From assembly GCA_022844135.1 (NCBI GenBank), contig JALHMG010000006.1, positions 1-64,000 on the forward strand: 64,000 nt of DNA. Direction: 5' to 3'. Position numbers and translations under genes: made by a program. The notes under the pieces were generated by a model. That model worked only from the letters and a program-made list of their open reading frames with translations. It had not been told where the DNA came from and did not search any database. Positions 1 through 64,000 of this stretch are shown piece by piece (positions within the stretch are counted from its first letter, which is position 1; each line of letters begins with the position of its first letter). Origin of the DNA: Lysobacterales bacterium. GTDB lineage: Bacteria; Pseudomonadota; Gammaproteobacteria; Xanthomonadales; SZUA-5.

Positions 1-7
1 TCACATC

Positions 8-73
8 GGTGGTCATGGCATATACCTCACGGTTAAGGTCGACTTCGGAAATCAACCTCTTGCCATGACCGCC
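8..73. repeat. Inverted repeat near left edge
   Basis: GGTGGTCATGGCA (8-20) is the reverse complement of TGCCATGACCGCC (61-73) except for one base, with a 40-base spacer. No gene is visible in the first 440 bases. It may be the end of a small repeat or the operator of a gene left of the window; the truncated context prevents a choice. Confidence 0.4.
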
Positions 74-123
74 ACTTCAGATCAAGTGGCTTTTGCACAT
101 AGATTCGGACAGTACCCCCGGTG

Positions 124-288
124 CGGCGACGCAGCCGCCGCCCGTTCGAGCGGGCGCGCCGCATGCGGCGCAAGCTTGCCCGCTCTCACCCTCCTCGCGC
201 CTCGATTCCGGCGCAAAGGTCCGGCCTGGCGGCGCAGCCGCCAGTCGTTCGAGAGGGCGCATCGCATGCGATGCATGCTTGCCCTCTC
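124..288. repeat. Two tandem hairpin repeats with covarying stems
   Basis: Two units of roughly 70 bases follow each other. Each has a GC-rich hairpin around GGCGNCGCAGCCGCC, then an outer stem closing on an inner palindrome. Unit 1 has outer arms GAGCGGGC (148-155) / GCCCGCTC (178-185) and inner palindrome GCGCCGCATGCGGCGC (156-171). Unit 2 has GAGAGGGC (251-258) / GCCCTCTC (281-288) and GCATCGCATGCGATGC (259-274). Every difference between the stems is compensated on the other arm, which suggests selection on folding. No coding region is seen here. Confidence 0.65.
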
Positions 289-439
289 TCACCCTTCGCG
301 ATCTTCCGCGTTCCCTCATGAAATATGCGGGTAAAAGGCTCTCGCGGTTTTGTTGGCAACAGCGCGTGCGCGGTCGGTAGTGAGCGTTTTACCGCTGTTA
401 TCTGGATTGGACGGACACGACATCCTAACGAGAGAGGGG

Positions 440-881
440 CTAGGCCGACTTGCTCTCAGCAAGCAGATGGCGCAAAGCTAAACCAGGTAGCGCCGCGAAC
501 CCCCGGTCGAGGGTCACCCAAACGCACCCGTGCTCGATCGCCATCGCCGCATGGAACGCGTCGGGTATGCGGTTGCCGGTCGCGTGCGATCGTTCGCAGA
601 GCTGCGTGAAAACGCGCCACTGAGAATTGCCTGCCCGGAGCGGCACCACACGCGAATGCGACAGCAGGGAACGGGTGAAGTCGAGCGCAGCCGGCAGAGG
701 CGTCGGCGGCACAAATACCTTCGGATGCGTCAGCACACGCAGCACCGCGCAATACCAGTTCTGAAACTGCCAGCATCTCCTCGCTCGCCAGCGAATCTTC
801 CAGCCAGCGCCGGCAAAGCGTGTGGTGCGGCGCGTCGGCCCGGAAGGCGCTGACCAAGACGTTAACGTCCGGGCACTGCAT
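440..881 (-). pseudogene. PIN-domain toxin (VapC-like), frameshifted
   Basis: The reading starts at 881 with a PIN-like N-terminus (CPDVNVLVSAFR, first catalytic Asp). After the segment LAVSELVL the homology moves to another frame, which supplies LRVLTHPKVF, then IPDAFHAA and VTLDRGF, the sites of the other conserved acidic residues. The frames differ by a net one-base shift near 745-755. VapC proteins are Mg-dependent ribonucleases; as it stands no full-length PIN domain can be made, so the toxin is probably dead. It overlaps the 3' end of the antitoxin by 20 bases, the usual vapBC order. A sequencing error would look the same. Confidence 0.7.
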
Positions 882-1104
882 CCACGATCCCTAGTAAAGA
901 CGCCGTGTCCGTCAGGTCCACACCGGGCTGCAGACCAGCGCCCGAAAAAGTCGGCAGTTCAGCCGTCTGCGGCGCCGCGCGGCGAGCATGGAGTCGCTCA
1001 CGCAATGCGTCCTCCACCAATGCCTTCAGACTGATGCCGCGAAGCGCCGCCTGGCTCTTGGCCTCCGCCAGAAGATGGTCGTTGATGTCGAGCGTGGTTC
1101 GCAT
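862..1104 (-). CDS. VapB-like antitoxin
   Basis: 80 aa. The N-terminus MRTTLDINDHLLAEAKSQ is typical of ribbon-helix-helix antitoxins that bind their own operator as dimers; the C-terminal half is the probable toxin-binding tail. An in-frame start 36 bases upstream exists, but MRTTLDI is the normal family start. It precedes and overlaps a frameshifted VapC-like toxin, so it may now be an orphan antitoxin able to neutralise related toxins. Autoregulation is inferred from the family. Confidence 0.7.
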   Translation of the reverse strand: MRTTLDINDHLLAEAKSQAALRGISLKALVEDALRERLHARRAAPQTAELPTFSGAGLQPGVDLTDTASLLGIVDAVPGR

Positions 1105-1350
1105 GCAGCTAAGCGTATGCAGTAATGCATAGGTGTGCAACGTGGAACCCGCCTGCGCAAACCAACGACAGACCTCCGAACGTTCGGACAGTCAGACCGA
1201 TCTCGTGGCTCCAGGTATTTCGGACGCGAATGCTCAGCTGGAGCATTGTCGATTTCCTCTACTCGCTGGAGGCAGCAGGCGTTGAGTTTGATATCGAACG
1301 CTCGCTCTAACGACCGCGACCGACCTTGAGCCTGGCAGCGGCTGGCGTTA

Positions 1351-1376
1351 GCATCTGATGAGCGATCATCAGATGC
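1351..1376. promoter_or_regulatory. Perfect 11-bp inverted repeat, probable vapB operator
   Basis: GCATCTGATGA (1351-1361) and TCATCAGATGC (1366-1376) are perfect reverse complements with a 4-base spacer, directly in front of a vapB-like gene. VapB/VapBC complexes usually repress their own promoter through such repeats. The repeat covers an upstream ATG at 1358, which argues that translation starts further downstream. A 14-base palindrome TCCGAACGTTCGGA at 1175-1188, between the two toxin-antitoxin loci, may be a second operator. Confidence 0.5.
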
Positions 1377-1384
1377 AAATGGCC

Positions 1385-1618
1385 ATGCGCACCACCCTTG
1401 ACATTGACGACGACGTCTTGCTTGCGAGCAAAGAAAGCGCGCGCCGTCAGGGCCGTAGCGCTGGGGCGGTGCTGTCGGATTTAGCACGTATGGGGTTGCG
1501 CGCTCAGCTCGCTCAAGGCGATCAACCGGAGCCGTTCTTTGGCTTTCAGCCCATTGCCGGAGTACATCCGGTCACCAATGCCGACGTCAATCGCTTGCGC
1601 GAAGAATTGGGCGAGTAG
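1385..1618 (+). CDS. VapB-like antitoxin
   Basis: 77 aa from the ATG at 1385 (MRTTLDIDDDVLLASKESA), the same N-terminal ribbon-helix-helix signature as the antitoxin at 862-1104. In-frame ATGs at 1358, 1373 and 1379 also exist; none has a clear Shine-Dalgarno sequence, and the upstream ones lie in or beside the probable operator. The C-terminus (FFGFQPIAGVHPVTNADVN) matches the toxin-binding tail seen in PIN-linked antitoxins. The toxin gene follows after 6 bases, so the two are co-transcribed. Confidence 0.75.
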   Translation: MRTTLDIDDDVLLASKESARRQGRSAGAVLSDLARMGLRAQLAQGDQPEPFFGFQPIAGVHPVTNADVNRLREELGE

Positions 1619-1624
1619 CGGGGA

Positions 1625-2053
1625 ATGCGCGCGCTGCTGGATGTCAATGTGTTGATCGCATTGCTAGATGCGCAGCACGTTGCCCATACCGCAGCTCGGC
1701 GCTGGCTGACCGATCACATCGCGCAAGGCTGGGCATCGTGCCCTATCACCCAAAACGGTTGCGTGCGCATACTGTCGCAACCGAGCTATCCCAATTCAGT
1801 TCCGGTATCGGTGGCGATCGCCCGCTTACGTCAAGCGAGCGAACAAACGCATCACAAATTCTTTTCCGACGACCTTAGTCTACTCAGTGCCGAGCATTTC
1901 GATCATGCGCGCCTGCACACGCCGAGGACGCTGACCGACGCCTATCTATTAGCACTTGCGGTGAAGCACATGGCGCGGCTGGTGACGTTGGATCAAGGTA
2001 TCGCGCTGCAGTCGGTGCGCGGCGCACATGTGCGGCATCTGGTGGTTATCTAG
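1625..2053 (+). CDS. PIN-domain ribonuclease toxin (VapC-like)
   Basis: 142 aa, full PIN-domain length. Conserved acidic residues are in place: Asp in MRALLDVNVLIALLD, the central region with TDAYLLALAV, and Asp in LVTLDQGIAL near the C-terminus. Family members are Mg-dependent endoribonucleases that cleave tRNA or rRNA and are silenced by the cognate antitoxin, here the gene 6 bases upstream. GGGGAA just before the ATG can serve as ribosome binding site. The stop codon TAG is part of a CTAG that forms the left boundary of a small inverted-repeat element. Confidence 0.8.
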   Translation: MRALLDVNVLIALLDAQHVAHTAARRWLTDHIAQGWASCPITQNGCVRILSQPSYPNSVPVSVAIARLRQASEQTHHKFFSDDLSLLSAEHFDHARLHTPRTLTDAYLLALAVKHMARLVTLDQGIALQSVRGAHVRHLVVI

Positions 2054-2161
2054 TGTGGTGTCCCAAAAAATAACTTGAACTAATTGTGGCGAGGTTCGTC
2101 TTTTTAGAGCAGGGAAAGTGATTACTATTTAATGGTAGTTATTTTTGGGACACCGCACTAG
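2050..2161. mobile_element. MITE-like element, family A (copy 1)
   Basis: CTAG at 2050-2053 and 2158-2161 bound about 104 bases with terminal inverted repeats: left TGTGGTGTCCCAAAAAATAAC, right the reverse complement of TGCGGTGTCCCAAAAATAAC. There is no coding capacity, so any movement needs a transposase in trans. A second copy with the same termini but a different interior lies at 35452-35616. The left CTAG carries the stop codon of the preceding vapC. Confidence 0.75.
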
Positions 2162-2408
2162 CAGGCGACAATCATGCGGCCCCAAAAGCAGCATTTCGAA
2201 CGACCCAAAACAGCCTGAAAAACGCTCGTTCGGAACGACGAAAACCTAGGTAAAATCACCGCCGAGGTTCGAGCCCATTCGCACCGCGCGAATGGGCTCG
2301 ATTCACCCGCACATCGGGTGGCTCGATTCAGGCGCTTAACGACAGGAGGATCCGCAAATGCGGCCATCCATGGCCGCGAAAGCAGGTTTTTTCTCAACAA
2401 CCTGCTAG
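2158..2408 (-). mobile_element. Hairpin-rich element, family B (divergent copy 4)
   Basis: Lies between CTAG (2158-2161, shared with the family A element) and CTAG (2405-2408), in reverse orientation. Read on the minus strand it begins CAGGTTGTTGAGAAA and carries GCGGCCATGGATGGCCGC. These correspond to CAGGCTGTTGAGAAAC and GCGAACCATGGATGGTTCGC in the other copies, with compensated stem changes. Another strong hairpin is CGAGCCCATTCG ... CGAATGGGCTCG. At 243 bases it is longer and older-looking than the near-identical copies at 35.6, 38.9 and 44.8 kb. Confidence 0.6.
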
Positions 2409-2411
2409 TGT

Positions 2412-3494
2412 TTATTGCGGACTTCGGTAGCGGCAAACGACCTGCTCATCAATATTATTTGAATGAATACTCCCCACTTGGCCGGAGGCTGGAGCGATAT
2501 CGAAGGAAACTGAACCGGCGCCCGTAACCTCGAAACTGAGCGATGCAAGTGGCGATGAAGTTTGAGAACTGCAGCCGGTGATGACTTCAGCTGATTCAGT
2601 TATCGGGTTTAATTTATTTGTCAAGTTCCCAGAATCCCAATAATAGTTATTCTTGGAGCAAGCTACAGTGTTGTGTGTTCCATATCCCGTGGCGTCTGAC
2701 AACGAATTCGTGTATGAAACGCCTCCTTGACATTTTGTGCTGTACGTATTGCATTGAATTGTCAGTTTTGTTTCATGGATATGTTTCTTGATTTGTAGCT
2801 GACCTATTGCGTTTCTCTTCTCCCAGTAATAGTCGTCCTTTGTCACGGAGCGAATTTTTGCTGCCGCTGTGCCATCCAAATAACAAGACTTTGCCGCAGT
2901 GGACTTCGCATCTGAAGGAAGCATTCCTACTAAACGCTCTGTAACTTTCCAGCCATCGGCCCTCATTCTACGAAGTGCTTGTACGTTTGCTTCCAAATCT
3001 GGAATGGCCGGGTCATACAGAAAACAATGCCCTCGTGCGTGCGTGCATATTTCCAGGGCCCGGTGTTCGGTTTTAACTCCGTCAACCGTGAGGACGACAT
3101 CCAGTAATCGAAGATCTCTTGTTTCTTCAGACATTGAAGAATTCATTTTCGATACAGATGAGTAGTAATCGTCGTCAAGACGCTTGTAGGCAGCAGAAAC
3201 ACGACGGACATTTACGAATTCGTTGCCGTTCATGTCAACAACTAGCTCAAAATTGGGGAATCCGGTGAGCACGCCGAAATTTTCATTCAGAACCGTTTTG
3301 CCCTCAATGTTTCTGCTGTTCAAGACTCCAACAAAGACTTTTCCGCCTGATGCTCCGGCTAAATCCCCGTACATCTTCTCAGCATAGTTGAGCGTATACT
3401 CCTCTCGTTCAGGATGAGAAGCGCCGATTTCGCTTGCCCATCCCGAAGTTCCAATTAGTGCGGCCAAGGGAAGCAGTGTCATCGAAATTTTCAT
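2412..3494 (-). CDS. Secreted protein of unknown function
   Basis: 360 aa from MKISMTLLPLAAL, a clear signal peptide (about residues 1-20, Ala-Ser-Glu after it); the longer upstream extension lacks one. The mature part has several Cys (EICTHARGHCFLY, SCYLDG, TIQCNTYSTKCQGG, VACSKNNYYW, ITGCSS, VVCRYRSPQ) consistent with periplasmic disulfides, and two regions reading DDYYW and NNYYW that hint at an internal repeat. I do not recognise a family. Base composition is clearly more AT-rich than its neighbours, and the stop codon sits 4 bases from a family B element, both pointing to acquired DNA. Confidence 0.6.
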   Translation of the reverse strand: MKISMTLLPLAALIGTSGWASEIGASHPEREEYTLNYAEKMYGDLAGASGGKVFVGVLNSRNIEGKTVLNENFGVLTGFPNFELVVDMNGNEFVNVRRVSAAYKRLDDDYYSSVSKMNSSMSEETRDLRLLDVVLTVDGVKTEHRALEICTHARGHCFLYDPAIPDLEANVQALRRMRADGWKVTERLVGMLPSDAKSTAAKSCYLDGTAAAKIRSVTKDDYYWEKRNAIGQLQIKKHIHETKLTIQCNTYSTKCQGGVSYTNSLSDATGYGTHNTVACSKNNYYWDSGNLTNKLNPITESAEVITGCSSQTSSPLASLSFEVTGAGSVSFDIAPASGQVGSIHSNNIDEQVVCRYRSPQ

Positions 3495-3756
3495 AAAACC
3501 CTCGCAATATGAGTTTTGATTGAACTTATCTCTAGTGTCTGGGAAGCCTGCATTTGCCCACTGGAGACAAACTTTGCCTGTGGCCAGAATGGCAGCCAGG
3601 CGGCTTAACAATCGCAGTCGCACCGGTCAGACACATGCCAAAGAATGCACAACTAGATTTAGATTCAGTCATTCTTGTGGCATAGGATTGACGAAGACTC
3701 CGGAAAAGACTCGAATCAAACAGTTCAACGCCCTGAGCATGTAAATGGCATCGCAT

Positions 3757-3813
3757 CCCCTAAGTTCGACTGTTTGCGATCAAAATTGCCCGTCTTCTTA
3801 CCCCGGAACCCAA
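3757..3813 (+). repeat. Direct repeat, left copy
   Basis: Begins CCCCTAAGTTCGAC and ends ACCCCGGAACC. A second copy at 4480-4536 has the same ends and most of the interior, 723 bases downstream in the same orientation. It encloses a truncated secreted-protein start. No terminal inverted repeats are seen. Confidence 0.6.
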
Positions 3814-4335
3814 CGTTGGCGCGTTCGTAGACGGCGACCCAAATCCGGGAGGCATTCGGTGCCCGCGAGTTGGAACGGATTTGCCGCTTTGCGGCATCCA
3901 CTGCCGTCACGCCGTGAGCGACAGGGGCCGATCGAGCAAAGTGGGCACGACATCGGCTCACCCAACCCCGTGGTTTGCAATGCCGTGCCTCAAAGTGATA
4001 AGGCTTCAATCCATTATCGTGGTGAGGTGGGCCTAGGGTTCCAGTAGGCATCGGCAAGTGCCGTGCCGAGGCTGCCTCGTCCTTAGCGCGCGCTGCCGTT
4101 GCAGTGATTTTCCCGGGTTCCACTACCATTCCATACCTTTCCATGTTCTCGCCATTTCGCCTGAAGCATCGTTCCCTGGGCATCTCGGTGCCATCCGCGC
4201 TCCGGTCCAGGAGGATTAAGGACGGGAACGAGGACAACCGTGACTTGAGCCGGCAGCTGGAAACAAGACCGGCGGAAGGAAGGACAAGCGCGCTTCCGAC
4301 GCAAACCGCAACCTATTACCCCCCAGAAGGACGAG

Positions 4336-4440
4336 ATGACCTCGATCAACGTTGCAGCGATTGGAACAGCCGTTGCAATAGTGGTCAGCGCTGGATTCTC
4401 CGACTCAGCCCACGCTGCGGATCCGGATGGCCCGGTTTAG
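4336..4440 (+). pseudogene. Truncated secreted-protein start
   Basis: A 34-codon frame begins with ATG at 4336 after AGAAGGACGAG, a good ribosome binding site, and reads MTSINVAAIGTAVAIVV followed by a small-residue stretch and AHAAD, a textbook signal peptide with cleavage site. It then stops after only six more residues (TAG at 4438). It looks like the 5' end of an exported-protein gene that lost its body; a functional micropeptide is less likely. Confidence 0.45.
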
Positions 4441-4479
4441 TGTCTATGGAAATGACCATGGCCGCGATAGCGCCGGACG

Positions 4480-4536
4480 CCCCTAAGTTCGACGGTTCGC
4501 GAGCAAAAACTGCCCACTTTTCACCCCGGAACCTAA
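4480..4536 (+). repeat. Direct repeat, right copy
   Basis: Partner of the repeat at 3757-3813: CCCCTAAGTTCGAC at the left, ACCCCGGAACC at the right, with a handful of substitutions between. Both copies are in the same orientation. Confidence 0.6.
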
Positions 4537-4693
4537 GGGATCGCGTACTGCGTCAACTCAAGCGGCAAGCGCAGCTTCGAGCAGATTTTTCCTGTCACCG
4601 CTGGAATCGATATCGGCAGTGGGCAGCACTCGGTGAGCGTGCCGCCTGATTGTCATGCGGAATCAGTCGCTTTGAGCGACGTTTCTTCAAAAG

Positions 4694-7600
4694 CTATCGG
4701 CGCTGTGCGCTTTCCACTTCCGCCAAGGCTTTCTTCGACGACATCGAGTCGGCATGGGCGGCACCGAGCAGCCGTTCCCGTCTCGCAATCGCTTCGCGCA
4801 ACAGCGACTCGGCTGCACTCCACTCGCCTGAGTCTTTAAGGACCAAAGCCAGGTCATGGATCGTTTCGAGGGTGTACGGATGCTCGTCTCCGATCGTGCT
4901 TCGAAGTACGTCAAGCGCGGTCATGAGCAGTTGCTTTGCTTCGACAAGCTTGCCCTGGAGCCGCAACCAATTGCCAAGGTGAACTTGTGTCTTGACCGTT
5001 TCAATATGCTGAGCGCCTTGGACCTCCAAACTGATGGCTAGCGTCTCGCGCTGGAGCGCGATTGCATCGTCCAAGTTGCCGCGCTGTGCTTTGATCAGCG
5101 CAAGATTGGATGCCGCTGTGGCGGTGTGCGGGTGGCGGCTGCCAAAATGGCGCTTCGCGCCGTCGAGCACGTCTTGACCGATCGATTCCGCCAGCTCGAA
5201 TTGGCCAAGTTCCGAAAGGATGCTGGCATACCCCGACATGGCGGCAAGCGTCATCGGGTGCTCGCTGCCCAACGTCCGTCGCTTTGCTGCCACAACCTGC
5301 CGTGCGAGCGGTTCTGCTTCGGCGAGTCGGCCGCTGAACTCATAGGCACTGCTCAAACTGTCCATCGAAACCAAGGTGCGCCGATCCTCCGCACCGTAAA
5401 GCGCTCGCCGCGCCGTAACAACGCCGCTGAGAAGGCGCACTGCTTCCTCGGCGCCGCCGTCCTCTTTCCGCCAAAGCAGCGTGCCAAGCTCGTGCTGCGC
5501 GTCAAGCACCATCGGGTCGTCGGCGCCGAGTCGATTGAGCAGTCCAGATTGCGCAGCACGAAGGTCCGCTTCGCCATGTGCGTACTGGCCCAAATGCAGG
5601 TAGATGGTGCCGCGAACTCGCAGCGCGTCCAAGGTCTCCGGGTGGTCTGCGCCGAGCAGCTCCGCGCGCCGTGCGAGCGCCGGCGTCAAGACCTTCGCGG
5701 CGCGTTCGTATTGGCCTAGATTGGTCAGTCCAACGGCAAGCGATTGCCAGAGGCGTGCTTGAAGCAGCGGATACGCGGCGAACTCGCGCTCAATGGCCTG
5801 CAGCGACGGCTGGAAGTATTGGGCGTCCAGTTGATCGATCGCGGCGTCGGTGAAGTTGACGCTGTTCAGCCAGTCCTTGATGGTCCGTGTGCGCCCTTCC
5901 GTGGCCCCTGAACCGCTGTCGGATGGCAATGCTTTGAGCAAACTATTTCGCAGCGCCAAACCCATTTCGCTGGGCTCAATCGCCTGCAGTTGCCGAACTT
6001 GGAAGTCGGCAGCCCTGGTTGCCTCTTCCGCCGCGATGCGCGCTTGTTCCAGCGCGCTTTCGGCGCGAATGAAGCTAACGATTGCGGCAGACACGGCCAT
6101 CGTAAGTACTGCGACTGCGGCGCTCCCGAGCCATACCGTCGTGCGATGACGCCGAACCAACTTGCGCAATCGATATCGCCAGGATATTGGCCGGGCTTCG
6201 ACGGGGCGACTGTCCAGCCAGCGACGCAGGTCTTTTTCCAACTCCAACACCGACGGATAGCGCTCGTTGGGATCGTGCTCCAGGCACTTGCCGACGATCC
6301 AGGATAAGTCCGAGCCCAGGGTTTGTTTCATCTGCGCGACGGTCATTTTGCGCCGCTCGGCAATCTGTTCCTCGGCATTGGCTTCCAGACTGGTAAAGCG
6401 TTTCAGCAATGGCGGTACCGGGTTGCGCAGGCGTTTGGTCAACTCCACTGGCGATTGCGCTGCGAGCACGTCTTCGCTGTAGGGCGTTACGCCGGCCAAC
6501 AGCTCGTACAACATCACGCCCAATGAGTAGATGTCCGAGCGCGTGTCGACGGCCGCCGAATGGCCGCCGATCTGCTCGGGGCTGCTGTACGAAGGCGTGC
6601 CGACGAAGCTGCCGATTTGGGTGTGCGCGGTGAGTCGACCGAGCTTGCGCTGCAGCGATTTGGCGACGCCGAAATCGATGATTTTGGCGGTGGCCGGCTG
6701 GCCTTGCGCACTCTTGATCAGGATGTTGCTGGGCTTCAAATCGCGATGGATGATGCCCTTTTGGTGCGCGTGCAAGACGCCATCGCACACTTGCAGGAAC
6801 AACTCGATGCGCTGGCGAAAATCCAGCTCGCGCTCATCGCAATGCGCGGTGATTTCCAGGCCCGGCACAAACTCCATTGCGAAGAACGGTCGTCCGGTGG
6901 CGCTGCTGCCGGCCTCGTAGACGGCCGCCACATTGACGTGATTCATTAATGCCAGCGCCTGGCGTTCGCCCTCGAAGCGCGCCAGTACGTCCATCGTATC
7001 CATGCCAGCCAGGATCACCTTCAGCGCGACCTGGCGCTGCACCGGTTCGCGTTGCTCGGCCAGATAGACAACGCCCATGCCGCCCTGGCCGAGCTTTTCG
7101 ACGACGCGGTATGGGCCGATGGTCTGGCCGGCTTTCACCTCCAGTTGAACGTCGGGCCGTGCTTCGATTCGGTCGGTGTTCCCGGCACTGGGCAGCGGCG
7201 GTGCTAATGATGCCTGGGCTTCCTGAGTCGGCACGACCGACGCTTGCGAGCTGGTGAGGTCGCGCAAACGTTCTACGACGACGGCAGCGGTCGGCCGCTG
7301 CGCGGGTTCTGGATCCAGGCACGCGGCAATCAGATCGCGAAGACTTGCATCGTCGATGGCAAGCTCCCACCCGGCGGCTGGGTGCGCCAAATTGCCGCAG
7401 GCGGTTTGCTGCAAAAGCACGCCGAACGCGTACACATCGCTGGCGGCCGTGGCCTCCTCGCCTCGGACACGTTCGGGCGCCAGATGCACTGACTGCTGCA
7501 AAGCCAGATGGCCCGGCAATGTCAGCCCCACCGAAGTGATCGCCCCAAGCCGCGATCGATCGGGCAATTCTCCGAAACCGAACTCGCCAAGCCGGGGTTG

Positions 7601-8419
7601 CAACTGGCCGTCGTCTTTGACCAAAAATATGCTGTCCGCCGACACATTGCGATGCACGACGCCAGCGTCGTGCACCGCCGCCAGGGCCGCCGCGATGGCG
7701 GACATCCAGCGCAAGCGCTCGGCCGATGCGATGTTGCCGATCCCACCGATTGTCTCGGCGTAAGACGACAACGCGCCGAGCGGGAAGTGTTCGAGCTCCA
7801 GAAAGTATGGCGGTTCGTCGAGCTGCCACGTTGTGATGTGCGCGATGTCCGCGCGCTCGCCCAGGGCCTGTTGCAGATAGCGCAGCAGCGTGGCTTCGCG
7901 ACGCAGTAACCGCAAATGCTGCTCGTCGCGACAGAAACGAAACACCCGCAGCGCCGAGTCGGGTCCGGTCGCCAACCAGGTCTCACTGACCGCATTCGAG
8001 GACAGCAGCCTTTGCAACCGCCAACCCAGTGCGCCGGGAATCTCGGCGCCTGCCTCGAAGGCGACCGGCTTGGCGGCCTCCAGTCTCCGCGCTGTCGTGC
8101 TCAACTGATAGCCCCGCCGTGGGATGGTGCGGATCAGCGGGTGATCTCGATCGGAGTCGTCGAGCGTCTGTCGCAAATCGGAAACGGTGTCGGTTAACCC
8201 GGTGTCGCCCACCAGCGCATTGTTTTCCCAGACGACTTCGATGAAGGTTCTGCGCGCAACAACTTTGCCCTCGGCGCTGGCGAGCAGGGCCAACACCTCC
8301 AACTGCTTGCGCCGCGCGGGGCGTTTGCGGCCTTTGTACTCAATGACGCCAGCCAGAGGGTCGACGATGCGTCCAGCGAGTTCGAAAGAAAACGAGAGGT
8401 AGCTATCGTCCAAAGTCAT
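4694..8419 (-). CDS. Winged-helix / pseudokinase / Ser-Thr kinase / TPR receptor
   Basis: 1241 aa from the ATG at 8419 (MTLDDSYLSFSFELAG); a TTG start 93 bases upstream adds an unsupported tail. Order: OmpR-type winged helix (about 12-107, ending IRTIPRRGYQL); a first kinase-like domain (about 130-390) with HRN (256-258) instead of HRD, GEFGFG (278-283) instead of DFG, Arg in place of the ATP-binding Lys and no glycine loop, so catalytically dead; a second domain (from about 437) with GQGGMGVVYL, HRDLKPSN and IDFGVAKS, so active; one membrane segment (about 770-792); then TPRs to the end. Winged-helix plus TPR receptors are known, but a DNA-binding-type domain joined to tandem dead/live kinases is unusual. 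The winged helix would be cytoplasmic, tethered to the membrane. Ligand and substrate are unknown. Confidence 0.85.
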   Translation of the reverse strand: MTLDDSYLSFSFELAGRIVDPLAGVIEYKGRKRPARRKQLEVLALLASAEGKVVARRTFIEVVWENNALVGDTGLTDTVSDLRQTLDDSDRDHPLIRTIPRRGYQLSTTARRLEAAKPVAFEAGAEIPGALGWRLQRLLSSNAVSETWLATGPDSALRVFRFCRDEQHLRLLRREATLLRYLQQALGERADIAHITTWQLDEPPYFLELEHFPLGALSSYAETIGGIGNIASAERLRWMSAIAAALAAVHDAGVVHRNVSADSIFLVKDDGQLQPRLGEFGFGELPDRSRLGAITSVGLTLPGHLALQQSVHLAPERVRGEEATAASDVYAFGVLLQQTACGNLAHPAAGWELAIDDASLRDLIAACLDPEPAQRPTAAVVVERLRDLTSSQASVVPTQEAQASLAPPLPSAGNTDRIEARPDVQLEVKAGQTIGPYRVVEKLGQGGMGVVYLAEQREPVQRQVALKVILAGMDTMDVLARFEGERQALALMNHVNVAAVYEAGSSATGRPFFAMEFVPGLEITAHCDERELDFRQRIELFLQVCDGVLHAHQKGIIHRDLKPSNILIKSAQGQPATAKIIDFGVAKSLQRKLGRLTAHTQIGSFVGTPSYSSPEQIGGHSAAVDTRSDIYSLGVMLYELLAGVTPYSEDVLAAQSPVELTKRLRNPVPPLLKRFTSLEANAEEQIAERRKMTVAQMKQTLGSDLSWIVGKCLEHDPNERYPSVLELEKDLRRWLDSRPVEARPISWRYRLRKLVRRHRTTVWLGSAAVAVLTMAVSAAIVSFIRAESALEQARIAAEEATRAADFQVRQLQAIEPSEMGLALRNSLLKALPSDSGSGATEGRTRTIKDWLNSVNFTDAAIDQLDAQYFQPSLQAIEREFAAYPLLQARLWQSLAVGLTNLGQYERAAKVLTPALARRAELLGADHPETLDALRVRGTIYLHLGQYAHGEADLRAAQSGLLNRLGADDPMVLDAQHELGTLLWRKEDGGAEEAVRLLSGVVTARRALYGAEDRRTLVSMDSLSSAYEFSGRLAEAEPLARQVVAAKRRTLGSEHPMTLAAMSGYASILSELGQFELAESIGQDVLDGAKRHFGSRHPHTATAASNLALIKAQRGNLDDAIALQRETLAISLEVQGAQHIETVKTQVHLGNWLRLQGKLVEAKQLLMTALDVLRSTIGDEHPYTLETIHDLALVLKDSGEWSAAESLLREAIARRERLLGAAHADSMSSKKALAEVESAQRR

Positions 8420-8669
8420 GAATAACTCGCAAAACGGGTCGCCCTGCTTAGGCTCGCACGAGGCATCGCTATTGTCGCGCACCGAGATTCGGGGCTCTGC
8501 GGTGCCGCGCAAGGAACGGCACCTGCCTCGGTCGTCTTGTATGTGACGACCGTGCTTTTATCGGGTACTCGGTGCAGGTAGTGTAGAAATCTGCGCCGCT
8601 GTGAGGATTTGCGAGATTGGCTGGCGGGACTGAGAAGCGAACATGCGTTGCGGCAGCCAACGGTCGTCG

Positions 8670-9368
8670 TCATTGCCCGAGCACGGCGCGGAGATGGCCT
8701 ACATGCGAGCGGCCCACGGGAAGTTCGCTGCCATCGCGCAGCCTCAGCCAATAGCGGCTGCCCGAGGCGCAATGGAACTCTGCAATGTGTTTGAGGTTGA
8801 CCAGGTAAGAGCGGTGGCAGCGCACGAAATCGTGCGGCAGCAGTTGCGCTAACGCCGCCAAAGATTTCTCGTGCAGCTCGCGCCGGCCATTGGACAGGCA
8901 CAGCTCGCTGAGCGCCTCGTCGGCACGCACCCACTGGATGTCGTCTACGGCTACTGTCGCAACGGCTTTGGCGCGCCACACGCCCAGGTAACGCAAGGCG
9001 CCCGTCCGAAAGCTGGAGACCTGGAGCAGCCGGTCCAGCGCCGCGTGCAAGCGATCTCTAGAGAATGGCTTGGCGACAAAGTCCAACACACCAAGCTCAA
9101 AAGCTTCCAGCGCGCGCTCGCGGTGCGCCGATACGACCACGCATTGATAGCGTCCGGCGGTGCAGCGGCGCAACAACTCAAAGCCGTCCTCGCCCTCGAG
9201 ATTGAGATCGAGCAGCAGTGCGTCGTACGCCGTTCGCTCAAGCCGATCGACAGCCTCTTCCGTCGTGGCAACCGCGTCGAATCGCGCCCGCTGCTGGGCG
9301 TATTCCTGGCACAGCCGCAGCAATCGACTGCGGATCAGCGGTTCGTCCTCGCAAATCAGGATGCGCAT
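8670..9368 (-). CDS. LytTR-family response regulator
   Basis: 232 aa. Receiver domain (1-120): acidic pair at E7-D8, phospho-acceptor D54 in LLLDLNL, and conserved Lys in FVAKPF. The C-terminal LytTR DNA-binding domain (about 135-230) has the typical FVRCHRSYLVNL and ELPVGRSH motifs. The sensor kinase gene overlaps its start by 13 bases, so the two form one operon and very probably a cognate pair. Target promoters are unknown; the big kinase gene downstream on the same strand (250 bases away) is a candidate. Confidence 0.9.
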   Translation of the reverse strand: MRILICEDEPLIRSRLLRLCQEYAQQRARFDAVATTEEAVDRLERTAYDALLLDLNLEGEDGFELLRRCTAGRYQCVVVSAHRERALEAFELGVLDFVAKPFSRDRLHAALDRLLQVSSFRTGALRYLGVWRAKAVATVAVDDIQWVRADEALSELCLSNGRRELHEKSLAALAQLLPHDFVRCHRSYLVNLKHIAEFHCASGSRYWLRLRDGSELPVGRSHVGHLRAVLGQ

Positions 9369-11110
9369 CGGAACTCGATCTCAGTAAACCACTCGCCATT
9401 GGCAACACCTTGATGGAATCGATAGTCGCCGTTGCTATGCATCGCCAAGCTTTCCGTGATGTAGGCGGTGCCAGTGCCGTGCCCGGGCCGGCTGGACGTG
9501 GCGAGCGCGCTCCACAATTGCAGGCGGCACTGGTCCTGGATGCGTTCAACGCGTAGCCGAAATGGTGCTGCAGCGCAGGCCCTGACGCCGGCATGGGTCA
9601 GCGCGTTTTCGATTTGCGTGTGCAGCAGACCGACCGGCAGCCGCACACCGGCGGTGAGCATTTCCACGTGCAGGCGCAATTGAATTTGCGACGCGCCGCC
9701 GACAACGTCGAGATAACGCTGGCACAAGCCGACTTCCTCGCCGATCGGAATCAAGGCCTGGCTATGGGCTTGGCGAAATTGCGCAAAAAGCTCGGAGAGT
9801 TGCTCGACCAGGACACTGGCCTGCTGTTGGTCGGTCTCGATCAGTTCCTGCAGCGCCGTGAGCGTGTTCATCAGCCAATGTGGCTGCAATGCGCGGCGCA
9901 AGAGCTGTAGCGACAAATGCTGCTTCTGCGCGGCCAGACGCTCCAAACGTTGCGCCAGACGTCTTTCGACGGCGCCATGCTGCAACAGCAGGATCACGCT
10001 CAGTACGCTGACGGTGATGATGTGCGGGCCATCGAGGAAGAACACACCCAATGCGGCTGTCGCCATCAAACCCAGGGCGACCAACAGCAGCAGGCGAGCG
10101 CGCAGCAGGCTCCGCTCGGGTGCCAGTATCAGCAGCACTAAACAGGCGCAGAAGCCAGCAAAAAATAGCGACAGACCGCGGGCATCGAACGACCACGGAA
10201 GCAATGTGGCCAACGCCAGCAGCAAAGCGTAAAGACCCACGACACCCGTCCTCAGCGCCACGCCGAAGCGCTTGTGCAGGTAGTACGGCAGGGCGAAAGC
10301 CAATACCGCTTGCAGGCTCAAAATCAGGATCATTCTTGCGCCGTGCCATGGGTAGCTGTAGCCGACAATCGCCCGGCTCGCTTCAGTCAACAGCAGCAGC
10401 GCGCTGGCAACCCCCAGCATGAGCAACGCAGTGCGGCCATCGCCGCGGCGGTTGTCGTGCTGCACGGAAGAGAGATAGCCCAGCGCAACCATCAGCGCGC
10501 CCAGGGTGAGTGCGGCCAGCAACCAGGGGCGAAAGCGCCACGCCTCGAGCGCCTCGGTCGGCGCGATCAGCAGCCAATGCCCTGCCGACTGAAAACGCAG
10601 CATCGGCTGCTGCGATGAGGCGCGAATCAGCAGCACATTGCTGCGCTGCACGGGCGCATCGAGGGCGACGCGGTGCTCGATGCGCCCCGGCTGCTCAAGC
10701 GCTGCACTGTCGGCAACGCGACCATTGCGACCAAGCAGCGAACCGTTCCAATAGATGTCGGATGCGGCACGCAACGACAGCGCGAGGCTCAGCGGCCGAT
10801 CGTCGCTGCGGGGTTTGGGCGCCAGTCGATAGCGGATCCAATACGGGCCGCGCCATTGCGCGAGCAGCGTCTGGTCCAGCTTCTGCCACTCCAGGGTGCT
10901 GGTCGCCGCAGGACTCGATGGCGGTTCGTCCACCGCCGGCGCCATCTCCGCGTCCAGCACGGAGAACGCCATGGGCGGCGGCCACGCCAGCGCCACCCAT
11001 GCAACGAGCAGCGCGAGATAGATCAGGCCCGGCCAGATCAGAGCCCAAAGTCGGGTTCTCGCTTGATGGTCGAGGTTGGTACGCAAAAGCACATCCTTGC
11101 CGCGCGACAA
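9356..11110 (-). CDS. Membrane sensor histidine kinase (LytS/YehU type)
   Basis: Up to 584 aa. One N-terminal membrane helix (WPGLIYLALLVAWVALAW), a periplasmic domain resembling the 7TMR-DISM sensor fold, about six or seven further membrane helices, then a His_kinase-family domain with QPHWLMNTL (phospho-His), an N box (QIENALTHAG) and a glycine-rich GHGTGTAYITESL ATP lid. It autophosphorylates and passes phosphate to the LytTR regulator encoded immediately downstream. The start is uncertain: 11110 is a TTG, and another in-frame TTG eight codons later lies about 7 bases after AAGGA. The 145 bases between it and the divergent hydrolase gene hold both promoters. Confidence 0.85.
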   Translation of the reverse strand: MSRGKDVLLRTNLDHQARTRLWALIWPGLIYLALLVAWVALAWPPPMAFSVLDAEMAPAVDEPPSSPAATSTLEWQKLDQTLLAQWRGPYWIRYRLAPKPRSDDRPLSLALSLRAASDIYWNGSLLGRNGRVADSAALEQPGRIEHRVALDAPVQRSNVLLIRASSQQPMLRFQSAGHWLLIAPTEALEAWRFRPWLLAALTLGALMVALGYLSSVQHDNRRGDGRTALLMLGVASALLLLTEASRAIVGYSYPWHGARMILILSLQAVLAFALPYYLHKRFGVALRTGVVGLYALLLALATLLPWSFDARGLSLFFAGFCACLVLLILAPERSLLRARLLLLVALGLMATAALGVFFLDGPHIITVSVLSVILLLQHGAVERRLAQRLERLAAQKQHLSLQLLRRALQPHWLMNTLTALQELIETDQQQASVLVEQLSELFAQFRQAHSQALIPIGEEVGLCQRYLDVVGGASQIQLRLHVEMLTAGVRLPVGLLHTQIENALTHAGVRACAAAPFRLRVERIQDQCRLQLWSALATSSRPGHGTGTAYITESLAMHSNGDYRFHQGVANGEWFTEIEFRCAS

Positions 11111-11255
11111 GCGCCGTAGTGTGCGAGTTTTCGCCGCTCTTCGCAGCCTGATCGCGAGCCGCTGAGCCCCCTCCTGGAGCCGTTCGGATAAGCCGCGCCG
11201 GGGCTGAGCGCAATCGCCGGCATGCTGCCGGAATCACCCCCACTGCGTTACCAAC

Positions 11256-12827
11256 ATGCACCCTACTTTCGTCACTGTTGCGCTTTCGCTGCTCGCCATC
11301 GGGCACGCGGCAAACGCCGATGTCCAATCGCCTGTGCTCAATTTTGCGCCCTATGTACTCGAGACTGAACATCACGGCGCTATCGACGCCGAAAAGGCCT
11401 ATCTGTCGGTCCCGGTGCTTCACCAGATGCCGCAGGGTCGACGCTTCGATCTGCGTGTTGTGCGCCTCAAAGCCCGGCATCCGAACGGCGAGCCGCCGGT
11501 GGTGTATCTCGCTGGGGGTCCGGGCGGATCCGGTGTTGGCGCCGCTCGCGGGCGGCGTTGGCCGGTGTTCGATGCGGTACGACAAAATGTCGATGTGCTC
11601 CTGTTCGATCAGCGCGGAACCGGCGAATCCTCGCCGCCGCCCGTGTGCACGCACAAGATCGAGCCGCAGTGGCAACAGCCTGCGCAAGAAGCAGACGCAC
11701 TGCGCGCGGTTCGGACGACGATTGCTGCGTGCATCGACGAGTGGCGATCGCTGGGCGTGGTGCTGGAGGCCTACACCACAGTCGAGAGTGCCGCAGATCT
11801 GGCGCAGCTCCGAGCTGCGCTCGGCGTCGAGCAGTTGCAGCTGTGGGGCATGAGCTACGGCACGCATCTCTCGCTGGCCGCGCTGCGACTTCACCCCAAA
11901 GACTTCGAACGGGCGGTATTGATGGGGGTCGAGGGCCCCGATCACACGCTCAAGTTGCCGCTGGCAGCCGACGCGTTGCTGAAGACGCTGGCCGCAGCTG
12001 CGGCACCGGCGTTTCCGCAGCTTTGGGAAGATACTGAGGCCGTATTGCAACGACTCGAACAGCAGTCGCAATCGGCGCGCAGTTTGCTGCTGGGCGGCAC
12101 CGACGTTCACATCAGTGCCTTCGATGCGCGGCTCGCCATCGCGGCGATGTTGGCTCGTGGCGATACCCAGGCCTTGCTGCCGCTGGCCATGCAACAAGCG
12201 CGCGCTGGAGACTACGGATTGCTGGTGGATCTGGTGGTTGCCGTGCGGCAGCAGCGTACCCACTGGCACGCCATGCCGCTGGTGATGGACTACGCCTCCG
12301 GCGCCACGCCCGCGCGCCGCGCGCGCGTAGCGGCGGAAAAGGGCAAAAGCCTTCTTGGCGATGCTCTGAACTTTCCGTGGAGCGACCTGACGGACCTGCC
12401 GTTACCGGATCTGGGCGACGAGTTTCGAACGCCCGTCGTTCTCCAACAGCCGCTGCTACTGATCAGCGGCACGCACGATGGCAGAACTCCGGTGTCCAAC
12501 GCCAGCGAGTTGCTGCCGCTGCTGCCGAATGCCGAGCATCTGGTGCTGGACGGCGCCGCGCACGATGACGATTTATGGCTGACCCACGATCAAATCGCCC
12601 CTCGGATCGCCGCGTTTTTTTCGGGTCAGGGCGCGGTGTCGGAAACGCTCCCCGTGCCCACACCAAGGCTTCCTCGAAGCACCGCGGACGTGTTGCTTGA
12701 TCTGCTCGGCATCAAGGCCTGGCAAGCGGCAACGGCCATCGGCCTGGCGCTCATTGCGTTGTGGCTGACGATTCGATGGCTGCTCGCACGATGGCGTCGC
12801 CACCGGAAGACCAGCGCACTCGCATGA
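11256..12827 (+). CDS. Secreted alpha/beta-hydrolase peptidase (TAP-like)
   Basis: 523 aa. Signal peptide (1-21, ending ANAD), then an alpha/beta-hydrolase of the proline-iminopeptidase / tripeptidyl-aminopeptidase type: oxyanion motif VYLAGGPGGSG, DQRGTGESSP, nucleophile elbow GMSYGTH, acid in SGTHDGRTPVSN, and catalytic His in DGAAHDDD. Unusually for this family it ends with a membrane helix (about 490-512, AATAIGLALIALWLTIRWLL) and a basic tail, so it is probably anchored in the inner membrane facing the periplasm. It is divergent from the sensor kinase; substrate unknown. Confidence 0.8.
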   Translation: MHPTFVTVALSLLAIGHAANADVQSPVLNFAPYVLETEHHGAIDAEKAYLSVPVLHQMPQGRRFDLRVVRLKARHPNGEPPVVYLAGGPGGSGVGAARGRRWPVFDAVRQNVDVLLFDQRGTGESSPPPVCTHKIEPQWQQPAQEADALRAVRTTIAACIDEWRSLGVVLEAYTTVESAADLAQLRAALGVEQLQLWGMSYGTHLSLAALRLHPKDFERAVLMGVEGPDHTLKLPLAADALLKTLAAAAAPAFPQLWEDTEAVLQRLEQQSQSARSLLLGGTDVHISAFDARLAIAAMLARGDTQALLPLAMQQARAGDYGLLVDLVVAVRQQRTHWHAMPLVMDYASGATPARRARVAAEKGKSLLGDALNFPWSDLTDLPLPDLGDEFRTPVVLQQPLLLISGTHDGRTPVSNASELLPLLPNAEHLVLDGAAHDDDLWLTHDQIAPRIAAFFSGQGAVSETLPVPTPRLPRSTADVLLDLLGIKAWQAATAIGLALIALWLTIRWLLARWRRHRKTSALA

Positions 12828-13114
12828 CGGCTATTGGGCTTTCAGCGCTGCGGCCAGAAGTATTGCTGGATATGCCGACAGACACCGTCAGTCGGCCGCG
12901 GATCGTGTTGTCATGAACGTCCGCTCCCTGTTGCAAGCCCGGGAGCGGGCGTCACGATGTTCTACGCGTCGTGTGGCACGTTCCCCACCCTGCGCCGATC
13001 GTTGCGCATCTCTGCCAGATCGGAATCAGCCACCCGTTTGCTTTGCGTCGCGCACCAGCCATGGTTGTCGCGGCGAGAACCACGTTTCGCTGCGCGGGCC
13101 TGACCTGCTTGTCC
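12828..13114. other. Intergenic region between hydrolase and rpoD
   Basis: About 290 bases without a supported gene. A short inverted repeat CGCTCCC / GGGAGCG lies near 12922-12950 and could end transcription of the hydrolase gene, though it has no T-tract. A 30-codon frame overlapping the hydrolase stop has no recognisable features. Confidence 0.4.
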
Positions 13115-13146
13115 CGACTGAAAGCTTCCCGAGAAACTTTCAGTCG
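13115..13146 (-). terminator. Hairpin directly after rpoD
   Basis: CGACTGAAAG (13115-13124) and CTTTCAGTCG (13137-13146) form a perfect 10-bp stem with a 12-base loop, three bases past the rpoD stop codon. No T-tract follows on the minus strand, so it may stabilise the 3' end or stop transcription with help. Confidence 0.5.
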
Positions 13147-13148
13147 AA

Positions 13149-15035
<1,887 letters not shown>

Positions 15036-15210
15036 GCGTGGGACCTAAACCTTGGTGCTTGAGGGCAATAACATTGCGACGCATCCGGCCTTCGCAAGCG
15101 GCATGTAGCGGGTAGCGATTCCAAGCGGTGTGGATCAATTCAGGCTTGGATAAGAACCGAGCAGTATAACCAAAGTCGCGAAATGCGCCTGAAGAGTTTC
15201 TTAACGTCCT

Positions 15211-15234
15211 GGGAGCGACGACGTCCTCGTCGGC
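15211..15234. repeat. Dispersed GGGAGCG-type repeat, copy 1
   Basis: GGGAGCGACGACGTCCTCGT continuing CGGC; the core GTCCTCGTCGGC is shared with copies at 58401-58424 and 62810-62833. It lies in the 218-base gap between rpoD and the upstream minus-strand gene. The rest of the gap shows nothing else of note. Confidence 0.6.
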
Positions 15235-15253
15235 ACGCCTCTCACCGCCGGCT

Positions 15254-15529
15254 TCAGTTTGCCTCAACCGCATCGATCCGCTCGCGACGCACGATCACGG
15301 TGCCGTATTGCTGGTTGGCCATCACAATCGCGTCCGGCCCGATCGCCTTGACCACGCCGGCGATCGCTTCGCCGCCGACATGCACCACCACGCCGCGTTT
15401 ATTGGCGTGACTGGCTTTCAGAACTTTGGCCACTTCGCGCTCGAATGCGTCGGCGGCGGGCACATCTTGGGCTTGAACAGTTTGGCTCATGGCAACGGCG
15501 CTCAAAAGAATGGCGGCAAGGATTCGCAT
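15254..15529 (-). CDS. Small exported protein, possible Sm-like fold
   Basis: 91 aa with an N-terminal signal peptide (MRILAAILLSAVAMSQTVQA, cleavage before QDV). The mature protein is about 70 residues: a short helical part (DAFEREVAKVLKASHAN), then a pattern like a small five-stranded beta barrel, KRGVVVHVGGEAIAGVVKAI, then PDAIVMAN and YGTVIVRRERIDAVE. That strand order, with the GVVKAIG bend, resembles Sm/LSm-type sequences, but this is a visual resemblance only and export argues against RNA binding. Its function is unknown. Confidence 0.6.
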   Translation of the reverse strand: MRILAAILLSAVAMSQTVQAQDVPAADAFEREVAKVLKASHANKRGVVVHVGGEAIAGVVKAIGPDAIVMANQQYGTVIVRRERIDAVEAN

Positions 15530-15715
15530 CAGAATTCTCCATTGGGCGTTCGCAACCGGCAGCCGAACGCTTTCGTGTATTCGACCGATCGAACGACGTC
15601 ATCGCCATCGGCACAACCGGTACCCAGTCATAACGTGAAATAGCGCAAAAGCGGTCATGGCCCTGCGCTAGCATTTTTCACGTGTTCATCATCACTCGGC
15701 ATAGGGGGATGTGTC

Positions 15716-17857
15716 ATGCGCCATTTACTGCTGTTTGCCGCGCTCGTCGCACCGGCGGCGCTCGCTCAGACGACGCCGCACCCGATCATGTTCGTCACTC
15801 AGGTGCCGGTGCCGGTCGACTTCGCAACCGTCGGCAGCACCTTTGCCAATCACATGGCGGACATGCGCAGCGTCTGGCGCGGCGGCGATCTGTGGATTCG
15901 CTACGGCGACGGTACGCTGCGCAATCTGACCGCCGAAGCCGGGTTCGGCAACGCCGGCTTTCAGGGCGCCAATGCCATCGCGGTGCGCGATCCCGCGGTG
16001 CATTGGGACGGCACGCGCGCCGTGTTCGCCATGGTTGTTGGAGCGCCGCCCAGTCAGTTCCAACAGCTCACGTTCCGTTGGCAGCTCTTTGAGGTCACCG
16101 GATTCGGTGCAGGCCAAACGGTATCGATCACGCCAGTGCCGAACCAGCCGCCGTTCAACAACGTCATGCCGGCTTATTTGTCCGACGGCAGCATCGTGTT
16201 TTCGTCCGATCGCGCTCGCGACGGCTCAGCGCATTTGTATCCGCAGCAGGACGAGTACGAGTCCACCGAAACCGTCACCGGCCTGTGGCGCCTCGATCCC
16301 GCCACCGGCCAGTTGACGCTGCTCGATCACTCGCCGTCGGGCGATTTCGATGCCTTCGTTGACAGCTTCGGGCGCCTGCTGTTCACGCGCTGGGATCATT
16401 TGCAGCGCGACCAGCAGGCCGAGGTGCCGAGCAATCTGAATTTCGATTGGGCGAGCGAGGCGGCGAACGCGGCCACGTCGGCACCGAGCGAAGTATTCCC
16501 CGAGCCGCGCGTGTCGGTGGTCGGATCAGGCATCAATGGCCACCGCTTGAACAGCTTCTTCCCCTGGGAACTGCGCCAGGATGGCACGCATGCCGAATTC
16601 CTCAATCACCTGGGTCGCCACGAGTTGCAGGGCTATTTCGACCGCAGTTTCTCTACCGACGACAACCTGCGCGAGTTCATCGGTGAGATCAGTGGACGAA
16701 CCAACCCTCGTCCGATCGAGAACACCTTCCAGATGAGCGAGCACCCAACCATCCCCGGCCGCTACCTCGCCATCGATGCGCCAGAGTTCAACACGCTGGC
16801 TTCGGGTCAACTCCTGCGCTTCGACGCGGCGCCCAGCGTCAATCCCGACGACATCGTCATCGACTACCTCACCCCACGCAGCACTTTCGGCACAAACCCA
16901 GCGCCCGATCACAGCGGCCACTATCGCAACCCGATTTATCTGAGCGATGGCAGCATCGTTGTCGCCCACACCAGCGAGCAGGGCGGCATCGCGAATGTCG
17001 GCACCGCGACGGCACCGCAGCCGAACTACCGCTTTCGCCTCAAACGCATGGTCAATGGCGTCGGCGGGTTCCTGTCTGCCGGCGCGCCGCTGAATGCGCC
17101 GATCAACAAAACGGTGAACTGGTGGAGTCCCGATGTTGCCGTGAGCTACAGCGGCGAGCTATGGGAATTGAGTCCGGTGGAAGTGCGCGCGCGCACCGCG
17201 CCGACGTTCACCCGCGAGCCGCCGCTGGCCGCGCCAGAGGCGGCCGCATTCGCCGCCGCTGGCGTGGCGCCCAGCACCTTCCGCGCGTACTTGCGCGCGC
17301 AGAATCTGGGCCTCATCACCGTGCGTAACAACACCGCGCGCGACGACGCCGATCGGCAACAGCCATTCCGCCTGCGAGTACCGGGCGGCACCAGCCACCT
17401 GCCGGGCAGCGGCACGATCTACGACATCCGCCACTTCCAACTCGTACAAGGCGATCAAGTGCGCGGCATCGGCGGCGCCACCAACCCCGACCCCGGCCGC
17501 CGCGTCCTCGCGCGCTTTATGCACGGCACACCAGCGAGTTTGAATCCGCCCAATCCCACTGGCCCCACCAGCAGCGTTGGCATCTTCAGCGATGGCTCGT
17601 CCGCGTCCTTCGTCCCCACCCGCCGTGCGTTGAGCTGGCAAACCACATCGCCCGACGGCACACCCGTGGTTCGCGAGCGCTTCTGGCTCACCCTGCAACC
17701 CGGCGAAATCCGCGCCTGCGATGGCTGCCACGGCGTCAATCGCAACGGCCAATCCGGACAGCCGGCCGCGACCAACACCCCGCAGGCATTGATCGATTTG
17801 TTGCAGCGTTGGAGTCAGGCAAACGGCGGATTGATGTTTGCGGATGGGTTTGAGTGA
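15716..17857 (+). CDS. Large secreted protein with CxxCH heme motif
   Basis: 713 aa. Signal peptide 1-17 (ending ALAQ). The body has TolB/propeller-like stretches (YLSDGSIVFSSDRARDGSAH, and again PIYLSDGSIVVAH), so a beta-propeller is likely. Near the C-terminus EIRACDGCHGVNRNG has one CxxCH heme-binding motif, as in cytochrome-like domains of secreted or cell-surface redox proteins. The last residues FADGFE match a short C-terminal tail I associate with exported proteins of Lysobacterales; its role is unclear. AGGGGGAT lies 5 bases before the ATG. No neighbour points to a pathway. Confidence 0.7.
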   Translation: MRHLLLFAALVAPAALAQTTPHPIMFVTQVPVPVDFATVGSTFANHMADMRSVWRGGDLWIRYGDGTLRNLTAEAGFGNAGFQGANAIAVRDPAVHWDGTRAVFAMVVGAPPSQFQQLTFRWQLFEVTGFGAGQTVSITPVPNQPPFNNVMPAYLSDGSIVFSSDRARDGSAHLYPQQDEYESTETVTGLWRLDPATGQLTLLDHSPSGDFDAFVDSFGRLLFTRWDHLQRDQQAEVPSNLNFDWASEAANAATSAPSEVFPEPRVSVVGSGINGHRLNSFFPWELRQDGTHAEFLNHLGRHELQGYFDRSFSTDDNLREFIGEISGRTNPRPIENTFQMSEHPTIPGRYLAIDAPEFNTLASGQLLRFDAAPSVNPDDIVIDYLTPRSTFGTNPAPDHSGHYRNPIYLSDGSIVVAHTSEQGGIANVGTATAPQPNYRFRLKRMVNGVGGFLSAGAPLNAPINKTVNWWSPDVAVSYSGELWELSPVEVRARTAPTFTREPPLAAPEAAAFAAAGVAPSTFRAYLRAQNLGLITVRNNTARDDADRQQPFRLRVPGGTSHLPGSGTIYDIRHFQLVQGDQVRGIGGATNPDPGRRVLARFMHGTPASLNPPNPTGPTSSVGIFSDGSSASFVPTRRALSWQTTSPDGTPVVRERFWLTLQPGEIRACDGCHGVNRNGQSGQPAATNTPQALIDLLQRWSQANGGLMFADGFE

Positions 17858-17964
17858 GTCCCATCATTCTCGGCCCACAAAAGCAGCGCAAATCGCGCAG
17901 CTCGCTATTGACTGAGGCCTGGGAAAGAACGACATTTTGAGCGCCCTGGATTTTTTGCACCGAC

Positions 17965-18639
17965 ATGCTGCCAGATGCGCTGAAAGATGGTTGGCTGCTT
18001 GCCACGTTTGCGTACATCCTAGCGATCTGCGCGAGCTTCCTTCCAGTTATGCGCGCAATTCGGATGAAGGTCGAACTCGCACCACCAGGCGATGGATTCG
18101 AACAATGCGCATTCTCGGCCGAAGGGCGGGCGCGTTTGGCTCAACACTACAGTCGGATCCGGGGCACACTCGGGTATTGGAAAAACAAGGCGGCAATGTA
18201 CAAGGCGCTCCATTACTACATGCTTATTTGGACCATTCCATCGTCAGTACTGATTCCAACCCTTCTACCGTTCACCACTGACGGCATGAGCAAAGTCTTG
18301 GTGACCGTTATCTCAGCGACTACGGCCGTATTGCTGTCTTTTCATAGGGGCTTGAAGATTGAAGACAACCTCAAGGCATTTCGGCATGGCGAATCTGAGT
18401 TCTACGATTGTATGCGACGAATTCTTGACAGTCCCGAGACTTTTGGGCCAGACGAAGCCACAAGAATTCAAGCGTACTTCGTTGAGGTTGAGCGGATTCG
18501 GCGGTTCGTGCGGAACGCGGAAACCGATAACTTGGCGACACCCGATGAGGCACAGAAGCAGCTGAGCGCGATGCGCGATAGGCTCGCGCACCCCATGGAA
18601 CCTCAGGTTCCAGGGGTTACTGATCGATCGAGCGGCTAA
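17965..18639 (+). CDS. SLATT-like membrane effector protein
   Basis: 224 aa. An N-terminal hydrophobic helix (WLLATFAYILAICASFLPVM), then GYWKNKAAMYKALHYYMLIWT leading into two membrane helices (about 85-105 and 112-128), then the amphipathic stretch LSFHRGLKIEDNLKAFRHGE and a helical C-terminus. This layout (two close membrane helices, then a helical region with the W/F-H-R pattern) fits SLATT-domain proteins, predicted pore-forming effectors of nucleotide- or protease-activated conflict systems. It converges on the CHAT gene with only 7 bases between stop codons, which supports membership of one cassette, although it has its own promoter. Assignment rests on pattern, not a search. Confidence 0.6.
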   Translation: MLPDALKDGWLLATFAYILAICASFLPVMRAIRMKVELAPPGDGFEQCAFSAEGRARLAQHYSRIRGTLGYWKNKAAMYKALHYYMLIWTIPSSVLIPTLLPFTTDGMSKVLVTVISATTAVLLSFHRGLKIEDNLKAFRHGESEFYDCMRRILDSPETFGPDEATRIQAYFVEVERIRRFVRNAETDNLATPDEAQKQLSAMRDRLAHPMEPQVPGVTDRSSG

Positions 18640-18646
18640 TGCTGCA

Positions 18647-20764
18647 TCAGGTTGGTGCCTTTCGCGACCGACCAGGTGGCTTCTTCGCCATCGCCTTGAA
18701 TTCGGCATCCGGCACATCGTTGGTCCCGGGTCTGGCGAACGCGTCTGTGCGTGGCGACAGCATGGCCTCGAGCTCATCCAGGATCGCGCCGTCGACCACT
18801 GCGGCGAAGGGCTTTTGGCGATAGCGCTTGAGCTGCTGCAACAATGTACGTCTTGCGCTGTCGGCGCCTTGAAAATGCGCCAGCTCCCGGCCCATGCGTA
18901 GGACGCTCTGCCGTTGCGCACGCTGCCCCGCTGCAACGGCGAGCAAGTCGACTTCGATTGCATCGACAAGCATCCAGGCGCGATCGTCGGTCCGCGTTTT
19001 CAACTGGAATCGAGCAGTGTGATGCAGGAGCCACCAAGTGTCGGCGGCCGGCAACGGCAGGCCCTCGGCGAATGTGTCGTGCGCATCGAGCGGGCTCGAC
19101 GCGGCAACGGGCGCCCGCGTTGTCAGCGTCGCTGCTTTCTCGGCTTGCTTTGCGCCGACCAGCCCGGCGAGCGTCTGATCGGTGGCCGACGGCCAGACGT
19201 CCCGGTCGGGCGCATTGCGACCCGTCGCCAACACCAGGGAGAGGCGCAGCGCCTCCGTCAGTGTCCAGAAGCGCTGGGGTCGCTGTCGATACACGTTCAA
19301 GTACAGTGCCTTCGCCTTGTCGAACTGCAGATCGCTCTCTTGGCTTTTTCCCAATCGCGCAAGCCACAAACCATAACGACGATGCACGCCGGCGCGCATC
19401 AGTTCGTGATCGCTGTTGTCGTCGGCCGAGAGCGGCGTCGCAGGAGCGTAGCTTTCGATGCGCTGCAAGGCATCTCGGTATCGGTCCTCGATCGATGAGT
19501 CGAATTGCGACTCCGCGTCCTTGCCATCGAGATCGCCGCGGATGACGGCGTGGCTCAAGCGCTTGAGTTCGGCTGCTGGATTGCGCGCATCGAATTCTGG
19601 ATGCAGCGAGAGGTAACACACGAGGCTCGCCCAATCCTGACTCCACGGCAAGCGGCGAACGAGTTCGTGGCGCACATCGATCATTGCCACGCGCGGGTCG
19701 CGGGCGTACAGCAAGTGCTCATAAAGGCGTCCCGCCATCACCACGGAACCCTCATAGGTGAGTGGGAACTGCGACGCCACCACCAGCGGCACACCAGCCG
19801 CGTGCAGCGCATGCGCCAAGCTGTCGCCACCGGAATCGAGCGGGACGCCCTGCGGTCGGCCGCTGTCGCACGTGGCCAACGTCACCACCAGCGGCTGGTT
19901 CAAATCCTCCTGGCCTTTCATCGGCGACAGCGCACGCGCAAGATTGCGGCCGGTCACGCGCTCGAAGGGCTCATCGCCGCTGTCGCTGCGTAGCGCGATC
20001 ACGTTCAACGATTGCACTGTATCGCTGTCCTGCGGCGCGCCATGCGCGAGCAGGTGCACATGCGTGTAGCGGTGCTCGCGGCATTGCTGAGTCAGTTCGC
20101 GCAATGAGGCATTGCGCAGCACGTGCAAATGCTCGTGGATCGACGCGCCCGCGCGCAGCCACGGATCGAAAGCCGCGCGTAAGGCCAGCGCGTGAGCGCG
20201 CGACGGCACCGGCGCGCCGGGCAAGTCGCAATACGCGAACAGCACTTTCGGCGTCAGCGGCGACAGGTAATGCCGCCGCGCCGACCGGCGCGATTCGCGG
20301 GTGATCGAGAACGGCATGCTGAGCTGCAACAACAGATGTTCGGACGTTCCCGGAAATCCGGCGCCCGAAATCGTCGTCTCGAACGGTAGCAACGCCAACT
20401 CCTTGGCCGACAGCACCAGCCGCAGATTCAAAAACGGGCGCCGATAGTTCTCCGCGTTATCGCCATCGCCATCCTGGCGCGCCACACCGAGCGCACTCGT
20501 CAGCCCCGGAATATCGCTCAGCATGCGCCCGAGCGCGCGGCCGATATCTTGAAGCTGAAAACTGCGCTGAGCCTCGACGTACTTCTTGTTGCCCTCCGGA
20601 TACGACAGGCTCGACAAGCGCACCAGCAGTTCGCGATGTTCGAAGGGCTGCTGGATGGTTGTGACCGGCGCGTTCTCGCACACCGCCAGATACGGCAGCG
20701 ACGGCGACAGCAGCTGGTTGTGATCGGTGCCGTGGCGCATCAGTTCCAGCAGGATCGTGCGCAT
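18647..20764 (-). CDS. CHAT-domain caspase-like protease
   Basis: 705 aa. CHAT (caspase HetF associated with TPRs) domain with catalytic His241 in THVHLLAHGAP and Cys299 in VVTLATCDSGRP, followed by GVPLVVASQFPLTYEGSVVM as usual for the family. The N-terminal 160 residues hold the first strands (LRLVLSAKELALLPFET). The part after about 400 is helical and TPR-like (HRRYGLWLARLGKSQESDLQ, YLNVYRQRPQRFWTLTEALR), possibly a sensor or substrate-binding arm. No signal peptide, so cytoplasmic. It starts 3 bases after the phosphoesterase stop, so the two are co-translated. CHAT proteases act in bacterial immunity by cleaving partner or effector proteins; the target here is unknown. Confidence 0.85.
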   Translation of the reverse strand: MRTILLELMRHGTDHNQLLSPSLPYLAVCENAPVTTIQQPFEHRELLVRLSSLSYPEGNKKYVEAQRSFQLQDIGRALGRMLSDIPGLTSALGVARQDGDGDNAENYRRPFLNLRLVLSAKELALLPFETTISGAGFPGTSEHLLLQLSMPFSITRESRRSARRHYLSPLTPKVLFAYCDLPGAPVPSRAHALALRAAFDPWLRAGASIHEHLHVLRNASLRELTQQCREHRYTHVHLLAHGAPQDSDTVQSLNVIALRSDSGDEPFERVTGRNLARALSPMKGQEDLNQPLVVTLATCDSGRPQGVPLDSGGDSLAHALHAAGVPLVVASQFPLTYEGSVVMAGRLYEHLLYARDPRVAMIDVRHELVRRLPWSQDWASLVCYLSLHPEFDARNPAAELKRLSHAVIRGDLDGKDAESQFDSSIEDRYRDALQRIESYAPATPLSADDNSDHELMRAGVHRRYGLWLARLGKSQESDLQFDKAKALYLNVYRQRPQRFWTLTEALRLSLVLATGRNAPDRDVWPSATDQTLAGLVGAKQAEKAATLTTRAPVAASSPLDAHDTFAEGLPLPAADTWWLLHHTARFQLKTRTDDRAWMLVDAIEVDLLAVAAGQRAQRQSVLRMGRELAHFQGADSARRTLLQQLKRYRQKPFAAVVDGAILDELEAMLSPRTDAFARPGTNDVPDAEFKAMAKKPPGRSRKAPT

Positions 20765-20767
20765 GGC

Positions 20768-22192
20768 TCAGGCTCCTCGCAGCACAACGTCAGTGCCCGG
20801 AATCGTGTCGAAGCTGTAGGTGTTGTTCTCGATCTTCACCCGCCGCAACTGTCCGCGCGTTTGCTGGGCATCGATCTTCTCGATATCGATCACCGTCAGC
20901 TCTTTCTTGAGGTATCCCAGCGTCTCAAGCTCTGCGAGCAATGGCTTGCTGCGCAGCGCCGCAACCAGCGCATCGAACTTGGCCGGATCGAGCCGGATGT
21001 CGTCGCCGATTTGCATCAGATACGCCCAGGTGCCCGAGTTGTAGTGGTGCGCGTTTGGTCCGCGCCGCAATGAACGCGCGAAGTGGGTATGGCCGCTGCA
21101 TAAAAACGCGATGCCGATATCGACCTCGCCGATCAAATCCTCGTTGAGTTTCTCGGCGGTGAATACATCGAAGCTGCGATCCTTCGACAAACCTTCAAGC
21201 GCCAGGCGCAGCGACTCGGTGCCGTCCTTGCCGCGCCATTTGTCCCAGACGAAGCGCACATCATCCGTCCACTTGAGCTGATCGCGATCCAGCGACTCGC
21301 TGTCTGCACGCATGCCGCGCTTGAAGTCGGCATCGATTTCGCTGAGCCAATCTTTGGCGTCGCCATACTGCGGAATCACGCCGCCCACCTCATCAGATTC
21401 ACTCAGCAATCCGAAATGGCGCTTCATCTGATCGATCGTGCGCCGGCCGAGCATCGCGTTCAACGCCGGTTTGACGAGCTGAGTTGCGCCTTCGAAATCG
21501 AGCGCCAGCAGCACCCGCACCGCCGCCTGATCTTCAGGTTTCAGCACATCGATAAACGCGTGATCGCGCTTGATCGCGTTCATCGCATCGATCACCAGCT
21601 GCGTGCCCGCATTCGGAATCCACTTGGGGTTGATCCGCTCCTTCGGTTTGCCAGTCTTGTGCGCCCGCTTGATATCGCGCAACACATCGAAATCGACCAC
21701 GTTGTTGATGTCGACCTCATTGCCGTGCAGACACAGCACCTCGCACGCCCCCACCCGCAAACTCACGCCGCTGCCATCGCTGACCCAGAGCACATTGTTC
21801 GACCCAATCAGCTCACAAAACGCCGCCTGCACCTCCGGCAAACACAACTCCAGATCGTGATTGCCAAGATTGATCGCCAACACACAATCCGGCGTATTCG
21901 CAAACTCGCCCATGGCTGCGAAGCTCTCGGCAAACGACGCGTCCCCCGCCACCCGCTGCAGCTTTCTCACCGCCCCCAACGCATCGAAGTAGGTAGCCGG
22001 CGCCTCCGCCAAAAAGTCGATGAAGTCGCCGTTGATTACGAAGGCCGTGCTGCCGGCTTGCGCGCTCGCCTTCGCGGCGTCACGAAGCAGCGCCGGTAGC
22101 TCAATAGCCCCCGCAAAAATCTGCCGATCACTGCCGCCGAAATGCAGGTCGGAGACGATCAAGACGCGGCTGGCGATGACAAGTTCGCTCAT
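20768..22192 (-). CDS. Calcineurin-like metallophosphoesterase
   Basis: 474 aa from ATG 22192, which overlaps the stop of the upstream TIR-like gene (ATGA); a longer upstream frame would only overlap that gene more. All metal-ligand motifs are present: D15-L-H17, G55-D56, GNHD at 110-113, H156 in CLHGNE, and SGHTHFA near residue 380. Long inserts separate the last two, making it larger than the usual 250-300 aa enzymes. It lacks a signal peptide and would hydrolyse a phospho-mono- or diester in the cytoplasm, perhaps a nucleotide signal. Its position between TIR-like and CHAT genes suggests regulation or signal turnover in a conflict system. Confidence 0.85.
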   Translation of the reverse strand: MSELVIASRVLIVSDLHFGGSDRQIFAGAIELPALLRDAAKASAQAGSTAFVINGDFIDFLAEAPATYFDALGAVRKLQRVAGDASFAESFAAMGEFANTPDCVLAINLGNHDLELCLPEVQAAFCELIGSNNVLWVSDGSGVSLRVGACEVLCLHGNEVDINNVVDFDVLRDIKRAHKTGKPKERINPKWIPNAGTQLVIDAMNAIKRDHAFIDVLKPEDQAAVRVLLALDFEGATQLVKPALNAMLGRRTIDQMKRHFGLLSESDEVGGVIPQYGDAKDWLSEIDADFKRGMRADSESLDRDQLKWTDDVRFVWDKWRGKDGTESLRLALEGLSKDRSFDVFTAEKLNEDLIGEVDIGIAFLCSGHTHFARSLRRGPNAHHYNSGTWAYLMQIGDDIRLDPAKFDALVAALRSKPLLAELETLGYLKKELTVIDIEKIDAQQTRGQLRRVKIENNTYSFDTIPGTDVVLRGA

Positions 22193-22482
22193 GGATCGAT
22201 TCCTGGCCATAGGGTCTGATGGTAATCGTCCGACAGGCACCGCACCGCCAAAACGCATCGGTTCCCATACACATCTGGCAGGAAGGACGCCGTGTTTGTG
22301 TCTTGAACGACATTGACGAAGCTCTCATCAAAGAACACTTCGCCCGGCAACAACTCAGCTTCAACCGCCAGAGCGATTTCTCGAACCAGATCGGCTTGTT
22401 TACCCGCAAACGAAAACGCCACGGCATAAACGCCGAAAGTCGGCACATCTGAGTGTGGCTGAAGCTGTCCTCGGCGACTCAC
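22189..22482 (-). CDS. Truncated TIR-domain protein
   Basis: 97 aa from a GTG at 22482, with GGAGGAAA about 11 bases upstream. Residues 15-95 match the N-terminal two thirds of a SFAGE-type TIR domain: YAVAFSFAGKQADLVREIA, GEVFFDES, FLPDVYGNRCVLAV, LSDDYHQTLW. In active NAD-cleaving relatives the next residues are W-C-G-x-E with catalytic Glu; here they read WPGIDP and the frame stops, so Glu is replaced by Asp96 and the last strands are missing. The stop overlaps the phosphoesterase ATG as ATGA, so translation is coupled. Either a decayed NADase or a retained binding or leader module. Confidence 0.65.
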   Translation of the reverse strand: MSRRGQLQPHSDVPTFGVYAVAFSFAGKQADLVREIALAVEAELLPGEVFFDESFVNVVQDTNTASFLPDVYGNRCVLAVRCLSDDYHQTLWPGIDP

Positions 22483-22549
22483 GGTCGAGCTTTCCTCCGC
22501 CTAATTGCGCGGCCCTCAGCAACGATGCCCGTTTTTGTTGATCGTTCCA

Positions 22550-22702
22550 ACTCGCAATGGTGTCCACTGTCGATCTCAACTTGTCGCTTGGCTCAGCGAC
22601 GAGCAGGCTGTTCGGTATGGGAACAGTTCGCTACACGGCCTTGTTGAAAAGTATCAGTCGGGGCTGCAATTTTGGCGCATCGTGAACTACCGCTGCGGTT
22701 GA
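22550..22702 (+). pseudogene. Possible acetyltransferase remnant
   Basis: In the 280-base gap between the TIR-like gene and the third toxin-antitoxin pair, one plus-strand frame reads LVAWLSDEQAVRYGNSSLHG and then QSGLQFWRIV. This resembles the start of GNAT N-acetyltransferases (WLSDxxxVRYSN). It ends after about 150 bases without the acetyl-CoA motif. The match is short and may be chance. Confidence 0.2.
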
Positions 22703-22764
22703 TCCGGGTAGGAGGATGAGCGAGCGGCAGGCGTCGACCGTGCGCTGCGCAGACTGTCTCGGCC

Positions 22765-23154
22765 CTACCAGCAGATCGACATCCCGTACTCTTTGAAGAT
22801 CGGGTCGCAGGTGACGATCTGTGCTTGTTCCAGCTCAGCTTGTGCCATCAGCATCCGATCGAATGGGTCGCGATGCGGGCCGGGCAAGCGCCCTGCAGTC
22901 AACGCGTGTTCGAGTTTCATTGGCAGCGGCTCGAAGCGTTCGGCACGTAACAGGCGAGGCAGTTCGCGGACCAGATACTCGGCGTGGGGCAGTTTTCCGA
23001 GGCGGTGTTTAGTGGCGATCTCCCACGCCGATGCGGCGCTGACGAGGACCCGATGTGTTCCCTCGCCAATTGCCTCGCGCGCCGGCTTGCTGAGTTCGTC
23101 GCTATCGAGCAACCACCAGAGGAGTGCATGCGTGTCGAGGAGCAGCGTTCTCAT
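22765..23154 (-). CDS. PIN-domain toxin (VapC-like)
   Basis: 129 aa. MRTLLLDTHALLWWLLDSDEL carries the first catalytic Asp, VSAASAWEIATKHRLGK the Glu, DPFDRMLMAQA the next Asp, and IVTCDPIFKEYGM the last. This is the common PIN subtype paired with Phd/YefM antitoxins, acting as a ribonuclease. It overlaps the antitoxin stop by 4 bases (ATGA). The pair lies just upstream of the TIR/phosphoesterase/CHAT operon on the same strand, a typical accessory-region position. Confidence 0.9.
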   Translation of the reverse strand: MRTLLLDTHALLWWLLDSDELSKPAREAIGEGTHRVLVSAASAWEIATKHRLGKLPHAEYLVRELPRLLRAERFEPLPMKLEHALTAGRLPGPHRDPFDRMLMAQAELEQAQIVTCDPIFKEYGMSICW

Positions 23155-23375
23155 TGTCCGAATGCATCCAGCTCCGCATCAGGCAATGGTTCAAAGAATG
23201 CGGGCCCGATTTTCGCCTTGCCTTTCGCTGCGCCCGGCACACGCGCAGGAAGCGCCACCGGCACCAGTCGCACGACGGGCTTTCCGGCTTTGGCAATCAC
23301 AACCTCTTCCCCGAGAAGCGCAGCGTCCAGGAGGCGGGACAGTTGCGCCTTGGCATCTTGAACGTTGACTTGCAT
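23151..23375 (-). CDS. Phd/YefM-type antitoxin
   Basis: 74 aa. MQVNVQDAKAQLSRLLDAAL and GEEVVIAKAGKPVVRLVPV are the classic Phd/YefM N-terminal DNA-binding dimer sequence; the C-terminus (KIGPAFFEPLPDAELDAFGQ) is the disordered toxin-binding tail. It represses its own promoter with the toxin encoded next to it (family knowledge). Translationally coupled to the toxin by a 4-base overlap. Confidence 0.9.
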   Translation of the reverse strand: MQVNVQDAKAQLSRLLDAALLGEEVVIAKAGKPVVRLVPVALPARVPGAAKGKAKIGPAFFEPLPDAELDAFGQ

Positions 23376-23459
23376 CTCACTGGACCGTTCTATTTGGACC
23401 AGACCATTTTAGCAGACCACGCATCGAAGCTCGCATGCCTGGAGCGGATGGGAGATTGG

Positions 23460-23521
23460 AGATGGGAGATGGGAGTGAAGCTGAAGCCGATCCTCTCCTG
23501 CGGGTCTCCCGTCTCCCATCT
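23460..23521. repeat. GGGAGAT short repeats forming an inverted repeat
   Basis: GATGGGAGATTGGAGATGGG type heptamers precede AGATGGGAGATGGGAG (23460-23475), which pairs with CTCCCGTCTCCCATCT (23506-23521) with one mismatch, 30-base loop. It sits in the 254-base gap before the FHA-GGDEF gene. No coding region is seen there. Confidence 0.55.
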
Positions 23522-23629
23522 GCATCGAATCGTGTCCCCTGCCTGAGCCGGATTCCGTTTGCCCAAAAACGGCCTTCGCAATTTCAAGCATGTCAATCGC
23601 TTGCGGTGCGAATCTAGAATCGGACTACA

Positions 23630-24553
23630 ATGCGGGCGGGTGTGATGACGGCCAGAATCATGGCGGAACGCGAATCCGATACGCTGACGACGCAGCGCGG
23701 CAGTCTCGCCAAATTGGCGGAGGCGATCGCGACCAAGCAGTCGGCTTACTTGACCGTCACTCAGGGCGAGTCGCAGGGTCGGCGCTTGAAGCTTGCCGAT
23801 GTGCCTGTGACCCTGGGGCGGTCGGCCGATTGCGATTTCCGGCTGCTGAATCGCGCGATCTCGCGGTTGCACTGCCGCGTTTGGCGCGACAATTCCGGTT
23901 TCTGGGTGCGCGATCTCAACAGCACCAACAAGACTTATTTGAACGACCGGCCGATCGTCGAGGCGCGTCTGAAGGACGGCGACTTCATCACCGTTGGTGG
24001 CACCGTGGTCCAGTTCACGCAAGAAAAGGACGTCGATCACGCCGCTCAGAGCGAGTTCTACGATCTGGTGACCAACGATCCCATGACTGGGTTCATGCAG
24101 CGCCGCGGTTTCGAGCAATCGCTGGAGCAGGAGGTTGCGCGCAGCGGCAAGCGTGGTCGCGAGTTCGTGGTTGCCATTGTCGATATCGACGAACTCAGCC
24201 GCATTAATCGCGAGTGGGGCAAGGCCGCCGGCGATGATGTGATCCGCCAGGTCGCCAAAGCGCTGCGCGCGGGCCTTCGCGATGAAGATGTGATCTGTCG
24301 CTACGGTGGCGCCGAGTTTGCCGCGCTCTTGCCCGAGACCAGTCTGGCCGAAGCCGAAACGATGCTCAACGCGGTTCGCTCCGCGGTGGCCAACGTCGAA
24401 TTTTTCATCGAAGGTCAAAGCCGCAGCGCCAGCGTGAGCATCGGCTTGTTGCGCTGGACCAACGAGCTGAAAACCGCCGCCGCTATCCTCGAACGTACCG
24501 AACTGAAGGTGCGCATCGCCAAGGACAACGGGCGCAATCGGCTGGCGTCCTGA
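23630..24553 (+). CDS. FHA-GGDEF protein with degenerate active site
   Basis: 307 aa from ATG 23630 (in-frame ATGs at 23645 and 23660 are possible). An FHA phosphothreonine-binding domain (about 45-130: VTLGRSADCDFRLL, AISRLHCRVW, DLNSTNKTYLND) is followed by a GGDEF domain (about 150-305). The signature reads RYGGAEF, with Ala where GGD/EEF enzymes need an acidic residue, so diguanylate cyclase activity is doubtful. The inhibitory-site motif RDED stands five residues before it, so c-di-GMP binding may remain. A plausible role is a phospho-signal reader tied to the Ser/Thr kinases in this window. It is cytoplasmic, with no membrane segment. Confidence 0.85.
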   Translation: MRAGVMTARIMAERESDTLTTQRGSLAKLAEAIATKQSAYLTVTQGESQGRRLKLADVPVTLGRSADCDFRLLNRAISRLHCRVWRDNSGFWVRDLNSTNKTYLNDRPIVEARLKDGDFITVGGTVVQFTQEKDVDHAAQSEFYDLVTNDPMTGFMQRRGFEQSLEQEVARSGKRGREFVVAIVDIDELSRINREWGKAAGDDVIRQVAKALRAGLRDEDVICRYGGAEFAALLPETSLAEAETMLNAVRSAVANVEFFIEGQSRSASVSIGLLRWTNELKTAAAILERTELKVRIAKDNGRNRLAS

Positions 24554-24637
24554 GGGTTCTTGGTTGTCGGTTGGCTGGTGGAATCCGGGCGACCGCGCAG
24601 CATCGCGAGTTGATCGTATCAAGCTTGAGAACCCACC

Positions 24638-25312
24638 ATGAGCTATCTGCTACCCACGCCTGCAATCACCGCACTGCCCATCACCGGTCGCGACGAGCGC
24701 TTCCCGGTCCGGCGGATTTACTGCATCGGGCGCAACTACGCCGATCACGCCAAAGAAATGGGCGCGGTGCCGGAAAAAGGCACGCCGATTTTCTTTTTGA
24801 AGCCTGCCGATGCCATCGTCACCGGTAACGTTGTGCGCTACCCGCCGGCGACTTCCAACCTGCACCATGAAGTGGAATTGGTGCTGGCGCTGGGCAGCTC
24901 GGGCGCGGCGGTCTCTGTGGACGAAGCGCCGGGCTTGATCGCCGGATATGCCGTTGGCCTCGACCTGACCCGCCGCGATTTGCAGACCGCCGCCAAAGCC
25001 AAGGGCAACCCATGGGACACCGGCAAGTCCTTCGACGATTGCGCCCCGATCGGCGCGCTGACGCTGGGACGTCCAGCACCCGATGCGCGCCTGGCGCTGA
25101 GCGTGAATGGCGTGGTCAAACAGTCTGAATCGATCGCAGCAATGCTCTGGAGTAGCGCCGAGATCATTTCGCTGCTCTCGGACCTGTACACGCTGATGCC
25201 GGGCGATCTGATTTTCACCGGCACGCCGGCCGGCGTCGGGCCTTTGGCGCGCGGCGATCGGCTGGTCGCAACCGTCGACGGCGCTGCAGAGTATCGGGCG
25301 CAAATCGTCTGA
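24638..25312 (+). CDS. Fumarylacetoacetase-family hydrolase
   Basis: 224 aa. FAH fold: RIYCIGRNYADHAKEMG, metal-binding acidic residues in HHEVELVLALG and GYAVGLDLTRRDLQ, then GKSFDDCAPIG and PGDLIFTGTPAGVGPL. Length and pattern match fumarylpyruvate hydrolases and acylpyruvases rather than the longer (about 420 aa) fumarylacetoacetase of tyrosine catabolism. It cleaves a C-C bond in a 2,4-dioxo acid with Mg. hppD and hmgA lie 19-20 kb away, so a role in homogentisate breakdown is possible but not shown. ATG 24638 follows TTGAGAACCCACC. Confidence 0.85.
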   Translation: MSYLLPTPAITALPITGRDERFPVRRIYCIGRNYADHAKEMGAVPEKGTPIFFLKPADAIVTGNVVRYPPATSNLHHEVELVLALGSSGAAVSVDEAPGLIAGYAVGLDLTRRDLQTAAKAKGNPWDTGKSFDDCAPIGALTLGRPAPDARLALSVNGVVKQSESIAAMLWSSAEIISLLSDLYTLMPGDLIFTGTPAGVGPLARGDRLVATVDGAAEYRAQIV

Positions 25313-25420
25313 GCGCCGGCGCGTCAAACATTGGCGCAAGCCTTCGCTTTTAGCGGCCGCTGCACCGAATCGCAGCGGTCGGCGTTATAAAATCCCCTCA
25401 AGTCCAAACCGGAGTACCAC

Positions 25421-25981
25421 TTGGAACTCACGGATCTGATCCACCTCGCGCGCGGCGGAAGCCGGGACGCGGCGGATAAGCTGTTTGCCGATGTCTACGC
25501 CAATCTGCACCAGATCGCGCTCAAGCAATTGCGCGAGCAGCCGGCGCCCATGGGGGCGACTTCGCTGGTGCATGAGGCGTACTTCCGCCTGTCGCGCCCG
25601 GAGTCTCTGAGTTTGCAGGATCGCCACCACTTCTACGCGGTGGCAGCGCGAGCCATGCGGCAGATCCTGATCGATCGCGCCCGCCAGCGGTTGGCGCAAA
25701 AGCGCGGCGGCGATGCCGACGTCACCGATATCGATGGGCTGCATGATGAGCCGCAGACTGCCGACAATGGCAATCGGCTGTTGGCGCTCGATCAGGCGCT
25801 GACCGAACTGGAAGCCTTGGACGCGCGCCTCGCCAAGCTGGTGGAGCTGCGGTTCTTTGGCGGCCTGACCTTGGACGAGGCGGCGGATGCGGCGGCGGTT
25901 TCGCGCACTACCGTCAAGCGCGATTGGCGCCGCGCGCGCGCCTGGTTGCACGCGGCCTTGGGCGACGCGAGCTGGGCATGA
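25421..25981 (+). CDS. ECF-type sigma factor
   Basis: 186 aa from a TTG start with GGAG seven bases upstream. Region 2: ANLHQIALKQLREQ, SLVHEAYFRLS, HHFYAVAARAMRQILIDRAR (the -10 contact helix). Region 4: LVELRFFGGLTLDEAADAAA and VSRTTVKRDWRRARAWL (helix-turn-helix). This subfamily is typically encoded beside Ser/Thr kinases, and here the stop overlaps the kinase ATG (ATGA), so phosphorylation by the kinase is the likely control instead of an anti-sigma factor. A TATAAAAT stretch 35 bases upstream may be part of its promoter. Confidence 0.9.
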   Translation: MELTDLIHLARGGSRDAADKLFADVYANLHQIALKQLREQPAPMGATSLVHEAYFRLSRPESLSLQDRHHFYAVAARAMRQILIDRARQRLAQKRGGDADVTDIDGLHDEPQTADNGNRLLALDQALTELEALDARLAKLVELRFFGGLTLDEAADAAAVSRTTVKRDWRRARAWLHAALGDASWA

Positions 25982-28776
25982 GCGATTCGAGCGAACGCTG
26001 GCAGCGCCTGATGCGCCACTTCGATATTTTGTCGGAGTTGCCCATCGAGGAGCGCGCTCAAGCCGTTGCGCGGCTGGCATGGGAGGAATCCGATGTCGCA
26101 GACGAATTGGAGCGGATGCTGTACGCGGATGCTGCGGGCGAGGGTTTGCTCGATGGACATGCGCTGAGCGAGGCCGAGCCTGAGCCGCCGTTGCCGCCGG
26201 CGCCAGTGCCGGATCGCAGCGGCGAGCGCCTCGGCGGCTTTGAGCTGCTCGAACGCCTGGGATCGGGCGGCATGGGCGAGGTTTACCGCGCTCGTCGTTC
26301 CAGCGGCGACTTCCACCAAGAGGTCGCCATCAAGGTGTTGCGCGGTGGCCTTGGGCCCGACTTCACCGCCCGCTTCGCGCGCGAGCGACAGATCCAGGCT
26401 CGGCTGACGCATCCGCTGATCGCGCGATTGATCGATGCCGGCGTCGATGGCGACACGCCGTGGCTGGCGATGGAGCTGATTCGTGGCGAGCACGCGGTGG
26501 CGTTTGCAAAAGCCCATGCCCTGCCCATCGCCGCGCGCCTGAAGTTGGTGGAAGACGTGGCCGGCGCTGTCGACTACGCGCACCGGCAACTGATCGTGCA
26601 CCGCGATATCAAGCCCTCCAACGTTCTGGTCGACGAGTCGGGCACGCCGCATCTGCTGGACTTCGGCATCGCCAAACTGCTGGAACCGGGCGATGCGACC
26701 GAGCTGACGGCGAGCGATATGCGCGTGATGTCGCCCATGTACGCCGCGCCCGAACAGTTTCGCGGCGAGCCGATCACCACCGCTACCGATGTGTACGCGC
26801 TCGGCCTGCTGCTGTGCGAGTTGCTGACCGGGCAACTCCCGCACGGCCGTCGCGACAGTCCCAGCGGCGTTGCGCAAGCCGTCGCCGACGACGCAACGCA
26901 GCGCCCGAGCCAGCTCGGCGAGAACAGCGGTTCGGGGCGTATCGACGCCGAACTCGATACCATCGTGCTGAAAGCGCTGGCGCTGGAGCCGGAACGTCGC
27001 TACCCGTCTGCGGCGGCGCTGGCCGAGGATTTGCAGCGCTATCGCGAAGGTCGTCCGATTCGCGCCAAGCCAGATACCTTTTCATATCGCCTGGCCAAGT
27101 TTGTGCGCCGCCACCGCGGCGGTGTTGCCACTGGCGTGTTTGCGCTGATGTCGCTGCTCGGCGGCCTCGGCGTCGCCCTATGGCAAGCGCACGTGGCGCG
27201 CGAACAGGCGCAGATTGCGCAAGCGCAAACGCAGCGCGCCGAGCGCGTCAAGGCTTTTTTGACCTCGCTGTTTGCCGAAACCGAAGGCAACACGCGACAG
27301 ACAGCCTCGGCGCGTACGCCGCTGCAGATGGTCAGTTCGGGTATCGAGCGTGCGCAGATCGAACTCGCACAGGATCCGGCATTGCTGGACAGCGTGCTGG
27401 GCGATCTGCTGGACATCAAAGTCAATCTGGGCGGCGCCGCGGAGGCGCTGCCGTTGCTTGAGGAGCGCATCGCATGGCGCCAGCAGCGCGATCCGCTGGA
27501 CGAATCGCTGGCGGTCGCTTTGTCGAGCAAGATCACGGTGTTATTTCAAAAAGGAGCGTTCGCCGACGCCGAGCCGCTGATCGCACAAGCCATCCAGATT
27601 TATCGCGCGCATCACCCGGAAGACCATCTGCGCATTGCCGACATGCAGAATCGCCAGGTGCGGGTATTGCTGTCCCGCACGCAGTACCCCGAGGCGCTCG
27701 CGCTGATGCGCGAGGTGGTGGCCAAGTTCGAGAAAGGCCGAGGCAAGGATCACCCCGATGTCGGCCTTCGCCTTAGCAATCTGGCGACGCTGCAACAGCG
27801 CACTGGCGATGTGGAGGGCGCGCGCGCGTCCTTGGAGCGGTCGCTGGCGATACTCGAGCGGGCGCGTGGCGTCGACCATGCGCAGCTCGCATTTCCATTG
27901 ACCAACCTGGGCGACTTGCTTCGCAACCAGGGACGCTTTGGCGAGGCGCTGGGCCATTACGAGCGGGTGCTTGCGATCAGCCGAAAGCAGCATGGGGATG
28001 CGCATTTCAATACGGCGGAAGCCCTGGGTCGTGTTGGCGACATGCAGCGCCGACTGCGGCAGTTCGACGCCGCCAAGGCCTCGCTGAGCAAGTCGCTGGC
28101 GATCCTGGAAGCGGAGCGCAATAACAGCCTTGCAGACGTTTATGGTCGCCTCGGTCAACTGGCAGTGGCGCAGAACCAGCCGGAAGAAGCAGCCCAGTGG
28201 TTCCAGAAAGCCTATGACTTTGCGTCCGCAACCCAAGGCGAGCGCCACATCCTCACCTGGCATCATCTGAGCGCACTGGCGCTGGTGCGCGCGCATCAAG
28301 GCCGATATGCAGAAGCACGCGAAGGGCAGCGACGAGCGATCGGGGGCCTTGTCGCGCTCGGCGACGCTGGCGCCAAAGACGCCGCCCTCAGTCGATTCGA
28401 ACTCGGCGCTATCGAACGCGACGCCGGCAATCTCGACCTGGCCGTCGACCTCATGCTCGACGCCGATGCCGAGGCGCGCAGCCTCTTGTCCGAGAGCGAC
28501 CCCAGGCTGACGATATTGAGCGCGCACCTGGCGACGGCGCTTGCGCTGCGCGGAACCCCAGCCGACGCCGACACCGCGCGGCAACTGCTGATCGATATTC
28601 AAGACGCACTGACTACGGCGCAGCCGGAAACCAAGGCGCTGGCGGCACTGGCGCGGGCGCGATTGGCGGTGGATGCCGCTTCGCGAAGCAGCGCCCTTGC
28701 CGATCTCGACGCAGCGCTGGCACTGCTAGGCAGCGACGGCACGTGGCTGCGGTCGCAACGTGCGAAGTTCGACTGA
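25978..28776 (+). CDS. Ser/Thr protein kinase with TPR sensor
   Basis: 932 aa from the ATG overlapping the sigma-factor stop. Order: about 80-residue helical N-terminus (WQRLMRHFDILSELPIEERA), Hanks kinase (about 83-350: RLGSGGMGEVYRA, VAIKVLRGG, VHRDIKPSNVLVD, LLDFGIAKLL), one membrane helix (VATGVFALMSLLGGLGVALW, about 385), a Q/A-rich coiled coil, then TPRs to the C-terminus (KGRGKDHPDVGLRLSNLATL and similar units of about 42 residues). By orientation the TPRs are periplasmic, sensing a ligand, and the kinase is cytoplasmic. Its probable substrate is the overlapping sigma factor. Confidence 0.9.
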   Translation: MSDSSERWQRLMRHFDILSELPIEERAQAVARLAWEESDVADELERMLYADAAGEGLLDGHALSEAEPEPPLPPAPVPDRSGERLGGFELLERLGSGGMGEVYRARRSSGDFHQEVAIKVLRGGLGPDFTARFARERQIQARLTHPLIARLIDAGVDGDTPWLAMELIRGEHAVAFAKAHALPIAARLKLVEDVAGAVDYAHRQLIVHRDIKPSNVLVDESGTPHLLDFGIAKLLEPGDATELTASDMRVMSPMYAAPEQFRGEPITTATDVYALGLLLCELLTGQLPHGRRDSPSGVAQAVADDATQRPSQLGENSGSGRIDAELDTIVLKALALEPERRYPSAAALAEDLQRYREGRPIRAKPDTFSYRLAKFVRRHRGGVATGVFALMSLLGGLGVALWQAHVAREQAQIAQAQTQRAERVKAFLTSLFAETEGNTRQTASARTPLQMVSSGIERAQIELAQDPALLDSVLGDLLDIKVNLGGAAEALPLLEERIAWRQQRDPLDESLAVALSSKITVLFQKGAFADAEPLIAQAIQIYRAHHPEDHLRIADMQNRQVRVLLSRTQYPEALALMREVVAKFEKGRGKDHPDVGLRLSNLATLQQRTGDVEGARASLERSLAILERARGVDHAQLAFPLTNLGDLLRNQGRFGEALGHYERVLAISRKQHGDAHFNTAEALGRVGDMQRRLRQFDAAKASLSKSLAILEAERNNSLADVYGRLGQLAVAQNQPEEAAQWFQKAYDFASATQGERHILTWHHLSALALVRAHQGRYAEAREGQRRAIGGLVALGDAGAKDAALSRFELGAIERDAGNLDLAVDLMLDADAEARSLLSESDPRLTILSAHLATALALRGTPADADTARQLLIDIQDALTTAQPETKALAALARARLAVDAASRSSALADLDAALALLGSDGTWLRSQRAKFD

Positions 28777-28789
28777 GACCCGGCGTGCC

Positions 28790-29914
28790 TCAATCGCGCC
28801 GGCACCAGCCGATCTCGCGGCGCTCATCGGGCTTCAGCCACACGGGCACCTGCGGCACCAGCCGCCAGGCACCCGGACGACCATCGAGCGCGAACGGTGG
28901 GGTGGCATCGGCATAGCGACAGTTCGCAGGCAGTTCCACCGGCCCGGCGAGCTGATCGATATTGCCGCTGGCGCGCAGCGTAAATTGCGTCGTGAGGTCG
29001 GTGGTCGTTTCTGTGCGCACCGCAGCAGCGAGCGGATCGCCAGCGATCACCGCGCGCAGCGTGCGCGGGTGCCAGGCACGGCGGTCGGATGCCAGCGGCA
29101 GACGGAACCAGACGATGCCGATCAGGCCGCGCACGTCGTCGTCGCCCAGCAAGTGCAGCAGCGTTGCCGCCTGGACGGGATCGCTGCGCACTTCGGTGGC
29201 ACCGGGCGCGTCCGCTTCTTCCGCAGCAACGCCGACGACGGCGCCGGCTGCGTCCAGCGATACCGCCACATGGTACGCCGGCAGCGCGACGTAGAACGGC
29301 CGTCCAAGCTCCGCATAGCGCCGTACCCAATTGCGCGCACGCGCCGCGTCGAACAGGCCCTCGCGCGGGTGCGCCACGGCATGAACCTGCAGCACGCTGT
29401 GCTCGACACGCTCCAGAAGCTCAGGCAAGCGCGGCGAGTCCAGCCACGTGGGCAGCGCCGTGATCGACAGCCGTTCGTCCGGCAAGGCGCTGCGCAATGC
29501 GCCGAGCCACTGCGCGTAGTGTGGCAGCGCTGCGGTGGCGCAGTCGTGGTCGATCTCGATCCCGTCCACGTTAACGCCGGCACCGCGCAGCATGCTGGCG
29601 GCGTGCGCCATTTGTTGCGCCACATCGGTGGCGGCGATCGTCAAGCGCGCGCCTTCGATACGCGCCACGATGCGCACCGGCTTGCCGCTCAGCGCCAGCG
29701 CGTGGGCGTCGATTGCGATGGCCACCGAACGTTGTCCGGTCGCCTCCAGAGCCAGTACACGCCAAACAGCGAAGGGTTGGGTGGGATCGATCAACGCTGC
29801 GCGCAGCGGTTCGCTCCAGGCACGTTGCCACACGTACGCCTCATGGACCAACGGTGCGGGCGCCGAGCACGCGGCGAGCAGCGACAGCAGCAGCCAGCGC
29901 AGAGTGCGGAGCAT
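28790..29914 (-). CDS. DUF3142 lipoprotein
   Basis: 374 aa from ATG 29914, which shares its A with the upstream response-regulator stop (TGATG). Signal peptide with lipobox LAAC (Cys16), so anchored to a membrane. The domain around residues 20-260 (YVWQRAW, VDGIEIDHDCATAALPHY, LSITALPTWLDSP, VLQVHAVAHP, FYVALPAYH) matches DUF3142 proteins, which look like TIM-barrel glycoside hydrolase relatives. No catalytic activity is established. It ends a five-gene overlapping run, so it may be an output or sensor partner of the two-component pair. Confidence 0.75.
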   Translation of the reverse strand: MLRTLRWLLLSLLAACSAPAPLVHEAYVWQRAWSEPLRAALIDPTQPFAVWRVLALEATGQRSVAIAIDAHALALSGKPVRIVARIEGARLTIAATDVAQQMAHAASMLRGAGVNVDGIEIDHDCATAALPHYAQWLGALRSALPDERLSITALPTWLDSPRLPELLERVEHSVLQVHAVAHPREGLFDAARARNWVRRYAELGRPFYVALPAYHVAVSLDAAGAVVGVAAEEADAPGATEVRSDPVQAATLLHLLGDDDVRGLIGIVWFRLPLASDRRAWHPRTLRAVIAGDPLAAAVRTETTTDLTTQFTLRASGNIDQLAGPVELPANCRYADATPPFALDGRPGAWRLVPQVPVWLKPDERREIGWCRRD

Positions 29915-30687
29915 CACATTTGTTTGAACTGCGGCAAGAAACTGCGGCTCACCGGCAGCGTTTGCGCGCTGCGCTTCAAGTAAATCGTCGCCGTATCGTT
30001 GTCGTGGCGCACCAAATGATCGATGGCGCCCAGGCGGACGGCCGCTGCGCGATGCACTTGCACGAACGCGCCGGGATCCAGTTGCGCCAGCAGATCCCTG
30101 AGCGGCGTGCGCACGATGGCCTCGCTGGCCTGCCCATCGTCGCCGCGCCAGCCGATCAGCGTGTACTTCTCGTCCGAACGCAAATAGTCGATGTCGTCCA
30201 CCGCAATCAGGCGCGTAGTTGCGCCGACCGATGAGCTGATCCAGCGCAGCGGCGCCGCCGTGGGCGCGTTCAGTCGCGCCGCCAGCTGCGCCAACAATGC
30301 CTCGCTGGCCATCGCCGCCTGAGCAGTGCGCAGGCGTTCGCGCAATCGCGCAATGGTCTCTTGCAAGCGCTCGCGCGCCACCGGTTTGACCAGATAGTCG
30401 AGCACGCCGGCGGCGAAAGCATCGAGCGCGTAACGATCGAAGGCGGTGACGAAGACCAGATGCGCACGCGCGCCGATTTGCCGCGCCACCTCGACCCCGG
30501 AAATGCCGGGCATTTGCACATCGAGAAAACACACATTCGGCGCATGTTGCGCAAACAATTCCAGCGCCTCGCGGCCGTTGCGCGCGCTGGCGACGATCGC
30601 GGCGTCGGGCCACGCCTGCGCCAACTGCGAGGCCAACGCCTCGCGCAACAGCGGCTCATCATCGGCGATCAGAATGCGCGCGCTCAT
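29914..30687 (-). CDS. LytTR-family response regulator
   Basis: 257 aa from MSARILIADDEP. Receiver: acidic residues at 9-11, phospho-acceptor D56 in VCFLDVQMPGISG, and Lys in YLVKPVARERL. The LytTR domain follows (RLIAVDDIDYLRSDEKYTLI, FVQVHRAAAVRLGAIDHL, QTLPVSRSFLPQF). The start overlaps the kinase stop as ATGA, so the pair is co-translated and cognate. A longer frame upstream merely overlaps the kinase gene. Confidence 0.93.
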   Translation of the reverse strand: MSARILIADDEPLLREALASQLAQAWPDAAIVASARNGREALELFAQHAPNVCFLDVQMPGISGVEVARQIGARAHLVFVTAFDRYALDAFAAGVLDYLVKPVARERLQETIARLRERLRTAQAAMASEALLAQLAARLNAPTAAPLRWISSSVGATTRLIAVDDIDYLRSDEKYTLIGWRGDDGQASEAIVRTPLRDLLAQLDPGAFVQVHRAAAVRLGAIDHLVRHDNDTATIYLKRSAQTLPVSRSFLPQFKQM

Positions 30688-31757
30688 GCTGCCGGAAACC
30701 ACGCTTGCGCGACCACGCCATGCGGCGCATGTGCCGCGATGCGCAACTCCGCGCTGTTCCCAAAGCTCAACTGCAGACGCTCGCGCAATGCGATCAATCC
30801 TGTGCCTGTTCCAGAGCGCGGCGATGCACCAAGACCCACGCCGGTGTCGGTCACCGCTGCGCAAACGCGCCCGGCGACCAGCGCCACGGCGATGTCGATA
30901 CGCCCGCCCTCCTCGGACGGATCGATGCCATGGCGCACGGCGTTCTCCACCATGGTCAGAACGGTGGTCGGTGGACATTGCAGCGAAAGCGTTTCAGGCT
31001 CCGCGTTCATGGCGAAATGCAAGCGATCGGGCATGCGCAATTGCATCACATCGAGGTATGCGCGCACGAGTTCCAACTCATGCTCGACGGTGGTCATTGG
31101 CTGCTGCAGGCGCGGCACTGCGGCGCGCAGGTAGGCGATCAATCGATCCAGCACGTGCGCCGCTTTGGGCGATCCGACATCGACCAGCGCGCGCACGTTG
31201 GCCAGTGTGTTGAACAGAAAATGCGGCTCCACCTGCGCCTGCAGCAATCGCAGCCGGGCGTCCAGAGCGCTGCGCTCCAGGCGGCTGCGTTCGAGGGCAA
31301 ACTGCAGCGCCTGGGTTTGCACCAGCACTTCCTTCTGGCGTACCAACGCGATCAGCGCAATCCACGGGGCCAGCACCAGCTCCAGCAGCGTCAGCAGCAC
31401 GAACTCGACGAGATCTTCGTTGGCAAACCAGAACGGCGGCGCGCCGGGCTCGGTCGCAGCCACATAGAACGCCGCGTTGACGATCGGTATCACCAGCGCC
31501 ACAGCAATCACCTGCAACGCCCACCGTTTGGCCCAACTCGGCAAGCGCTCGGGCCAGAACTCGAAGACGCCAAAAACCAGCAACGCACACAGCGCCGCCG
31601 TCGCCACGCGAACGAAGAGCGCCGACAGCTCAGAGCGCCAGATCAACGAGAGCAGACCGGCGGTAACGACGATTCCCAGTGCGGCGACCAACAGGCGTTG
31701 CCAGCTGAAGAGAGTGGCGACCTTGCGCATCAGCACCGACGCGACCGGACCGCTCAT
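30684..31757 (-). CDS. Membrane histidine kinase (LytS/YehU type)
   Basis: 357 aa from MSGPVASVLMRK, ATG overlapping the MFS stop (ATGA). Four membrane helices in the first 150 residues (LLVAALGIVVTAGLLSLIW, ATAALCALLVFGVFEFW, VIAVALVIPIVNAAFYVA, LLTLLELVLAPWIALIAL), a short coiled coil, then QVEPHFLFNTLANV (phospho-His), MVENAVRHGI (N box), VTDTGVGLG and TGTGLIALRERL (ATP lid). There is no separate sensor domain, so the signal is probably sensed in the membrane, perhaps through the MFS protein encoded just before it. Confidence 0.92.
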   Translation of the reverse strand: MSGPVASVLMRKVATLFSWQRLLVAALGIVVTAGLLSLIWRSELSALFVRVATAALCALLVFGVFEFWPERLPSWAKRWALQVIAVALVIPIVNAAFYVAATEPGAPPFWFANEDLVEFVLLTLLELVLAPWIALIALVRQKEVLVQTQALQFALERSRLERSALDARLRLLQAQVEPHFLFNTLANVRALVDVGSPKAAHVLDRLIAYLRAAVPRLQQPMTTVEHELELVRAYLDVMQLRMPDRLHFAMNAEPETLSLQCPPTTVLTMVENAVRHGIDPSEEGGRIDIAVALVAGRVCAAVTDTGVGLGASPRSGTGTGLIALRERLQLSFGNSAELRIAAHAPHGVVAQAWFPAA

Positions 31758-33061
31758 TTCGGAGCCCGTTCGATCCCGTCGCCCGTCTGGGCGGGCGAGG
31801 CCAGCCCCGAAGCGCCTGCCCCAGCGAGATGTCGCGCCCGCCCCAACCACAGACCCAAGGCTGCCCACACGATAGCGAGCGGGACGGCTGCAGATGCAAC
31901 CGCGGCGAGTCCCATCCCCAGCTTGGCCAGTGCGCCTTCGGTATAGGCGCCGGCAACATCGCCGAGCCGATAGACGAAAGTATCGATCACCGCTTTGGCT
32001 TTGTACTTGTCTTCGCGCGAAACCACGGTAAACAGCATCTCGCGCGCCGGGCGCTGCACGGCGCGCTGCACCGATTTGAACAGCGATTCCACCGCGACCA
32101 GCATCACCAGCGAGCTGACCATCGCCAGCCCGACAAAACCCAGCGCCGAGGTCAGCGGCAGCAGCGCCAAGGTCCAGGCCACGCCGATGCGCTCCACCAG
32201 CCGCCCGGCGATCAGCAGTTGCAACACCAGGGTGGCGATCTGCGTTGCAATATCCATCCGCGCGAAAACTGCGGTTCTAAAGTCCACCTCCTCGCCCATC
32301 GCCGCAACCATATTCAGGCGCGCGAAATACAAGAAGGTCACCATGATCGACAGGATCATGACGTAGCCGGCGATGCCGAGCAAAAAAGGCGAGCGCAGCA
32401 CGGCACGAATGCCTTCGAGCGAACTGCCGCCGATGGGCTGCTCGACCGCAGTGCCGATCGGCGGTGCGCGGCGCGCGATCAGGTACGCGAACAACGCCGC
32501 CAACAACAGAAATCCGATCGAGATCAACATTAAGGCCGGCGTGCCGAGGCGTTCTACCAGGAGCGCCGTCATGGCGGGCCCGACAATGGCGCCAAGCGTG
32601 CCGCCGGCGGCCATGATCGGGAACAAACGGCGGCTGTCGGCGAGCGTGAAGCAGTCGGCCATCAGTGCCCAGACCAGCATCGTCGCGAAGAAATTGAAAA
32701 CACTGAACCAGACGTAGAACACCTGGCCGCTGCGCTCGCCGATGGCGGTTGGCGTCAACGTCAACAGCAGGTAGAACACCAACAGGCCCGCGGCGAAAAA
32801 GCCGTACGATGCGAGCAGGAAGCGGATGCGGGAATAGCGCCCGACCAGCCATGCGAACAGTGGATTGGCCGCGAGCGTGACCACGCTCGTCAGCACCCAC
32901 AACCAGCGCACCGAATCGATGCCGCGCTGCATACCGAGAGCGTCGCGTGCGGGCCTCAGCAGCATCAACGCGGCGAGCACGCAGAAGAAGAAGGCGGTCG
33001 CATAAAAAACCGCCAGCGCCTCATCGCGGCGAATGTTCAGCAGGCGCAGTAAGGCGTCCAT
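31754..33061 (-). CDS. MFS-type transporter, ATP/ADP-translocase-like
   Basis: 435 aa with about 12 membrane helices. The N-terminal FYATAFFFCVLAALMLLRPARDALG and the later VESLFKSVQRAVQRPAREMLF resemble the Npt/Tlc nucleotide-transporter branch of the major facilitator superfamily, widespread in free-living bacteria where the substrate is unknown. The C-terminus is a soluble Ala/Gly-rich tail. It starts 3 bases after the oxidoreductase stop and its own stop overlaps the histidine kinase start; a transporter fixed upstream of a sensor kinase often acts as co-sensor (inference). Confidence 0.75.
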   Translation of the reverse strand: MDALLRLLNIRRDEALAVFYATAFFFCVLAALMLLRPARDALGMQRGIDSVRWLWVLTSVVTLAANPLFAWLVGRYSRIRFLLASYGFFAAGLLVFYLLLTLTPTAIGERSGQVFYVWFSVFNFFATMLVWALMADCFTLADSRRLFPIMAAGGTLGAIVGPAMTALLVERLGTPALMLISIGFLLLAALFAYLIARRAPPIGTAVEQPIGGSSLEGIRAVLRSPFLLGIAGYVMILSIMVTFLYFARLNMVAAMGEEVDFRTAVFARMDIATQIATLVLQLLIAGRLVERIGVAWTLALLPLTSALGFVGLAMVSSLVMLVAVESLFKSVQRAVQRPAREMLFTVVSREDKYKAKAVIDTFVYRLGDVAGAYTEGALAKLGMGLAAVASAAVPLAIVWAALGLWLGRARHLAGAGASGLASPAQTGDGIERAPK

Positions 33062-33064
33062 AGG

Positions 33065-34174
33065 CTACTCGGCGATGGCGATGACGATTTTCCCGCGCGC
33101 GCGCCCGGTTTCCAGGTGGCGAATCGCGTCGGGCACCTCCGGCAGCGAATAGCGCGTATCGATGGCAGCGCGCAACTCCCCCTGGCTGGCGAATGCCGCC
33201 AAAGCCTCGAGGTCAGGTCCGTCCATGGTCGCCAGCAGCATCTCGAAACGCTGCGAATGCAGCATCGAGGCGATCGAAAGGTCCAGAATGCGACCGAATG
33301 GCTCGGTCCAATCACTTTTCTCCACCGATCCGACCATGACCAATACGCCGTTCTCCGGCATGACCTCGCTGAGCGCGCCCAGGCTGTGATTGCCGACCAT
33401 GTCGATGATCACGTCATAGCGTACCTCGCCCTCAGCAAAGTTGGTGGTGGTGTAGTCGATGACGTGGTCGGCGCCGAGCGAGCGCACCAGCTCGACATTG
33501 CGCGTCGAGCACACGCCCGTAACCTCGGCTCCAAGCGCTTTGGCGATTTGCACGGCGAAGGTACCGACCCCGCCGGACGCGCCGTTGATCAGAACCGTTT
33601 GTCCCGGCTTCACCCTGGCTTTGTCGCGCAACGCTTGCAGCGCGGTCACGGCAGCCACCGGCATTGCGGCCGCCTGCTCGAAGTCCAGACCCTCGGGCAT
33701 CGCAGCGATGGCGCCTTCGGCACGGCGCACGATGTACTCGCCGAACGCGCCATCTGCAGCGCCAAACACGCGATCGCCGACTTTGAAGCGCGTGACTTTC
33801 GCGCCAACCGCATCCACGACTCCAGCAAAATCGGTGCCCAGGCTATGCACCTTGGGCGCGCCGATCCCGGCCGACAAACGCAGCACGTACGGTGTGCCGC
33901 GCATGTAGTGCTTGTCGAGCGGGTTGACAGCGGCTGCATACACGCGCACCCGCACCTGGTCTTCGGCCGGTTCGGGTTTGGCGATCGTCTCCAGCTTGAG
34001 CACGTCCGCCGGTCCGTAGCAACGATAGATGATCGCCTGCATCGTCTCGCCCTCCGCCAGCGGCGGTGGTGATCCGCATGGCGAGTTGCGGCTGACGACG
34101 ATCGCCAGCGTCGCAACCCCGACCACACCCAGCGCCATCATTCCCAGCAACCACTTGCGCCAGCGAATCTTCAT
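33065..34174 (-). CDS. Membrane-anchored zinc-independent MDR oxidoreductase
   Basis: 369 aa. An N-terminal membrane anchor (WLLGMMALGVVGVATLAIVV, about 8-28) precedes a complete quinone-oxidoreductase-like domain: AIIYRCYGPADVLKLE, AAVNPLDKHYMRG, GTDFAGVVDAVG, NADPH site INGASGGVGTFAVQIAKALG, and ADHVIDYT. No zinc-ligand pattern is evident. Such enzymes reduce quinones or enones with NADPH; the membrane anchor is unusual. First gene of the five-gene run leading to the LytTR two-component pair. Confidence 0.85.
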   Translation of the reverse strand: MKIRWRKWLLGMMALGVVGVATLAIVVSRNSPCGSPPPLAEGETMQAIIYRCYGPADVLKLETIAKPEPAEDQVRVRVYAAAVNPLDKHYMRGTPYVLRLSAGIGAPKVHSLGTDFAGVVDAVGAKVTRFKVGDRVFGAADGAFGEYIVRRAEGAIAAMPEGLDFEQAAAMPVAAVTALQALRDKARVKPGQTVLINGASGGVGTFAVQIAKALGAEVTGVCSTRNVELVRSLGADHVIDYTTTNFAEGEVRYDVIIDMVGNHSLGALSEVMPENGVLVMVGSVEKSDWTEPFGRILDLSIASMLHSQRFEMLLATMDGPDLEALAAFASQGELRAAIDTRYSLPEVPDAIRHLETGRARGKIVIAIAE

Positions 34175-34337
34175 GAACCGACCTCGATCTTCTTCAAGAA
34201 ATTTAGACTGCCCGAGCCGCGAAAGTGGTGCGAGTGCCGAGAGATGAGCGGCGGCGGGCTGCGACGAACCGCGCCAGCGCGGCGACGAGCTGCACGTTTA
34301 TCATCGTTTCCCGGTGGAAGGCTGCAAGGGCGCTCCG

Positions 34338-35006
34338 ATGCGCGTTGTGCTCGTCGCTTTGTGGGTGTTGCTCCCGGCGGCCTCGGTGGCGGCGGAGAGT
34401 CGGTGCTTCGGTACACCCGCGAAGGGCCGGATCGAAAACGCTGCACGCTTGCCGCTGCGCGGCGACAACTTCCAGAGCTACAGCGTGCTCGGCTGGGGCC
34501 TTGGCCGCACCTATGTTCACGACCGAGTGCACGAGGTTCTCCTCGATGCGTTCGCCGAACTGGCGGAGGCGACACCGGAGACCGTGTTTGTCTACGCCGA
34601 AACCGGCTTACGCAATGGCGGTCGCTTCTATCCCCATCGCACGCACCAGAATGGGCTGTCGGTGGACATCATGGTGCCGGTTCGGCGAAACGGCGAGTCG
34701 GCTTTATTGCCGCTGTCCGCCACCAATCGATTCGGCTACGACATTGAGTTCGATGACCGAGGGCAGTATGGCGATTACAGGATCGACTTCGATGCGCTGG
34801 GGCAACTCCTGTATGCGCTGCATCGCTCGGCGGCGCGCCATGGCGTAGGGATCGAGCGCGTCATTTTTGAGGTGCCGCTGCAGGCTCACCTGTTCAAGTC
34901 CGAGCGCGGCGCGGATGTGCGGCGCAATTTGAGCTTTTCTAAACGACAGGCTTGGGTGCGTCATGACGAGCACATCCACATAGACTTTCGAGTTCCGTGC
35001 CGATGA
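34338..35006 (+). CDS. MepA-like murein endopeptidase (peptidase M74)
   Basis: 222 aa from ATG 34338. Signal peptide (1-19, ending SVAAE). Zinc-ligand motifs fit penicillin-insensitive murein endopeptidases: GGRFYPHRTHQNGLSVDIMV and, at the C-terminus, WVRHDEHIHIDFRVPC. It would cut D-Ala-mDAP crosslinks of peptidoglycan in the periplasm. It is shorter than E. coli MepA (about 274 aa) and more divergent. Its stop overlaps the next gene's start (ATGA). Confidence 0.75.
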   Translation: MRVVLVALWVLLPAASVAAESRCFGTPAKGRIENAARLPLRGDNFQSYSVLGWGLGRTYVHDRVHEVLLDAFAELAEATPETVFVYAETGLRNGGRFYPHRTHQNGLSVDIMVPVRRNGESALLPLSATNRFGYDIEFDDRGQYGDYRIDFDALGQLLYALHRSAARHGVGIERVIFEVPLQAHLFKSERGADVRRNLSFSKRQAWVRHDEHIHIDFRVPCR

Positions 35007-35455
35007 ACGTCGCGCAGCCAATAAGTCGAGGATTCATGGGACTGCAGATCTTGCTGCTGCTGACGCCGTTGTCCTTGCTGTATCTCGTGACAAGCTTCTT
35101 CATTCTCTCCGCCACCATTGAGACTCGGTCGGCAGAAACGGCCATGGCCGCGCTGGTCATGGCGTCGTGTGCACCCTGTCTTTGGTTCGGCTGGCGGCTG
35201 ACAGCCGCGTTTCTTTTCGGCGGACGCCTGGTGTTGCTTCGAGCGAGTCCGAGCGCCTGGCGATGGGCGTTACTCGGCGTGGTGCTGACCATCACTGCAA
35301 CCGCGCTTTCGCAAGTCGATCCGCTGCAATCGGTCCTGGTTGGATCTCAGCTGGGCGAAATCTCGCTGCTGCAGTTTGGTCTTCCTCTGTTGCTGCCGTG
35401 GTTGCACCTGGTGATCGAAAAGCGCCTGGCAATGCGTGACGCGAATAGCCACTAG
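35003..35455 (+). CDS. Four-helix membrane protein of unknown function
   Basis: 150 aa from the ATG that overlaps the endopeptidase stop; a GTG six bases upstream is also possible. Four hydrophobic segments: GLQILLLLTPLSLLYLVTSF, TAMAALVMASCAPCLWFGW, WALLGVVLTITATALSQV, LLQFGLPLLLPWLHLVI. No family recognised. Co-transcribed with the murein endopeptidase. The stop codon TAG lies in the CTAG that bounds a family A element. Confidence 0.65.
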   Translation: MNVAQPISRGFMGLQILLLLTPLSLLYLVTSFFILSATIETRSAETAMAALVMASCAPCLWFGWRLTAAFLFGGRLVLLRASPSAWRWALLGVVLTITATALSQVDPLQSVLVGSQLGEISLLQFGLPLLLPWLHLVIEKRLAMRDANSH

Positions 35456-35616
35456 TGTGGTGTCCCAAAAATAACTGGAATTATGTCCGCGTCTTTCGAC
35501 CCGAATGCTACGTTGCTCGTCGTCGCCATAGCGCTGCTATGACTCCTTCTCGCGCCTTGCCTCGGGCCGAAATCCATCGGACATTTCTTCCAGTTATTTT
35601 TGGGACACCACACTAG
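35452..35616. mobile_element. MITE-like element, family A (copy 2)
   Basis: Bounded by CTAG at 35452-35455 and 35613-35616. Perfect terminal inverted repeats of 25 bases begin TGTGGTGTCCCAAAAATAAC; the arms extend imperfectly inward (ATGTCCG / CGGACAT). About 157 bases, no coding capacity. As at 2050, it follows a stop codon formed by CTAG and is joined directly to a family B element through the shared right-hand CTAG. Confidence 0.8.
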
Positions 35617-35769
35617 CAGGCTGTTGAGAAACAGTCTGCTAGCGCGAACCATGGATGGTTCGCACATTGATCAAGCACAGCGTTTGATCAATGGAGAGCG
35701 AGTCCGGACATGCGCCGGACTCGCGACTTGAGAAACGCACAGGAAGTGCGTTTCTCAACATCGTGCTAG
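35613..35769 (+). mobile_element. Hairpin-rich element, family B (copy 1)
   Basis: 149 bases between CTAG (35613-35616) and CTAG (35766-35769). Ends CAGGCTGTTGAGAAAC and, inverted, CACGATGTTGAGAAAC form imperfect terminal repeats. Five successive hairpins: CAGGCTGTT/AACAGTCTG, GCGAACCAT/ATGGTTCGC, CATTGATCAAGC/GTTTGATCAATG, CGAGTCCGG/CCGGACTCG, TTGAGAAACGCAC/GTGCGTTTCTCAA. It differs from the copies at 38.9 and 44.8 kb mainly in the loop of the third hairpin. It ends 77 bases before the acnD start, so it may affect that promoter or leader. Confidence 0.85.
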
Positions 35770-35846
35770 TGCCATCGACAAGCGGCGTACGCAAGCCACG
35801 AGCATGCTTATCATCGCCTCCAGCTTCCCGCCACGCGAACGCGCCT

Positions 35847-38453
35847 ATGAACACTGCTTTCCGCCAACCGCTTCCCGGCACTCCGCTCGACTATTTCGAC
35901 GCCCGCGCGGCGGTGGAGGCGTTGCAGCCGGGCGCGTACGAGACGCTGCCGTACACCAGTCGCGTGCTTGCCGAAACTCTGGTGCGCCGCGCGGATTCCG
36001 AGACGCGCGACAACGGCCTCAGGCAGCTGATCGAGCGCCGCCAGGATCAGGATTTCCCGTGGTATCCGGCGCGCGTGGTGTGCCACGACATCCTCGGGCA
36101 AACCGCGCTTGTCGATCTCGCTGGTTTGCGCGATGCGATTGCCGAGCAGGGCGGCGATCCGGCACGCGTCAACCCCGTGGTACCGGTGCAGTTGATTGTC
36201 GATCACTCGCTTGCGGTGGAGCACGGCGGCGATGATCCGAATGCGTTTAACAAGAACCGTGCGATTGAAGACCGGCGCAACGACGATCGCTTCCACTTCA
36301 TCGACTGGACGAAGAAAGCCTTCCACAATGTCGATGTGATTCCGCCGGGCAACGGCATCATGCATCAGATCAACCTCGAACGAATGAGCCCGGTCATCGG
36401 CGTCGAGCACGGCGTCGCGTATCCGGACACCTGTGTCGGGACCGACAGTCACACGCCGCACGTCGATGCGCTCGGCGTGATTGCCATCGGCGTAGGCGGC
36501 CTGGAGGCCGAGAATGTGATGCTCGGGCGCGCGTCCTGGATGCGCTTGCCAGACATCATCGCCGTGGAGTTGAGCGGTGAACCGCAGCCGGGCATCACCG
36601 CGACCGATATCGTGCTGTCGCTGACCGCGTTCTTGCGCCAGCAAAAAGTGGTCGGCGCTTACTTGGAGTTTCGCGGGCCCGGCGCCGCCGCGCTGACCTT
36701 GGGCGATCGCGCCACAATCTCGAATATGGCGCCCGAGTACGGCGCCACGGCGGCGATGTTCTTCATCGACCAGAACACGCTCGACTATTTGCGCTTGACC
36801 GGGCGCAGCGACGAGCAGGTTCGGCTCGTCGAAACCTATGCCAAGACGGCCGGCCTGTGGGCCGATGCGCTCGCGAACGCGCAGTATCCGCGCACCCTGC
36901 ACTTCGATCTGTCGAGCGTGGTGCGAACCATGGCCGGCCCGTCGAATCCGCACGCGCGGCTGGCGACCAGCGATCTTGCGAGCAAAGGCATCGCCGGCAA
37001 TCTGGCAGCGGCGCAAGCGCAGGAGGCGAGCGGCTTGATGCCCGATGGCGCCGTGATCATCGCTGCGATCACCAGTTGCACCAACACCTCCAATCCGCGC
37101 AACGTGATTGCCGCCGGGCTGCTGGCGCGCAAGGCCAACGCGCTCGGACTGACGCGCAAACCATGGGTCAAATCTTCGCTCGCGCCGGGTTCGAAAACGG
37201 TCGCGCTGTATCTTGAAGAAGCCGGATTGAAGCGCGAGCTGGAGCAGCTGGGCTTCGGCATTGTCGCCTTCGCCTGCACCACCTGCAACGGCATGTCCGG
37301 CGCGCTCGATCCCAAGATCCAACAGGAGATCATCGAGCGCGATCTGTACGCGACCGCGGTGCTGAGCGGCAATCGCAATTTCGACGGCCGCATCCACCCG
37401 TACGCCAAACAGGCGTTCCTCGCCTCGCCGCCGCTGGTCGTGGCGTATGCGATTGCCGGCACGGTGCGCTTCGACATCGAAAAAGACGCGCTGGGCCGTC
37501 GCGCCGATGGCACGCCCATTTTGCTCAAGGATCTCTGGCCCAGCGACGCCGAGATCGACGCGCTGGTTGCCAGCGCCGTGAAACCTGAGCAGTTCCACGC
37601 TGTGTATGAGCCGATGTTCCGGCGTCCGAGCGCGATCGGCCTTGCCGCCAAACCGCTCTACGACTGGCGGCCCATGAGCACCTACATCCGCCGTCCGCCC
37701 TACTGGGAGGGCGCGCTTGCAAAACCGCGAACGCTCAGCGGCATGCGCCCCTTGGCGATCCTGCCGGACAACATCACCACCGATCACTTGTCGCCCTCGA
37801 ACGCGATTCTTGCCGACAGCGCCGCCGGCGAGTATTTGGCGCGCATGGGCTTGCCGGAGGAAGACTTCAACTCCTACGCCACGCACCGCGGCGATCACTT
37901 GACCGCACAGCGCGCGACCTTCGCCAACCCAACGCTGAAGAACGAGATGGTGCGCAAGGACGATGGCTCCGTGCGCGCCGGCTCCTTCGCGCGCGTCGAG
38001 CCTGAAGGCAAGACCATGCGCATGTGGGAAGCGATCGAAACCTATATGCAGCGCGGGCAGCCGCTGATCATCATCGCCGGCGCCGATTACGGCCAGGGCA
38101 GCTCGCGCGATTGGGCCGCCAAAGGTGTGCGCCTCGCGGGCGTGGAGGCCATCGTTGCCGAGAGCTTCGAGCGTATCCATCGAACCAATCTCGTTGGCAT
38201 GGGCGTGCTGCCGCTGCAATTCGAGCCCGGCACCACGCGCCTCACGTTGGGCCTCGACGGCACCGAAACCTACGCCGTCCTCGGCGCCCCCGCCCCGCGC
38301 GCTGTGCTCACGCTGCGCGTGACACGGCGCGACAACAGCGAGTTCGACGTCGCCGTGCGCTGCCGCCTCGATACCGCCGAGGAAGTGTCGATTTATGCGG
38401 CCGGCGGCGTGCTGCAACGCTTCGCGCAGGATTTTTTGGCGCAGGCGGCCTGA
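35847..38453 (+). CDS. acnD: 2-methylcitrate dehydratase AcnD (aconitase family)
   Basis: 868 aa. MNTAFRQPLPGTPLDYFDARAAVEA is the characteristic AcnD N-terminus, and the length matches AcnD rather than AcnA (about 890-910). Iron-sulfur cysteines are in ITSCTNTSNP and FACTTCNGMSG; the C-terminal swivel domain has YGQGSSRDWAAKG. AcnD dehydrates 2-methylcitrate to 2-methyl-trans-aconitate in propionate breakdown and normally works with the isomerase PrpF and PrpB/PrpC, none of which is adjacent. The start is placed at 35847 because the upstream part of the frame is a repeat element. Confidence 0.88.
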   Translation: MNTAFRQPLPGTPLDYFDARAAVEALQPGAYETLPYTSRVLAETLVRRADSETRDNGLRQLIERRQDQDFPWYPARVVCHDILGQTALVDLAGLRDAIAEQGGDPARVNPVVPVQLIVDHSLAVEHGGDDPNAFNKNRAIEDRRNDDRFHFIDWTKKAFHNVDVIPPGNGIMHQINLERMSPVIGVEHGVAYPDTCVGTDSHTPHVDALGVIAIGVGGLEAENVMLGRASWMRLPDIIAVELSGEPQPGITATDIVLSLTAFLRQQKVVGAYLEFRGPGAAALTLGDRATISNMAPEYGATAAMFFIDQNTLDYLRLTGRSDEQVRLVETYAKTAGLWADALANAQYPRTLHFDLSSVVRTMAGPSNPHARLATSDLASKGIAGNLAAAQAQEASGLMPDGAVIIAAITSCTNTSNPRNVIAAGLLARKANALGLTRKPWVKSSLAPGSKTVALYLEEAGLKRELEQLGFGIVAFACTTCNGMSGALDPKIQQEIIERDLYATAVLSGNRNFDGRIHPYAKQAFLASPPLVVAYAIAGTVRFDIEKDALGRRADGTPILLKDLWPSDAEIDALVASAVKPEQFHAVYEPMFRRPSAIGLAAKPLYDWRPMSTYIRRPPYWEGALAKPRTLSGMRPLAILPDNITTDHLSPSNAILADSAAGEYLARMGLPEEDFNSYATHRGDHLTAQRATFANPTLKNEMVRKDDGSVRAGSFARVEPEGKTMRMWEAIETYMQRGQPLIIIAGADYGQGSSRDWAAKGVRLAGVEAIVAESFERIHRTNLVGMGVLPLQFEPGTTRLTLGLDGTETYAVLGAPAPRAVLTLRVTRRDNSEFDVAVRCRLDTAEEVSIYAAGGVLQRFAQDFLAQAA

Positions 38454-38458
38454 CGGCG

Positions 38459-38815
38459 ATGGTCGACACTGTCACGCTATATCGCCCCGTGGGTCCAGAG
38501 GAGTTGGCGCTGGTTCGCGACAGCGGATATCGGCGCTGGCCGCCGCGATTACCGGGACAGCCGATCTTTTATCCGGTCACCAACGAGCGATATGCCCGAG
38601 AGATTGCCGAGAAGTGGAACGTGCAAGACAGCGGCTTCGGCGCCGTCACGCGCTTTGAGGTCCACGCCGCGTTCATAGCGCGCTACAAGATCGAAAAGGT
38701 CGGCGGCGCGCACCACACTGAATGGTGGATTCCGGCGGAGGACCTTGAGCAGCTCAACGACCACATCGTCGGTGAGATAAAAGTTGTTGCGGAGTTTGCT
38801 GGCAGTCGCGGATAG
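38459..38815 (+). CDS. ADP-ribosylation/crystallin-J1-like small protein
   Basis: 118 aa starting 5 bases after acnD. Sequence TLYRPVGPEELALVRDSGYR, FPVTNERYA-like segment (FYPVTNERYAREIAEKWN), VTRFEVHAAFIARY and WWIPAEDLEQLNDHIVG match small proteins usually labelled ADP-ribosylation/crystallin J1; these look like compact single-domain proteins with no proven ADP-ribosyl activity. Probably co-transcribed with acnD. Converges on ptuB with 2 bases between stops. Confidence 0.65.
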   Translation: MVDTVTLYRPVGPEELALVRDSGYRRWPPRLPGQPIFYPVTNERYAREIAEKWNVQDSGFGAVTRFEVHAAFIARYKIEKVGGAHHTEWWIPAEDLEQLNDHIVGEIKVVAEFAGSRG

Positions 38816-38817
38816 AG

Positions 38818-39621
38818 TCAGACCTTGAGCTGCTCTGCGTAGCGTGCGAGCACATGGCCAAAGTTCGCGAAGTGCCCTTTCGGATTTTGCGTTCGAAAGC
38901 CGTCGATCAGCTTGTCTAGCACGATGTTGAGAAACGCACTTCCTGTGCGTTTCTCAAGTCGCGAGTCCGGCGCATGTCCGGACTCGCTCTCCATTGATCA
39001 AACACTTACGTGCTTGATCAATGTGCGAACCATCCATGGTTCGCGCTAGCAGACTGTTTCTCAACAGCTTGCTAGTTCTTCTTCCGAAGCTTCGTTTATG
39101 AACACCGGATCGAACGTCCGCGAGAGCAACTCCTTGCGCTGATTTCTCAAGTGATTGATGTTGAGTTGCAGCGTGTCGATCATGTAGCCGGCGCCAGCGT
39201 CTGAATCGGCGTTCGGCAGTATCCGACCATCGGGCAGGTTAAAGATAAACCGTCTTTCGCACCCTGGATCGAGGGGCGAAATCGCAAGTGACTCGTCGAA
39301 TTGGTTTTTCTTTGCATGGCCGCAACTAAGCGGCATCTTTTCTGTTGTTTCGCGGATGCACGATGCAAAGAGATTGGCGAAAGACAGCTCCAAATCTGGC
39401 CGCAGTTCTTGCGGACGAAAATGCTCGATGTGACTCTCGACCGCAGTGATCGATCGTCCGCAGTAGCAACACACGAAGCCTTGCTCGACCAAAAGCGCGA
39501 CGTGCACACATTGCTTCTCGGGGCTTTTCAGTTCTGCATAACTCGGCTGCCAATCGTCGTTGGCCAGCGCCTTCCACGCCTCGAAAGCTTCGGGTGATTT
39601 TCCTTTGACGATGTGCTTCAT
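38818..39621 (-). pseudogene. ptuB: PtuB-like HNH nuclease, disrupted by family B element
   Basis: The HNH protein (TIGR02646-like) begins MKHIVKGKSPEAFEAW at 39621, its ATG overlapping the ATPase stop. Motifs: VCCYCGRSIT (zinc Cys), SHIEHFRPQ (HNH His), FANLFASC and SCGHAKKNQFD. The frame now ends at 39061 inside a family B element after 186 codons, the last three (ASC) supplied by the element. Removing the element (38920-39071) and one CTAG joins GAACTAG to ACAAGCTG and continues in frame as EEELDKLIDGFRTQ to a stop at 38818, giving a 215-aa protein of normal size. The nuclease core survives but 32 C-terminal residues are lost, so Septu defence is probably weakened or dead. Confidence 0.85.
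38916..39075 (-). mobile_element. Hairpin-rich element, family B (copy 2), in ptuB
   Basis: 152 bases flanked by CTAG at 38916-38919 and 39072-39075. In minus-strand orientation it matches copy 3 except for two bases (CAAG for CAGG near the start, CAGGAAG for CAGCAAG in the last hairpin). The interrupted ptuB frame shows directly that the four-base CTAG was single before insertion, so it is a target-site duplication. The near identity of copies points to recent movement. Confidence 0.9.
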
Positions 39622-40922
39622 CGGCCGAGAAGTTCCTTGCGCCGCAATAGCGCCTGTGCTCCTGCAAGTTCGGGTATCTCAGGTGCGGTCGCTTCGAGGG
39701 TTTTAAGGTCGGCTCTGGCATCGGCCAACTGGTTACGTTCGAGTTTCTCGAACAACTGGTTGACGAGCTTCTCCACCTCGGGCGTTCGTGCCTCAGCGTC
39801 CATGATTTCTTCGAGGATCTGGTTCGACGTCAAGCCATAGCTAACTTGCGGGTGTCCCGTGCCTTCGGGACGAAGCAGGATGATCTCCTCAGGTTGCAGC
39901 TCGCCCAGCACTTGCGGCGAGTGGCTCGCAACAATGAACTGCACGCTCGGAAATGCGCGCTTCAGTCCGCTTGTCAGGATGCGCTGCCAGCGAGGATGCA
40001 GATGTATATCGAGTTCATCGATCAGCACCACGCCCGGCGTCTTGCGCGTCACGTCCTGCCCGAGTTGCGGGTTGAGTAAACACATGCGGCGGGCGATATC
40101 GGCGACCAATCCGATCACCGCTTTTTGCCCGTCGCTGAGGTTTTCGAATGCTGTCGGTTGGCGGCCTGGCGTCATCCACTCGATGAGCAGGCTTTTCTGC
40201 TTCAAGTCATACTTGAGACCTTTGGCATCTTCCACCGCGTCGGCGATTGCGCTGTTGACCAAGGCCAGCTCATCGTCGTCGATGCTGTCGAAAGGCGCTC
40301 CGCTCTCGGACGATGCCTGAAAGCGCTCCAGGCAGCGGGCGATGACCCACGACTGCAACGCAGTCGAATCAAGCGATGCATCCGCCCAGTTCACCAGTCC
40401 GTCGGTGCGTGAGTCTCGCGCCGTTGCGGCCTGAAGCTCGCCCGGCGGCGCTTGATTCCAGTGGCGATTTGCCCGGTAGAAAACTGCTATCGGAAGCGTT
40501 TGCTCAACGCGCTCGCCGCCGTCTCCCTTCAGCAGGCGATCAGCGGCCATCCAAGTACGTCCTGGCTCATCGCCAAACGGTTCTGGCACCATGGTCAGCT
40601 TTTGGATGCCCCAGGTGCATGGCGTGCCAAATATCTCGCCAACCGCCGTCACGCGCGTGGGCGATTGCGGCTCGAAACGGTACCTGCCGTTGGTGACTAC
40701 CACCTCCAGGCGCACAACGCTGGGATCTGCGAAAGCAGCGTAGTTGCCTCTGGTGAGCGATAGAAATCTTGAATAGCCTGCCAGCACATCACAAAGTGCT
40801 CGAAGCAACGACGTCTTCCCGCTTCCATTCACGCCGACGATGACATTGAATCCAGGCTGGAAGTCGACCTTCAGATCGGCATGGCACCGATAGTTCGTCA
40901 AGCGAATCGAATTGATCCTCAT
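39618..40922 (-). CDS. ptuA: PtuA-like ATPase of a Septu defence system
   Basis: 434 aa AAA/ABC-type ATPase. Walker A VGVNGSGKTSLLR (about 30-42), ABC-like signature ENLSDGQKAVIGL, Walker B GVVLIDELDIHLHPRWQ, and H-loop FIVASHSPQVL. N-terminal MRINSIRLTNYRCHADLKV is typical of SMC/RecF-like defence ATPases. The immediately following HNH gene (4-base overlap) gives the ptuAB pair of Septu, where PtuA senses infection and controls the PtuB nuclease. An HNH plus ATPase pair also accompanies some retrons, but no reverse transcriptase is near. With ptuB broken, it may be non-functional or act alone. Confidence 0.82.
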   Translation of the reverse strand: MRINSIRLTNYRCHADLKVDFQPGFNVIVGVNGSGKTSLLRALCDVLAGYSRFLSLTRGNYAAFADPSVVRLEVVVTNGRYRFEPQSPTRVTAVGEIFGTPCTWGIQKLTMVPEPFGDEPGRTWMAADRLLKGDGGERVEQTLPIAVFYRANRHWNQAPPGELQAATARDSRTDGLVNWADASLDSTALQSWVIARCLERFQASSESGAPFDSIDDDELALVNSAIADAVEDAKGLKYDLKQKSLLIEWMTPGRQPTAFENLSDGQKAVIGLVADIARRMCLLNPQLGQDVTRKTPGVVLIDELDIHLHPRWQRILTSGLKRAFPSVQFIVASHSPQVLGELQPEEIILLRPEGTGHPQVSYGLTSNQILEEIMDAEARTPEVEKLVNQLFEKLERNQLADARADLKTLEATAPEIPELAGAQALLRRKELLGR

Positions 40923-41100
40923 GGGTCATTTCCTGCACAGCGGACCAGCCGATAATGCCAGCGTGACTGCGACCCATCCCAACTCTAAGCTAATGTCGAC
41001 TCCCTACGCGTCTCGACCGGCGAGTATTGCCCTCCGCCAACACGCGCTTCACACAATCCGCTCCTATGCTCCAGGCATCGACACGATCAGGATCGCAGCC

Positions 41101-41613
41101 ATGGCCAAAAAGAAAACCGCCCCAGCCGATACGTTTGCCACGCGCATCGACATACCGGGCAAGGTGCGCACCGCCTTGATCAACGTGTTGAGCCAGCAGC
41201 TTGCCGATACGCTCGATGTTTACAGCCAGACCAAACAAGCGCACTGGAACGTCAAGGGCCGCGAGTTTTACCAGTTGCACGAACTATTCGACACCTTCGC
41301 TGGCGACTTGCTGGGTCATATCGACGATATCGCCGAACGAATCACAGCGCTCGGCGGCACTGCTCGGGGAACGGTGCGCCACGCTGCGCAGGTCAGTCGC
41401 GTCGCGGAACTGCCGGATGTGCTCGGCACCTCGAAGCAGGCCATCGCGACGCTCGCGGACCGATATGCCGACCTGGCGAAATCGACGCGCGATGCGATCG
41501 AGGCGTGCGATGAAATCGACGACGCCGGATCGGAAGATCTCTTGACGGGCATCTCGCGCGATCTCGACAAGAAACTCTGGTTTCTGGAAGCCCACTTGCA
41601 GGACGCGGAATAG
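41101..41613 (+). CDS. dps: Dps-family ferritin-like DNA-protection protein
   Basis: 170 aa. Ferroxidase residues of Dps dodecamers are visible in QTKQAHWNVKGREFYQLHEL and FDTFAGDLLGHIDDIAERI; a Lys-rich N-terminus (MAKKKTAPA) fits DNA binding. It stores iron and detoxifies peroxide. The ATG at 41101 follows CAGGATCGCAGCC; a long upstream extension in the same frame has no coding character. The next gene starts on its last base. Confidence 0.92.
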   Translation: MAKKKTAPADTFATRIDIPGKVRTALINVLSQQLADTLDVYSQTKQAHWNVKGREFYQLHELFDTFAGDLLGHIDDIAERITALGGTARGTVRHAAQVSRVAELPDVLGTSKQAIATLADRYADLAKSTRDAIEACDEIDDAGSEDLLTGISRDLDKKLWFLEAHLQDAE

Positions 41614-42683
41614 TGGCGCACTGGTACGGCGTCATCGCGCTGGAGCGCAGGCAGATGGAGCCCCTGCAGCGCACGCTGTCGCGCGACGCCAGCGAAGCCC
41701 TTGCCGCAGGCCTGATGGCGCAGGCGGCCAGGTACGTCCCGGCGCAGGCGCTGGGGCTGGGCTGGGCGGCGGCGCTGTACGATCCGGCGCAACTGCTGCG
41801 GCGCGGGTTCCCAGTGCATCGCGAGATCCTCGATCTGGCGCACGCCGGGCGCGCGCAGGGTATCGATATTGGCCGGGTGCTGACGCTCGCGGCGATCGAC
41901 GAGGCCATGCCGACTGCCGTGTTGCAGCCTGAGATCGCGCTCGGCGCCGGTACCTTACAAGTCATTCCCTGGCTGCTCTGGGGCGAGGACAAAACCATCG
42001 CGGAAGCCACGCAGCGACTGGAGTCCGAGCTCTTCGATCAGGGCCTGGCCGATCCGGCGATCGCGCTCGCGCTCGGGGAACTGGGCGCAGCCTTCGAACA
42101 TGCGCGCCTGATGTCGATCTCCGATCTGATGGCGATGATGGCGGCACAACTCGATCACGTCGGTTTATCCGCAGCGTGGTTGCTGATCGAAGAGCTGTTG
42201 CTGGCTGAGATTCCGCGGCCGCTGGCGGTACGATCGCGCCTCGATCAGCATTGGCGGCTCGACGGCGACAAGGCCATTCTGCCCTTCGAGCCGCTGTCGG
42301 CCTACGCCGTTCGCGTGCCGGTCGATCACCCCGAGCCGATGCTCGGCGATTACCTGGAGCGCGTTCACGAATTCCGGCAAACCCAGGCGCTGCTTCGCGC
42401 GCACGATATCGACGTCGGCGTCGAACCTGCGCCGGAGGCCGGATTTATCGTCGACCGCAAATCCGACGGCGACCTCCACAGCGCAGTGCTGCACGAGCAT
42501 CCCGGCCTCGGCGCACTCGCCTTCACGACGCTCGACGCGCACGCGAATGTGCTAGCGCACTATTACCCTGTGACACCCGACGCGATACGCGACTTTCTCG
42601 CCAGACTGCGCGAGCGCGGCGTGCCGCTGCAGCGACCCGGACGCGTGCAATTGCGCGCGGATGGGTTCGACCTGGGCGCTTGA
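41613..42683 (+). CDS. Conserved-looking hypothetical protein
   Basis: 356 aa from a GTG that shares its G with the dps stop (TAGTG). Soluble, rich in Ala and Leu with long helical stretches (LMAQAARYVPAQALGLGWAA, LDHVGLSAAWLLIEELLLAE) and a C-terminal alpha/beta part (GFIVDRKSDGDLHSAVLHEH, GVPLQRPGRVQLRADGF). No motif or family recognised. Tight coupling suggests it is made with Dps. An alternative start is ATG 41655. Confidence 0.6.
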   Translation: MAHWYGVIALERRQMEPLQRTLSRDASEALAAGLMAQAARYVPAQALGLGWAAALYDPAQLLRRGFPVHREILDLAHAGRAQGIDIGRVLTLAAIDEAMPTAVLQPEIALGAGTLQVIPWLLWGEDKTIAEATQRLESELFDQGLADPAIALALGELGAAFEHARLMSISDLMAMMAAQLDHVGLSAAWLLIEELLLAEIPRPLAVRSRLDQHWRLDGDKAILPFEPLSAYAVRVPVDHPEPMLGDYLERVHEFRQTQALLRAHDIDVGVEPAPEAGFIVDRKSDGDLHSAVLHEHPGLGALAFTTLDAHANVLAHYYPVTPDAIRDFLARLRERGVPLQRPGRVQLRADGFDLGA

Positions 42684-42859
42684 CCGAGTAGCGAGAACCC
42701 ACGTGCAGGCAGCGCAGGCCGCGGCGCCCGCAGTTTGCCCGAAGTTGTTAAAATTCCGTCATGCGGCGGTCAGGAATCAGCCACTAAGCTCTGTTGCAAT
42801 GCACTACGGCGGCAAATCGTCGCCACAGGCTGAGGCCCACGCCTCCCAAGGAGAGTGTC

Positions 42860-42946
42860 ATGCGCTGGCTGGTGTCGTTTTTGGTTGTGACCTTTGTCGC
42901 CGCCGTCGAATTCGCAACGCGTAACGCGGGTGTCGAGCAAGCCTGA
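42860..42946 (+). CDS. 28-aa membrane micropeptide (candidate)
   Basis: ATG at 42860 follows AAGGAGAGTGTC, a near-ideal ribosome binding site. It reads MRWLVSFLVVTFVAAVEFA, one hydrophobic helix, and ends at TGA 42944-42946. It is the only frame with this quality in the 290 bases between two genes. It could be a real small membrane protein or the start of a lost gene; nothing further can be said. Confidence 0.35.
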   Translation: MRWLVSFLVVTFVAAVEFATRNAGVEQA

Positions 42947-42976
42947 CACCGATTCTCGGCTGGTTGTCTGGCATGT

Positions 42977-43492
42977 CTACGAACGCACGGGCATGCCGAG
43001 ATCCTCGCCGGTGAGCAGAAGGCCAACGCCCGCAGTGGTGAGTTTGTCGAGGATGCGTTCCAAGGCTTCGCGTTCTGTCGCGGTGAGCGCGCTTTTGAGC
43101 CGCGCCTCGCAGGCCAGCGCCAACGGCGCGATTTCGCGGTAAACCTCCCACCCGTGCTCGCTCAACGAGAGCACCGAGCGGCGTCGATCGCTTTTGTCGA
43201 TGCTGCGATTGAGCCGGCCACCTGCGATCAGATCGTTTACTGCGCGACTGATCGCCACCTTATCCATTTTGGTGCGTTCGGCGACATCCACGGCCGACAA
43301 GTCCGGGTAGCGCCCGAGCACGGCGATCACACGCCATTGCGTCACGTTGAGATTGAAGCGGTCGCCGTAGACGCCGGCGATGGCCTGACTGATGGTGTTC
43401 GACAGAATCGATAGTCGGTACGGCAAGAAGCGCTCAAGATCGAGCACCGGGTCGACAGAAGTCGCTTTGCGTGGCATACGCTCACTCGCCAT
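42977..43492 (-). CDS. MarR-family transcriptional regulator
   Basis: 171 aa from MASERMPRKATS. The winged helix-turn-helix is clear: FNLNVTQWRVIAVLGRYPDL, SAVDVAERTKMDKVAISRAV, NRSIDKSDRRRSVLSLSEHG. It is divergent from hppD with 71 bases between starts, so it very probably controls hppD (and possibly itself) in response to an aromatic intermediate, like other MarR regulators of aromatic catabolism. Confidence 0.88.
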   Translation of the reverse strand: MASERMPRKATSVDPVLDLERFLPYRLSILSNTISQAIAGVYGDRFNLNVTQWRVIAVLGRYPDLSAVDVAERTKMDKVAISRAVNDLIAGGRLNRSIDKSDRRRSVLSLSEHGWEVYREIAPLALACEARLKSALTATEREALERILDKLTTAGVGLLLTGEDLGMPVRS

Positions 43493-43563
43493 ATCGTTTC
43501 TTTTGAAACTATACTGATCGCCGAGGGCGTGCAATCTGCGCCGCACAACTACGGAGTGAATCC

Positions 43564-44607
43564 ATGTCGACCGCGCAATTCCCCAACCCGCTCGGCATCC
43601 ACGGTTTCGAGTTCGTCGAATTCGCAGCGCCCGATCCGAGTCTGCTCAAGCAACTGTTCGAGCGCATGGGATTTTCTGCCGTGGCTCGGCATCGCGAGCG
43701 CGCCGTACTTTTGTATCGCCAGGGCGGCGTGAATTTCCTGATCAACGAGTCGGCCGATAGCTTCGCCAGCGATTTCGCGGCGGCGCACGGACCCTGCGCA
43801 TGCGGTTTCGCTATCCGCGTGCGCGATGGCGAGATGGTGTTCCATGAGGTGGTGGCGCGCGGCGCACAGCCGGTGACGCACAGAGCGGACACGCGCGCGA
43901 TCGATGCCCCGGTGATCAAGGGCATCGGCGACTGCATGCTGTATCTGGTCACCGACGGCAGCGATCCTTATGTGGACTTCGAGTTCTTCGCCGACCCGAA
44001 TCCGCGCGGATTCGGGCTGACCTTTATCGATCACCTTACGCACAACGTGTACTTCGGCAACATGGGCCAGTGGGCGGATTACTACGAGCGATTGTTCGGC
44101 TTTCGCGAGATCCGCTATTTCGATATCAAGGGCGTGAAGACGGGTCTGGTGTCCAAGGCGATGACCGCGCCCGATGGCATCGTGCGCATTCCGCTCAATG
44201 AATCGAGCGACCCGAAATCGCAGATCAATGAGTATCTCGATCAGTACAAGGGCGAAGGCATCCAGCACATCGCCTGCTTTACCGACGACATCTATGCGAC
44301 GGTAGAAGCCATGCGCGAGCGCGGCGTGACCTTCTTGCACACGCCCGACACGTACTTCGACGTGATCGATCAGCGCGTACCGAACCACAAAGAGGATGTG
44401 GCGCGCATGAAAAAGAACCGCATCCTGATCGATGCCGATCCCGAGACCAAACAAAAGCAGCTCCTGCAAATCTTCACCGAGACCAACATCGGGCCGATCT
44501 TCTTCGAGATCATCCAGCGCAAGGGAAACGAGGGCTTCGGCGAAGGCAACTTCCAGGCCCTGTTCGAGTCGATCGAACGCGATCAGATGCGACGTGGGGT
44601 GCTTTGA
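43564..44607 (+). CDS. hppD: 4-hydroxyphenylpyruvate dioxygenase
   Basis: 347 aa. Iron ligands are at FIDHLTHNVY (His), EGIQHIACFTDD (His) and GPIFFEIIQRKGNEGFGEGN (Glu), the last being the family's C-terminal signature. It converts 4-hydroxyphenylpyruvate to homogentisate in tyrosine breakdown. GGAGTGAATCC precedes the ATG. hmgA lies downstream on the same strand but 372 bases away, with two repeat elements in between, so co-transcription may have been altered. Confidence 0.95.
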   Translation: MSTAQFPNPLGIHGFEFVEFAAPDPSLLKQLFERMGFSAVARHRERAVLLYRQGGVNFLINESADSFASDFAAAHGPCACGFAIRVRDGEMVFHEVVARGAQPVTHRADTRAIDAPVIKGIGDCMLYLVTDGSDPYVDFEFFADPNPRGFGLTFIDHLTHNVYFGNMGQWADYYERLFGFREIRYFDIKGVKTGLVSKAMTAPDGIVRIPLNESSDPKSQINEYLDQYKGEGIQHIACFTDDIYATVEAMRERGVTFLHTPDTYFDVIDQRVPNHKEDVARMKKNRILIDADPETKQKQLLQIFTETNIGPIFFEIIQRKGNEGFGEGNFQALFESIERDQMRRGVL

Positions 44608-44649
44608 GCGCTGGGTTTCGCCTTTCGATGCTCGGGGCTCGCGTCAGTG

Positions 44650-44790
44650 AATCGTCAATAGTCAAAGGTCAATGGGTGAGCGGCTCAGTTTCTGCCTTGG
44701 TCGCCTGAACAACCGACTGACCAGTGATCGAAAAGACAGAGCGGTTGCTTTCGCTTTCCCATTGACCATTTACCATTGACTATTGACCAT
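44650..44790. repeat. TCAATGG / CCATTGA short-repeat inverted repeat
   Basis: TCAATAGTCAAAGGTCAATG near 44653-44673 pairs with CCATTGACCATTTACCATTGACTATTGACC near 44758-44788 once a 9-base expansion is allowed. The right arm is built from repeated CCATTGAC units. The 80 bases between have no coding character. It abuts the family B element at 44791. Confidence 0.6.
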
Positions 44791-44950
44791 TTAGCAGGCT
44801 GTTGAGAAACAGTCTGCTAGCGCGAACCATGGATGGTTCGCACATTGATCAAGCACGTAAGTGTTTGATCAATGGAGAGCGAGTCCGGACATGCGCCGGA
44901 CTCGCGACTTGAGAAACGCACAGCAAGTGCGTTTCTCAACATCGTGTTAG
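44791..44950 (+). mobile_element. Hairpin-rich element, family B (copy 3)
   Basis: 152 bases flanked by TTAG at 44791-44794 and 44947-44950, whereas the other copies have CTAG on both sides. This co-variation of both flanks shows a 4-base target duplication with preference YTAG. Same five hairpins and ends as copies 1 and 2. It ends 29 bases before the hmgA start and so lies in its leader. Confidence 0.88.
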
Positions 44951-44979
44951 ATCACCCACGTTGCGCCAGGAACTCACCC

Positions 44980-46098
44980 ATGTCGAAAAAATGGATCACC
45001 ACGCCGCGCATCGAAGGCAAGTCCTCGCGTCAGGCGCATTGCGATTTGCCGGAAGGCACCTACGAGCGGGAACTCGGTAAGGAAGGATTCTTCGGCCCGG
45101 CCGCGCACATGTATCACCCGCGGCCGCCGACGGCCTGGTCCAATTTCGAAGGCCCACTTCGCCCGCGCGCCTTCGATACCAATCAGCACAGCGAGTTTGG
45201 ACCATCGCCTTGGGATGCCAAGGCGCTGGTACACAACGCCAAAGTCCGCGTGCGCACCTGGCGCGTGGAAGGTTCGATGGATCATCTGGTGCGCAACGCC
45301 GATGGCGATGAGCTGATCTTCGTGCACAACGGCTCCGGGCATCTGTTCTGCGACTACGGCCACCTGGCCATCGAGGATGGCGACTATGTGATGTTGCCGC
45401 GCTCGACGATGTGGCGCCTGGAAGTGACCCAGTCGATGGACCTGTTGCTCATCGAGGCGACCAACTCAAGCTACATGCTTCCGGATAAGGGGCTGCTGGG
45501 CCCGCATGCGATCTTCGACCCGGCGATGCTGGACGCGCCGCAGATCGATCCGATGTTCAAACGCCAGCAGCAGGGCGAGTGGCGGGTTGTCGTCAAGCGC
45601 CTGAACGCGCTGTCGACAATCACCTATGGGTACAACCCTCTCGATGCGGTAGGCTGGCACGGCGATCTGTTTCCGGTGCGGATCAACGTCAAGGACATCC
45701 GCCCGATCATGAGCCATCGCTACCACGTGCCGCCGAGTGCGCACACCACGTTCGTCGCCGATCGCTTCGTTGTTTGCACCTTCGTGCCGCGCCTGTTCGA
45801 GACCGATCCCGGCGCGATCAAGATTCCGTTCTTCCACAATAACGACGATTTCGACGAACTGATTTTCTACCACCGCGGCGACTTCTTCAGTCGCGACAAC
45901 ATCAAGCCCGGCATGGTGACGCTGCACCCGTGCGGCTTCACGCATGGTCCGCATCCCAAAGCGCTGGGGCGCATGTTGGAACAGACCAAAGCCGCGACCG
46001 ACGAGTACGCGGTGATGATCGATACCCGCGATGCGCTGGAAGTGAGCGCGGAGGCTGGTGCCATTGAATGGACTGGGTATGTGGACTCGTGGAAGTGA
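44980..46098 (+). CDS. hmgA: Homogentisate 1,2-dioxygenase
   Basis: 372 aa, the compact bacterial form compared with about 430-445 aa in the classical enzyme. Cupin core with EGSMDHLVRNADGDELIFVH, then RYHVPPSAHTTF, FHNNDDFDELIFYHRGDFF and HPCGFTHGPHPK, which carry the iron-ligand His and Glu residues. It opens the homogentisate ring to maleylacetoacetate. The ATG has AGGAA eight bases upstream. The frame extends further upstream only through the family B element. Confidence 0.92.
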   Translation: MSKKWITTPRIEGKSSRQAHCDLPEGTYERELGKEGFFGPAAHMYHPRPPTAWSNFEGPLRPRAFDTNQHSEFGPSPWDAKALVHNAKVRVRTWRVEGSMDHLVRNADGDELIFVHNGSGHLFCDYGHLAIEDGDYVMLPRSTMWRLEVTQSMDLLLIEATNSSYMLPDKGLLGPHAIFDPAMLDAPQIDPMFKRQQQGEWRVVVKRLNALSTITYGYNPLDAVGWHGDLFPVRINVKDIRPIMSHRYHVPPSAHTTFVADRFVVCTFVPRLFETDPGAIKIPFFHNNDDFDELIFYHRGDFFSRDNIKPGMVTLHPCGFTHGPHPKALGRMLEQTKAATDEYAVMIDTRDALEVSAEAGAIEWTGYVDSWK

Positions 46099-46173
46099 GC
46101 TGTTTTCGCCCCTGAATACGCGTGTAAAGGTCTGAGAGAGTCACTTTACAGCCACATCAACAGGGGAAGCATT

Positions 46174-46641
46174 ATGAAGATCGTTGTTCTTGGTCTGGCG
46201 GCTGCTGCATTGCTGTCGACCGGTTGCGCCACCGTCACCCGCGGCACGAGTCAGGACTGGTCGGTGACGACCGAACCGGCGGGCGCCACCGCCACGTTGA
46301 GCAATGGCGAACAGTGCAAGACGCCATGCACATTGAAGCTGCGCCGCAAGTTTCCGTTCAGCGTTGAACTTTGCAAACCTGGCTTCGAGACCGTCAACAC
46401 CCAGGTGACGAGCTCCATCAAGGGCGCTGGCGCGGCCGGAATGGCCGGCAATGTGTTGGTCGGAGGATTGATCGGCGTTGGCGTTGACGCCGGCACCGGC
46501 GCCAACAAGGATCTGTTGCCGAACCCGTTGGCGGTCAATCTCGTCCCAGCGACGCCTGGATGCGTCAGCCCGAGTATTCCGGCGGTGCCAGAAAACGGGC
46601 AGACACCAGAAGAGTACGCAGAGAAAAAGAAATCCAAATAA
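46174..46641 (+). CDS. Lipoprotein with PEGA-like domain
   Basis: 155 aa. Signal peptide with lipobox LSTGC (Cys18). The following PAGATATLSNGEQCKTPCTL has the P-x-GA-x-V pattern of PEGA domains, short surface beta modules, with two Cys that could pair. A Gly-rich hydrophobic segment (about 90-110) and a Lys-rich tail follow. Probable outer-membrane or periplasmic structural protein. A short inverted repeat GTAAAG/CTTTAC lies 23 bases upstream in the leader, and a GGGCCGG hairpin follows the gene at 46666-46690. Confidence 0.65.
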   Translation: MKIVVLGLAAAALLSTGCATVTRGTSQDWSVTTEPAGATATLSNGEQCKTPCTLKLRRKFPFSVELCKPGFETVNTQVTSSIKGAGAAGMAGNVLVGGLIGVGVDAGTGANKDLLPNPLAVNLVPATPGCVSPSIPAVPENGQTPEEYAEKKKSK

Positions 46642-46728
46642 TCCCGACGTCTTCTGTCGGACCGTCCGGCCCCGCGCATCGCAGGGCCGGTCGCCAGGCG
46701 GCCAACGGCGCGTTCTCCCTTGGACTGC

Positions 46729-47373
46729 TCAGCGACACGCCCGAGGTCGCTGCGTCAATTCATCCGCACCCGGCAGCGATGAGATATCGATCGCATCGCT
46801 GCCGCGTTCGTAGTCGATCCAGAACTGCCGCGTGACTTCGGTACGCTCCTCCAGGCGCGCTGGAAAGCCGAGCGCTGCGATTTGCGCTTGACGTTGCGAA
46901 GCGTTCTCGCGACTGCGGAACAGGCCCAGCGAGACCGTGTTCTCGTGATCGCCTGCGGTCACGACGTAGTAATCGCGCACGCTCGCGGCGTTCAACTGGC
47001 GAGCTGACTTGAGTGCCGCCTCGCGGCTCTCATACGCCGGCAAATACACCCAATAGCCGCGCGTGTTTTCGACGCTCTGCTCCTGAAATTGCGCACGCAG
47101 CGCTTGCGCGCCGATCAAATCGAGCGCGCGCTGCAAAGACGATTGCGTGGCGAACGGACCGATGGTCTCGCACACCGTATCGCCCGCGGCCGCTGTTGTC
47201 GCGGCGGTGGCGGCCTCTTCCATCGCCTGCGCCTCGCGCTCGTGAAGCAGTACCAGCGTTGGCGTGTCGCTCACCGGTTCAGGTGGCGGCGGTGCGCTGA
47301 GATGCACGTACCACCATGCACCCATCGCCAGGTTCAAGGCGAGCAGCAGCAAAAAGATGGCGCGTGCGATCAA
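46729..47373 (-). CDS. Membrane-anchored SPOR-domain protein
   Basis: 214 aa. One N-terminal membrane helix (AIFLLLLALNLAMGAWWYV), an Ala/Thr-rich linker, and a C-terminal SPOR-type domain (about 70-190: CETIGPFATQSSLQRALDLI, GYWVYLPAYESREAALKSAR, VSLGLFRSRENASQRQ) that binds denuded peptidoglycan strands, usually at the septum. It lies downstream of the LprI-like gene with a 69-base gap showing no feature. Confidence 0.8.
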   Translation of the reverse strand: MIARAIFLLLLALNLAMGAWWYVHLSAPPPPEPVSDTPTLVLLHEREAQAMEEAATAATTAAAGDTVCETIGPFATQSSLQRALDLIGAQALRAQFQEQSVENTRGYWVYLPAYESREAALKSARQLNAASVRDYYVVTAGDHENTVSLGLFRSRENASQRQAQIAALGFPARLEERTEVTRQFWIDYERGSDAIDISSLPGADELTQRPRACR

Positions 47374-47442
47374 GCTGGCGCTCCGCGCGTCACTCGGTAC
47401 ATGCGCGCTTCGTACGCGGCTGTGCGACCCGCAGACAGGCGC

Positions 47443-47844
47443 CTAGGGTTCTTGCTGAGCATCGCGCAGCGCTTCGAGTTGCTTGACGCGATCGGCAACC
47501 ACGCGCACTGCAGCCGCGTCGGCCATCACCTGATACATGGTGCCTTCCATCGCGCCGTAAGAGGCCGCAATCGCCTTGAACTCGGCATCGCGAAACTTCA
47601 GCCACTCGCGTTGCGCGCTGCGCAACGCAGCGTGGCTGGTATTTGGCAACGTGTCGAGCAGATCGCCCCAGACCAGGTTCAGCGCGCGATCCCAGTCCGC
47701 CAGCGCGGTAGCGAAGCATTGCCGTTGGTCGTGCGTCGATACGCCTTCCGGCGCATTGAGGCAGCGAGTGAGTTTTTCATCGACGGCGTGCCCCTGGGCC
47801 GCGAGCGGCGCCATCATCGCCAACCACAATAGCGCGCGAATCAT
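47443..47844 (-). CDS. LprI/DUF1311-like exported protein
   Basis: 133 aa from ATG 47844, which shares a base with the lpdA stop (TGATG). Signal peptide (1-19, ending GHA). The mature part has the DUF1311 layout: LTRCLNAPEG, QRQCFATALADWDRALNLVW, LRSAQREWLKFRDAEFKAI. Some members inhibit lysozyme; function here is not established. It is probably expressed from the lpdA transcript. Confidence 0.75.
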   Translation of the reverse strand: MIRALLWLAMMAPLAAQGHAVDEKLTRCLNAPEGVSTHDQRQCFATALADWDRALNLVWGDLLDTLPNTSHAALRSAQREWLKFRDAEFKAIAASYGAMEGTMYQVMADAAAVRVVADRVKQLEALRDAQQEP

Positions 47845-49655
47845 CAGGCTTTCTTCGGAATGTAGAGATCGGTGATGGTGCCTTCGAACACTTCGGCCGC
47901 CATCCCGACCGACTCGCTCAACGTGGGATGCGGGTGAATCGTCAGACCGATATCCGCCGCATCGCAACCCATTTCGATGGCCAGCGCGGTCTCGCTGATC
48001 AAGTCGCCAGCATTGGGGCCGACGATGCCGGCGCCAATCACCCGGTGACTGTCGGCATCGAAGATCAGTTTGGTGAAGCCCTCTGTGCGATCGATGCCGA
48101 TCGCGCGACCGCTCGCTGCATAGGGGAATTTTCCGACGCCGACATTTAACCCTTGGGCCTTCGCTTCGCTCTCGGTGACGCCCACCCAGGCGATTTCCGG
48201 GTCGGTGTAGGTCACGCTTGGAATCACCCGAGCCACGAATTCGACGTTGTGGCCGGCCGCGACTTCGGCCGCCACCTTGCCCTCGTGGGTGGCTTTGTGT
48301 GCCAGCATCGGCTGACCCACGATGTCGCCAATCGCGAAGATATGCGGCACGTTGGTGCGCATCTGTTTGTCCACGGCGATGAAACCGCGTTCGTTAACGA
48401 TCACGCCCGCATTCTCGGCGCCGATCTTGCGGCCATTGGGCGAGCGCCCGACGGCGCACAGTACGCGATCGTAGAGCGTCGGCGGCGGCGCTTTCTCGCC
48501 TTCGAAGGTGGCCAGCAAACCGTCCGGCCTGGCCTCGATCGACGCGACCTTGGTTTTCAGATGGATGCCGCCGTAGCGTTTGCCGATGCGTTGCTGCAAC
48601 GGCCGAACCAGGTCGGGATCGGCGCCCGGCATCAGCTGATCGAGCCACTCGACCACGGTCACGTCGCTGCCCAGCGCGTCGTACACGCAGGCCATTTCCA
48701 ATCCAATGATTCCGCCGCCGATGACCAACAGCTTGCCGCTGGTATCCGCCAATTCGAGCGCATCGGTGGAATCCATCAAACGCGCATCGCCCCAAGGCAG
48801 GCCGGGCAACTTGATCGCTTGCGAGCCGGCCGCGATCACTGCGTGCTGAAATCCGATGATCTTCTGGCTGCCATCACTTTGCGTCACCGTGACACTGTTG
48901 GGCGAAGAGAAGCTGCCGTTGCCGGTAACTACGCGCACCTTGCGCTGCTTGGCCATGCCCGCCAAGCCACCGGTGAGTTTACCGACGACCTTGTTCTTGA
49001 AGCCGCGCAACTTGGGCAGATCGATGCTCGGCGTCCCGAAGCTGATGCCCAGCTCGGCGAAATGCGCCGCCTCATCGAGCACACGCGCAGCGTGCAACAG
49101 CGCTTTGGACGGAATGCAGCCGACGTTCAAACAGACTCCGCCGAGCGTCGAATAACGTTCGACGAGCACCACATCGAGGCCCAGATCGGCGCCGCGGAAC
49201 GCGGCCGTGTAACCGCCGGGTCCCGCGCCGAGGACAAGCAGTTGGCAGGTTTCATCAACGCCGATGGCCGGTTGCGGATTGCGAGCGGCGGGTGGCGGGT
49301 TCGCAGCAGGTTGGCGATTGCCAGTGGTGGGTTGGGCGGGTGCCGGTTGCTGGTCGATGGTTGTCGGTTGCTGTTTGTCTGGCGCCGCTTGCGCCAAGCT
49401 GCCGCCTGCGACTGCAGCTGTCGCTTCGATCAGCGCAATGACGCTGCCCTCGGAAACTTTGTCGCCAAGCTTGACCTTCAGCTCCTTGACGATGCCGGCG
49501 GCGCTCGACGGCACTTCCATGGTGGCCTTGTCGGATTCGAGCGTGACCAGCCCCTGATCGAGTTTCACCGTATCGCCGGCCTTGACCAGCAGCTCGATCA
49601 CCGGCACGTCGTTGTAGCCGCCGATGTCCGGCACCTTGATGTCCACTATCGCCAT
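47844..49655 (-). CDS. lpdA: Dihydrolipoyl dehydrogenase with lipoyl domain
   Basis: 603 aa. N-terminal lipoyl domain (1-80, lipoylation Lys in ESDKATMEVPS), a Pro/Gln-rich linker (about 95-130), then E3: FAD site VLGAGPGGYTAAFRGADLG, redox disulfide GGVCLNVGCIPSKALLH, NAD site LLVIGGGIIGLEMA, and catalytic HPHPTLSE near the C-terminus. E3 reoxidises dihydrolipoamide for 2-oxo-acid dehydrogenases; the E1/E2 genes are not in the window. The linker DNA is made of short imperfect GGTTG/GGCGG-type repeats, similar to intergenic filler elsewhere. Confidence 0.95.
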   Translation of the reverse strand: MAIVDIKVPDIGGYNDVPVIELLVKAGDTVKLDQGLVTLESDKATMEVPSSAAGIVKELKVKLGDKVSEGSVIALIEATAAVAGGSLAQAAPDKQQPTTIDQQPAPAQPTTGNRQPAANPPPAARNPQPAIGVDETCQLLVLGAGPGGYTAAFRGADLGLDVVLVERYSTLGGVCLNVGCIPSKALLHAARVLDEAAHFAELGISFGTPSIDLPKLRGFKNKVVGKLTGGLAGMAKQRKVRVVTGNGSFSSPNSVTVTQSDGSQKIIGFQHAVIAAGSQAIKLPGLPWGDARLMDSTDALELADTSGKLLVIGGGIIGLEMACVYDALGSDVTVVEWLDQLMPGADPDLVRPLQQRIGKRYGGIHLKTKVASIEARPDGLLATFEGEKAPPPTLYDRVLCAVGRSPNGRKIGAENAGVIVNERGFIAVDKQMRTNVPHIFAIGDIVGQPMLAHKATHEGKVAAEVAAGHNVEFVARVIPSVTYTDPEIAWVGVTESEAKAQGLNVGVGKFPYAASGRAIGIDRTEGFTKLIFDADSHRVIGAGIVGPNAGDLISETALAIEMGCDAADIGLTIHPHPTLSESVGMAAEVFEGTITDLYIPKKA

Positions 49656-49700
49656 GGCGATCTGCTCATTTGAATGACGGGTCAGAGGATAGCGGCGCGC

Positions 49701-49730
49701 AAACGAAAACGGCGCCTTTCGGCGCCGCGC
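49701..49730 (-). terminator. Rho-independent terminator after the DUF2059 gene
   Basis: Read on the minus strand, GGCGCC GAAA GGCGCC (49711-49726) is followed by GTTTTCGTTT. It lies between the DUF2059 gene stop (49778) and the lpdA start (49655), so the two are separate transcription units. Confidence 0.8.
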
Positions 49731-49777
49731 TCGTTCTTTATGGTACGCGGACCCGTGGTCCGCCTACCATGGCGTAA

Positions 49778-50296
49778 TCAATTCGCCGGCTTTTCGCCTT
49801 GCGCCGCCTGGCAGGCGCGAAATGCCTCATCCAACTTCGGCGCCAGTTCCTGGCCGATCTTTTGCGCATTCTCCATGGACGCCTGCATACGCTGCTGCGA
49901 AGCGCCCTGAATGCGCTGCATGATCTCCGGCGTCTTGTCGAGCAACTTCTTGCCCAGGTCGGACGTGAAAAACGCGGTCATGGTCTCCAGCTCTTGCTGC
50001 GTGAAAACGTCCGTGTAAACGGCTGCGAAATCTTTGCGCATTTCGCCAATTTCCGCGTCAGAGAAGGTGATCGCGCCCATCCGTTTGCTGAAGTCATCGA
50101 GTACGGGCTTGGCCGAGGCGCAACCCTGGAACTGCGCCACAGTGCTCTGCACCATCGGTGCAGTTGGATCCTTGAGCATCTTCAACGGCTCATCGGCGCG
50201 CGACGCTTCGATCATTTTCAGCGCGGCGGCGGTGTGGGCGTCGGTGGCGGCGGGTTCGGCGGCGGCCAGCGTGGCGGCCAGCAAGAGGGACAACAT
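49778..50296 (-). CDS. DUF2059-domain exported protein
   Basis: 172 aa from MLSLLLAATLAAAEP, a signal peptide with GGAG nine bases before the ATG. The DUF2059 region (about 85-150) reads FAAVYTDVFTQQELETMTAF then DLGKKLLDKTPEIMQR, typical of the helical domain found in many exported proteins of unknown role. Divergent from the kinase gene at 50441, the two sharing a 144-base promoter region. Confidence 0.8.
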   Translation of the reverse strand: MLSLLLAATLAAAEPAATDAHTAAALKMIEASRADEPLKMLKDPTAPMVQSTVAQFQGCASAKPVLDDFSKRMGAITFSDAEIGEMRKDFAAVYTDVFTQQELETMTAFFTSDLGKKLLDKTPEIMQRIQGASQQRMQASMENAQKIGQELAPKLDEAFRACQAAQGEKPAN

Positions 50297-50440
50297 CACG
50301 GAATCTCCTGAGTGCAAAAAAGCGCCGACGTCGGGCGCTGCGGGGCGCGGAGCATAACGCGCACAGATGAGAGTGACACAGTGCGGACAAGTTTCGGCCT
50401 GCTAAACTGGTGCGTCTCTCACCGTTCAGGATTCCCGCCC

Positions 50441-52762
50441 GTGGCATTTCCGGAGATTCCAGGCTATGCGCTGGAACGCCAGCTCGGCTCCGGCGGCATG
50501 GCGACAGTGTATCTGGCGGTGCAACTGTCGCTGGAGCGGCGCGTTGCGATCAAGGTGCTACGCACCAGCGGCGCCGAGGACGATCCGGAACGCACCGAGA
50601 AGCGCTTCCTGCGCGAGGGCCGCACACTCGCCAAGATCACCCACAAGAACGTCTGCGGTATCTATGACATCGCCAAAGTCGGCGACATCGCCTACATCGC
50701 GATGGAGTATCTGGACGGCGGTACGTTGGTCGACAAGCTCAAGCGCGGCGTTTCGGTGGCCGAATCGATTGCGATTGTGGTGCAACTGGCCTCGGCACTC
50801 GATGAGGCGCACAAGCTCGGCATCGTCCATCGCGACTTGAAGCCCGCCAATGTGATGTTGCGCGGCGGCCGCGTGCCGGTGCTGACCGATTTCGGCATCG
50901 CGCGCGAGCTGACGGCGAGCCAGACGCGTATCACTGCGGAAAACATGATCGTCGGCACGCCGATTTACATGAGCCCGGAGCAAGTGTCCGGCGGCGAGGT
51001 GGACGGGCGCTCCGATTTGTACTCGCTCGGCATCATGTTTTACGAGTTGCTGATCGGGCGTCCGCCCTATCAGGGCGACACGCCGATCGCGGTGTGCATG
51101 CAGCATCTGACCGCCGATCTGCCGCGCCTGCCGGCAGATTTCGCCGATCTGCAACCGGTACTCGATCGCATGCTCGCCAAACGTCGCGACGAGCGCTTTG
51201 CGAATATGGCGGAGTTCAACCACGCCCTGCGCGACGTGTTCATCGCCTCGGAGGCGCTGCGCCGCGTGCTGCGTTTTGCGCCCGATACGCCGTGGTCCGA
51301 GCAACTACGTGATCTGGGTTTCTCCTTCGATACGCTGCGCGACGCCGACGTCAGAGCGGCGCTCGACAAGCAGCGCGCAACGCGGGTGGCGCCGAAGCCT
51401 AAAGTCAAGGCGGCGCCGACGCCGCGCCAACCGCGCCCGATCGGACTGTGGGCCGGCGCGGCAGCGGTCGTGCTGGCGCTCGGCGCTGGCGGCTGGTGGC
51501 TGGCGACGCGGCCGGCTGCAGTCGACAACACGGAAGTAGATCTTGTGCGTGTGCAGCTGCTGAACACGCAATTGGAAGCGGTGCAGGAAAAACTCAACGC
51601 CGGGCAGATCGATGTCGGCCCCGGCAACGCGCTTTCGAAGCTGCAGGAAATGCGCAAGGTCGATGCCGACTCCGATTACGTGCGCCGTGCCGCCGAAAAA
51701 ATCGTCGCGATGCTTGAGACGCGGGCGCGCGGCGAGCTTGCGGCGCAAGACTTAGGCGCGCTCGACCAAACCCTGGCATCGATGCGGACTGCCGACCCGA
51801 ACGCGACAGCGCTGGCCGATTTGTCCGCCCAGCGCGCTACGTTGGCGCAAGCGCAGGCGAACGCCGCGGCAACCCGACAGCGCCTGCAGCGCCTTTCGCA
51901 ATTGCTCGATGGCGCCCAACCCGCCAGCGGCGAGCGGCTGATCGATGTTTATCTGGACTTGCAGCGAACGCTCGGCAACGATCCGGAATTCCGGCGCCTG
52001 GAGCCGCGCGCGCAAGGGGCGTCGATGGCCGCCATCCGCACCGCGCAAGCCGCCGGCCAACTGCAATTGGCGCTCACCGACGCCAACGCCCTGGCGCGCG
52101 CAATGCCCGGCAACCGCGATGTGCAGGCGCTGGCCGCCAAGCTTCAGGAAGACTTGAATCAGGCCGCGCTCGGGCAGGCACTCGACCGTTGGCGGGGGCA
52201 GCTCGCACAGACGCTCGATGCCAGTCGGTTGGCGTCGCTGCTTCAGGGTCTGCGCGAGTTGGCCGATCTGAATCTGCCGGAGCGCGATCTCGCCGGCCTG
52301 CGCCAACAGCTCGCGACCGCGCTGGCGAATCAGGCGGCCGCGATGGAGCAGGCCGGGCGTTTCGACGACGCCCTCGCGCTGATCGGCCAGGCGCGGCGCG
52401 AGCTGCAGAGCGCCGAACTCGATCAGGCGCAAACTCGGATCAGCGCGGCGCGCGATGCGTCGCTGGCCAATGAGCGCGCGGCCGCGGAAGCGGCGCGTCA
52501 AGGCCAGCTGGCGATCAGCACCGCGCCATGGTCGACCATCGAATCGGTGGTCGACGACGCCGGCAAACGCGTCGCCTTGCCGCGCGATGCTGCCACACCG
52601 CTGTTGCTCAAGCTGGCTGAAGGGCGCTATCGCGTGACCTTGGTGAGCGGCGCGCAGCGCCGACAAGAGAGCGTAGTGATCGAGCGCGGCAAGCTTTCCA
52701 GACTGTCCGTGAAGCTTGGCGGCCTCGACAGCGAGGCGTATTTCAAGGAGTACGACGGGTGA
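50441..52762 (+). CDS. Ser/Thr protein kinase with PEGA-like tail
   Basis: 773 aa from a GTG (MAFPEIPGYALERQLGSGG); the longer frame upstream has no kinase homology. Kinase (about 8-280): QLGSGGMATVYLA, VAIKVLRTS, VHRDLKPANVMLR, LTDFGIAREL, GTPIYMSPEQ. One membrane helix (about 375-397, GLWAGAAAVVLALGAGGWWL), a long Ala/Gln-rich coiled coil (400-690), and a terminal PEGA-like module (STIESVVDDAGKRVALPRDA, LAEGRYRVTLVSGAQRR). The coiled coil is periplasmic. The next gene overlaps its stop (GTGA) and encodes an exported coiled-coil protein, a likely partner. Confidence 0.88.
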   Translation: MAFPEIPGYALERQLGSGGMATVYLAVQLSLERRVAIKVLRTSGAEDDPERTEKRFLREGRTLAKITHKNVCGIYDIAKVGDIAYIAMEYLDGGTLVDKLKRGVSVAESIAIVVQLASALDEAHKLGIVHRDLKPANVMLRGGRVPVLTDFGIARELTASQTRITAENMIVGTPIYMSPEQVSGGEVDGRSDLYSLGIMFYELLIGRPPYQGDTPIAVCMQHLTADLPRLPADFADLQPVLDRMLAKRRDERFANMAEFNHALRDVFIASEALRRVLRFAPDTPWSEQLRDLGFSFDTLRDADVRAALDKQRATRVAPKPKVKAAPTPRQPRPIGLWAGAAAVVLALGAGGWWLATRPAAVDNTEVDLVRVQLLNTQLEAVQEKLNAGQIDVGPGNALSKLQEMRKVDADSDYVRRAAEKIVAMLETRARGELAAQDLGALDQTLASMRTADPNATALADLSAQRATLAQAQANAAATRQRLQRLSQLLDGAQPASGERLIDVYLDLQRTLGNDPEFRRLEPRAQGASMAAIRTAQAAGQLQLALTDANALARAMPGNRDVQALAAKLQEDLNQAALGQALDRWRGQLAQTLDASRLASLLQGLRELADLNLPERDLAGLRQQLATALANQAAAMEQAGRFDDALALIGQARRELQSAELDQAQTRISAARDASLANERAAAEAARQGQLAISTAPWSTIESVVDDAGKRVALPRDAATPLLLKLAEGRYRVTLVSGAQRRQESVVIERGKLSRLSVKLGGLDSEAYFKEYDG

Positions 52763-54090
52763 GGCGCTGGTGGTTATTGCTGTGCTGCCTCGCGACCCCT
52801 GTCTGGGCAGACTTCAAGGACGCTTACCGTGAGGGCGTCAAAGCGGCCGAGCGCCAGGATTGGGCGCGCGTCGAGGCGCAGATGCGCGAAGCGTTGGCCG
52901 ATCAGCCAACGCCCAATGCCCGCGTGCGCCTGTACGGCATGGCCTACAGCGCTTACGTTCCGCACTTTTACCTCGGCTTGGCCGCGTTTTCTAAGGGCGA
53001 CTGTCGCGCGGCGCTGGGTTATTTCGATAACGCCGCTCATCGAACGGTGATCGCTGGCCTGGCCGATGAATCGGCGCGCCAGAAGATGATGGTCGATCGT
53101 TGTCAGGCGCGGCTGGCGCAGAGCCAACCCGCGGCCTCGCCGTCGGTCACGCCGGCGGTGCCGGCAGCGACTGCACCGCGACCGGCCACTGCTGCGACGA
53201 CTGCTCCGGCGTCGGCCGCGACATCCCCCGCCTCGACTGCAGCGACGACACCGGTCGTACCGCCTGCCACGACATCCACAGCCACGCCGCCGCCCCGCCC
53301 CGACGCTGCCCGCGTGGCGAACGCACGCCGTCTGGCGCAACAGGCCGGGACTACCGTCGGTGCCGTGGGTCGCGATGCGCAGGCCGCCGGAAACAGTGCG
53401 TGGATTGCCCAGCATCGGGGCCTCAGCACCGAGCTGACGCGCTTGACCGCTGCGATCGCCAATGCCGATACGACACGATTGGCCAGTATCGAGCGCGAGC
53501 TGAGCGCGCTGGGCACGCGTGCGATCGCGCTGCAGAAAACCATCGCCGACGCGGCAAGCGCCGCAAAGAGCAAGCAGCTCGTCGACGCTCGGGCACGGTT
53601 GACGCAAAGCATCTCCGCCGCGCGCACGGTCGCGGCGACCACCCCGGACCCTGGATTGACGAGCGCACTGACGCGAGCGACTGCGCAGCAAACCAGCGAT
53701 GATCTCGTGGCGCTGGTGGAGGCTACCCGGGCGCTCGACGCCGCTGCAGCAGCGGTCAAACTCCAGGCTCAGGAGCGTGCCGCCAATGCCGCAGCGCGTC
53801 GCGCCCTGCTGCCGCTGGTCGACGCGTTCCTGGCAGGCGATTTCGCCCGCGCCGCAGCGTGGCGCGACGATCCGGCGCTCCGAGAGTTGCCGCGCGCCCG
53901 CGCGCAACTGTTGCTGCTGCGTTCGGCGGCAGCATTCGAGCTGTACGTTCTGGGTGGCGAGTCAGACGCCGCCCTGATCGAAACGGTACGCCAGGATTTG
54001 CGACAGTCGCGAGTGCTGGATGCAAAAATAGCGCCTTCGCAACGAGCTTTTTCGCCTCGTTTTCGCGCGTTGTTTGCAAGTACACGATGA
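52759..54090 (+). CDS. Exported coiled-coil partner of the kinase
   Basis: 443 aa from a GTG overlapping the kinase stop. Signal peptide (1-18, ending VWAD); a TPR-like N-terminal domain (ADFKDAYREGVKAAERQDWA, YLGLAAFSKGDCRAALGYFD); a Thr/Ala/Pro-rich linker (about 120-185); then an Ala-rich coiled coil similar in character to the kinase's own periplasmic part. Translational coupling suggests a physical partner in the periplasm. No known family recognised. Confidence 0.7.
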   Translation: MRRWWLLLCCLATPVWADFKDAYREGVKAAERQDWARVEAQMREALADQPTPNARVRLYGMAYSAYVPHFYLGLAAFSKGDCRAALGYFDNAAHRTVIAGLADESARQKMMVDRCQARLAQSQPAASPSVTPAVPAATAPRPATAATTAPASAATSPASTAATTPVVPPATTSTATPPPRPDAARVANARRLAQQAGTTVGAVGRDAQAAGNSAWIAQHRGLSTELTRLTAAIANADTTRLASIERELSALGTRAIALQKTIADAASAAKSKQLVDARARLTQSISAARTVAATTPDPGLTSALTRATAQQTSDDLVALVEATRALDAAAAAVKLQAQERAANAAARRALLPLVDAFLAGDFARAAAWRDDPALRELPRARAQLLLLRSAAAFELYVLGGESDAALIETVRQDLRQSRVLDAKIAPSQRAFSPRFRALFASTR

Positions 54091-54181
54091 ACGAAGACCG
54101 TCATCGGTTTCCCGTCTCTACGTGACGCAAGTTAAACTCCGCCGATAGCCGCGCGCCGCGCTCGACAACTTCTTCGTAGGA

Positions 54182-56116
54182 ATGGATATGCCCCTTCAGC
54201 GTCTCGCCATTGCGATAGCCCTTGGATTGTTGTCGACCAGCGCCTTCGCCGATGTAAAGGCCGTCAAGGGCGGTTCCACAAGCCTGGCAATCAACAACTC
54301 CGGCGCTATTGACCTGCGCTCCGATACGCCCATCCAGTACTTCAATCGGACCATTGCCCAAGGTCGTTCGGTGGTGAATGTGCGGCCCGGCCAGCCCCTG
54401 CTTTGCGTCGATTTCGCCGCAGCGCCGACGGGAAATCGGGTCGGCCTGAACCTCACCGACCTGAACGGCGAAGCGACGGGCACCTTGTTTGGCGGCATCA
54501 GCAGCTTCGATTTCCGCACCAACGGCAACTTGCCCTCGCAGTTCCGCGTCTCGTCGGATGGCAACCTGGCCTGCTGCACGATGCTGCCGGCGATCAACGC
54601 ATCCTGCATGCAGGGCAGCTTTGGCGGCCTCGTGCTCAACAATCTCTTCAACAACGGTTTCGAACTGAATCAGTTGCCGCCTGGCACCTTGGCGACGGAT
54701 CTGGTGGTCACAGGCACAGTGCCGACCACCATCAACGCCGGTGGAACGTTGGCTTATTCCTACACCGTCAGCAATGCGGGTGGCGCGGCGAACAATGTAC
54801 GCGTTCGCGATTGGTATCAGAAGTCCGCCGGCTTCACCACGTTCCTGACCGATGGCACTTGGACTTGTACCCCGACTGCCGGCGCCAGCTGCGGGGTTTC
54901 CGGGTCACAGACCGGCAATATCGTCCTCAATAACGTGACCCTGGACGGTGGCGCCTCGATTACGATCTCAGTATCGCGCCCAGTGGCAGCAGGTGCGCCG
55001 AACGGGTCGCAAATGACTGTCAGCCTTGCCGCGTTTTCGCCACCGGGGGAAACCGAATCGTCGCTGCAGAACAATCAGGCTGGTACGCGCATCACCGTTG
55101 GTCAGTTCGGATATACCGCCACCGGGAGCCTGAGCTTTACCGGTACGCAGGGCATTCCAACGGCCACGCAGAACGTGGTCGTCACCGCTAATGCCGGAAA
55201 CGCCGGTCCGCTGGTCATCAGCAACTGCACCTTCGGCGGCAGCCACCCGAGCGATTTCTCGCTCGATCTGAGCCCGGGCTTCCCGCGTCAAGTCGCCGTC
55301 GGCGGCACGCTGAATCTGCCGGTTCGCTTCACCGGATCGGCGTTGGGCGCGCGTTCGTCGATATTGAACTGCATCACCAACGCAACCTCGCCCGCGCAGC
55401 CGTCATTCCAGGTATCGCTTTCGGGTACCGCGAGCGCGCCGAACAGTGCGCCGACGATTTCCGATATCGGCAATCAGACTGGGCGCGAAGACACGCCGAC
55501 CAGCGCCATCGCATTCACGGCCAATGACAGCGACGATGTGCTGACGCCTGCCAGCTTCAGTTGCAACGACAGCGCGTTAGTCGCGCCGGCGGGTTGCGCG
55601 TTCGCTGGATCCGAGCCCAACTTCACGCTTACGATCACGCCGAAATCGAACGCAAACGGCAGCGCCCAGGTGCAAGTGACTGTGACCGACGGCAGCAGCA
55701 ACAGCGCCAGCGACAGCTTCCAGTTGACGCTGGACGCCGTCAACGACGCTCCGGACTTCCAGTTGGCGAATGACGTGAGCTACACCATTTCCGGCTCGAC
55801 CTCGCGCACCGTCAGCAATTTTGTGCAGAACCGAGTGCCTGGTGGCGGTCCCGATGAGTTGGGTCAAACAACGTCGGTGGCATCGACGTCCGTCATCAGC
55901 GGCAACGCCGTCCTCTCGAGCGCGCCGTTTTACGACCCGAACTTCAACACGCTATCACTGGGTCTGACAGGGACCGCGGGTACAGCCGTGATTCGCGTGC
56001 GCGTCGAGGACAATGGCCCGAACGGCGGCCCGAACGGCGACGTGAACTTCCGCGAACGCGACTTCACAGTCACGGTGAATCCGCCGTCGCGCCTCGATAA
56101 GGCGCGCTCGAAGTAA
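54182..56116 (+). CDS. Secreted multi-beta-domain protein
   Basis: 644 aa; ATG 54182, or 54188 with better spacing from AGGAA. Signal peptide (to about residue 24, AFAD). Domains in order: a unique N-terminal part to about 165, ending VLNNLFNNGFEL; a DUF11-like domain (LVVTGTVPTTINAGGTLAYS); an ASPM/SPD-2/Hydin-like Ig domain (TGSLSFTGTQGIPTATQNVV); a cadherin-like domain (NSAPTISDIGNQTGREDTPT, VTVTDGSSNSASDSFQLTLD); and a C-terminal beta region. These are extracellular adhesion or surface modules. The internal LFNNGFE resembles the FADGFE tail of the 15.7-kb secreted protein. Confidence 0.75.
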   Translation: MDMPLQRLAIAIALGLLSTSAFADVKAVKGGSTSLAINNSGAIDLRSDTPIQYFNRTIAQGRSVVNVRPGQPLLCVDFAAAPTGNRVGLNLTDLNGEATGTLFGGISSFDFRTNGNLPSQFRVSSDGNLACCTMLPAINASCMQGSFGGLVLNNLFNNGFELNQLPPGTLATDLVVTGTVPTTINAGGTLAYSYTVSNAGGAANNVRVRDWYQKSAGFTTFLTDGTWTCTPTAGASCGVSGSQTGNIVLNNVTLDGGASITISVSRPVAAGAPNGSQMTVSLAAFSPPGETESSLQNNQAGTRITVGQFGYTATGSLSFTGTQGIPTATQNVVVTANAGNAGPLVISNCTFGGSHPSDFSLDLSPGFPRQVAVGGTLNLPVRFTGSALGARSSILNCITNATSPAQPSFQVSLSGTASAPNSAPTISDIGNQTGREDTPTSAIAFTANDSDDVLTPASFSCNDSALVAPAGCAFAGSEPNFTLTITPKSNANGSAQVQVTVTDGSSNSASDSFQLTLDAVNDAPDFQLANDVSYTISGSTSRTVSNFVQNRVPGGGPDELGQTTSVASTSVISGNAVLSSAPFYDPNFNTLSLGLTGTAGTAVIRVRVEDNGPNGGPNGDVNFRERDFTVTVNPPSRLDKARSK

Positions 56117-56123
56117 GCTGAAA

Positions 56124-56151
56124 CAGGCCGCGCGCCGTGGCGCGCGGCCTG
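56124..56151. terminator. Strong GC hairpin after secreted-protein gene
   Basis: CAGGCCGCGCGCC (56124-56136) and GGCGCGCGGCCTG (56139-56151) form a perfect 13-bp stem with a 2-base loop, seven bases after the stop codon. No T-tract follows, so termination is likely but not textbook. Confidence 0.6.
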
Positions 56152-56269
56152 ATGAGTTGAATGATCTGACTCCCCGCATGAGAGGGGTTCGACGGCTGTT
56201 TGCCGTTGCCGCAACATCGGTTGCGTGTTATTCCAGAACCTCCCAGCGCATGCCTGCGGCACTGCATCG

Positions 56270-58393
56270 ATGAAGTTGCCTTCCAGCCCCGCAACACTGG
56301 CGCAGTGGCGCGCGTCTGCGTCTCCCGAGTTGCTTGCCGCAATCGACTGGTCGCATGCGCATGCCGAGCTGGATGACGAAGCGGCACGCGTCCTGAGCGA
56401 GCTGGCGGCGCTCAATGCCGACGTCGAGACACAGATAGCGGCCGTGTTGTTTCCGCTGGCCCATGTCGAACCACCGATTACCGGCGAGTTAGAGAAGCGC
56501 TTCGGCGCCCGTGTAGCGACATTGGTCCAGGGCCAGTTCGAGGCGGAAAAGGTGTTCGCATTGCACAGTCAGAAGGCGCCGCAGGCCAGCGCCGAGGGAC
56601 TGCGTCGCCTGCTTCTGGTTTGGGTCCGCGATTTGCGCGTGGTGCTGATCCTGCTCGCACGCTATCTGGTGCGTTTGCGTCTGGCAGTGAAAGGGGGCGA
56701 CGCCAAAGCGCTGGCGGCGTTGTGCGGCGACTTGCTCGCACCGCTCGCCAATCGCCTCGGCATCTGGCAGATCAAATGGGAACTCGAAGACCTGGTGTTC
56801 CGTGCGCTGCAGCCGGAGACCTACAAACGCATCGCCGATTTGCTCGACGAACGTCGTGCAGCGCGCGAGCGTTACATCGAGCTGGTCAAACGCGAGCTCA
56901 AGCGCATCCTCGATGAGGCAGGAATCGCCAGCGACATCGCCGGCAGGCCCAAGCACATTTTCAGCATTTACAAGAAAATGCAGCGCAAAGACGTCGAGTT
57001 CACCGAGCTCTACGATGTGCGCGCAGTGCGGGTGCTGGTAGACGATGTGCCGTCGTGCTACGCCGCGCTGGGCATTGTCCACAGTCACTTTGCGCCGATC
57101 CCGAAAGAGTTCGACGACTACATCGCCAAGCCGAAGGGCAACGATTATCGCTCGCTGCACACAGCCGTCATTGGGCCCGAGGGCAAAACCATCGAAGTGC
57201 AGATTCGGACGCACGAGATGCATGCGCACTCGGAACTCGGCGTTGCGGCGCATTGGCGTTACAAGGAGGGTGGACGCACCGATTCGGCGCTGCAGGAGAA
57301 AATCCTTTGGATGCGCCAGTTGCTGGAAGGGCGCGAAGAAAGTCAGGACGATGGCGCGCTGCTCGCCGGTTTCTCCACCGAGCTGCTCGAAGACCACACC
57401 TATGTGCTGACGCCCAAAGGCAACGTCATCACGATTCCCAAAGGCGGTACCGTACTCGACTTTGCGTATACCGTGCACACCGAGGTTGGACATCGCTGCC
57501 GTGGCGCAAAAGTCAACGGCCGCATCGTGCCGCTGACGCACACACCGAAAACTGGCGACAGCATCGAAATCCTGACCGCAAAAGATGGCGAGCCCCGCCG
57601 CGACTGGCTGTTGCCGAGTCTGGGATTCCTGACCAGCTCGCGTGCGCGGCACAAGGTCCGCGCCTGGTTCAACAAACTCGATCGCGAGCAAAACACGCGC
57701 GATGGCCGCGAGATTCTCGAACGCGAATTGAAGCGCCTGGCCCTCGGCGTACAGCAACTCGAAGCGCTCTTGCCGAAGTTCGCGCTTCCCAGCGTCGACG
57801 ATCTGTACATCAGCGTGGCGCTCGGCGACATCTCGCCCTCGCAGATAGCGCGCGTGGTGCACGAACTCAGCGCCCCGGCGCTGGATGAAGCGCAAATCCT
57901 GGCGCAGCGCAGGCTGACCGAGGCGAGCCAGAAGCGCGACAAGGACGCCATCGTCATCGGCGGGGTCGGCAATTTGATGGTGTCGATGGCGCAGTGCTGC
58001 AGCCCGGTGCCGGGCGACGAAATCATCGGCTTCATCACCCGCGGCAAGGGCGTCAGCGTCCATCGGGCCGACTGCAAAAGCCTGCTGAACCTGGCCAGCA
58101 AGTCGCCCGAACGCTGCATCGACGTGCAATGGGGCGGCAAGCGCGACGATGTTTACAGCGTGCGCGTGCGCATCACCGCCTACAACCGCACCGGTCTGAT
58201 CCGCGACGTTGGCGCCGTGCTCGCCGCAGACCGCATCAATATCGCTGCGATGGAAAGCCGCGAAGATCAGGGCAGCGGCCAGTCAACGCTGAACCTCACG
58301 CTGCGCGTCAGCGATTTTGGACAGCTGGCCACTGTGCTCGCGAAAGTACGGGCCTTAAGCAATGTCGTCGAGGCCGTGCGCGTCAGGGATTAG
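56270..58393 (+). CDS. relA: (p)ppGpp synthetase RelA
   Basis: 707 aa from ATG 56270 (a GTG at 56225 would add 15 residues). The N-terminal HD-like region reads AAVLFPLAHVEPPITGELEK and lacks the HD hydrolase motif, so it is a synthetase-only RelA. The synthetase has EFDDYIAKPKGNDYRSLHTA and IEVQIRTHEMHAHSELGVAA; TGS (about 370-430: YVLTPKGNVITIPKGGTVLD), a Zn-finger/RIS-like region (MVSMAQCCSPVPGDEIIGFI) and a C-terminal ACT domain follow. It makes (p)ppGpp on stalled ribosomes. Confidence 0.93.
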   Translation: MKLPSSPATLAQWRASASPELLAAIDWSHAHAELDDEAARVLSELAALNADVETQIAAVLFPLAHVEPPITGELEKRFGARVATLVQGQFEAEKVFALHSQKAPQASAEGLRRLLLVWVRDLRVVLILLARYLVRLRLAVKGGDAKALAALCGDLLAPLANRLGIWQIKWELEDLVFRALQPETYKRIADLLDERRAARERYIELVKRELKRILDEAGIASDIAGRPKHIFSIYKKMQRKDVEFTELYDVRAVRVLVDDVPSCYAALGIVHSHFAPIPKEFDDYIAKPKGNDYRSLHTAVIGPEGKTIEVQIRTHEMHAHSELGVAAHWRYKEGGRTDSALQEKILWMRQLLEGREESQDDGALLAGFSTELLEDHTYVLTPKGNVITIPKGGTVLDFAYTVHTEVGHRCRGAKVNGRIVPLTHTPKTGDSIEILTAKDGEPRRDWLLPSLGFLTSSRARHKVRAWFNKLDREQNTRDGREILERELKRLALGVQQLEALLPKFALPSVDDLYISVALGDISPSQIARVVHELSAPALDEAQILAQRRLTEASQKRDKDAIVIGGVGNLMVSMAQCCSPVPGDEIIGFITRGKGVSVHRADCKSLLNLASKSPERCIDVQWGGKRDDVYSVRVRITAYNRTGLIRDVGAVLAADRINIAAMESREDQGSGQSTLNLTLRVSDFGQLATVLAKVRALSNVVEAVRVRD

Positions 58394-58400
58394 GCGTTCT

Positions 58401-58424
58401 GGGAGCGCCGGCGTCCTCGTCGGC
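58401..58424. repeat. Dispersed GGGAGCG-type repeat, copy 2
   Basis: GGGAGCGCCGGCGTCCTCGT continuing CGGC, seven bases after the relA stop. It matches copy 3 at 62810 except for one base and shares the core with copy 1 at 15211. The rest of the 204-base gap to the next gene shows no clear feature. Confidence 0.65.
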
Positions 58425-58597
58425 AATAGTCCCGCGAAGCAATGCCGCAGTCCTGCGAATTTGCAGCGCATTGATCACGTTCCTTCGTTGTCAAAAATGC
58501 CGGGCGGGAACGCGGAATGCTTCACGAAGAATGCGCGCGAACTCGCGCGCTTTCGAGCATGCTGCGCCCTTCTGTACAAACTGGATCGGAGCGTCAG

Positions 58598-59407
58598 ATG
58601 TCCCTCAAGAACAAGACCCTGTTCATCAGCGGCGGCTCGCGCGGCATCGGCGAGGCGATTGCGCTGCGCGCGGCACGCGATGGGGCGAATGTGGTGTTAG
58701 CGGCAAAGACCGAAACACCGCATCCGAAGTTGCCGGGGACGATCTTTTCGGTCGCCAAAGCGATCGAAGCCGCTGGCGGTCAGGCGCTGCCGCTCAAAGT
58801 CGATATCCGCGAGGATGCGCAGGTGTTTGCCGCAGTGGAGCAAGCTGCGCAAGCCTTCGGCGGCATCGACATCCTGGTCAACAACGCCAGCGCCATCAAC
58901 CTCACCGGCACGCTCGATACACCCATGCGGCGCTTCGATTTGATGTTCGGCGTGAATGTGCGCGGCACCTTCCTGTGTTCGCAAGCGTGCCTGCCGCATC
59001 TGCTCAAGGCCGCCAATCCGCACATCCTGACCTTAGCGCCGCCGCTCAACATGGACCCCAAATGGTTCGGCCCGCACGTCGCGTACACCATGGCCAAGTA
59101 CGGCATGAGCCAGTGCGTGCTGGGCATGGCCGAAGAATTCAAAGGGCGCGTGGCGATCAACGCACTCTGGCCACGAACGGTCATCCACACCGCAGCGCTG
59201 GCGATGATTCCCGGCGTCGACCCCGAGCGCTGTCGCACCCCCGAGATCATGGCCGACGCCGTGCACGCCGTCCTGAGCGCACCCATCGCGCAACGCAGCG
59301 GGCGTTTTTTGATCGACGAGGAAGTCCTGCGCGAAGTGGGCGTCAGCGATTTCGATCGCTACGCGGTGAAGCCGGGGATGCCGTTGTTGCCGGATTTGTT
59401 CTTGTAG
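58598..59407 (+). CDS. Short-chain dehydrogenase (HSDL2-like)
   Basis: 269 aa from ATG 58598 with GGAG six bases upstream. Cofactor site TLFISGGSRGIGEAIALRAA, VDIREDAQ, and ILVNNASAINLTGTLDTP; the active-site Tyr and Lys are in VAYTMAKYGMSQCVLGMAEE, but the usual Ser strand reads HILTLAPPLNM with no Ser at the common position. That pattern is known for the HSDL2-like branch of the family. NADP-dependent oxidation or reduction of an unknown, perhaps acyl, substrate. Confidence 0.82.
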   Translation: MSLKNKTLFISGGSRGIGEAIALRAARDGANVVLAAKTETPHPKLPGTIFSVAKAIEAAGGQALPLKVDIREDAQVFAAVEQAAQAFGGIDILVNNASAINLTGTLDTPMRRFDLMFGVNVRGTFLCSQACLPHLLKAANPHILTLAPPLNMDPKWFGPHVAYTMAKYGMSQCVLGMAEEFKGRVAINALWPRTVIHTAALAMIPGVDPERCRTPEIMADAVHAVLSAPIAQRSGRFLIDEEVLREVGVSDFDRYAVKPGMPLLPDLFL

Positions 59408-59420
59408 CCCGTGTATTGCC

Positions 59421-59828
59421 ATGCCCTTTATCATTCATTGCGCTGGACCTGAGCTGGACTACGACACCGCGAATGCCTTCGCCGCCCAACTGGCCTCACA
59501 TCGTCGAGGGCTTTGCAAGAGCGAGTCCGGTGGACCCGACGGGGTCGAACTGCCATTTGCTGAAGTGGTGGCCGATTCTGATAGCAGCGATATCGTATCG
59601 ATCTGCATTTGGCGAACCTCCGTTACCGTGGCCCTTGCCAGCCATCCGCTAGGCTCGTGCAGTGAGGCGCTTCTCGAAGTGCGGCCGGTGCTGGCGTTTC
59701 TCCGCGACCAAGGTTATGCACACGATCTCGAACCGATGCTGCTAAGCGACTACCAGGAGCACCTGGGTCTGATAGCTCACGTCCGCGAGATTGTCGGCGC
59801 TGGGACGCCTGAGCGCTCAGGCGAATAA
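59421..59828 (+). CDS. Hypothetical protein
   Basis: 135 aa starting 13 bases after the dehydrogenase stop (MPFIIHCAGPELDYDTANAF). Alpha/beta-looking and soluble, with VSICIWRTSVTVALASHP as a possible central strand pair. No family recognised. Position suggests co-transcription with the genes on either side. Confidence 0.5.
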   Translation: MPFIIHCAGPELDYDTANAFAAQLASHRRGLCKSESGGPDGVELPFAEVVADSDSSDIVSICIWRTSVTVALASHPLGSCSEALLEVRPVLAFLRDQGYAHDLEPMLLSDYQEHLGLIAHVREIVGAGTPERSGE

Positions 59829-59843
59829 CAAGCGCGACCGCAA

Positions 59844-60242
59844 ATGAATCCTCGTCCTCCCAGGCAACGCAATGTGCAGCAGCAGAATCGGCTTGTTGAG
59901 CAGGCTCTGCGAAATGTAGCCACTTATTGGCGCAAGCACGGGGTGCCGGAGGAGTTGCGTATTGCCGCGCAAGCGCGAGGCGTGATCTGGAGCCATTCCA
60001 TCGTCGTCAAGCTCGACATCGACTTTCCGGGGATGCCTTACCTGTTCGGAAAGCTGATCACTCAAGATTCCCGTTTCGTCTACTTCGAAATCGACAAGCT
60101 TGCAGATGGATTCATTGTCGAGGAATGGAAAGACGTGACCATGGATGAGAATCTAAACGAGCAGAACAAGGGCATCGGCGTGGGTCCTGGCGCTCTCACT
60201 CTGAAAGTTCTGGACCAACTCAACTCATCCGCTGACGAATGA
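59844..60242 (+). CDS. Hypothetical protein
   Basis: 132 aa starting 15 bases after the previous stop. Basic Gln/Arg-rich N-terminus (MNPRPPRQRNVQQQNRLVEQ), then alternating strands (VIWSHSIVVKLDIDFPGMPY, FVYFEIDKLADGFIVEEWKD). It resembles small immunity-type proteins only in size and charge. No family recognised. A strong terminator follows. Confidence 0.5.
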   Translation: MNPRPPRQRNVQQQNRLVEQALRNVATYWRKHGVPEELRIAAQARGVIWSHSIVVKLDIDFPGMPYLFGKLITQDSRFVYFEIDKLADGFIVEEWKDVTMDENLNEQNKGIGVGPGALTLKVLDQLNSSADE

Positions 60243-60254
60243 CGGGGCACAAAA

Positions 60255-60279
60255 AAAAGCCGCGCACTGCGCGGCTTTT
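60255..60279. terminator. Bidirectional Rho-independent terminator
   Basis: AAAAGCCGCGC (60255-60265), loop ACT, GCGCGGCTTTT (60269-60279), preceded by four further A residues. It has a T-tract on both strands and sits between convergent genes (stops at 60242 and 60302), so it can serve both. Confidence 0.9.
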
Positions 60280-60301
60280 CTGGTGTAGCTATCCACAAGA
60301 G

Positions 60302-61234
60302 TCAGCGAATCGCGGTCACGAACTTCTTCGGGTTGATCGGCTTGCCCTCGAACCACACCTCGAAGTGCACGTGCGAGCCAGTGGCGCGGCCGGTGGCGCC
60401 GAGTTTGCCGATGAGTTGCCCTGCCTGGACGACATCACCGACTTTGACGATGTTTTTGTCGTTGTGCGCGTAGCGCGTGACATAACCGTTGCCGTGATCG
60501 ATGTCGATCATGTTGCCGTAGGCTGGATGGCGGCCAGCGAAAGCGACGACGCCGGTGGCGACGCTGAGCACATCGGCACCTTTGACGCCATCGAAGTCGA
60601 CGCCCGCGTGGAAAGCGCGACGGCCGGAGATTGGGTCGACGCGATAACCGAAACTGGAGGAAATGAAGCCTGACCGCACCGGCATGCCTGCCGGCATGAA
60701 CTCGGCTTCAAGATCGCGATCGACGAGGAGGGTTTCAAGAACGCCGAGTTGTTCGGCTTGGGCGTTGAACTGTTGGCGCAGCTTGTCTAACGTGTCGCTG
60801 AATTCCGGGGCGAGAAAATCTTGTTCGACGGGCAGTTGGTTTTCAGGGCCACCGACATCGGGAAGTTCGCCGAAATTGAACTCACCGTCGTCGAGCTTGC
60901 CCATCCGCGTGAGGCGAAGGCCCAGCGCGTTCAAGCGCGCCGCCTGGGCTTGCAATTCGCCGAGCTGCATCGCCAGCGCATCCAGATCGCGCTTGGCCTT
61001 GGCTTCGGTCTCATCGAGCTGCGCTTGCTGTGCGAGCAGCTTGTCGCGCATTTGCGTAACGTCCGAACTGCTGGCCATATCGCCCTGCAGCGCGCGTCCG
61101 GCCCAGAAGCCGCAGCCCACCAGCACCGCCAACATCGAAACACCGATGGCCCCGATCGCCACTCGAATCCGTGGGCAGGTCAGAGAAATGACCTTGGAAC
61201 CAACGCGCGTACCGCCTGTCAGAATAATGTTCAT
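60302..61234 (-). CDS. M23-family peptidoglycan endopeptidase
   Basis: 310 aa. Membrane anchor (about 24-45, VAIGAIGVSMLAVLVGCGFW), coiled coil with leucine heptads (about 60-170, QMRDKLLAQQAQLDETEAKA), then a LytM/M23 domain: GRRAFHAGVDFDGVKG carries the HxxxD zinc motif, YVTRYAHNDK follows, and GSHVHFEVWF the HxH motif, so all ligands are present and it should be active. It cuts peptide crosslinks in murein. The DUF721 gene is divergent, 59 bases away, the usual order near lpxC in this order of bacteria. Confidence 0.9.
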   Translation of the reverse strand: MNIILTGGTRVGSKVISLTCPRIRVAIGAIGVSMLAVLVGCGFWAGRALQGDMASSSDVTQMRDKLLAQQAQLDETEAKAKRDLDALAMQLGELQAQAARLNALGLRLTRMGKLDDGEFNFGELPDVGGPENQLPVEQDFLAPEFSDTLDKLRQQFNAQAEQLGVLETLLVDRDLEAEFMPAGMPVRSGFISSSFGYRVDPISGRRAFHAGVDFDGVKGADVLSVATGVVAFAGRHPAYGNMIDIDHGNGYVTRYAHNDKNIVKVGDVVQAGQLIGKLGATGRATGSHVHFEVWFEGKPINPKKFVTAIR

Positions 61235-61293
61235 GTCAAACCTGCTCTCAAGTGCCTTCGCCGGTGCGCGGCTGGACTTACCACTGAGCTCTT

Positions 61294-61596
61294 ATGCCCC
61301 GTTTCCCCGCGTTAGGTGATGTGCTCCAGGATATGCCCGTCGTCGCCGCACTCGTCGAAACGGCGCGACATCTGGAGGCGTGGGATCGACGCTTGCGCGC
61401 GCTCTTGCCCCCCCGATTGGCATCCGAGTGCCGTCTTGCGAATGTGCGCGACGGGCAGCTCGTGTTCCTGGCGCAATCGCCCGCGTGGGCGTCCAAACTG
61501 CGCCTTTTGAGCCGACAACTCCTCGACGAGGCGAATAACAACCTCGATCTCAAAGTACAGCGGCTCACCGTGAAGGTCGCTCGCCCTGATGCATGA
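61294..61596 (+). CDS. DUF721 protein (DciA-like)
   Basis: 100 aa. The DUF721 core is visible in LRALLPPRLASECRLANVRD, LVFLAQSPAWASKLRLLSRQ and LDLKVQRLTVKVAR. DciA is the ancestral loader of the replicative helicase DnaB in bacteria without DnaC, and Lysobacterales use it. Assignment to DciA proper rests on the family and the lpxC/M23 neighbourhood; the protein is shorter than many DciA sequences. Confidence 0.75.
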   Translation: MPRFPALGDVLQDMPVVAALVETARHLEAWDRRLRALLPPRLASECRLANVRDGQLVFLAQSPAWASKLRLLSRQLLDEANNNLDLKVQRLTVKVARPDA

Positions 61597-61784
61597 ACCC
61601 CGTGCATCAACACAACCGACCCAAGTGCATCGCTCGATGGTCTGCGCGATGTGACCGGTGGTGAACCGGTCAAGATGGCCTCACTGGCCGTTCGACATCC
61701 GTGTCGATAGCTTCCGATGTGTCCTGTTTATTCTTCTTGAGTTAAAACCCTGCCGGGCAGACGGCAGTTGACCTCTTTGGCGCC

Positions 61785-62696
61785 TCAGACCGCTTGAGCC
61801 GGATGCGCGTAAGAGATCGGTACCTCTTCGGGAGTGTCGAACACGACTTCTTCCCAGGCACTCTCGTCGGCCGTTAAGGCTCGCAAGAGCTTATTGTTGA
61901 GGAAGTGACCGGATTTGTGTCCATAGAAGGCACCGATCAAGCTGTGCCCTAACAGATACAAGTCGCCGATCGCGTCCAGAATCTTGTGTTTGACGAACTC
62001 GTCTTCGTAACGCAGGCCGTCTTCATTCAGCACACGGTAGTCGTCGAGGACGATGGCGTTGTCCATGGAGCCGCCGAGCACGAGGTTGCGCTCGCGCAGC
62101 ATTTCCAGATCGCGCATGAAACCGAAGGTGCGTGCGCGGCTGACCTCTTTGACGAAAGACGTGGTCGAGAAATCGATCTCTGCCGAGCACGCGCGCTGCG
62201 CAAAAGCCGGGTGATCGAACTCGATCGAGAAGCCGACTTTGAACCCGTCGAAGGGCTCGAATCGCGCCCACTTGTCGCCATCGCGGACGACGATTTCTTT
62301 GCGAATGCGGATGAAGCGCTTATGCGCGTTTTGCTCTTCGATGCCCGCCGATTGCAGCAAGAACACGAACGGGCCAGCGCTGCCGTCCATGATCGGCACT
62401 TCCGGCGCCGACAAGTCTACATACGCATTGTCGATGCCGAGTCCCGCAAAAGCGCTCAGCAAGTGTTCGATGGTTTGCACACGCACGCCGTCTTTCACCA
62501 GCGCCGTGGATAACGAGGTGTCGCCCACGTTCTCGGCGCGCGCCAACAGGCACACCGGCTCGGCCAGATCGGTACGACGAAATACGATGCCAGTGTCGAC
62601 CGCCGCAGGGCGCAGCGTCATGTACACCTTTTGCCCGGAGTGAATGCCAACGCCCGTTGCGCGAATGACGTTCTTCAACGTGCGTTGTCGAATCAT
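61785..62696 (-). CDS. lpxC: UDP-3-O-acyl-GlcNAc deacetylase
   Basis: 303 aa, normal length. [20 protein letters not shown] is the family N-terminus; zinc ligands are in [15 protein letters not shown] (His), [15 protein letters not shown] (His and Asp) and the catalytic His in [14 protein letters not shown]. It performs the committed step of lipid A synthesis. The ftsZ gene expected upstream in many relatives is absent; uvrB lies there instead. The 188 bases after its stop toward the DUF721 gene show nothing clear. Confidence 0.97.
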
Positions 62697-62809
62697 CGTA
62701 GAGGTCTACCTGGGGTGATACGGCGGCAGGAGGCTAACACACGGGTTTGGCGGAGAAAAGACATCAGCTGCGATTGGCGCAACAGAGTGTTGCGCGGATG
62801 CTACAAATT

Positions 62810-62864
62810 GGGAGCGCCGACGTCCTCGTCGGCCGTTCGCAGTCGGAGCGTGGCGGCGCTCCCA
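62810..62864. repeat. Dispersed GGGAGCG-type repeat, copy 3 (hairpin)
   Basis: GGGAGCGCCGACGTCCTCGT followed by CGGC, with the closing arm GGCGCTCCC at 62855-62863, so this copy forms a complete hairpin of about 54 bases. It ends immediately after the uvrB stop codon and may act in termination. Shorter copies lie at 15211 and 58401. Confidence 0.7.
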
Positions 62865-62865
62865 G

Positions 62866-64000
62866 TCAACTCAACAACCCCTGCGCACGAATGCGCTTGA
62901 TCTCATCCCGAAGCCTGGCCGCCGCCTCGAATTCGAGGTTCTGCGCGTGTTGAAACATCTGATCCTCGAGCTTCTTCAAGCGCGCACCCAGGGTCTCCGG
63001 GCTCATCGCAGCATAGTCGATGCGCGGCTCGGCGACCGCGGCAGTTCCGATGGTCTGCGGCCCGCGCCTTGCGCGTTTCGATGAGCTGCCGTTGTCGTTA
63101 GCTGGTTCTTCGCGCGCACCCTCCATCACATCCATGATGCGCTTGACGATCGATTTGGGCGTGATGTTGTGCGCCTGGTTGTAAGCCACTTGCCGTTCGC
63201 GACGGCGGTCAGTCTCGTCGAGCGCGCGACGCATCGAGTCGGTGATGCGGTCGGCGTACAGGATTGCTTTGCCGCGCAAGTTGCGGGCGGCGCGACCGAT
63301 GGTCTGGATCAGCGAACCACCGCTGCGCAGAAAACCCTCCTTGTCCGCGTCCAGAATCGCCACCAGAGAAACCTCGGGCATGTCCAGACCCTCGCGCAGC
63401 AGGTTGATCCCCACCAGCACATCGAACCTACCCAGACGCAGGTCGCGGATCATCTCGACACGCTCTACCGTTTCGATATCCGAGTGCAGATAGCGCACTT
63501 TGATCCCTTGTTCGGTCAAATAGTCGGTCAGATTCTCCGCCATGCGTTTGGTCAACGTGGTGACCAAAACCCGATCGCCCCAGCGGTTGCGTTCGCGAAT
63601 CTCCGAGAGCAGATCGTCGACCTGGCTCGCAACCGGGCGAATTTCGGTAATCGGGTCGACCAGACCGGTCGGGCGTACAACTTGTTCGATGACACGATTG
63701 TCGGTCTTGCGCAGCTCGTACGGGCCAGGCGTTGCGGAAACGAAGATCGCGCGCGGCGCGCGGTTCTCCCATTCCTCGAACCGCAGCGGGCGATTGTCGA
63801 GCGCGCTCGGCAGACGGAACCCGTATTCGACGAGGGTCTCTTTGCGCGAGCGATCGCCCTTGTACATCGCACCCAACTGCGGCACGGTGACGTGGCTTTC
63901 GTCGATTACCATCAGCGCGTCCGGCGGCAAATAGTCGAACAACGTGGGCGGCGCTTCGCCCTCGCCGCGACCGGTGAGATGGCGCGAGTAGTTTTCGATG
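62866..64000 (-). CDS. uvrB: Excinuclease ABC subunit B, 3' part
   Basis: The frame is open to the right edge, where it reads [20 protein letters not shown] in its 5' direction, so the gene is cut by the window (about 378 residues seen of about 670). Helicase motifs [67 protein letters not shown] and QTIGRAARN are present, as is the C-terminal UVR motif ([20 protein letters not shown]) that contacts UvrC. It verifies DNA damage and loads UvrC in nucleotide-excision repair. Confidence 0.97.

Follow-up and report, generated by a model that had tools for sequence, protein, structure and literature searches.

What role is left to a kinase domain that has lost its catalytic residues and lies in front of an intact kinase on one bacterial polypeptide? 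The question is raised by a gene in the 64,000-nt stretch of DNA analysed here (the window), in which the first-pass annotation had recognized a winged helix, a dead kinase, a live kinase, a membrane helix and TPRs on a single chain. The reading we prefer, at a probability of about 0.5, is that of a fused two-receptor regulator, in which the TPRs would control the second kinase (K2) and the first (K1) would serve, by allostery or docking, as the relay that connects K2 with the DNA-binding head.

Layout of the chain and state of its two kinase domains

The coordinates first assigned to the gene were exact: they enclose one intact 1241-aa frame with no internal stop, in which all the parts were found in the order ToxR/CadC-type winged helix, K1, linker, K2, membrane helix and TPRs (Table 1). 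The N-terminus falls at about the same place in aligned homologues. Pfam matched Pkinase with E 6.6e-58 for the whole protein, in two stretches of which the better covers residues 437-721, and among 25 of 28 NCBIfam matches listed no model scored above its cut-off. At the N-terminus lies an OmpR-type winged helix (Trans_reg_C), as in ToxR/CadC-type one-component regulators, and a profile of the front half matched the solved domains of both (Cholera toxin transcriptional activator; Transcriptional activator CadC). Because basic residues flank the hydrophobic segment on its N-terminal side, the N-terminus is likely cytoplasmic and the TPR part outside, the helix itself being predicted from hydropathy. 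This puts the domain of DNA-binding type before one predicted helix, on what is likely the cytoplasmic face of the membrane, consistent with the membrane tethering proposed earlier. A search with word lengths 10, 14 and 18 for a DNA motif shared upstream of six two-kinase-type genes detected none, with best scores of 39, 49 and 58 versus shuffled means of 39.7, 49.5 and 58.6.

Table 1. Positions in the window of the gene and of the parts of its product
Feature	Position	Strand	Basis
Whole gene, 1241 aa	4694..8419	minus	stop-free frame, ATG at 8419, stop 4694-4696
Winged helix, Trans_reg_C core, residues 36-106 (domain ~1-112)	8102..8314	minus	Pfam E 1.8e-12
Pseudokinase K1, residues 125-390	7250..8047	minus	Pfam Pkinase, predicted kinase fold
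Arg161 at the beta-3 Lys position	7937..7939	minus	Arg in 9/9 two-kinase, Lys in 67/69 one-kinase rows
HRN 256-258 replacing HRD	7646..7654	minus	alignment
EFG 279-281 replacing DFG	7577..7585	minus	DFG Asp gone in 9/9 two-kinase proteins
APE 314-316 retained	7472..7480	minus	E316 conserved in one- and two-kinase classes
Variable linker K1-K2, residues 391-430	7130..7249	minus	mean pairwise identity 14.7% in six proteins
Hanks kinase K2, motifs intact, residues 431-735	6215..7129	minus	motif alignment, PknS structure match
Membrane helix (predicted), residues ~766-784	6068..6124	minus	hydropathy 2.21 over 19 residues
TPR region, predicted periplasmic, residues ~888-1235	4715..5758	minus	Pfam TPR_10 (6 stretches), TPR_12 (7 stretches)

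Residues 130-390, on whose kinase likeness the earlier reading hinged, do resemble a kinase. Residues 122-398 alone matched Pfam Pkinase with 51.9 bits (E 9.1e-14; cut-off 31.7), and K1 aligned with solved PknA (E 2.4e-8) and with the first kinase-like stretch of GCN2 (E 1.7e-8). Its predicted fold reached Z ~23 to solved kinases in a model of moderate quality (mean pLDDT 66.6). The losses initially listed (Lys, HRD-Asp, DFG-Asp and glycine loop) were verified as Arg161, HRN, EFG and the lack of a glycine loop, together with Ser263 at the loop Asn position; alpha-C Glu175, APE Glu316 and F-helix Asp328 are retained. Judged by motif loss within a preserved, predicted kinase fold, K1 can be regarded as a genuine pseudokinase.

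On the same chain the K2 motifs are complete (Lys467, Glu485, HRD 558-560, Asn565, DFG 582-584) and invariant in six aligned proteins, so that a live kinase beside the dead one is predicted, as first suggested. PknS and PknB were its best-scoring solved relatives, with PknS of Xanthomonas citri (9eed; Z 25.8, 40% identity) the best among the solved chains compared. The linker was modelled at pLDDT 30-35 by blocks, and the structure model of both kinases (mean pLDDT 63.4, pTM 0.45) is too weak to define a K1-K2 interface.

Two-kinase proteins and their one-kinase relatives

Searching for the same domain order returned a winged helix with two kinase domains in nine proteins from six assemblies. 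In all nine, K1 has lost the beta-3 Lys together with the loop Asn and the DFG Asp, and in seven also the HRD Asp. Since the same losses recur throughout this set, a sequencing error or frameshift is ruled out as their source. The K2 catalytic residues are kept in every case, with Ala for the first loop Gly in L008 and L026. The membrane segment is present in seven; the other two (L026 and L041) end at contig ends before reaching it.

The corresponding one-kinase family comprises proteins of mostly ~900-960 aa with a winged helix, an intact kinase, a membrane helix and TPRs, in which no second kinase was seen. Lys, Glu, Asp, Asn and Asp are all kept in 66 of its 69 rows, the other three being a two-kinase copy that is cut short and the proteins L011 and L107. 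The cut-short copy (L007:3699-4733), which belongs to the genome of the window protein, ends inside K1 and is 82% identical (261/320) to its neighbour; without it the set counts 68 rows, with motif losses only in L011 and L107. L011, also from that genome, has lost the Lys, the catalytic Asp and the DFG Asp, and L107 the DFG Asp (GLG). Neither carries K2 in its chain, so that K1 can evidently die where K2 is absent. The K1 residues common to both classes include the alpha-C Glu, APE Glu and F-helix Asp, and the positions conserved in the intact class only include the catalytic Asp, loop Lys-Pro, loop Asn, DFG Asp and activation-loop Gly-Thr.

These comparisons bear on whether K1 is coupled to K2 at all. 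It could instead be coupled only to the winged helix, as a rigid adaptor or inhibitory clamp, leaving K2 to act on separate substrates, for example a sigma factor. Such an arrangement would fit the recurrence of winged helix plus K1 as a unit in the one-kinase family, the dead K1 of L011 and the variability of the K1-K2 linker (14.7% identity). However, K1 motifs are lost in 9/9 proteins with K2 versus only two of the 68 one-kinase rows, so that catalytic loss accompanies gain of K2, and we consider an adaptor uncoupled from K2 unlikely, if worth keeping in view. The residues left in K1 allow another proposal, namely that Arg161-Glu175 stands in for Lys-Glu in unusual nucleotide binding, making K1 a ligand-sensing switch or giving it some different activity (for instance AMPylation or glutamylation). 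In line with this, beta-3 Arg and alpha-C Glu are both present in all nine K1s, the six proteins aligned all have Cys163, and the Lys-to-Arg DYD pseudokinases have been modelled with ATP bound (PMC12599244). Yet, where the glycine loop, loop Asn and DFG Asp have disappeared, the replacements differ (S, R, A or T for the Asn; E, A or G for the Asp), which disfavours a conserved metal-nucleotide site and renders nucleotide binding by K1 quite improbable. Our preferred role for K1 remains that of a relay linking K2 with the DNA-binding head.

The source genome encodes four full two-kinase copies. A scan of a collection of genome contigs, which catches only DNA matching two short patterns, hit four loci, that is, three two-kinase proteins and an ordinary kinase (L027). 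Two-kinase proteins occurred in 4 of 398 genomes of the order sample, source genome included. None was detected at E 1e-40 outside the source genome in the class (369 genomes) or phylum (398 genomes) samples, which overlap in part with the order sample and from which the rows fetched have one kinase each; as scoring was confined to the 4-5 top candidates of each genome, distant two-kinase copies could be missed. By Pfam, the six two-kinase loci compared (window, L006, L007, L008, L024 and L025) had no gene in common among 15 neighbours. These neighbours encode a LytTR regulator and histidine kinase, Calx-beta, an esterase, a lipase, a winged helix-TPR protein, a sensor kinase and others, some without a match.

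Proposed descent by fusion and likely constraint on K1

In a midpoint-rooted tree with eight K1 and eight K2 rows (L041 and the truncated copy left out), the K1s formed one group (100/98) adjoining the intact one-kinase family (98/94). The K2s formed another (100/99), to which three single-kinase proteins from the source genome attach (100/98); these resemble the TPR part, too, in their C-terminal portions. With K1 and K2 placed in different, well-supported groups, an origin of both from one kinase by tandem duplication is ruled out. Because the K1s adjoin the one-kinase family and the K2s join receptor-type single kinases, its likely origin is the joining of two receptor families, with death of the first kinase. 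L008 and L026 pair as sisters by K1 and by K2 alike, as expected for one fusion inherited whole. Since the K1s make up one tree group, their motif loss may likewise be one event rather than nine.

Mean pairwise identity amounts to 55.8% for the winged helix, 43.5% for K1, 56.9% for K2 and 28.5% for the post-membrane part. Conservation of the winged helix and K2, and less so of the part behind the membrane, suggests a constant output and a varied sensor. The lower identity of K1 than of its flanking domains, along with the copy that breaks off inside K1, would also suit a decaying remnant with a spacing role only. Against this, K1 yielded dN 0.213 and dS 0.893 between L008 and L026 (dN/dS ~0.24, in the one pair with moderate dS), the frame is open through K1 in all nine two-kinase genes, and the fold is kept in the model; we regard mere decay as very improbable. 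K1 looks to be under purifying selection, and its faster evolution than that of K2 (dN 0.119, dS 1.053 in the same pair) indicates that it may be relaxed in part.

Proposed working and known parallels

With K1 catalysis lost, K2 would be the only likely catalytic centre of the fused protein. Its back part (K2, membrane helix and TPRs) would correspond to a PknS-like receptor kinase, and its front part (winged helix and K1) would be related to the family with winged helix, intact kinase, membrane helix and TPRs. With a topology as in the relatives, the periplasmic TPRs would sense a protein or envelope signal, upon which K2 would be released or dimerised and, again by reference to relatives, autophosphorylate. 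K1, folded but dead between K2 and the DNA-binding head, might set K2 activity in a GCN2-like manner, and the winged helix, receiving the state of K2 through K1, might in turn act on DNA from the inner membrane in the way of CadC.

PknS shows the order of K2, predicted membrane helix and C-terminal TPRs, but an 83-residue N-terminal segment precedes its kinase instead of a winged helix and pseudokinase; its kinase is cytoplasmic, its TPRs are periplasmic and needed in vivo, and it acts on the sigma factor EcfK (PMC13147305). The nearest relatives of the front half are the one-kinase proteins, with a homologous winged helix and kinase in a similar layout. CadC and ToxR share the N-terminal winged helix and, as predicted for the window protein, the single membrane helix and the C-terminal outside part, whereas the window protein has two kinase domains between winged helix and membrane.

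JAK-type regulation had been invoked at the outset. JAK/TYK2 (JH2-JH1) does place a pseudokinase directly before an active kinase, and the parallel holds as a functional analogy of a dead/live pair on one chain. It fails as kinship: K2 is a Hanks kinase of the PknS/PknB kind, K1 and K2 fall into different tree groups, and JAK/TYK2 is a tyrosine kinase with FERM and SH2 before the pseudokinase, neither of which is among the Pfam matches up to E 1, a winged helix occupying that place. The solved TYK2 pair 4oli was among the K1 matches, through chain residues 432-557, which by residue numbering are probably in the TYK2 kinase half. GCN2 likewise has a pseudokinase N-terminal to a Ser/Thr kinase on one chain, and its first kinase-like stretch, matched by K1, is itself without HRD in the alignment. 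GCN2 is, however, eukaryotic and cytosolic, and has RWD and HisRS-like domains, which are not among the Pfam matches of the window protein up to E 1. The GCN2 pseudokinase interacts with the kinase domain to activate it (PMC4014428), and because an activating pseudokinase is thus set in front of a Ser/Thr kinase, GCN2 is the nearest working parallel, better than JAK.

Among bacterial pseudokinases, ActPs1-3, GLW, CP1, DYD and DLHK resemble K1 in having lost canonical motifs in a Hanks-fold domain (PMC12599244). DYD combines beta-3 Arg with no alpha-C Glu, unlike the two-kinase K1s, all of which keep the Glu; CP1 (linked to COG3899) and DLHK are, by their description, without the membrane helix of the window protein. 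As far as the text of that survey was available, the families it covers are nowhere said to share a chain with a winged helix or an active kinase, and its main text holds no mention of tandem, two kinase or wHTH. In open-access literature including PMC12599244, PMC11032199, PMC13147305 and PMC4014428, as available in part and with subscription papers and preprints mostly outside, we found neither a winged helix-kinase fusion nor a bacterial pseudokinase-kinase pair.

A wider proposal, which we hold tentatively and at a little under an even chance, is that an active kinase signals via a dead one to a DNA-binding head, all within one molecule, K1 catalysis having become dispensable after a winged helix-kinase receptor fused to a second receptor kinase, and that this evolved independently of JAK and GCN2. 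To our knowledge, the known one-chain pseudokinase-kinase pairs are eukaryotic. As a dead relative of a still-intact kinase family, K1 offers a possible bacterial counterpart to the pairing of dead and live kinases in animals and fungi, in a field where pseudokinases are largely unexplored by experiment (PMC12599244). The intact one-kinase family, the fused dead-plus-live family and a protein whose single kinase is dead form a natural series, which makes testable in a simple system the general question of what role is left to a kinase fold after a neighbour takes over catalysis. The layout further suggests that one membrane protein can combine the work of a Hanks kinase with that of a ToxR-type DNA-binding head and, if the proposal is true, pseudokinase-kinase allostery would have arisen in bacteria separately from JAK and GCN2.

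Architecture of the two-kinase protein and residues of its first kinase domain

The minus strand of the window carries, between 8419 and 4694, an unbroken frame of 1241 residues encoding the two-kinase protein, whose parts and surroundings are compiled in the table. Basic residues precede its hydrophobic segment, a charge pattern that would place the N-terminal part in the cytoplasm and the TPR part in the periplasm. The first-pass annotation had listed the motifs lost from the first kinase-like domain (K1, residues 125-390), and this list was correct: Arg161 occupies the beta-3 Lys position, HRN and EFG replace HRD and DFG, respectively, and the glycine loop is missing, with the APE Glu retained. 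Ser263 also stands at the position of the loop Asn, and both Glu175 and the F-helix Asp are kept. The second, Hanks-type domain (K2, residues 431-735) retains its catalytic residues.

The K1 region alone scored 51.9 bits against Pfam Pkinase (cut-off 31.7). In a single-sequence search, its hits to PknA (2.4e-8) and to the first kinase-like stretch of GCN2 (1.7e-8) were nearly equal in strength. For residues 1-430, AlphaFold2 gave a model of moderate quality from four sequences (mean pLDDT 66.6). Compared with 1000 chains pre-picked as Foldseek's own best, residues 121-393 of this model gave Z scores of 22.7-23.2 and an rmsd of 2.3-3.0 with the best 50 chains listed, all of them solved kinases. 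The model supports the predicted kinase fold of K1, and nothing finer.

Features of the two-kinase protein, its neighbourhood and related loci
Feature	Location	Strand	Remarks
OmpR-type winged helix	residues 36-106		Pfam, E 1.8e-12
Two kinase stretches	best 437-721		Pfam, E 6.6e-58
Hydrophobic segment	residues about 766-784		preceded by basic residues
TPRs	two-kinase protein		Pfam
LytTR response regulator	window 8670-9368	minus
His_kinase-type histidine kinase	window 9356-11110	minus
713-aa protein	window 15716-17857	plus	hydrazine synthase alpha middle domain match, E 3.4e-8
Ser/Thr kinase	window 25924-28773	plus	with TPRs
Ser/Thr kinase	window 50312-52759	plus
Winged helix with other second domain	L018:1-2865, L019:2997-5219, L020:1868-3910, L024:3093-5726, L025:10537-12690
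Two-kinase protein	L024, JALHRS010000009.1		Lysobacterales MAG
Two-kinase protein	L025, JAEUPP010000033.1		Rhodanobacteraceae MAG
Two-kinase protein	L026, JAIXTI010000248.1		MAG; contig end cuts gene before membrane helix
Two-kinase proteins	L041, L042		from two genomes, both in another genus of the order; contig end cuts L041 before membrane helix

Immediately upstream of the two-kinase gene, 250 bases away and in the same orientation, lie the genes for the LytTR regulator and the histidine kinase; the tested neighbours at the other five two-kinase loci included no such pair.

Distribution and the one-kinase sister family

The same genome (5.34 Mb, 75 contigs), which yielded dozens of kinase matches, encodes three more full proteins of this domain order, on contigs C10, C5 and C58. 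A truncated fifth copy on C5 (L007:3699-4733) ends inside K1, 2.4 kb before the full copy, with which it shares 261 of 320 aligned residues; a Calx-beta protein gene sits between them. On C10, one frame (L006:7273-8121) oddly pairs matches to a transposase zinc ribbon (IS1595) and a class 3 lipase. Two-kinase proteins occurred in 4 of the 398 genomes of the order sample, this one counted, and no further ones were seen in the class (369 genomes) or phylum (398 genomes) samples; locus L024 equals L029 of genome G003, judged by position and scores. The same winged-helix type is also joined to nSTAND1, a PD40 propeller or TPR, and two of the five such proteins adjoin a two-kinase gene.

Relatives with a winged helix, a single kinase and a membrane helix, mostly about 900-960 residues long, are commoner: 51 of the 398 genomes of the order sample have a row for one, and others are scattered across the phylum sample. 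Their kinase is intact, often with an LHKDLKPAN-like loop (for example L044, L049 and L072-L074). Pfam TPRs were found in all three members tested from the window's genome and not seen in L071, a frame truncated at the edge of its locus; a hydrophobic segment was present in 28 of 29 proteins and absent from L010. Neither L044 nor L010 had an NCBIfam model above cut-off among the best 25 matches listed.

Nine duplicate loci (L028, L029, L032, L034-L039) were dropped before the motif survey, leaving 78 rows whose front half scored 150 bits or more against the profile. K1 had lost the Lys, loop Asn and DFG Asp in all nine two-kinase rows and the HRD Asp in seven (kept in L007 and L008), while the alpha-C Glu persisted in 9/9. 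By comparison, all five positions were canonical in 66 of the 69 one-kinase rows, a set including L088 and L094, both truncated by contig ends so early that a second kinase may lie beyond. Since the two-kinase proteins appear to form a single lineage, the nine concordant losses may represent one kept event rather than nine independent ones. The three non-canonical one-kinase rows were the truncated copy L007:3699, L107 and L011. L107 (reverse strand) has GLG at the DFG site and keeps Lys, HQD and the loop Asn, which is, as read from its residues, a second, partial loss within this family. In L011:2882-5728 (contig C7 of the window's genome) the Lys, HRD and DFG sites read Arg, HQS and NLG, so that the Lys, catalytic Asp and DFG Asp are all gone, and the chain contains no further kinase; the following gene carries RCC1 repeats.

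Ancestry and selection

In a midpoint-rooted maximum likelihood tree of 59 kinase domains, the eight K1s formed one group (100/98) adjoining the one-kinase family (98/94). The eight K2s clustered together (100/99), and a further node (100/98) united them with three single-kinase proteins of the window's genome with matching C-terminal parts. Bootstrap was not fully settled, three branches were long (the K1s of L042 and L011 among them), and L042 was off in composition. K1 and K2 group separately and thus did not arise by tandem duplication. Most simply, a winged helix-kinase front was fused once to a receptor kinase, and K1 lost its catalysis. L008 and L026 pair as sisters by K1 as well as by K2. 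HRD is kept in L008 and replaced by HRN in L026, which implies repeated loss of the Asp or its regain, as is expected of a residue that no longer matters. For this pair, dN and dS were 0.213 and 0.893 in K1, and 0.119 and 1.053 in K2. K1 thus looks to be under purifying selection, weaker than that on K2, a reading that rests mainly on this pair because many others had dS >1, one gave no value, and a second method worked in 3 of 15 comparisons.

Proposed mechanism and place among known systems

The best-scoring solved chain for K2 among those compared was PknS (Z 25.8, 40% identity), a cytoplasmic kinase with periplasmic TPRs. PknS devoid of its periplasmic part was phosphorylated in non-inducing conditions, unlike the full-length protein, and did not complement a deletion (PMC13147305). 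Planctomycete STKs bearing mostly periplasmic TPR arrays have been reported, and the available portion of that source mentions neither pseudokinase nor two kinase (PMC11032199). As would follow from relatives, the TPRs may hold K2 back or switch it on at the membrane, and the winged helix would act on DNA in the CadC manner. We infer that K1, placed between K2 and the winged helix, serves both as an allosteric and as a docking partner. In yeast Gcn2, high-level activity under starvation depends on a pseudokinase that precedes and interacts with the kinase (PMC4014428). The chief evidence against K1 serving K2 alone is L011, which has a dead kinase and no second one in its chain; it also sustains the alternative that K1 serves as a winged-helix adaptor.

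A review of bacterial pseudokinases covers seven families (PMC12599244). As described in its accessible part, which has no use of tandem, two kinase or wHTH, DYD pseudokinases have lost the alpha-C Glu, unlike K1, and CP1 and DLHK pseudokinases lack a membrane helix, unlike the two-kinase protein. The parts and the principle have precedents, whereas searches of the open-access library brought up neither their combination nor the intact sister family.

Across six proteins, mean pairwise identity was 55.8% in the winged helix, 43.5% in K1, 14.7% in the linker, 56.9% in K2, 51.8% in the membrane segment with its flanks and 28.5% beyond the membrane. Such conservation of winged helix and catalytic unit, with a varied outside part, would suit paralogues that perceive different signals and share an output.
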